A DNA stretch of 35,401 nt from positions 1 through 35,401 of the forward strand of contig JAGWYB010000012.1 in the NCBI GenBank assembly GCA_018969585.1. The letters are read 5' to 3'. The notes under the pieces are model-generated. The model made no database searches and was not told the origin of the DNA. It saw only the letters and a list, made by a program, of their open reading frames with translations. This DNA is from Actinomycetales bacterium (GTDB lineage Bacteria > Actinomycetota > Actinomycetes > Nanopelagicales > Nanopelagicaceae). Of this stretch, positions 1 through 35,401 are shown in pieces. The first letter of the stretch is position 1; the number at the start of each line of letters is the position of its first letter. The position numbers were made by a program, and so were the translations under genes.

Positions 1-1
1 C

Positions 2-499
2 CTCTTTGGTGCAATCTTGCTCTGGACCGCCTATAAATTAATCACCGAAGATCCAGATGAAGATGAGTGGCAAGAGAATCGAATCATTACCGCGCTCCGT
101 AAGCGCGGTCTCTCTACATTTTCACTTGCGTTAGTTGCACTTGGCACAACTGATTTACTCTTTGCGCTCGATTCAATCCCGGCAATCTTTGGTTTGACAC
201 GCGATCCATATATTGTCTTTATGGCAAACGCCTTTGCTCTTATGGGACTTCGCCAACTCTATTTTCTGGTAGGAATTCTCTTGAAGCGCCTGGTATATCT
301 CTCTAAAGGTTTATCAATTGTCCTTGGATTTATCGGCATAAAATTGATTATTGAAGCTCTTCACGGAATTGGTATTCACGAAGCGTTTGGCTACAAGATT
401 CCACACGTATCACTTGCAGTATCGCTAGGTGTGATTATCTCTTCACTTGCAGTTACAACGGTGATTAGTTTGCGCCAGAAACCAGGCGTAATTAATTAA
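2..499 (+). CDS. TerC family integral membrane protein (5' end outside window)
   Basis: Open frame from the window edge; ALGTTDLLFALDSIPAIFGLTRDPYIVFMANAFALMGLRQLYFLV is a typical TerC signature. Confidence 0.93.
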   Translation, partial: LFGAILLWTAYKLITEDPDEDEWQENRIITALRKRGLSTFSLALVALGTTDLLFALDSIPAIFGLTRDPYIVFMANAFALMGLRQLYFLVGILLKRLVYLSKGLSIVLGFIGIKLIIEALHGIGIHEAFGYKIPHVSLAVSLGVIISSLAVTTVISLRQKPGVIN

Positions 500-798
500 G
501 CGCTGAAGCTATGTGCCTGACGAGTTGCTTTACTGATAATTTCCAAGCGCTCATCTTCAGTTAAACCGCCCCAGATTCCGTAAGGCTCTTGCGCTGCAAG
601 GGCGTGTGCGCGGCACTGTGCGATTACCGGGCAAGACGCGCAGACTGCCTTCGCTGCAAGTTCGCGCGCCCTACGCCTTGGTCCACGTTCGCCATCTGGA
701 TGGAAGAACATCTCAGTCGGCAGAGATCTGCATGCGCCCTCGTACTGCCACTCCCAATTACTTGCGACTGGCTTTGGTAGGCGGGTCATCTCGGTCAT
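496..798 (-). CDS. WhiB-family Fe-S transcriptional regulator
   Basis: Four-Cys pattern (GAC...CASCPVIAQC) plus GIWGGLTEDER. Start set at ATG 798 (MTEMTRLPK...) because a TATGGT -10 lies 6 nt upstream; the 252-aa ORF extension is not credible. Confidence 0.92.
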   Translation of the reverse strand: MTEMTRLPKPVASNWEWQYEGACRSLPTEMFFHPDGERGPRRRARELAAKAVCASCPVIAQCRAHALAAQEPYGIWGGLTEDERLEIISKATRQAHSFSA

Positions 799-804
799 GG
801 GGAA

Positions 805-810
805 ACCATA
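805..810 (-). promoter_or_regulatory. Putative -10 (TATGGT) of leaderless whiB mRNA
   Basis: 6 nt from ATG 798; TTGAAC lies 17 bp upstream as a possible -35. Confidence 0.5.
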
Positions 811-884
811 CAATCGCGCCATAAGTTGTTCAAGTACCTTCTTTTCAAGATGCCATCGTGGCGCGCTTAGGTCAGGATTGGGGT

Positions 885-1772
885 ATGACTGAGAGCACAT
901 CTCTGACGGTGGCTGCGGTAGCCCGCCGCCTAGGCGTCGCTCCAGCAACCTTAAGGACTTGGGACCGCCGTTACGGCTTAGGCCCATCTGAACATAGCTC
1001 GGGCGAACATCGTCGCTATAGCGCCACTGATCTGGCGCGATTGACCCTGATGCGAAAACTAGTGATCTCAGGAGTTTCTCCGGCGGAGGCAGCACAGCGC
1101 GCTCTCTCCTTTGAAGGTTCGGAGAGCGATGGGACTCGAGCGGTTGAACGAGAGATAAAAGTTCGCGAAGAGCTCGTTGAGACCCTTTATCGAGCCGCCC
1201 ATGCTTATGACCGATCGTTTGTTGAAGAGTTATTGCGAACTGAAATTTCCTCAAGTGGAATTACTTCGACATGGAATGAGGTAATAGTTCCGCTGCTAAT
1301 TATGTTGGGTGATGAATGGGCAGATCAAGGCACTGGCATTGAGACTGAACACATGGTGAGCGAAATTATCAAGCGACTTCTTCATGCAAATCATGAGAAT
1401 GTAACTAATCCAATAAACGCCCGCCCGGTACTTCTTGCATGTATCGGCGAAGAGATGCATTCACTTCCGCTACATGCTCTCGCAGCGGCGCTCTCCGAGA
1501 GAAATATTCAGACTCAATTTTTAGGTGCGCGAACACCAATCGAAGCAATCAGCGCAATCGTGAAGCGTTCTGCGCCACCAGCGGTATTTCTCTGGGCCCA
1601 ATTAAATAAAAATGGCGACCCAGATATCTTGGCAGAGTTACCAAATGTCAGACCTGCGCCAAGGATTGTTATCGGTGGACGCGGCTGGGGAACATCTGAT
1701 CCAAAGAGCGCGGTTTATGTCGAAAATCTTGTTGAAGCTTGTGAGGAAATCCAACGGGCAGTTGGAGCTTGA
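885..1772 (+). CDS. MerR-family regulator with C-terminal B12-binding-like domain (CarH/LitR-like)
   Basis: MerR HTH (VAAVARRLGVAPATLRTWDRRYGLGPSEHSSGEHRRYSATDLARL); W...ETEH helical motif; GEEMHSLPLHALAAAL...FLGARTP resembles the cobalamin-binding Rossmann domain. ATG 885 preferred over 858. Confidence 0.87.
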   Translation: MTESTSLTVAAVARRLGVAPATLRTWDRRYGLGPSEHSSGEHRRYSATDLARLTLMRKLVISGVSPAEAAQRALSFEGSESDGTRAVEREIKVREELVETLYRAAHAYDRSFVEELLRTEISSSGITSTWNEVIVPLLIMLGDEWADQGTGIETEHMVSEIIKRLLHANHENVTNPINARPVLLACIGEEMHSLPLHALAAALSERNIQTQFLGARTPIEAISAIVKRSAPPAVFLWAQLNKNGDPDILAELPNVRPAPRIVIGGRGWGTSDPKSAVYVENLVEACEEIQRAVGA

Positions 1773-1785
1773 ATACCTGACCCAT

Positions 1786-4042
<2,257 letters not shown>

Positions 4043-4045
4043 TAA

Positions 4046-5602
4046 TTGCTTAATTCACGGAGCAATCATGTTTTAGTTATTGATTTTGGCGCGCAATACG
4101 CACAGCTAATTGCGAGGCGCATCAGACAAGCCGGTGTTTACAGCGAGATTGTGCCTTCCACTATGTCGGTAGATGAGATCAGAGCGCGTAACCCACGCGC
4201 CATAGTTCTATCGGGCGGTCCGGCTTCTGTATATGTTGAAGGTGCACCCCAAATCGATGGCTCTCTCTTTGAAAGTGGAATTCCTATTTTCGGAATCTGT
4301 TATGGATTTCAAGCGATGGCGCAGGCCCTAGGTGGCAGTGTCGAAAAGACAGGTAACTCCGAATTTGGTCGAACTAAATTCACCGCAGATCAATCCTCAA
4401 AATTATTTGCCGGCCTTGATTCAAGCTTCGATGTTTGGATGAGCCACGGCGATAGCGTGTTTGAAGCTCCAAATGGATTTCAAACGATAGGTCGAACAAA
4501 CGGTACGCCAGTCGCAGCATTTGAAAATCAAGATGGAACTCTTGCCGGAGTGCAATTTCACCCAGAAGTCATGCATAGTGAGAATGGACAAGCGATCCTG
4601 CAACGTTGGTTAATTGACACGATTAAGTTACGGCCGAATTGGAACGCCGAGAACATAATTGAAAATGAAGTAATAAACATAAAATCAGAGGTCGGTAATA
4701 AGCGGGTTATTTGTGGCTTATCGGGCGGTGTTGATTCCGCTGTAGCCGCTGCACTCGTTCAAAAAGCCATCGGAGCACAACTTACTTGTGTCTTTGTAGA
4801 TCATGGACTTTTGCGAAAGGGCGAAGCAGAACAGGTCGAACGAGACTTCGTTACAGCAACCGGAGTCAACCTAGTTGTAGTAAACGCTCAAGAGAAATTC
4901 CTTAACGCGCTCTCCGGAGTTTCTGATCCGGAAGAGAAGCGAAAGATTATCGGGCGAGAGTTCATACGCGCTTTTGAAGCAGCTGCCAGAGAATTAGTTT
5001 CAACCGGAGAAGTGGAATATTTAGTTCAAGGAACGCTTTATCCGGATATCGTTGAATCTGGAGGTGGCACAGGTACGGCCAATATCAAGTCACATCACAA
5101 TGTTGGTGGACTTCCTAGCGATCTCAAATTCAAATTGATCGAACCTCTAAAGAATTTATTTAAAGATGAAGTTAGAGAAGTTGGAATGGAATTAGGACTT
5201 CCTTCCCCGATTATTTGGCGTCAACCATTCCCTGGACCGGGTCTTGCGATTCGAATCGTCGGTGAAGTTACTCAAGAAAGACTTAGAATCTTGCGCGAGG
5301 CCGACTTTATTGTGCGCGAAGAATTACAATTAGCGGGTCTCGATCGCGAGATCTGGCAATGCCCCGTTGTATTGCTTGCCGATATTAGGAGCGTTGGAGT
5401 TCAAGGCGATGGTCGAACTTATGGCCACCCTGTTGTTCTACGCCCGGTATCGAGCGAGGATGCGATGACTGCAGATTGGTACCGAGTGCCAACTGAAGTA
5501 TTAGCCAAGATTTCTAATCGAATCACCAATGAAGTACGAGAGGTAAACAGAGTGGTACTCGACGTAACGTCGAAGCCACCAGGAACCATTGAATGGGAGT
5601 AG
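4046..5602 (+). CDS. guaA: GMP synthase (glutamine-hydrolysing)
   Basis: GATase class I ([18 protein letters not shown]) plus [16 protein letters not shown]-loop and C-terminal [18 protein letters not shown] start. Confidence 0.97.
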
Positions 5603-5607
5603 TAGCG

Positions 5608-6270
5608 ATGCGTTTCAAAGTCGCAACGACGTTTGTATTCTGCTTTGCTCTTTTATCAATAGCTACCCCAGCTAACGCAGATACCAAGGGGAAAAATGGG
5701 GATCGCAATTCAGACGAAGTTATTTGTATCGACGAACTAACGGTATCTAGCGCTAATGAGTCGAAGCGAGTCGCCCTTCCTAGCCGATTAATGAAGCGCC
5801 CACCAAAATTCATAGATCTAATTACAAACTGCGGCGTAATCACAATTCGCCCAGAATTTGGACAAGCGCCGATCGCAGTCACATTTATGAGCTCGCTAGT
5901 CCAACAGAAATACTTTGATCTTACGTCTTGTCATCGTTTAACTACTGATGTCACAAGTTTTATTCAATGCGGTGACCCGACCGGAACCGGAATGGGGGAC
6001 AAAGTCTTTACTTATCAGAAAGAGAATCTCCCTAAGCGTTTTGGAAAATATCGGGAAGGCACGGTCGCCATTCAAAATCGCAATGGGATTAGCAGCCAAT
6101 TCTTAATTTTCTACGAAGAAACAACCCTCTCTCCAAACCATAGCGTCTGGGGACGAGTTGTTAATGGAATTGAAATATTGCATTACATCGCAGAGGGTGG
6201 AATAGATGGCGGCGGTACAGATGGCAAACCAACTAGAAATCTTGTGATTGAAAGAGCAGTCCTTCGTTAA
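5608..6270 (+). CDS. Secreted cyclophilin-type peptidyl-prolyl cis-trans isomerase
   Basis: N-terminal signal peptide; FDLTSCHRLTTDVTSFIQCGDPTGTGMGD...SSQFLIFYEETTLSPNHSVWGRVVNGIEIL matches the cyclophilin fold. Start could also be 5593. Confidence 0.86.
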   Translation: MRFKVATTFVFCFALLSIATPANADTKGKNGDRNSDEVICIDELTVSSANESKRVALPSRLMKRPPKFIDLITNCGVITIRPEFGQAPIAVTFMSSLVQQKYFDLTSCHRLTTDVTSFIQCGDPTGTGMGDKVFTYQKENLPKRFGKYREGTVAIQNRNGISSQFLIFYEETTLSPNHSVWGRVVNGIEILHYIAEGGIDGGGTDGKPTRNLVIERAVLR

Positions 6271-6989
6271 TCAGTATTTACAACTTTAAATACTTCAGCA
6301 ATTCTTCCAGCGACTAATCCATTAGCTTCGCCGTTCTTTTCTCCCCAACTTCTCACCATTGGCTCTAACTCTGGATTATGCGCAGTTTGGCTTACATGTG
6401 CCTTTAGCGCATCCATTTTCTTAGAAAATGTTTCAGTTATATCTACGAAGTGATTTGGCTGCGGTGATCCAGTAATCCAAAGTTCTCTAACTCGCCACGG
6501 TTCAAATCCGGACTCTTTTAAGTCAGTAAATGCATAGGGATTTCTGGCATCCGGATAGACCGCTTGGATTGCGGCCTCTCCGGCGGCAAGATGATCTGGA
6601 TGACTTGCGAAAATTCGCTCCCAGTTTCTCTCTGGTGATTGAACAACCATTCGATCAGGTTTAGCCCTACGAATTTCGCGAACTATTTCTTTACGAAGTT
6701 CTAGCGTTGGAACCAGCGAACCATCACGATAATTTAGATAAGTAACTTGAGAGACTCCTAAGACTTTTCCAGCTTCGCGTTGTTCGCGCTGTCTTACTTT
6801 CGCCATATCTTCTAATGAGAATTCTGACGCCTCGCCTCCTTGATCACCATTGGTAACTATGCAATAGGAGACTTCAATTCCTTTTTTAGTCCAGAGAGCG
6901 ATCGTGCCGCCAGCGCCAAAATCGCAATCATCAGGATGCGCCATCACGACCAAAATACGTTTAATCTCTTCATCTGCTAGCGGAGTCAC
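6267..6989 (-). CDS. PIG-L/LmbE family deacetylase
   Basis: VVMAHPDDCDFGAGGTIALW...HPDHLAAGEAA zinc-binding motifs; GTG start at 6989. Confidence 0.9.
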   Translation of the reverse strand: MTPLADEEIKRILVVMAHPDDCDFGAGGTIALWTKKGIEVSYCIVTNGDQGGEASEFSLEDMAKVRQREQREAGKVLGVSQVTYLNYRDGSLVPTLELRKEIVREIRRAKPDRMVVQSPERNWERIFASHPDHLAAGEAAIQAVYPDARNPYAFTDLKESGFEPWRVRELWITGSPQPNHFVDITETFSKKMDALKAHVSQTAHNPELEPMVRSWGEKNGEANGLVAGRIAEVFKVVNTD

Positions 6990-6995
6990 CGCCGT

Positions 6996-7005
6996 ATTCT
7001 AGACT
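6996..7005. promoter_or_regulatory. Overlapping divergent -10 elements (TAGAAT minus, TAGACT plus) of the PIG-L/pcrA bidirectional promoter
   Basis: ATTCTAGACT: each hexamer lies exactly 6 nt from its start codon (6989 minus, 7012 plus). Confidence 0.55.
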
Positions 7006-7011
7006 TCTAAC

Positions 7012-9240
7012 ATGTCCGAAAGAATGCAAACTTCATTGCTTGACGGACTTAATCCTGAACAACAATCTGCGGTGACCCATGAAGGCGGCCCACTCCTAGT
7101 TGTAGCGGGCGCAGGATCTGGAAAAACGAGAGTCCTCACTCGCAGAATCGCATACTTGCTTGCGAAACGCGGCGTTGAACCATTTGAGATTCTGGCGATT
7201 ACTTTTACAAATAAAGCAGCAGGTGAGATGAAAGAGCGAGTCGCCTCGCTAGTAGGTAAACGAGCAAAAGCAATCTGGGTTTCTACTTTCCACTCTGCTT
7301 GCGTTCGCATCCTTCGACAGGAAGGATCCCGCCTTGGATTCACAACTTCTTATTCAATTTATGACCAATCCGATAGCGTCCGACTCATTACCTTAGTAAT
7401 GCGAGATTTAAATATCGACCAGAAAAGATATAACCCACGAGCTGTTGCGGCACTTATATCGAATGCTAAGAACGAATTACTTGGTCCGGCTGATTATAGA
7501 AATAGCACCTCAACATATTTTGAAGAAATAGTCGCTGAAATCTACGCCGTCTATCAACAGAGATTAACAACATCAAATGCTATGGATTTCGATGATTTAA
7601 TTATGAAGACCGTCGAGGTCCTTCAGAAATTTCCAGAGGCGAGAGCCAGATATCGAAATCGCTTTAAACATATCTTGGTCGATGAATATCAAGACACAAA
7701 CCATGCCCAATACATTCTGATAAGAGAACTAGTCGGAACAAATCGAGAAGAGGTTCCGCCAGCCGAGCTCTGTGTTGTAGGTGATGCCGATCAGAGCATC
7801 TATGGATTCCGTGGCGCCACTATTAGAAACATTCTTCAATTTGAAGAGGACTACCCAGACGCGACCACAATAATGCTGGAACAGAACTACCGCTCGACCC
7901 AGAATATATTAAGCGCCGCCAATTCTGTTATTTCGAAAAATGAATCTCGTAAAGAAAAGAATCTGTGGTCTGAATCTGGAAGTGGCACAAAGTTAATCGG
8001 TTTTGTTGCTGAAAATGAACATCATGAGGCGGAATTTGTAAGAGATGAGATGCGCCGTCTAATTGACGAGGGAGTTTCTCGCTTCGGAGATACTGCAATC
8101 TTCTATCGGACAAATGCCCAATCTCGTGTTTTTGAAGAGACTTTTATGCGCTCTGGAATCCCTTACAAAGTCGTTGGTGGAGTACGTTTCTATGAGCGAA
8201 AAGAAGTTAAAGATTTACTTGCATATCTCCGGGTCTTAGTTAATCCAAGTGATGAAGTTTCGCTACAACGAATAATCAATACACCGAAACGCGGTATTGG
8301 AGATCGAGCTCTAGATGTAATTGGAAACATTGCAAAGTCAGAATCAAGTTCTTTTTGGAGCGCTCTCTCTCGAGCAAATAGTTCGGAGCTGACCCCAAAA
8401 GCTGCGGCCTCAATATCTGCTTTTTTTTCAATGATGAGCGCTCTCCAGGTTCTAGTTGAAGCGAATCGTCCGCCCGCAACAATTGCAGCTGCTGTTTTAG
8501 AACAATCTGGACTTCTATCCGAGTTGCGCGCTAGTGGTGACCCACAAGATGAGGTTCGCGTCGAAAACTTAGAGGAACTAGTAGCCGTAATTGAAGAGTA
8601 TGAAGAGCGAATTGTCGGAGAAGGTGAAACTCCTACGCTTGCTGGCTTCCTTGAAGAAGTCTCACTCGTCGCCGATGCAGATGAAATTCCAGAAGGAGAA
8701 GATCACGGAGGCGTTGTAACTTTAATGACTCTTCACACTGCGAAGGGTTTGGAATTTCCAACCGTATTTCTAACTGGCATGGAGGAGGGAGTCTTCCCAC
8801 ACTCTAGAACTTTGGGCGAGAAAAAAGAGTTAGAGGAAGAACGGCGTTTGGCTTATGTTGGCCTAACTCGCGCAAGAGAAAGACTTTTTCTATCGCGTGC
8901 TGAATATCGTTCTGCATGGGGTGCGCCGAATTACAATCCACCTTCAAGATTTCTTGATGAAATTCCAGATGATTTAATTGATTGGAATAAATCAGCGAGT
9001 GGATTCACAACTCCTCCTATAGTTAGAAGAAAATCGACCACTCCGTCACCAAGAGCTACTGGAAAACAGAGTTCCGCCTTACAACTTGTGATTGGAGATC
9101 GGGTATCGCACGACACCTTTGGCATAGGAACTGTGATTGCTGTCTCAGGTGAAGGAGATAAATCAGAAGCGACTATCAATTTTGGAAGCTACGGAGATAA
9201 GCGTTTGTTGCTCCGATATGCGCCAGTAGATAAGTTATGA
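7012..9240 (+). CDS. pcrA: UvrD/PcrA-type ATP-dependent DNA helicase
   Basis: LNPEQQSAV, GAGSGKTRVLTRRIAYLL, VDEYQDTNHAQY, QNYRSTQNIL, LMTLHTAKGLEFPTVFLTGMEEG, VGLTRARERL. Confidence 0.96.
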   Translation: MSERMQTSLLDGLNPEQQSAVTHEGGPLLVVAGAGSGKTRVLTRRIAYLLAKRGVEPFEILAITFTNKAAGEMKERVASLVGKRAKAIWVSTFHSACVRILRQEGSRLGFTTSYSIYDQSDSVRLITLVMRDLNIDQKRYNPRAVAALISNAKNELLGPADYRNSTSTYFEEIVAEIYAVYQQRLTTSNAMDFDDLIMKTVEVLQKFPEARARYRNRFKHILVDEYQDTNHAQYILIRELVGTNREEVPPAELCVVGDADQSIYGFRGATIRNILQFEEDYPDATTIMLEQNYRSTQNILSAANSVISKNESRKEKNLWSESGSGTKLIGFVAENEHHEAEFVRDEMRRLIDEGVSRFGDTAIFYRTNAQSRVFEETFMRSGIPYKVVGGVRFYERKEVKDLLAYLRVLVNPSDEVSLQRIINTPKRGIGDRALDVIGNIAKSESSSFWSALSRANSSELTPKAAASISAFFSMMSALQVLVEANRPPATIAAAVLEQSGLLSELRASGDPQDEVRVENLEELVAVIEEYEERIVGEGETPTLAGFLEEVSLVADADEIPEGEDHGGVVTLMTLHTAKGLEFPTVFLTGMEEGVFPHSRTLGEKKELEEERRLAYVGLTRARERLFLSRAEYRSAWGAPNYNPPSRFLDEIPDDLIDWNKSASGFTTPPIVRRKSTTPSPRATGKQSSALQLVIGDRVSHDTFGIGTVIAVSGEGDKSEATINFGSYGDKRLLLRYAPVDKL
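9231..9236 (+). promoter_or_regulatory. Putative -10 (TAAGTT) of leaderless sucC mRNA
   Basis: TAAGTT-ATGACCC-ATG, overlapping the 3' end of pcrA; TTGCTC 17 bp upstream. Confidence 0.45.
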
Positions 9241-9243
9241 CCC

Positions 9244-10407
9244 ATGGACCTCTTTGAGTATCAGGCGCGCGATCTCTTTGAGGCAAATGGAGTACCAGTT
9301 CTTGGTGGCGCGGTTGCAACAACTCCTGAAGAAGCAAAGTTAGCGGCAGCAAAATTTGGTGGAAAAGTTGTTGTAAAGGCCCAGGTAAAGATTGGCGGAC
9401 GAGGTAAAGCTGGTGGCGTAAAACTCGCGGAATCTCCTGATGATGCTTTCGAAAAGGCAAAAGCAATCTTAGGAATGGATATAAAAGGACACTTAGTTCG
9501 CAAAGTAATGATTGCTCAAGCAGCTCCAATTGAGAGTGAGTATTACCTCGCAATTCTTCTTGATCGCGCCGCTCGATCCTTTCTTGTCATGGCATCCGTT
9601 GCTGGCGGAATGGATATTGAGGAAGTTGCCCATAAAACTCCCGAAAAATTAGCGCGAGTACATATAAATCCCAATAGTGGTCTGGATAAAGCCAAGGCGC
9701 TGGAAATAGTCCGCGCTGGCGCATTTCCTGGCGATGTTGAAGATCAGGTCGCAGATGTTTTAATCAAACTTTGGGAGACTTTCCAAAAATCAGATGCAAC
9801 TCTTGTCGAAGTAAATCCATTGGTAAAGACTGGTGACGGAAAGATAATTGCACTTGATGGAAAAGTAACTCTTGATGACAACGCTTCTTTCCGGCACCCA
9901 GAATATGAAGCCTTGATTGATCATGCAGCAACGAATCCGCTTGAGGCGCTTGCTAAAGAAAAAGATCTAAATTATGTGAAGTTAGAGGGCGAAGTGGGCG
10001 TCATTGGAAATGGCGCTGGTTTAGTGATGAGTACGTTAGATGTGGTCGCATACGCCGGTGAGAAATATGGAGTAAAGCCGGCTAATTTCTTAGATATTGG
10101 CGGAGGCGCCAGCGCCCAAGTTATGGCTGACGGACTCTCAATTATCTTAGGAGATCCCGCAGTTCGCTCTGTTTTTGTAAATGTCTTTGGCGGAATTACG
10201 GCCTGTGATGCAGTCGCTAACGGAATCATCCAAGCTCTCGAGATTCTTGGCGATAAAGCCACCAAACCTTTAGTAGTTAGATTAGATGGCAATAGCGTTG
10301 TTGAAGGTCGCAAAATCCTGCAAGCTGCGAATCATCCTCTTGTACAACAGCTAGATACGATGGATGGCGCCGCTGCTCGTGCCGCGGAATTGGCGGCACA
10401 ACGATGA
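9244..10407 (+). CDS. sucC: Succinate-CoA ligase (ADP-forming) subunit beta
   Basis: [45 protein letters not shown]. Confidence 0.97.
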
Positions 10408-11285
10408 CTATTTTTATTGATGAAAATACAAAAGTTATCGTTCAAGGTATGACTGGCTCTGAGGGAACAAAACACACAAAGAGAATGTTGGCCAGCGGCA
10501 CAAAAATTGTTGGCGGTGTGACTCCAGGCAAAGGCGGTCAAGAAGTTGAAATTGATGGCAAGAAGCTCCCAGTTTTTAACTCAGTGAGTGAAGCAGTTGC
10601 CGCAACTGGCGCTAATGCCTCAGTTGTATTTGTTCCACCAAAGTTTGCTAAAGCCGCAGTCATAGACGCAATTGATGCAAAGTTACCTTTGGTAGTCGTA
10701 ATTACCGAAGGAATTCCTGTTCACGATACCGCAGCTTTCTTTGCGTATGCTCAAATAAGCAGCACCAGGATTATCGGACCTAATTGCCCAGGTTTAATCT
10801 CTCCTAGCAAATGCAATATTGGAATTACGCCTGCTGATATAACTGGCCCCGGCCGCATCGGTTTAGTATCTAAATCCGGAACTTTGACTTACCAGATGAT
10901 GTATGAATTAAGAGATATTGGATTTACTACCGCTGTCGGAATTGGTGGCGATCCAATTATCGGAACTACCCATATTGATTGTTTGCGCGCTTTCCAAGAT
11001 GACCCAGACACCGAAGCAATAGTTATGATTGGTGAAATTGGTGGCGATGCGGAAGAGCGAGCTGCTGCTTTTATTAAGGAATATGTAACTAAACCAGTCG
11101 TTGGATATGTTGCCGGATTTACCGCACCCGAAGGAAAGACCATGGGGCATGCTGGCGCGATAGTTTCAGGTTCATCAGGAACAGCGGAAGCAAAGAAAGT
11201 AGCTCTGGAAGCAGCCGGAGTTAAAGTTGGTAAAACCCCAAGTGAAACGGCGCGGTTGCTGCGCGAGTTAATCAGTAATGCTTGA
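10404..11285 (+). CDS. sucD: Succinate-CoA ligase subunit alpha
   Basis: [53 protein letters not shown]; 4-bp overlap with sucC. Confidence 0.97.
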
Positions 11286-12408
11286 GATTCTGCGTGTTGG
11301 CTTTCAACAGGCCATCCGCAGCATCATTCTGCTTCTACTTCCTACATCCTTTATCGCACTAGTTGTTTGGGCGACATCGGGTAGTGCTACTGGAAATACC
11401 GCCGATCCAATAAGAGCGGCTATCTGGTCAATCTTGGTTGCTCATCAGGTTCCGCTCCAATTGAACTCCGGATACTTAACATTTCTTCCGCTAGGAGCGC
11501 TTGTTATTCCTTACCTTGCTGTTAAGAGCGGAGTTCAAAGAATGAATGTGATTCTTGAAGCCGAGGGCACTCGAGATCGTCGGCGTAATATATTATCTTT
11601 CTCAATTTTTTACGCAACTATTTTATATTTAATTTCAATTCCAGCTTTGGCTAGAACTGTCTCAGCCCCATTTTATTTCGTAATACCAATTATTTTTTTG
11701 GTTGCTATTTTCTTCGCTTACCTAACAAGCGGACTCGTACCTAGAAATGCCATCCAATTTCCATGGCAACGCGCTCTCCGTTCTACCATTATCGTTTTTG
11801 CAGCGTTACTAGGCTTGAGTTTTCTAGTATTAACAACGTCACTTATTTGGCACTTTGAAACGGTATTGACGGTGACTCGCGTCGTTGAACCAGGAATATT
11901 CGGTGGATTAACTCTTGCTTTAATTCAACTCTTCTATCTTCCTAATGTCGCAATTGCAACTTTGAGTTATTTGATTGGAAGTGGCTTTGAAATAGGTGTC
12001 AATAGTTTAATCTCACCCATTACTTATCGAATTGATGAACTTCCGGCTATTCCATTACTCGGCGCGATACCAACGTCAAGCGCACCAATCTTCTTATTGG
12101 CGATAGCTATTCCGATTGCTTCAGGAATTTTTATAGCTAGATACGGAGTTGAGAGTTACTCCAGACCAGAACTTGATCGTTATATTTTCAGCGCACTTGC
12201 ATTTATTTTTCTAATTTCATTTGCGATGGCGAGATTGAGTAGTGGTGAATTACTTTCCGCTAACCTAAAATCAACTGGCCCAATATGGTGGGCGATGCCA
12301 ATCGCAATTACCGCTCAAATCGGCCTCGGTAGCGCTATCTACCTCTTGACCCCAAGGTTAATTGGTGCGATTCGCCAACTACAATCGCGCTATGGCCAAA
12401 CTTCTTGA
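11278..12408 (+). CDS. DUF6350-like multi-pass membrane protein
   Basis: Highly hydrophobic multi-TM protein immediately after sucCD, the usual position of DUF6350 in actinobacteria. Confidence 0.7.
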
Positions 12409-13228
12409 TGGACGTGCTGCGGCTGCCGCCATCAAGGAATCAATAAAAGAGCGAATTACAACATTAAAAGTTCCACCAACCCTGGGAACAATTCTGGTTG
12501 GAGATGATCCTGCTTCCATCTCATATATAAATGGAAAACATCGGGACTGCGCCGAGATAGGAATTAAGAGCGCTCGCATAGAGCTTCCGGCAAATGCAGA
12601 TGAAATTCAAATTAAGGCCGCGGTCGAGAAATTCAATAGCGATAGAAGTTGCACTGGATTCTTGGTTCAACTCCCACTACCGCATGGTGTTTTGGTAGAA
12701 AAAATTATGAGTTCTATTGATCCTTCGAAAGATGTAGATGGCCTCCATCCGATAAATCTCGGAAGATTGGTACTAGACCAAGATGGAATAAAACCTTGTA
12801 CACCGCTAGCTATTATCGATTTGCTACAACGAAATGATATCGATTTAAATGGTCGCGATATTGCAGTCATCGGACGGGGAACAACAGTAGGTCGACCATT
12901 ATCAATGTTGCTATCTTCAAAGAAGATAAACGCAACAGTCACTACACTGCATTCCAAATCAAAAAATTTGAGCGCTCATACAAAACGTGCAGAAATAGTC
13001 ATTTCAGCCGTAGGTAAACCTAACTTCCTGACATCAGAGATGATTTCATCGGGAGCGATTGTCGTCGATGTTGGTTTGACTAGGACAGATAAAGGATTAA
13101 TCGGTGATGTTGCTCCCGGGGTTTCTGATATTGCAAGTTGGATTACTCCAGTACCTGGTGGAGTAGGACCAGTAACTCGAGCGATGTTGCTTCAAAATCT
13201 TATGGAATTAGCGTCACGTGATTCGTAA
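12392..13228 (+). CDS. folD: Methylenetetrahydrofolate dehydrogenase/cyclohydrolase
   Basis: SYINGKHRDCAEIGI, GFLVQLPLPHGV, DVDGLHPINLGRL, VIGRGTTVGRPLSMLL, TPVPGGVGPVTRAMLLQN; start at internal ATG 12392. Confidence 0.96.
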   Translation: MAKLLDGRAAAAAIKESIKERITTLKVPPTLGTILVGDDPASISYINGKHRDCAEIGIKSARIELPANADEIQIKAAVEKFNSDRSCTGFLVQLPLPHGVLVEKIMSSIDPSKDVDGLHPINLGRLVLDQDGIKPCTPLAIIDLLQRNDIDLNGRDIAVIGRGTTVGRPLSMLLSSKKINATVTTLHSKSKNLSAHTKRAEIVISAVGKPNFLTSEMISSGAIVVDVGLTRTDKGLIGDVAPGVSDIASWITPVPGGVGPVTRAMLLQNLMELASRDS

Positions 13229-13427
13229 AATTTCTTGGGTTTTTACCTTGGCGGGATTAGTTACAGCATCCCTATACTCGGTTCGCGTCGGCGCAATTAC
13301 CCTCGCTATCGCACTCACTCTCTACACCATTCCAGATTTTCGAAGCCGCAGAACGGTTGAGAAATTGGTTCCGGTCGCGCTAATTGTGTCCCTAATAACA
13401 GTCGCATTGGCGCTTCCACGTAGGTAG
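13218..13427 (+). CDS. Small two-TM membrane protein, DUF3017-like
   Basis: 69 aa, two hydrophobic segments, located between folD and mdh as for actinobacterial DUF3017 proteins. Confidence 0.6.
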   Translation: MIRKISWVFTLAGLVTASLYSVRVGAITLAIALTLYTIPDFRSRRTVEKLVPVALIVSLITVALALPRR

Positions 13428-13431
13428 CAGG

Positions 13432-13437
13432 TAAGTT
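13432..13437 (+). promoter_or_regulatory. Putative -10 (TAAGTT) of leaderless mdh mRNA
   Basis: TAAGTT-CTGCCGC-ATG, same hexamer and spacing as sucC. Confidence 0.45.
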
Positions 13438-13444
13438 CTGCCGC

Positions 13445-14401
13445 ATGAGCAGATCAGGAAAAGTAACTGTAGTAGGCGCCGGTTTCTATGGTTCCACAAC
13501 CGCTCTTCGCCTCGCTGAATATGACATCTTTGAATCGGTAGTAATCACCGATATCGTCGAAGGAAAACCAGAAGGTCTAGCGCTTGATATCAATCAATCA
13601 AGATCTATTGAGGGTTTTGAGACCAAAGTAATTGGACAAACCACAACCGCTGAAGGTGCTGGTTACGAAGCCACAGCTAATTCTGATGTTGTTGTAATTA
13701 CTGCTGGTTTACCTCGTAAACCGGGCATGAGCCGTATGGATTTAATTGGAGTAAACGCTGGAATTGTTCGTGGCGTTGCTGAGAATATTGCGAAGTATTC
13801 GCCAAAAGCGGTTCTGATTGTTGTCTCAAATCCACTTGATGAGATGACAGCCCTTGCCCGGATTGCCTCAAAATTTCCGCATCAACGAGTTATGGGACAA
13901 GCAGGCATGCTAGATACTGCGCGCTTCACACATTTTGTGGCGGAAAAATTAAATGTCCAAGTTTCAAGTGTTAAGACTCTGACTTTGGGATCTCATGGCG
14001 AAACCATGGTTCCAGTTCCAAGTCGATGCACAGTTAACGGAAAACCTCTTAGCGAATTATTGAGCCAAGCAGAAATAGACGAATTGGTAACGCGAACTAG
14101 AAATGGTGGCGCTGAAATCGTTGCGCTGTTGAAAACCGGTTCGGCTTATTACGCACCATCTGCTGCAGCCGCTCGAATGGCCCGCGCAGTAATTGAAGAT
14201 GCAAAGTTAGTCATGCCGGTATGCGCCTGGGTTACTGGCGAATATGGAATAAAAGATGTTTATCTCGGAGTTGAGGCTGAAATCGGCAGAGCTGGCGTAG
14301 TTAAAGTTGTTGAAGGAGCGCTAACTCCGATTGAACTAGAAGAGCTAAAGAAAGCTGCTGAAGCAGTTCGCACGAAGCAAGCAGATGTGAAAGATCTATA
14401 A
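13445..14401 (+). CDS. mdh: Malate dehydrogenase (LDH-like type)
   Basis: VTVVGAGFYGSTTALRLAE; AGLPRKPGMSRMDLI; NPLDEMTALA; MGQAGMLDTARF; LGSHGETMVP. Confidence 0.92.
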   Translation: MSRSGKVTVVGAGFYGSTTALRLAEYDIFESVVITDIVEGKPEGLALDINQSRSIEGFETKVIGQTTTAEGAGYEATANSDVVVITAGLPRKPGMSRMDLIGVNAGIVRGVAENIAKYSPKAVLIVVSNPLDEMTALARIASKFPHQRVMGQAGMLDTARFTHFVAEKLNVQVSSVKTLTLGSHGETMVPVPSRCTVNGKPLSELLSQAEIDELVTRTRNGGAEIVALLKTGSAYYAPSAAAARMARAVIEDAKLVMPVCAWVTGEYGIKDVYLGVEAEIGRAGVVKVVEGALTPIELEELKKAAEAVRTKQADVKDL

Positions 14402-14412
14402 GAGGAGAATAA

Positions 14413-15627
14413 ATGTCAAAGATAAAGGTAGTGGGTACTGTCGTTGAACTAGATGGCGACGAGATGACGCGAATTATCTGGGACTTCATCAAAAAGCAAT
14501 TAATCCTCCCTTATCTTGATATCAATCTTGATTACTATGATCTTGGAATTGAACATCGCGATGCCACAAATGACCAGGTAACTATCGATTGCGCTAATGC
14601 GATAAAGAAGCATGGAGTCGGCGTTAAATGCGCAACTATCACTCCTGACGAGGCTCGAGTAAAAGAATTCAATCTAAAACAGATGTGGAAATCACCAAAT
14701 GGCACAATTCGAAATATTCTCGGCGGCGTAATCTTCCGTGAGCCAATCATTATTAAGAACGTTCCAAGGTTGATTCCACATTGGAGTAAACCGATTGTTA
14801 TCGGCCGTCACGCCTTTGGTGATCAATACCGAGCAACAGATTTCAAAGTTCCAGGTCCAGGAAAATTAACCGTAACCTTCACTCCTAGCGATGGTTCAGC
14901 TCCGATGGAGTTTAATGTCTTTGATTTCCCTGGCTCTGGCGTAGCGATGACTATGTATAACCTCGATGAGTCAATACGGGATTTTGCTCGCGCTTCATTT
15001 AACTATGGAATTTCACGTAAGTATCCAGTTTATCTATCAACAAAAAATACAATTTTGAAAGCTTATGATGGTCGATTCAAGGATATCTTTGCGGAAGTAT
15101 TTGAAAGTGAATTCAAATCTAAATTTAAAGAGCTTGGACTTGAGTATGACCATCGATTAATCGATGACATGGTTGCCACTTCGCTGCGTTGGGAGGGCGG
15201 ATATATCTGGGCCTGTAAGAATTACGATGGCGATGTACAGAGCGATACCGTTGCACAAGGTTATGGATCACTTGGTTTGATGACTTCGGTATTAATGACT
15301 CCAGACGGCAAGACCGTCGAAGCTGAAGCGGCGCATGGAACGGTTACACGCCACTATCGCGATCACCAAGCCGGTAAAGCGACTTCTACAAATCCGATCG
15401 CATCAATCTTTGCTTGGACACAAGGTCTACAACATCGTGCCAAATTAGATAACACGCCAGAAGTTGCAAATTTCGCAAAATCTCTCGAACAAGTATGTAT
15501 CGAGACGGTTGAGAGCGGAAAGATGACTAAAGACTTAGCGTTGCTAATAGGCAACGATGCACCATGGCTAAACACTCAAGAGTTTCTCGCCGCAATCGAC
15601 GAGAATCTCAAGAAGAAACAGAGTTAG
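14413..15627 (+). CDS. icd: NADP-dependent isocitrate dehydrogenase (homodimeric type)
   Basis: [85 protein letters not shown]. Confidence 0.96.
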
Positions 15628-16703
15628 ATCCGCTCTCCGTTGGTTGCGCTGAAGAGATGAATTGCATCGCTCTTGGCCGAAACAGTTACATTCTGGCCTG
15701 ATTTAGGTGGCGACTTTGGATCCCAACGCACAATAACTTGGGCATTCTCATCGCTAGCATTATTGAATCTAACTGAGCTATCAATCGGCTTTCCATATAC
15801 AAAGGCATCTGCACCAAGTTCCTCAACAACTTCTACCTGAATCTCAAAACCAGTTGTGGCTGGCATAAATCCTTCGGGGCGAATTCCAACAATTACAGAG
15901 CTACCCGCGCTGGCAGGAACATCAATTTCGAGATGTCCAAGTTTTGCCTTACCGCCAGAAACCGGAGCAACTAATAGATTCATGGCAGGTGAGCCGATAA
16001 ATCCGGCGACAAATGCATTTGCGGGGCGATCATAAAGATTTCTTGGGGTATCAACCTGCTGGAGTAATCCATCCTTAAGTACAGCAACTCGATCACCCAT
16101 GGTCATAGCTTCAACCTGATCATGAGTTACATAGACCGTGGTAATTCCGAGACGGCGTTGTAACGCAGCAATCTGCGTTCTAGTCGCAACGCGTAATTTT
16201 GCATCAAGATTAGAGAGCGGTTCGTCCATCAAAAATACTTGTGGCTCACGAACAATCGCGCGACCCATAGCAACTCGTTGGCGCTGTCCACCAGAGAGCG
16301 CTTTTGGTTTACGTTCTAAATATGGTTCCAAATCCAATAGTTTGGCAGCTTCAAGCACTCTACGATCGCGTTCTTCTTTTGCGACGCCTGCGATCTTTAG
16401 AGCAAATCCCATATTCTCAGCAACAGTCATATGTGGATAGAGCGCATAAGATTGAAAGACCATTGCGATATCTCGATCTTTTGGCGCCACATTTGTTACA
16501 TCACGATCACCGATAAAAATTGCACCGTTATCAATCTCTTCTAAACCAGCGAGCATGCGAAGAGAGGTTGATTTTCCGCAACCAGATGGGCCAACTAAAA
16601 CTAAAAACTCGCCATCGTTAACTGTCAGGTTTAATTTATCTACAGCGGGAGAAGTGGTTCCGGGATAGATGCGAGAGGCATCTTTAAATACGACTGAAGC
16701 CAT
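15624..16703 (-). CDS. Carbohydrate ABC transporter ATPase, MsmK/UgpC/MalK type (orphan)
   Basis: [69 protein letters not shown], plus C-terminal MalK-type TOBE domain; no permease or SBP genes adjacent. Confidence 0.94.
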
Positions 16704-16787
16704 TTTTTCTTCCTTCTCCGGGCAGGTACGTGCCCGACGGTCCGTTGGATGAAGTAAGCGAGCGCAAGGCTAGGTCAGGAGCGCGAG

Positions 16788-18128
16788 GTGGGCAACCTCT
16801 CGGCTAATCTAGGGCGCTCTATGGACGACCCTGGTGGTGCCTTCTCCCTCGCTAGCCTGACTCTCGATCTCTTCGTTGTCTTTTTCTTTATCTTCCTGGG
16901 TGCGATCTTCGTAGCCGCTGAGATCGCTCTCATCTCCCTGCGAGAGGGACAGGCAAAGGCGATGGCAGAACGCGGTCGCCGTGGCCGTAAAGTCGCTGAA
17001 CTAGCTGGACACCCAAATAGATTTTTAGCCGCCGTACAAGTTGGCGTAACACTCTCTGGTTTTCTATCTGCCGCATTTGGCGCAGACCAACTTGGTGATT
17101 ACCTCATTCCAGCTTTAGAGAGCGCTGGCTTAAGCGAAGGTGTAAGCGCTGGATTATCGCTCGTGATTCTCACTTTAGTAATCGCCTACTTCTCACTTGT
17201 TTTAGGTGAATTAGTACCTAAAAGAATTGCCTTACATAAGACAGAATCAATTGCGCTGGCCGTCGCTACGCCGGTTGCAATTATCTCGAAGGTCTTTAAA
17301 CCATTAATTTGGCTTCTTGCACATTCATCGGATTTGATTTTACGTGTATTAGGAATCGATCCCAAGGCTTCCCGTGAAGAAATTTCCGAAGAGGAATTGG
17401 TGGACCTAGTCACTGGACATAAAGCGCTTACAGAAGAGGAACGTGACATTGTTGAGGAAGTTTTCAATGCTAGCGAGCGCTTGGTACACGAAATTATGGT
17501 GCCACGAACAGAAGTTGATTTCTTAGACGCTAGCTTGACGTTTGCTGACGCAATAGAGATCGCAAAGAAAAAAGCACATTCACGTTTCCCTGTTGTCCGA
17601 GGAAATAGTGATGAGGTAATTGGTTTTATCCATGTCCGGGACTTGCTAGACACGACGAGTTCGAAAAAGAATCAAGATAAGACCATAATCGAATTAATTA
17701 GAAAAATTATGTTCTTGCCTGGAACAAAAGGTGTTCTGCCGGCGCTTTCTGAGATGCGCGCCCAGAGACAACAGATTGCAATCGTTCTTGATGAATACGG
17801 TGGAACAGATGGCATCGTCACGTTAGAAGATTTAGTTGAGACTTTGATTGGTGATATTCATGATGAATATGACTCTCACGATGTAGAAGTTTCAAGTCCA
17901 AACACTGGAGAATTTAAGATTGACGCGTTAATTTCGCTTGAAGACCTTCAAGAAGAAACCGGAATTGAAATCCCTGAAGGTCCATATGAAACCTTGAGTG
18001 GATTTGTAATGCACGAATTAGGGCGCATCCCATCAATCAATGACGAAATTGCGATTCCAGGAGCCGTAATCAAGGTAATTTCCATGGAAGGAAAGCGCGT
18101 AGGAACCTTGCAATTGAAGCGAATTTGA
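16788..18128 (+). CDS. CNNM/hemolysin-C-like membrane protein with CBS pair and CorC-HlyC domain
   Basis: Four-TM DUF21-type N-terminus (FVAAEIALISLREGQAKAMAERG), EIMVPRTEVDFLD CBS domain, VLDEYGGTDGIVTLEDLVETLIGDI. GTG start with AGGAG SD 6 nt upstream. Confidence 0.93.
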   Translation: MGNLSANLGRSMDDPGGAFSLASLTLDLFVVFFFIFLGAIFVAAEIALISLREGQAKAMAERGRRGRKVAELAGHPNRFLAAVQVGVTLSGFLSAAFGADQLGDYLIPALESAGLSEGVSAGLSLVILTLVIAYFSLVLGELVPKRIALHKTESIALAVATPVAIISKVFKPLIWLLAHSSDLILRVLGIDPKASREEISEEELVDLVTGHKALTEEERDIVEEVFNASERLVHEIMVPRTEVDFLDASLTFADAIEIAKKKAHSRFPVVRGNSDEVIGFIHVRDLLDTTSSKKNQDKTIIELIRKIMFLPGTKGVLPALSEMRAQRQQIAIVLDEYGGTDGIVTLEDLVETLIGDIHDEYDSHDVEVSSPNTGEFKIDALISLEDLQEETGIEIPEGPYETLSGFVMHELGRIPSINDEIAIPGAVIKVISMEGKRVGTLQLKRI

Positions 18129-18140
18129 GAGGATTGGAAG

Positions 18141-19151
18141 ATGAAACGGATCCTCTCGGGAATCCAACCGACCGCTGACTCACTCCATCTCGGAAACTAT
18201 CTCGGTGCCGTTCAACAGTGGGTTGCTTTGCAAGATGGCAATGATGCCTTTTATTGCATCGTAGATTTACATGCTCTAACCATTGAGACTGAGCCGCAAG
18301 CGATGAGAAAAAGAACTCTGGCTGCCGCAGCACAATTAATCGCGTTAGGACTTGATCCAAAACGTTGTACGCTCTTTGTGCAATCCCAAGTCCCGCAACA
18401 TAATCAACTGGGATGGGTGATGGAATGTATTACTGGTTTTGGCGAAGCAAGTCGGATGACCCAATTTAAAGATAAATCTCAAAAATCTGGCTCGGACCGA
18501 ACTGTTGTTGGGCTTTTCACTTATCCAATGCTGCAGGCTGCCGATATTCTGCTGTATCAAGCAAATCAAGTCCCAGTAGGTGAAGACCAGCGACAACATA
18601 TCGAATTAACTCGAGATTTAGCCCAGAGATTCAACGCGAAATACGGTGACGTCTTTACGGTTCCAGATGCCCACATAATCAAAGGCGCCGCGAAAATTAA
18701 CGATCTCCAGGATCCAAATGCGAAGATGAGTAAATCTGCAGCTTCCAATGCTGGAGTTATAGATATTCTGGATAGCGCTGAGATAAATGCCAAGAAGATT
18801 AAGAGTGCGGTAACTGATACCGGTAAAGAGATTAAGTTTGATGAGAAGAATAAGCCAGGAATTTCTAATCTACTCTCGATTCATTCGGCGCTCTCTGGAA
18901 AGAAAATAAGTGAGATTGAATCTGAATTTGAGGGTAAAGGCTATGGAGATTTTAAAGGTGCGGTTGCCGAGGTAGTGACTAGCTATTTCGAACCTGTGAG
19001 AAAACGAGCTCAAGAGTTGTTATCTGATGAGAGCGCGCTTCAAGAAATTCTTGATGAAGGCGGTGCTAAAGCAAGAATTGTTGCCGGAGAGACGCTTAAT
19101 CGAGTTTATGATGCTCTTGGCTTAGTGCCTAGAATTACCAACCAGCGCTAG
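18141..19151 (+). CDS. trpS: Tryptophanyl-tRNA synthetase
   Basis: [26 protein letters not shown]-type motif; [23 protein letters not shown] motif. Confidence 0.97.
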
Positions 19152-19821
19152 AACTTTTCCCGCCATCAAAATCGAAAATGGCCCCGGTTGAATAAGAGAA
19201 TTCTTTTCCAGTTATTTGAAAGACAAAATCAGCAACTTCTTCGGGGCTGGCATACCTCTTCGCAGCAACGGCATTTTTCCAATTAGTGACGCCCGCGGGC
19301 CAGCGGTCAGTTAAATCTGGTCCGCCAACTAGTCCTAGTCGGATTCCATTAACTCTTACCGGTGCCAGCGCGTTAGTGAGAGTTCTGGTGAGCGCTTCCA
19401 ACGCTGCCTTTGAAGCGCCGTAAATTTCATGTCCGGATTTAGCAACATTTGCTTCAACCGAGCTTAAATTTACTATTCGACTCGCTCCCGCGGCTTTCGC
19501 CGCAACAGAAAGTTCACTAGGTGCAATCACATTAACTCGCAATATTTCCTCAAATTTTGCTCTGGAGATTTCAGAGATTGGAACCACTTCTTGATTGGCG
19601 GCGTTGTTTATCAGAATATCTAATTGACCAACTTCAGATAAGAGTTCGGCCCCAGATCCTCTAGAAAAATCGAAGGAATGAATCTCAAGATTTTCTCTGG
19701 GCGAGATGCTATTTGAATCTCGAACTTGAGCAATCACGCGATCGCCATTAGAAAGATATTTATTAACTAGTGCGCGACCAATTAGACCATTTGCACCGGT
19801 AATCAGAACGCGTTCACTCAT
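19135..19821 (-). CDS. Short-chain dehydrogenase/reductase
   Basis: [31 protein letters not shown] (YxxxK); 8-bp overlap with the upstream cupin gene. Confidence 0.93.
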
Positions 19822-20239
19822 GGAATAACTCCGGTATCTCTAGGTGTGGAAATTCTTCGCGCATGGTTACAGATTTGCCAAGTTTCATCTTTGAAAATGG
19901 CGGAGTAAGAGCGCATAAGGCTAATGACCAGGCACCGTTAGGTTGAGCTGCCATCCAAGTTTTTGCCGGAACTCGATATGAGAAATTTCCAGATTCTCTA
20001 AATAGTTCGGTTGTGAGCAATTTACCGGATTCAATTGTGAAAAGAGTTATAGGCGAACCAGCGAGATGAACCCATAGTTCTGGTTCATCAAGAATATGCC
20101 AAGCCGAAAAATCTGGGTCTCTCATCATGAAATAAATAGCGTTGCTCTCAGCATCGCGATAGATCGGGCTCCATAACCCGCCTTCGCCCTCGAGGGGCTC
20201 AAGCTTTAAACTCTTAATTAATGCTTCGGGATTCATCAA
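19814..20239 (-). CDS. DUF985-like cupin (cupin_5) protein
   Basis: LEPLEGEGGLWSPIYRD...AIYFMMRDPDFSAWHILDEPELWVHLAGSPITLFTI...VPAKTWMAAQPNGAWSLALCALTPPF matches the DUF985 layout. Confidence 0.8.
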   Translation of the reverse strand: MMNPEALIKSLKLEPLEGEGGLWSPIYRDAESNAIYFMMRDPDFSAWHILDEPELWVHLAGSPITLFTIESGKLLTTELFRESGNFSYRVPAKTWMAAQPNGAWSLALCALTPPFSKMKLGKSVTMREEFPHLEIPELFHE

Positions 20240-21528
20240 AGTTGTGCGATTCGATTAGTAACGTCTTTTTGCAGCTGAGAAAAATCCAATTTAGTGGAGC
20301 GATAATCTTCAACAACTTGTTCGCCATCAACAAATACATCACTTACATCAGATCGTCCAGCAGCAAAAACTAATTGCGCAAATAGATTATGAATCGGAAT
20401 TAAATGTGGACTATTTAATTCAACTGCGATGATATCCGCTCGTTTTCCAACCTCTAAACTTCCAATCGAATCGGCCATGCCAAGTCCTCGGGCACCTTCA
20501 ATTGTGGCCATTCGGAAAATTCGCTCGGCATCTAAATTTTGCGGCCCACTATTTTGGGCAATTAAGTAGCCCGCCAAGCGCATAACTGGCCACATATCTA
20601 AATCATTGCTGGAGGAGCAACCATCTGTGCCAAGAGCAACGGTAATTCCGTGCTTGAGATATTTGGTGACATCGGCGATGCCGCTAGCAAGTTTTAAATT
20701 GCTGCCTGGACAATGCGCAACCGCCGCATTACCACTCATCTCTGCGAGGTCAGAGTCACTCAAGTGCACGCCGTGCCCATATACACAACGTCGATTGAGC
20801 AGACCTGAATCTTTAAGAATGTCGGTCGGAGTTCTTGAGTATCGCGTTGCTACATCTTCATTTTCTCGGTTGTTTTCAGAGATATGGATATGAATATTGG
20901 CATTAATCTCATTAGCAAGAGCTGCAATCTCGGATAGATGATCCGGAGAGCAGGTATAAGTTGCGTGCGGCATCAAATAAATCGGAACTTTTGGCCCACC
21001 AATTTTCCCTAATTTATCTGGCCAACTTTTTGCGAATTCAATTCGCGCAGGCCACTCCATTCCATCTAAACCAGGAAAGTCGAAGAAGATAGGACCCGCT
21101 ACATGCCGTAAACCAGCAGCTACTGCGCCGCGATGAGTATCTTCTGGGAAAAGATACATATCCAGCGTTGTTGTCGTTCCACTAAGCAGCGCCTCTAGCG
21201 CGCCGAGTTTGGTTCCTAGTTCGGCAGTAGAACCATCCATAATCGCGCCCTCAGCGGCCCAAACTCTCTCTAAGAAACCTTGTAGATCGACACCTTCTGC
21301 GTATCCGCGCAAAAGCGTCATCGCTAAATGGGTATGAGTATTTACCAAACCAGGAGCAATTAATTTCCCACTCGCGTCATAATTTATGGCGCCATTTAGT
21401 TGGGACTTGGATATTTCGACTATCTCGCCAGCTCGTATTCCAATTGAATAATTCTCAAGTACTTCACCAGAGCTATTACATGTTACGAGATATCTAGCAT
21501 TGTTAATTGCTAGATCTAACTCAGGCAT
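20236..21528 (-). CDS. Amidohydrolase, MtaD/SAH-deaminase-like (5'-methylthioadenosine/S-adenosylhomocysteine deaminase family)
   Basis: APGLVNTHTHLAMTLLRGYAEGVDLQGFLERVWAAEG; HPAT/HATYTCSPD; IHISE; GHGVHLSD; CPGSNLKLASG; LGTDGCSSSNDLDM. Start ATG 21528 overlaps the upstream stop. Confidence 0.9.
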   Translation of the reverse strand: MPELDLAINNARYLVTCNSSGEVLENYSIGIRAGEIVEISKSQLNGAINYDASGKLIAPGLVNTHTHLAMTLLRGYAEGVDLQGFLERVWAAEGAIMDGSTAELGTKLGALEALLSGTTTTLDMYLFPEDTHRGAVAAGLRHVAGPIFFDFPGLDGMEWPARIEFAKSWPDKLGKIGGPKVPIYLMPHATYTCSPDHLSEIAALANEINANIHIHISENNRENEDVATRYSRTPTDILKDSGLLNRRCVYGHGVHLSDSDLAEMSGNAAVAHCPGSNLKLASGIADVTKYLKHGITVALGTDGCSSSNDLDMWPVMRLAGYLIAQNSGPQNLDAERIFRMATIEGARGLGMADSIGSLEVGKRADIIAVELNSPHLIPIHNLFAQLVFAAGRSDVSDVFVDGEQVVEDYRSTKLDFSQLQKDVTNRIAQL

Positions 21529-22270
21529 ATATCGACACCAATTCGGGAAGGGCCGCTTCAATAACACTTAAAGTCTTAGCCTTACCTTGAACTAGTACAT
21601 CTTTAATATCATCCTCGCTGATCTCACCATCAAATAAGCCGGCGGCCGGATTTACGATCAGCGCAATGGCAGCGTAAGGAACTCCTATTTCTCTAGCTAG
21701 AGCAGCTTCTGGACAGCCAGTCATTCCAACGACAGTTGCGCCTGCAAGTGCGGCAAACCGAATCTCAGCGGGAGTCTCAAATCTCGGGCCATTAAAACCT
21801 GCGTAAATACCACCTTCTCTAAGCGGGATTCCTATTTTCTTAGCTCCATTGCTTAGCGCTGTCCGCACAGTTTTTGAATAGACATTTGTCATATCTATAT
21901 GTCGCACGCCATCTTCGCCATCAAAAAAAGTACTTATTCGTCCGGAAGTGAAGTCAACGAAATCTTCAATTAACGTGAGGTCACCTGGGGCAAGAGTGGT
22001 ATCGACTCCGCCGACTACATTAATCGCGATAATCGCGGAGACTTCTTGATCTTTTAACGCCTGGATATTCGCTCGATAATTTATTTTATGCGGGGGGATT
22101 GAGTGACCACCGCCGTGTCTTGTAAGAAAAACTAATTCAGCGCCTTGCCATTGACCGATAGTAATTTCCGCTTCTCCATAACGAGTATTAATTCGTTTAG
22201 GAGAATTTCCAGATAGAGCTGGCAGGTCATAAAAACCAGTCCCAGCTAGGAGCGCAATCCGGCAACTCAA
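21521..22270 (-). CDS. 5'-methylthioinosine/5'-methylthioadenosine phosphorylase family
   Basis: LTRHGGGHSIPPHKINYRANIQALKDQEVSAIIAINVVGGV...DFTSGRISTFFDG...VRHIDMTNVYS...GPRFETPAEIRF...VGMTGCPEAALAREI. It resembles Pseudomonas MTI phosphorylase by my recollection of that sequence. Confidence 0.9.
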   Translation of the reverse strand: MSCRIALLAGTGFYDLPALSGNSPKRINTRYGEAEITIGQWQGAELVFLTRHGGGHSIPPHKINYRANIQALKDQEVSAIIAINVVGGVDTTLAPGDLTLIEDFVDFTSGRISTFFDGEDGVRHIDMTNVYSKTVRTALSNGAKKIGIPLREGGIYAGFNGPRFETPAEIRFAALAGATVVGMTGCPEAALAREIGVPYAAIALIVNPAAGLFDGEISEDDIKDVLVQGKAKTLSVIEAALPELVSIYA

Positions 22271-23775
22271 GCGTTTGAACCTGCCATCAACCGGCCAATT
22301 TCGGCTCGGTCAGCGCTCTTCGAATCAAATGTCGCCACGATTTTGCCACCATAGATAACAGCTATGCGATCAGAAAGCGATAGAACTTCATCTAATTCGG
22401 CAGATACCAAAAGAATTGCTGATCCTTTGTCCCGGGCAGCAATCAACTGATTATGGATAAATTCTATTGATCCAACATCGACACCGCGCGTGGGTTGAGC
22501 GGCTACAACTACTTTTTTGTTTTGACTCAATTCTCGAGCAACTACCGTTTTCTGCTTATTTCCACCGGAGAGTGAACTTGCGGGTAAATTGGGCGACGGA
22601 GTTCGTATGTCATAACTTGCTACCAAAGTGATTCCATTTTTTGCAATTGCATCATGATTTCTTATCCAGCCTTTTGCAAAAGGCGCTTTATCAAAGGTGT
22701 TTAAAATTAAATTATCCGCAATTGAATAACTTGAAACAAGCCCATGCTTCTCGCGATCCTCTGGGATATGTGAAATACCTGCGTCATGCGCTGCACGTGG
22801 CGAGAGATTCGGTAGCTCAACCCCTTCAATGAATACAGTCCCACCGACTCGATTTCTCATACCGCAGATTGCTTCAACTAATTCACGTTGACCATTTCCC
22901 TCAACACCAGCTACTCCGAGAATTTCACCGGACCTTACTTCTAGCGAGAGACCGCGGACCGCTTCCAATTTTCGATCATCTAACACTTGTAAATCAGTTA
23001 CTTTAAGGGCGGGGGCAGCTGGCTTTGCTTGTGATTTTTCTACTCGCAAAACAACTTCTCTACCAACCATCATCTGAGCAAGTTGCGCCTCTCCGCTTTG
23101 CTTGGGGGAAGTAGTTCCAACTAATTTACCATTGCGCAATACAACGACTCGGTCTGCTACCGCCATTACTTCACGTAATTTATGAGTGATGAAAAGAATT
23201 CCAACGCCACGTTTTGCAAGATTGCGTAGCACATCAAGTAGTTCGTCGGTTTCCTGCGGTGTCAAAACCGCTGTTGGTTCATCAAGAATCAAAAGTTTAA
23301 CGTCGCGTCGCAGAGCCTTAAGAATTTCAACTCGTTGTGCCATTCCGACTGGTAAATCCTCGATAATTGCATCTGGATCTACATCAAGACCATATCTCTC
23401 AGAAATAGCCTTTGCAGCGTTGCGAGCTTCTTTCATCTGAATCACACCAAGTTTTCTTGGCTCATCACCAAGTATCAGGTTTTCAGTAACGCTCATGACT
23501 GGAACTAACTGGAAATGCTGATGAACCATGCCAATTCCATTAGCGATAGCGCTTGCTGTATCACCTGGTTCAATAACTTTCCCATTGATTCGAATTACAC
23601 CCGAGTCAGGCTTTACGAGACCAAAAACTGATTTCACTAGAGTCGATTTGCCAGCACCATTTTCTCCGAGAAGCGCAACGATTTCGCCAGGGGCAACTTC
23701 CAATGAAATTTCGTCATTTGCCTTAACTTGTCCAAAACTCTTACTAACTTTTTCTATCTCCAGGAGATTTGTCAC
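22267..23775 (-). CDS. Nucleoside ABC transporter, duplicated ATPase subunit
   Basis: Two ABC cassettes (LGENGAGKSTLVKSVFGL; SLSGGNKQKTVVARELSQ), GMVHQHFQLVPVMSVTENLILG typical of BMP-type systems. Confidence 0.95.
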   Translation of the reverse strand: MTNLLEIEKVSKSFGQVKANDEISLEVAPGEIVALLGENGAGKSTLVKSVFGLVKPDSGVIRINGKVIEPGDTASAIANGIGMVHQHFQLVPVMSVTENLILGDEPRKLGVIQMKEARNAAKAISERYGLDVDPDAIIEDLPVGMAQRVEILKALRRDVKLLILDEPTAVLTPQETDELLDVLRNLAKRGVGILFITHKLREVMAVADRVVVLRNGKLVGTTSPKQSGEAQLAQMMVGREVVLRVEKSQAKPAAPALKVTDLQVLDDRKLEAVRGLSLEVRSGEILGVAGVEGNGQRELVEAICGMRNRVGGTVFIEGVELPNLSPRAAHDAGISHIPEDREKHGLVSSYSIADNLILNTFDKAPFAKGWIRNHDAIAKNGITLVASYDIRTPSPNLPASSLSGGNKQKTVVARELSQNKKVVVAAQPTRGVDVGSIEFIHNQLIAARDKGSAILLVSAELDEVLSLSDRIAVIYGGKIVATFDSKSADRAEIGRLMAGSNA

Positions 23776-24752
23776 GCTTTCTCCTTCTCGTAAGGAATTC
23801 CTTCTGCGGCCGGAGGACGAACTTTTCCTGCGGAGATTGCAAGAATGACTATCGTTAGAACGTAAGGCAGGATATTTATGAATTGCTGGGGAATCTCGAC
23901 TACCTCATCTATCATCAATTGGCTAGTTACTGCTTGTGCTAAACCAAAGAAAAGTGCCGCAGCAAAAGCGCCGAGTGGATTCCACCTTCCAAAGATCATG
24001 ATGGCAAGAGCTGTAAATCCCTTGCCTGCGGTGAATCCACGTTCGAAAATTCCGACTGCTTCGAGAGACAAATACGCACCAGCGAGACCACCAATTCCAC
24101 CCGCAATGGTTACGTTTATATATCGCAATTTGATTACTGAAACTCCGGCAGTATCTGCGCTGGAAGGATATTCGCCCACCGCACGAGAACGAAGTCCCCA
24201 AGAAGTTTTATAGAGTGCAAACCAGAGGGCAACTACTATAAAGATGCCGAAGTATGTAATTGGACCGTGGAATGAAAGTATTGCGCCAGCAATTGGGATA
24301 TCACTAAGAATTGGAATTTCAATGGGAGAAAGTGTTCCTGCAATTGAATAATTCTGACGGTAAAGGAAAGAGGTAAGGCCTGCTGCCAGTATGTTAAGAA
24401 TTACTCCAGCGATTATTTGATCCATTTTCCACGAAATCGCCATCAGCGCAAGAAGTAATCCCATCATCGACCCAGTGAAAATACCAACTAGCACTCCCAA
24501 AACTGTGTCTTTGAAAATTGCCCCCAAGAAGAAAGCTGTAAACGCGGATATCAACATGGTGCCCTCAATGCCAATATTTACGATTCCGGTTCGTTCGCAC
24601 ATAACGCCAACCATCGCCGCTAATGCCAGAGGTAAAGCAAGTTGGATAGCTGAAAAAGAAACAGAAGTGGCAACTATCCCATTTTGAGCGTAAAAATAAG
24701 CGAAGACTAAAACTAAGCCAACAATGAGTGGATATCGAGTTTTGAGTCTCAT
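23772..24752 (-). CDS. Nucleoside ABC transporter permease
   Basis: BPD_transp_2-type permease: ALPLALAAMVGVMCERTGIVNIGIEGTMLISAF; ERGFTAGKGFTALAIMIFGRWNPLGAF. Confidence 0.94.
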   Translation of the reverse strand: MRLKTRYPLIVGLVLVFAYFYAQNGIVATSVSFSAIQLALPLALAAMVGVMCERTGIVNIGIEGTMLISAFTAFFLGAIFKDTVLGVLVGIFTGSMMGLLLALMAISWKMDQIIAGVILNILAAGLTSFLYRQNYSIAGTLSPIEIPILSDIPIAGAILSFHGPITYFGIFIVVALWFALYKTSWGLRSRAVGEYPSSADTAGVSVIKLRYINVTIAGGIGGLAGAYLSLEAVGIFERGFTAGKGFTALAIMIFGRWNPLGAFAAALFFGLAQAVTSQLMIDEVVEIPQQFINILPYVLTIVILAISAGKVRPPAAEGIPYEKEKA

Positions 24753-25801
24753 CAGTTACTCCATCCGCTCGTAATCGCAACGTTTTCGTGTCGACGTTTC
24801 AACAAGCGTGCAAGTAGTGGAGCGGTCACAAAAAATAAAATTAATGCAAGTAGTAGATCGACTATTTCTGGAGACACTCCTGTTTTGAATTGAACTGTGG
24901 ATCCCGACGCTCGCATGCCACCAATTAAAATAGCCGCAGGTATGACTCCGAGAGGATTTCCTCGACCAAGAAGAGCTACTGTAATTCCATCAAAGCCAAG
25001 ACCCGCGTTGAAAGCCGGCTCAAATCTTCCTGTGATACTAAGAGTTTCAATTGCGCCTGCGATTCCGGCAATGGAACCACCTACAAGCATGCTCAATATT
25101 GTTACGCGCTTAACTGATATTCCGGCATACCATCCAGCATTACGGTTTCTGCCGATTGTTTCAATGCGAAAGCCCGTCGTTGTATTTCTCAGTAACCACC
25201 AGAGCGCGATAGAGAATGCAATTGCGATGAAGAATCCGAAGGGAAGTCCAAATATGTCAGGGATACGTGCCGAATCTTGAATCGCGGGCGTTCTCGTAAG
25301 CGGCTGATCTGGCTCTTTAAATGGCGTGCTCGCCAAATAGTCGGCAATTGCAATCACCATGCTATTCAGCATGATTGTCGTAATGACCTCATGTACACCG
25401 CGATAAGCCTTAAGGGCTCCTGCGATAAAAGCAACTAGGGCCCCAAAAGTTGCTCCGAACAAAAGTGCTAAAGGAATATGAATCAACGTTGGAAGTCCAA
25501 CAAAGTAATAACCAGCCCAGGCTGAAGCGAGCGCTCCAGAGATGAGCTGTCCTTGGGCGCCGATATTAAATAGGCCAGCTCGAAGGCAGATAGCCACTGC
25601 CAATCCGCTTAAAATTAAAGGTGTCGCTTTTGCAAGCGTTACAGAAATTCCATCAAATGAGAGAAATGCAGTTTCAAATAGGACTTCATATGTGTAAAGC
25701 GGATTAATTCCCTGGACCGCAATCATAATTCCACCAAAAAACATAGCAACCAAAACCGATAGGAGTGGGATTAATACGCCAGAGAGAGGTAATCGCTTCA
25801 T
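24752..25801 (-). CDS. Nucleoside ABC transporter permease
   Basis: BPD_transp_2-type permease: TPLILSGLAVAICLRAGLFNIGAQGQLISGALASAW; GVHEVITTIMLNSMV; GFDGITVALLGRGNPLGVI. Confidence 0.94.
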   Translation of the reverse strand: MKRLPLSGVLIPLLSVLVAMFFGGIMIAVQGINPLYTYEVLFETAFLSFDGISVTLAKATPLILSGLAVAICLRAGLFNIGAQGQLISGALASAWAGYYFVGLPTLIHIPLALLFGATFGALVAFIAGALKAYRGVHEVITTIMLNSMVIAIADYLASTPFKEPDQPLTRTPAIQDSARIPDIFGLPFGFFIAIAFSIALWWLLRNTTTGFRIETIGRNRNAGWYAGISVKRVTILSMLVGGSIAGIAGAIETLSITGRFEPAFNAGLGFDGITVALLGRGNPLGVIPAAILIGGMRASGSTVQFKTGVSPEIVDLLLALILFFVTAPLLARLLKRRHENVAITSGWSN

Positions 25802-25832
25802 TCGCCAACTATCCTAGTAATTACTAAGTGAT

Positions 25833-25870
25833 AAAGGAATGGGAGGTGCAAGAGCACCTCCCATTCCTTT
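25833..25870. terminator. Strong 17-bp perfect inverted repeat (4-nt loop) between the BMP lipoprotein gene and the first permease gene; attenuator or mRNA-processing hairpin
   Basis: AAAGGAATGGGAGGTGC-AAGA-GCACCTCCCATTCCTTT; poor U-tract on the minus-strand (operon) transcript. Confidence 0.85.
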
Positions 25871-25883
25871 TCTATTTACTTCC

Positions 25884-26921
25884 TTAGAGTTTCACTCCAG
25901 TTGGTACGGATCCATCTAGTACCTGAGGAGTAATTGCCGCTACCTTGTCTTTGATTTCCTGAGCAATCTTGGAGTCGAAGTCGTGGTAAGGCGCAAGACC
26001 GACTTCACCGAAGAAGTTTCCTCCGGCTATCGATCCATCTTTAGCAGCTTCAATTAGAGCTGCTACACCCTTGTCAATCAACTTCATTGCTGAGGTGACC
26101 AAGCATGGTTGAGCTTCTGGCAAAGTTCCCCATTGATCTGCGTCTACACCGATGCAATATGCACCCGGTGTTTGCGCAATCTGGAGAAGCGCTCCGTTAC
26201 CTGTGTTTCCGCCAGCACCGAAGATCACATCAAAGCCCTGAGAGAGCATCTGCTTTGCAGTTGCTCCACCCCAAGCTGGATCGTTGAATGCGTTATCTGG
26301 AGCGTGGTAGACCAGTTTTGTCTCTGGGTAATCTTTTCCGAGTTCATTAGCAGCGTAAGCAACGCCGTTTCGGAAACCTTCACCGAAGTAACGAACTGGT
26401 GGAACTGTGTCGGTTCCTAGAACCGCACCAGTCTTTCCACTAGTTGTGATTTGTCCCGCGAGATATCCAGCTAAGAAGCCTGCTTTATCTTCAGGGAAAA
26501 CTAGACCAGTCAAATTTGGAACTGCAGCTCCTTGGAACTGGTCAACTCCAATAAATTTGATATCTGGATATTGTGCAGCTGCAGTTGACATCGCTTCGGC
26601 CATCAAGAATCCGACGCCAATAATTACGTTATAACCGTTTTCTGCAAACTGTCCAATGTTTGTTGCATAATCTTTTGGATCAACAGTCTCGATATATTTC
26701 GCGAAACCGCCAACCGCTGTGGCGCCAGCTTGGGCACCTTCCCATGCGGACTGGTTGAAGGACTTGTCATCTACCTTTCCGGTGTCTGTTACAAGACCGA
26801 TGCAGAATGCATTTTCAGAACCGCAATCAGCCTCAGATGTCGCAGAGTCGCTGCTGCAGGCAGCTAATCCGAACAACGCAAGGCTTAACGCTGCGGCGAT
26901 TGCCGCAAGACGCTTTAACAT
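25884..26921 (-). CDS. BMP/Med-family nucleoside-binding lipoprotein
   Basis: Lipobox LAACSSD; GLVTDTGKVDDKSFNQSAWEGAQAGA; GVDADQWGTLPEAQPCLVTSAMKLIDKGV; SD GAGAGGAG. Confidence 0.95.
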   Translation of the reverse strand: MLKRLAAIAAALSLALFGLAACSSDSATSEADCGSENAFCIGLVTDTGKVDDKSFNQSAWEGAQAGATAVGGFAKYIETVDPKDYATNIGQFAENGYNVIIGVGFLMAEAMSTAAAQYPDIKFIGVDQFQGAAVPNLTGLVFPEDKAGFLAGYLAGQITTSGKTGAVLGTDTVPPVRYFGEGFRNGVAYAANELGKDYPETKLVYHAPDNAFNDPAWGGATAKQMLSQGFDVIFGAGGNTGNGALLQIAQTPGAYCIGVDADQWGTLPEAQPCLVTSAMKLIDKGVAALIEAAKDGSIAGGNFFGEVGLAPYHDFDSKIAQEIKDKVAAITPQVLDGSVPTGVKL

Positions 26922-26971
26922 GTGTCTCCTCTCAAAGTTTCTAGCAGAATTGCTAGCTAGTTTTCACTAGA

Positions 26972-26985
26972 AAATCGATCGATTT
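26972..26985. promoter_or_regulatory. 14-bp perfect palindrome AAATCGATCGATTT, candidate operator in the divergent BMP/mtnA intergenic region
   Basis: Exact self-complementarity read from the sequence. Confidence 0.5.
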
Positions 26986-27123
26986 ATCAACCAATGTGGG
27001 GAGCCATCTGTTGACTGCCGGAATCCTATCTCTCGGGAATTACCTAACTGGAGACGACTCGAACCTGCCCGTGGTCGTTTTCATCACGAATAAGTAACGT
27101 TCCTGAACCTTCAAGGCAAGGTT

Positions 27124-27129
27124 TAGGCT
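27124..27129 (+). promoter_or_regulatory. Putative -10 (TAGGCT) of leaderless mtnA mRNA
   Basis: TAGGCT-ACGAGC-ATG, 6-nt spacing. Confidence 0.5.
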
Positions 27130-27135
27130 ACGAGC

Positions 27136-28146
27136 ATGCGAACCATCGCCTGGCGGGAAGAAAACGGCGGCTTTATCCAATTGCTTGATCAAAGGCGTTT
27201 ACCAGAAAGCGCAACGCAACTTGATGTGACAAGTAATGAAGAGTTAATTAATGCAATTCAAAATCTTGCAGTTCGTGGAGCGCCAGCCCTAGGTGTTGCC
27301 GGCGCACTTGGGGTTGCATTAATCGCGCATAGAGCGGAATCGGAATCTTGGAGTAAAGACGACATCGAACGAGCAATTTCACAACTACGAGAGGCTCGCC
27401 CAACTGCCGTGAATCTTGCTTGGGGCGTTGACTTGGCTAAGGGTCAATTCACGAACGGTCCAGCCGCTGTTCTAAAGCTTGCTCTCAAACTGGCCGAAGA
27501 CGACGCTAAATCTTGTCGTGAAATGGGAAGAATCGGTGCAGATTATTTAATTGAGAAATTAGGTAAAAAGAAACTGCGAATTCTCACCCACTGTAATACC
27601 GGAGCTTTAGCAACTACGGAGTGGGGAACCGCGCTGGGTGTTGTTAGAGAGCTGCACTCTCGCAAATTAATCGAGGAAGTTTTTGCAGACGAAACCCGTC
27701 CGCTACTACAAGGTTCAAGATTGACTGCTTGGGAGTTGGCGCAAGCGGGAATTCCATATCGAATACTTCCAGATGGCGCCGCTGCCAGCGCCCTCTTCTC
27801 CGGATTGATTGATGCGGTGCTTATTGGCGCAGATCGCATCGCAAGAAATGGCGATAGCGCAAATAAAATTGGTTCACTCTCGGTTGCGGTAGCAGCAAGC
27901 CAAGTTGCAGTTCCATTTCTAGTTGTAGCACCTGAATCCACGGTAGATCGCAATATCGAATCTGGCGAGCATATTGAAATTGAATTTCGCTCAGATTCTG
28001 AAGTTACAACTTTTGCAGGCGTAAATATTGCGCCAGCAGGTTCGGAGACTTATAACCCCGCCTTTGATGTGACACCCGCAAGATATATAACCGCTGTGGT
28101 CACAGATAAAAAGGTTTATCGAGTAAAAGATGGCGAAGCGCTATGA
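27136..28146 (+). CDS. mtnA: 5-methylthioribose-1-phosphate isomerase
   Basis: IQNLAVRGAPALGVAGALGVAL; ILTHCNTGALAT (catalytic Cys); ADETRPLLQGSRLTAWEL; LIGADRIARNGDSANKIGS. Confidence 0.95.
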   Translation: MRTIAWREENGGFIQLLDQRRLPESATQLDVTSNEELINAIQNLAVRGAPALGVAGALGVALIAHRAESESWSKDDIERAISQLREARPTAVNLAWGVDLAKGQFTNGPAAVLKLALKLAEDDAKSCREMGRIGADYLIEKLGKKKLRILTHCNTGALATTEWGTALGVVRELHSRKLIEEVFADETRPLLQGSRLTAWELAQAGIPYRILPDGAAASALFSGLIDAVLIGADRIARNGDSANKIGSLSVAVAASQVAVPFLVVAPESTVDRNIESGEHIEIEFRSDSEVTTFAGVNIAPAGSETYNPAFDVTPARYITAVVTDKKVYRVKDGEAL

Positions 28147-30104
28147 GTGAGCTACAAAAATTAGTTGAACGATCTAAGAAACTCGGCGCTGACCAAAATT
28201 TAGTCGTGTACGGAGGTGGAAATACTTCCGCTAAAGGAGAGATAAAAGATCACCTAGGAAGAAATCGAACTGTCCTTTGGGTAAAAGGTTCGGGCGCTGA
28301 TATGCAATATGGAGAAGCCGTGGATTATCCAGCCCTGTATCTCGAAGAGTTAATTGCGCTTCACAAGATGGACAAATTAGATGATGAAACCATGGTTGAT
28401 TACGTAACCAGAGCTTTAGTAGATCCGACCGCACGCCGTCCTTCTATTGAAACGCTTCTCCATGCGTTTTTACCCGCCAGACATATTGATCATGTGCATG
28501 CCGATCTCATTTGCGCATTGACAAATCATGAAGACGGCAAGTCCGCAGTAACGGAAGCGTTGGGCGAAGGATTCGCTTATGTCGATTGGATACGACCGGG
28601 CTTTCAACTATCAAAACTAGTAGGAGAACTCAAAGATTATGAAGGTGTAGTGCTAGCGCACCATGGACTTATTGTTTGGGATGACGATAGTGATAAATGC
28701 TATGAAAAAAACTTAATTGCAGTAGCGAAGGCTAAGTCATATCTGGATTCTCTTAAGAGACCACCTAAAGCTGATTTTAGGCATCAAGATTTGAGTGATT
28801 CTGAAATTCGAGAGTTACTCCTTAAATTGCGGGGCAAGCTCGGAAAGCGCCAAATTCTGCGGACTGATAATCGACTAAGAGCTGTAGCGGATCGACCAGA
28901 TCTTCCAAAAGTTATTGCTAGTGGAACTTCAAGCGCTGATCACATGCTCCGAATCAGGCCTTGGTCTTGTGCTTCTACAGTTGACTCGGTAGATGAATCA
29001 ATAACCAATTATCGAAAACGGTATGCCGAGTATTTTGAAGTAAATCGCTCTCAATTACCACCCGGATACGTTAGCCATGGAAATGATCCTCGAGTATTTC
29101 TTGTTCCAGGGCTAGGAGCAGTCACGGCGGCCACAACAGTTAGTGAAACTAAGATGCTGGCTGATATTGCCTTCCATACCCACTCTGTTGCTGCTTTGGT
29201 CGCAGATAGTTTTGCAAAGCCACGAGCGCTGCCTGATAGTGAAATCTTCGGCTTTGATTACTGGCCTATGGAGCTTTACAAACTAAAGTTAAAACCAAAG
29301 CCAGCGCTTTTGGCGGGTGCAATCTATGTAGTAACAGGCGCAGGAAGTGGGATTGGTCGTGGCATAGCGCTTTATCTCGCAAGTTTAGGTGCAAATTTAA
29401 CGCTTGCTGATCTTGATAAAGCTGGGCTAGACAAGACCGCAAGTGAAATTCGAGAGAGAAAGTTTTCGGAACCACAATTAATTGTTGGTGATCAAAGCGA
29501 TGAATTGAAAGTTCAAGAGACTATTGCGAGCACAATTTCAAACTTTGGTGGATTAGATGGACTTGTGTTAAATGCCGGAATTCCTGTGGCAGGAACACTC
29601 GAAGAACTCTCTATCGATTCATGGCGCAAAGGCTTAGAGGTCAATCTAACTTCGGCATTTCTACTTACTAAATATGGAATGAAAGCGATGCGCACACAAG
29701 GTATGGGAGGTAGTTTGGTTTACATCGCAAGCAAAAATGCGTTTGCTCCGGGAGCTGGATTTGGTGGGTATTCCGTTTCAAAATCAGGAATGATTCAATT
29801 GATGCGAATTGCAGCGTTAGAAGGTGGCGCCGCTGGAATTCGCGCTAATGCGCTAAATCCAGATGCCATCTTTGATAACAGCAAACTCTGGGAGGGTGGC
29901 GTGCGAGAGCAGCGAGCAAAGGAACATGGAGTTAAACCAGAAGAGCTCGAAGATTTTTACGCGAAGCGAAATCTGTTAAAAGTTCATGTTCGCTCCGAGG
30001 ATGTTGCCCGATCAGTTGCCTATCTACTATCAGATGAATCTTCAAGAACTACCGGTTCAGTAATTCCAGTCGATGGTGGCGTAGCAGGAGGATTTCCACG
30101 ATGA
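28143..30104 (+). CDS. Bifunctional class II (fuculose/rhamnulose-1-P type) aldolase - short-chain dehydrogenase fusion
   Basis: N-terminus: VYGGGNTSAKGE, HIDHVHADLICAL (HxH metal ligands), AHHGLIVW. C-terminus: VVTGAGSGIGRGIALYLAS, NAG, YSVSKSGMIQLMRIAALEG, GSVIPVDGGVAGGFPR. Confidence 0.94.
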   Translation: MSELQKLVERSKKLGADQNLVVYGGGNTSAKGEIKDHLGRNRTVLWVKGSGADMQYGEAVDYPALYLEELIALHKMDKLDDETMVDYVTRALVDPTARRPSIETLLHAFLPARHIDHVHADLICALTNHEDGKSAVTEALGEGFAYVDWIRPGFQLSKLVGELKDYEGVVLAHHGLIVWDDDSDKCYEKNLIAVAKAKSYLDSLKRPPKADFRHQDLSDSEIRELLLKLRGKLGKRQILRTDNRLRAVADRPDLPKVIASGTSSADHMLRIRPWSCASTVDSVDESITNYRKRYAEYFEVNRSQLPPGYVSHGNDPRVFLVPGLGAVTAATTVSETKMLADIAFHTHSVAALVADSFAKPRALPDSEIFGFDYWPMELYKLKLKPKPALLAGAIYVVTGAGSGIGRGIALYLASLGANLTLADLDKAGLDKTASEIRERKFSEPQLIVGDQSDELKVQETIASTISNFGGLDGLVLNAGIPVAGTLEELSIDSWRKGLEVNLTSAFLLTKYGMKAMRTQGMGGSLVYIASKNAFAPGAGFGGYSVSKSGMIQLMRIAALEGGAAGIRANALNPDAIFDNSKLWEGGVREQRAKEHGVKPEELEDFYAKRNLLKVHVRSEDVARSVAYLLSDESSRTTGSVIPVDGGVAGGFPR

Positions 30105-30490
30105 GTTCGATTAATTGGGATAACTTAAAGAGTGAAGCAAAACTAGCAATGGCTAAGGCATATGCTCCGTATTCAAAGTTTCCGGTTGGCGTTGCTGCGC
30201 TAGTAGATGATGGGCGAATTATTAGCGGCTGCAATGTCGAAAATGCCAGTTATGGTTTGACGCTCTGCGCAGAATGTTCGCTCGTTTCCGAATTGATTAT
30301 GAGCGGCGGCGGAAGATTGATTGCTGCAGTTTGTGTGGATAAAAATGGCGACTTACTCTCACCTTGTGGTCGATGTCGGCAATTGCTCTTCGAACATGGC
30401 GGCGAAAAATTAGAGCTACTTACTCCAGAAGGTCCAAAGAGTATGGCTGAAATTCTTCCGTGGGGATTTGGCCCGAAAGATTTGAGTTAA
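30101..30490 (+). CDS. cdd: Cytidine deaminase
   Basis: AYAPYSKFPVGVAAL; GCNVENASYGLTLCAE; SPCGRCRQLL. Confidence 0.96.
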   Translation: MSSINWDNLKSEAKLAMAKAYAPYSKFPVGVAALVDDGRIISGCNVENASYGLTLCAECSLVSELIMSGGGRLIAAVCVDKNGDLLSPCGRCRQLLFEHGGEKLELLTPEGPKSMAEILPWGFGPKDLS

Positions 30491-31767
30491 TGAGCGAACC
30501 ATTTGCGGCTGTCGAAATCATCTCTACGAAGAGAGATAGAAATGAATTAACTGATTCTCAAATTGATTGGGTAATTGACGCCTACGTTCGTGGCGTTGTC
30601 GCAGATGAACAGATGTCGGCACTTTTAATGGCCATTCTGTTAAACGGAATGAACTCACGGGAAATTTCACGTTGGACTGATGCCATGATCAATAGCGGTG
30701 AGCGCATGAACTGGAATTCGCTGGCTCGACCGACGGTAGATAAACATTCAACTGGCGGCGTCGGTGACAAAATTACCTTGCCACTTGCACCTTTAGTCGC
30801 TGCGTGTGGCGCAGCGGTCCCACAACTTTCTGGCCGGGGGCTTGGTCATACCGGTGGAACTTTGGACAAAATGGAGGCCATAACTGGTTGGCGCGCTTCA
30901 CTTTCAAATGAAGAGATGCTAAAAGTTTTACAAGATTGTGGCGCCGTAATTTGTGCCGCAGGAAGCGGATTAGCGCCAGCTGATAAGAAACTTTATGCGC
31001 TGCGAGATGTGACAGCGACGGTACAAGCAATTCCACTAATTGCCTCTTCTATTATGAGCAAGAAGATTGCCGAAGGTACAGGAGCGCTCATACTCGATGT
31101 TAAAACTGGAAATGGTGCATTTATGTCTGCGCCGGAACAAGCAAAAGAGTTAGCAAAAACTATGGTTGAACTTGGAAAACGAGCAGGTGTGAAGACTCGC
31201 GCTTTAGTTACCGCTATGGATGTACCACTTGGATTAACCGCTGGAAATGCTCTAGAGGTAAGAGAGTCAATCGAAGTTTTACAAGGTGGTGGCCCGAAAG
31301 ATATTGTTGAACTGACCTTGATCCTTGCTCGAGAGATGCTAGATGCAGCTGGTGTAACTGGAAAAGATCCTGAAGTAGCTCTCCGTGATGGCAGCGCAAT
31401 GGATCATTGGCGCCGTATGGTTTCTGCCCAAGGTGGCGATCCCGATGCACCGTTACCAAAAGCCAAAGAAAAGTTAACTATTAGCGCCGAAGCTAGCGGA
31501 GAAATCTCGACGATGAATGCGCTACAAGTTGGTATCGCCACTTGGAGATTAGGAGCCGGTCGCGAGCGTCAAGGTGAAAAAGTTCAAGCTGGCGCCGGAA
31601 TTGAGATCCACGCAAAACCTGGCGATACCGTAAAAGAAGGATCACCTTTATTCACACTTCATTCAGATGAGCCAGCAAGATTTGAGAGAGCTAAATCGGC
31701 GCTAAGTGGCGCTGTAACATTTGGAAAAGTAGAGCGGTTACCACTTATCGTGGATCGGATCGATTAA
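30490..31767 (+). CDS. deoA: Thymidine/pyrimidine-nucleoside phosphorylase
   Basis: VDKHSTGGVGDKITLPLAPLVAACGAAVPQLSGRGLGHTGGTLDKMEAITGW; SSIMSKKIAEGTGALILDVKTGNGAFM; start ATG 30490 overlaps the cdd stop. Confidence 0.96.
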   Translation: MSEPFAAVEIISTKRDRNELTDSQIDWVIDAYVRGVVADEQMSALLMAILLNGMNSREISRWTDAMINSGERMNWNSLARPTVDKHSTGGVGDKITLPLAPLVAACGAAVPQLSGRGLGHTGGTLDKMEAITGWRASLSNEEMLKVLQDCGAVICAAGSGLAPADKKLYALRDVTATVQAIPLIASSIMSKKIAEGTGALILDVKTGNGAFMSAPEQAKELAKTMVELGKRAGVKTRALVTAMDVPLGLTAGNALEVRESIEVLQGGGPKDIVELTLILAREMLDAAGVTGKDPEVALRDGSAMDHWRRMVSAQGGDPDAPLPKAKEKLTISAEASGEISTMNALQVGIATWRLGAGRERQGEKVQAGAGIEIHAKPGDTVKEGSPLFTLHSDEPARFERAKSALSGAVTFGKVERLPLIVDRID

Positions 31768-32600
31768 ATCCCTACTGGGTGCCAGATAGTTTTATATTCC
31801 ATAAATGCCAAGATGCGCTCTGGTGAAACATCTTTTTCAAAAGTATGAATCCGCTTTAGATTTTCAGCGCCACTCACTCGCAATTCAGCGATGGAATCAA
31901 TTCCTGATAAATCTAGCCCATCTATTTCCATATGGCTCGCTAGCCAAGGCGCTAATTCAGTTTTGATGCCGGTGAGGATATTGACAACGCCAGCAGGTAG
32001 GTCGGAGGTAGCCAATACTTCCGCGAGTGTTACTGCAGCAAGAGGTCGACTCTGGCTCGCAATTAGTACTGAAGTATTGCCGCCAGCAATTATCGGAGCC
32101 AGGCTCCGCACCAAACCGATAAGAGAATCTTTTTCCTCTGCAACAATGCCAATTACTCCTAAAGACTCTGGAATTGTGAAGTTGTAATACGGACCAGCGA
32201 TCGGATTGTTATTTCCGCTCACAGATGTGATCTTGTCGCACCAACCGGCGTACCAAACCCATCGGTCTATTGCAGCTGATACCTCTTGTTTTGCAACGCT
32301 ACTTGTTACGCCTGTCGTTGCAACAATTTCATCTACAAATTGTGAAGTGCGACCTTCTAACATTTCTGCAATCCGATAGAGAATCTGGCCTCGATTAAAA
32401 GCGGTTGCACCCGACCAACCTGGATGAGCATTTTTGGCGGCTAGTACGGCATCACGGAGATCTTTTCGTGAAGCTTGTGCCGGGTTGGCAATAAATTGAC
32501 CGCGCTTATTTTTTATCTCGTATGAGCGACCAGATTCACTTCTTGGAAAGGCGCCACCAATAAATAACTTATAAGTCTTTTTCACATCAAGCCTCATCAC
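31764..32600 (-). CDS. Truncated aldehyde dehydrogenase-like protein lacking the catalytic Cys domain
   Basis: YKLFIGGAFPRSESGRSYEI...GVIGIVAEEKDSLIGLVRSLAPIIAGGNTSVLI...AEVLATSDLPAGVVNILTG; ends at 278 aa with no catalytic region. Confidence 0.87.
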   Translation of the reverse strand: MMRLDVKKTYKLFIGGAFPRSESGRSYEIKNKRGQFIANPAQASRKDLRDAVLAAKNAHPGWSGATAFNRGQILYRIAEMLEGRTSQFVDEIVATTGVTSSVAKQEVSAAIDRWVWYAGWCDKITSVSGNNNPIAGPYYNFTIPESLGVIGIVAEEKDSLIGLVRSLAPIIAGGNTSVLIASQSRPLAAVTLAEVLATSDLPAGVVNILTGIKTELAPWLASHMEIDGLDLSGIDSIAELRVSGAENLKRIHTFEKDVSPERILAFMEYKTIWHPVGI

Positions 32601-34048
32601 TTAGCTCCTTTCCCAATCTTCAAATAAGCGCCAAGACCGTGGCGACCACCTTCGCGTCCCCAACCCGATTCTTTATATCCACCAAATGGGCTTGCGGGAT
32701 CGAATTTGTTAAAGGTATTTGCCCAAATTACGCCCGCTTTTAATTGTTGTGCGGCCCAGAGAATCTTTGAACCTTTCTCAGTCCAAATACCTGCAGATAA
32801 TCCATAAGGCGTGTTATTTGCTTTCTCAATTGCTTCGCGTGGTGTCCGGAAAGTTAAGATTGAGAGTACTGGTCCAAAAATTTCTTCGCGAGCAATTCGA
32901 TGAGCTTGCGTAACCCCGGTAAAGATTGTTGGCGGATACCAAAAACCCTTCGCTGGAAGTGAGCATGGGGCGCTCCAAAGAGTCGCACCTTCTTTATCGC
33001 CAGAATCTGAAATCTCTTTGATCTTCGCTAGTTGTGCGCTGGAATTTATGGCACCTAGATCGGTGTTCTTATCAAGAGGATCTCCAACCCTAATTTTTGT
33101 CATTCGATCTTTTAGCCGAATTAGAAATTCATCAGCGATATTTTCTTGAAGAAGCAAGCGTGAGCCAGCGCAGCAGACATGTCCTTGATTAAAGAAGATG
33201 CCATTTACTATGCCTTCAACCGCTTCATCAATGGGCGCATCGTCGAACACAATGTTCGCACCTTTACCGCCAAGCTCTAGAGTCGCTGGTATTCCTCGCT
33301 CCGCTATGGAGCATGCAATTAACTTTCCAACTTCAGTTGATCCAGTAAACGCTACTTTATCGATATCTTTGTGATTAACCAGTGCGGCTCCGGTACTTCC
33401 ATCACCAGTAATTATGTTTACAACTCCATCTGGAAGTTCTGCTTGTTGGCAAACTTCCGCAAATAAAAGAGCCGTTAATGGTGTTGTCTCTGCAGGTTTT
33501 AAAACAACAGTATTTCCAGTCGCGAGCGCCGGTGCAATTTTCCAGGAGAGCATCAAGAGAGGGAAATTCCAAGGGATGATCTGTCCGACGACGCCATGAG
33601 GGCGCGGGCGATCTCCGAATCCGGCGTACTCCAATTTGTCTGCCCAGCCAGCGTGATAGAAGAAGTGGGCTGCGGCTAGCGGAATATCAACATCTCTACT
33701 CTCTCGGATTGGCTTTCCGTTATCTAACGATTCGAGAACTGCGAATTCACGTGCTCGTTCTTGAAGGATTCTGGCTATTCGATAAAGGTATTTAGCGCGC
33801 TCTTTTGGTTTCGTTTTAGCCCATGTTTTATTTAACGCCGTTCTTGCAGCTTTTACAGCGCGGTCAACATCTTTGCCGTTAGCCAACGAAACTTTACTCA
33901 AAATCTCTTCCGTTGCAGGATTTATCGTAGTAAAGCGTTTGTTGGAATTTGCTGATACGAATTTACCGCCAATAAAAAGATCGTAATCTTTTTGGATTTT
34001 CACGACAGATCTTGATTCCGGCGCAGGCGCGTATTCGAATTTATTCAT
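32597..34048 (-). CDS. Aldehyde dehydrogenase (catalytic)
   Basis: IPWNFPLLMLSWKIAPALATGNTVVLKPAE; FTGSTEVGK; LELGGKGANIVFDDA; FFNQGHVCCAGSRLL (catalytic Cys); EEIFGPVLSILTF. Confidence 0.95.
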   Translation of the reverse strand: MNKFEYAPAPESRSVVKIQKDYDLFIGGKFVSANSNKRFTTINPATEEILSKVSLANGKDVDRAVKAARTALNKTWAKTKPKERAKYLYRIARILQERAREFAVLESLDNGKPIRESRDVDIPLAAAHFFYHAGWADKLEYAGFGDRPRPHGVVGQIIPWNFPLLMLSWKIAPALATGNTVVLKPAETTPLTALLFAEVCQQAELPDGVVNIITGDGSTGAALVNHKDIDKVAFTGSTEVGKLIACSIAERGIPATLELGGKGANIVFDDAPIDEAVEGIVNGIFFNQGHVCCAGSRLLLQENIADEFLIRLKDRMTKIRVGDPLDKNTDLGAINSSAQLAKIKEISDSGDKEGATLWSAPCSLPAKGFWYPPTIFTGVTQAHRIAREEIFGPVLSILTFRTPREAIEKANNTPYGLSAGIWTEKGSKILWAAQQLKAGVIWANTFNKFDPASPFGGYKESGWGREGGRHGLGAYLKIGKGAK

Positions 34049-34050
34049 AA

Positions 34051-34992
34051 TTAATCAACCGTCACATAATTTGCGCTCGAGTAATGTCCACTCTTTAATT
34101 TCATACGCTGGAGAAGAAGGTCATTTAGGAGTGCGCTGGCGCCGATTCGAAATAGATTGGGGTTCAACCAGTCACTTCCTGCCGTTTCATTTACCAAGAC
34201 TAATTGCTTTATCGCATCTTTCGTGGTTCTTATTCCGCCAGCAGGTTTTACCCCGATTCTCTGACCAGTTAAACGATAGAAGTCTCGAACGGCCTCCAGC
34301 ATTACAAGAACTACAGAGGGCGTTGCCGCGGGTGAAACCTTTCCGGTACTAGTTTTGATGAAGTCAGCCCCTGCCAACATCGCCAAATAAGAAGCTCGGC
34401 GCACATTGTCATAAGTAGCTAGCTCTCCAGTCTCCAAGATAACTTTTAAATGAGCCTCATTTGAACAAACTTCCTTAATTTCTCTTATCTCTTCAAATAC
34501 TTCCATGAGCCTTCCAGATAAAAATGCTCCTCTATCAATCACCATATCTATCTCACTGGCTCCGGCGGAAATAGCATCCTTAGTATCTTGAATTTTCACT
34601 GCCATCGAAGCCCTGCCAGATGGAAATGCGGTTGATACTGCAGCTACAGGTATCTGTGTTCCACCAAAAGCATCTAAATATTTGCGGGCCACCTCGACCA
34701 TATCGTTGTAAACGCAGATTGCGCCAACGCTTGGAACTGAAGGATCAGTGGGATCTGGGCGCACCGCTTTCGCAGCTAGCGATCTGACTTTTCCTGGCGT
34801 ATCTGCACCTTCCAATGTTGTTAGGTCAATCATGCTAATTGCCAAATCAATTGCCATTGATTTACTGGAAGTTTTTATACTGCGAGTTCCAAGCATGGTT
34901 GCACGATTATCTGCGCCGACTTTATCTACACCAGGTAAATTCTCAAGAAAGGTCAGTAGCGAGCGTTCGCTGCCGTCAATTAAACCGGACAT
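34051..34992 (-). CDS. deoC: Deoxyribose-phosphate aldolase
   Basis: AVSTAFPSGRASMAVKIQDTKDAISAGASEIDMVIDRGAFLSG; LKVILETGEL; ADFIKTSTGKVSPAATP; GVKPAGGIRTTKDA. Confidence 0.95.
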   Translation of the reverse strand: MSGLIDGSERSLLTFLENLPGVDKVGADNRATMLGTRSIKTSSKSMAIDLAISMIDLTTLEGADTPGKVRSLAAKAVRPDPTDPSVPSVGAICVYNDMVEVARKYLDAFGGTQIPVAAVSTAFPSGRASMAVKIQDTKDAISAGASEIDMVIDRGAFLSGRLMEVFEEIREIKEVCSNEAHLKVILETGELATYDNVRRASYLAMLAGADFIKTSTGKVSPAATPSVVLVMLEAVRDFYRLTGQRIGVKPAGGIRTTKDAIKQLVLVNETAGSDWLNPNLFRIGASALLNDLLLQRMKLKSGHYSSANYVTVD

Positions 34993-35401
34993 ATACCCAC
35001 GCTACCTGCATTAGAGAGCGAAATACGAGTTCGATTTGATCAATAATCGGATTAGCGGCCTGCTCAGAATCTGCAACCACCTCTATGTAGCACTTTATCT
35101 TTGGTTCTGTACCGCTGGGCCTGACGATAACTCGGTATTTCCCGTTCAGCCAGATGCGAACGCCATTAGTTGGAGGTAGGCCATCTGAAGGATGCTCCAG
35201 ATCATCAAATTGTGTAACAGTAAAATTACCGAGCTGCTGAGGAAGATGAGTGCGAAGTTTTTTCATTATGTTTTCTATCTCTTCAACTTGCGAAGTTCTA
35301 ATCGATATCTGGCGGGTACCGTGAAAGCCGTAACTATCCCAAATCTCATTTAACATTTCCGCTAGCGAACTCCCGTTACTTTTACGTTCGGCTGCCATCT
35401 C
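34976..35401 (-). CDS. Phospho-sugar mutase (phosphoglucomutase/phosphomannomutase family), C-terminal part; gene continues beyond window
   Basis: RVIVRPSGTEPKIKCYIEVVA, the C-terminal phosphate-binding loop of the family; next to deoC. Confidence 0.9.
   Translation of the reverse strand, partial: EMAAERKSNGSSLAEMLNEIWDSYGFHGTRQISIRTSQVEEIENIMKKLRTHLPQQLGNFTVTQFDDLEHPSDGLPPTNGVRIWLNGKYRVIVRPSGTEPKIKCYIEVVADSEQAANPIIDQIELVFRSLMQVAWVYVRFN

Follow-up and report, generated by a model that had tools for sequence, protein, structure and literature searches.

The 22-bp spacer CGCCGTATTCTAGACTTCTAAC that separates two divergent genes (positions 6990-7011 of the 35,401-nt window, the whole stretch of DNA that was analysed) is, with a probability of roughly 0.86, a minimal bidirectional housekeeping promoter for two leaderless genes, and we infer that it is transcribed in both directions. 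Direct reading of the spacer showed a -10 hexamer TAGAAT for the PIG-L gene on the minus strand (6996-7001, read from 7001 to 6996), lying 6 nt before the GTG start codon, and a -10 hexamer TAGACT for pcrA on the plus strand (7000-7005), lying 6 nt before the ATG. The two hexamers have in common the TA at 7000-7001, where position -12 of one hexamer pairs with position -11 of the other, and this dinucleotide is invariant in all 23 genomes compared from the genus. An earlier sequence-only reading of this DNA had given the same coordinates, hexamers, shared TA and 6-nt distances, all of which proved exact to the base.

The spacing of the hexamers predicts transcription starts at the first base of the GTG (6989, minus strand) and at the first base of the ATG (7012, plus strand), and the divergent start sites would be 23 bp apart, provided that transcription begins at the start codons. 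As in bidirectional promoters, the -10 elements overlap on opposite strands, an arrangement kept in 23/23 genomes. The sequence-only reading had proposed two overlapping leaderless -10 elements, and had named a 5′ untranslated region with a ribosome-binding site as one of the findings that would count against them. By reading, we detected no Shine-Dalgarno sequence on either strand of the 22-bp spacer, as is typical of leaderless genes. The proposal is further supported by a genome-wide peak of TANNNT at 6 nt from start codons and by the retention of the core in all 23 genomes.

The minus-strand gene (6267-6989, GTG start) encodes a PIG-L family deacetylase of 240 amino acids (PF02585, E 9.6e-30), which scored below all NCBIfam equivalog cut-offs, the nearest being BshB1. 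The plus-strand gene (7012-9240, ATG start) encodes the DNA helicase PcrA of 742 amino acids (TIGR01073 pcrA, 1008 bits against a cut-off of 911). Both start codons are firm, because the TAG within each hexamer closes the reading frame of its gene at codon -4, the active-site motif RILVVMAHPDD of the PIG-L protein starts 10 codons past the GTG, and the second in-frame ATG of pcrA, at 7024, is absent from most relatives, which fixes the pcrA start at 7012.

We propose that TANNNT and its reverse complement ANNNTA overlap in the palindromic TA, such that the main sigma factor could read the core either way. The housekeeping holoenzyme would take one of two orientations and melt the shared TA; RNA polymerase facing one way would start at or next to the ATG at 7012 and transcribe pcrA, and facing the other way would start at or next to the GTG at 6989 and transcribe the PIG-L gene. 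The predicted products are two mRNAs lacking a 5′ leader, with start sites 23 bp apart, and both genes would undergo leaderless translation. Simultaneous binding of two polymerases would be sterically excluded, probably without strong regulatory coupling. The arrangement probably reflects intergenic compaction.

Putative leaderless promoters across the genome

We then surveyed the 1.1-Mb draft genome, all but 1.3 kb of which was covered as contig stretches. Genes were called with a simple script based on an in-frame hexamer score, which yielded 998 genes whose starts depend on the script. Of the 238 genes facing a divergent neighbour, 67 carried TANNNT exactly 6 nt 5′ of the start codon, compared with about 3 at most other distances, with a lesser shoulder at 7-9 nt. 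By these counts, leaderless promoters are a dominant class in this genome. When all genes having an upstream gap were considered, 102/454 carried TANNNT at 6 nt, and the consensus of these 102 leaderless promoters was TAGnCT followed by T. The plus-strand hexamer and the next base, TAGACTT, fit this consensus in full. A 6-nt peak was also seen in a second genus of the family (57/192 genes in 800 kb of one complete genome).

The sequence-only reading had expected any -35 elements to lie inside the opposite coding regions. This point is moot, since no preferred base was found near -35 across the 102 leaderless promoters, as reported for M. tuberculosis (PMC3898074). A sigma-70 scan of positions 6700-7300 with an E. 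coli-type -35 element returned 0 promoters, an expected outcome where the -35 is not conserved.

The 6-nt spacing puts the hexamer in frame with the gene, and 53 of the 102 leaderless genes thereby have a TAG stop at codon -4. We considered whether the G at the third hexamer position serves to place an in-frame TAG stop before leaderless coding sequences, and rejected this idea, as G is about equally frequent at distances of 7-9 nt. The preference for G at these other spacings suggests that the TAG stop derives from the promoter consensus.

Conservation of the two hexamers

Across the genus, the spacer measured 22 or 23 bp in all 23 genomes examined at this locus and both hexamers were kept in every one, the minus-strand distance to the start codon being always 6 nt and the plus-strand distance 6 or 7 nt. 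The conserved core TATYCTAGACTT (6995-7006), that is ATYCTAGACT with one T on either side, was preserved in all 23, with 11 of its 12 columns invariant. The pcrA hexamer TAGACT did not vary, and the minus-strand hexamer conformed to TAGRAT, reading TAGAAT in 9 genomes and TAGGAT in 14. The 23 genomes are phylogenetically related and not independent, and fourfold degenerate sites in the same genomes were used as the control: none of 70 such sites in the two genes was invariant, and the flanks of the spacer were variable as well. The positions that belong to one hexamer only, namely 6996, 6997 and 6999 for the minus strand and 7002-7006 for the plus strand, were all fixed in 23/23 genomes. Since the fixed positions include some used by each strand's hexamer alone, both promoters are constrained; the case for both directions being important rests mainly on this point. 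Judged by conservation, both hexamers are under selection and the locus is functional.

The conserved stretch TCTAGACT might instead be a binding site for a regulator, or another DNA element, and not two -10 boxes. Conservation over 12 bp is high and the palindrome TCTAGA is present in 9/23 genomes, both of which speak for such a site. However, the single variable base of the core keeps TAGRAT and breaks TCTAGA in the remaining 14 genomes, which favours -10 boxes and led us to reject a palindromic operator. In addition, the stretch lies at a fixed place with respect to the two start codons, in keeping with the genome-wide -10 rule, and the damage-type RecA-NDp motif (TTGTCRGTG-N8-TANNNT) is absent from the whole genome. 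We therefore regard a regulator site as highly improbable.

Another explanation is that only the pcrA promoter works, the minus-strand TAGRAT being a by-product of symmetry, and that the PIG-L gene is transcribed from inside pcrA or at a very low level. The distribution of the boxes in the family is in line with this view. A pcrA box (TAGACT or TAGGCT, with TATGCT in one case) was found 6-8 nt from the start in all 11 other genera (12 loci), compared with 2 of the 11 for the A needed by the opposite-strand box sharing the TA, and in those two the PIG-L start is not placed for it. In several other genera, the gap is longer and a Shine-Dalgarno-like AAGGAG, recognised by eye, precedes the PIG-L start. 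Within the genus, however, this view is countered by the invariance of the minus-only positions 6996, 6997 and 6999 in 23/23 genomes, by the constant 6-nt minus-strand distance, and by a PIG-L start codon that stays purine-first (GTG in 20 genomes and ATG in 3), and we consider a lone pcrA promoter unlikely, at odds of well under one in ten. The simplest reading takes the pcrA promoter as old, with the PIG-L promoter presumably joined to it while the spacer was contracting.

Recurrence of the shared TA

TANNNT is a weakly specified motif, which counts against the proposed promoter: by chance, about 1 in 4 such boxes would have the A needed for an opposite-strand box on the same TA. We counted the shared-TA arrangement at all combinations of distances to both start codons. 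At distances of (6,6), (6,7) or (7,6) nt it was found in 7 of 119 divergent pairs, some of which depend on an alternative start codon, and the other distance combinations had a mean of 0.022 pairs per cell. The second genus showed the arrangement in 3/96 divergent pairs (800 kb of one genome). A pattern scan of 24 genomes of the genus returned 55 matches to the 6/6 pattern, 33 to the reversed pattern and 16 to the 5/5 pattern, and is a weaker test, being blind to gene context. The hexamer arrangement at 6990-7011 is not a product of chance.

The six further shared-TA divergent pairs of this genome lie at C31:43905-43926, C31:59620-59641, C10:1619-1640, C32:10714-10736, C9:35842-35864 and C33:22262-22284 of the contig stretches. 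They include pairs that we take, from their translated sequences, to be metF/polyprenyl synthetase and glgC/glgA. The core of the glgC/glgA spacer, AAGAGTATCGTT, was found in at least 13 genomes of the genus. Separately, the same genome holds a divergent spacer of only 17 bp, TCCAATAACCTAGCCCA (C57:16549-16565), with TANNNT 6 nt from both starts. Its hexamers overlap by 5 bases, for a predicted start-site separation of 18 bp, which corresponds to the commonest class of bidirectional promoter; the flanking genes are gcvT-like and leucyl aminopeptidase-like.

On balance, we lean towards the view that merged leaderless promoters are a recurrent solution to compaction in streamlined freshwater actinobacteria, with about 3-6% of divergent pairs packed to 22-23 bp, two -10 boxes placed on one TA, and some pairs (PIG-L/pcrA and glgC/glgA) maintained genus-wide. 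If this is true, merged pairs would tie two transcription units to one melting point, and any operator would have to lie within coding DNA.

Coupling of the two genes and relation to known promoters

The sequence-only reading had also taken the overlap to be a regulatory switch that makes expression of the helicase and the deacetylase mutually exclusive. Its steric premise holds, in that the core cannot accommodate two polymerases together, as stated for this class of promoter (PMC12825309), and competition does occur in E. coli, although only under strong activation of one direction (PMC12825309). Mutually exclusive transcription of the two genes is, however, unsupported. At the five E. coli bidirectional promoters tested, transcription at the basal level was insufficient for competition, and reducing it in one direction left the other unraised (PMC12825309). 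We recognised no operator or activator site in the 22-bp spacer, and glgC and glgA are joined by identical geometry. Because the products of these two genes act in one pathway, alternation is not an obvious purpose of the layout, and their pairing would speak for a shared supply over alternation. The sequence bears no sign of the two genes being expressed in turn, and we consider a switch very unlikely.

Bidirectional promoters in prokaryotes, as described by Warman, Grainger, Wade and colleagues, are defined by start sites 7-25 bp apart (PMC10268837), and the separations preferred in E. coli are 18, 10 and 23 bp, which are explained by shared -10 bases (PMC12825309). The PIG-L/pcrA spacer resembles these promoters (PMC12825309, PMC10268837) in having one pseudo-symmetrical -10 region and, by prediction, divergent transcripts with start sites separated by 23 bp. 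It differs in that both transcripts are predicted to be leaderless, the promoter constitutes the entire intergenic region, and there is no recognisable -35 element.

Of the M. tuberculosis genes that have a primary start, 26% are leaderless; the -10 element is TANNNT, and no -35 motif is found (PMC3898074). Leaderless actinobacterial promoters of this type (PMC3898074; survey in PMC3160421) share with the present locus, on its predicted starts, the last T at -7, a purine start at RTG, and the lack of a Shine-Dalgarno sequence and of a -35 consensus. Here, in contrast, the genome is lower in GC (43%), the consensus leans to TAGnCTT, and two promoters are merged. Closely juxtaposed divergent promoters are common in M. 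tuberculosis (PMC3898074), and prpD/Rv1129c, for example, is likewise a divergent pair with both genes leaderless, the likeness considered here being that of layout (PMC3898074). Every component of the locus is therefore already known, and in a genome of this type their combination is to be expected; the locus is probably one more bidirectional promoter of a familiar type. A literature search found no start-site map for this bacterial group.

The value of the locus lies in its being a clean and conserved bidirectional promoter in which both hexamers are visibly selected and both products are predicted to be leaderless. Because the intergenic region is so short (22 bp), the two directions could be separated by changing single bases that lie outside the shared TA, which would make steric coupling directly testable. 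The genome-wide signal also suggests a rule for annotating these genomes, whereby many start codons can be assigned from a TANNNT that ends 6 nt ahead of them. At the other end of pcrA, the start of sucC lies 3 nt past the pcrA stop codon, with TAAGTT positioned 7 nt 5′ of the sucC ATG (9231-9244 of the window), and sucCD may have a leaderless promoter of its own inside the 3′ end of pcrA.
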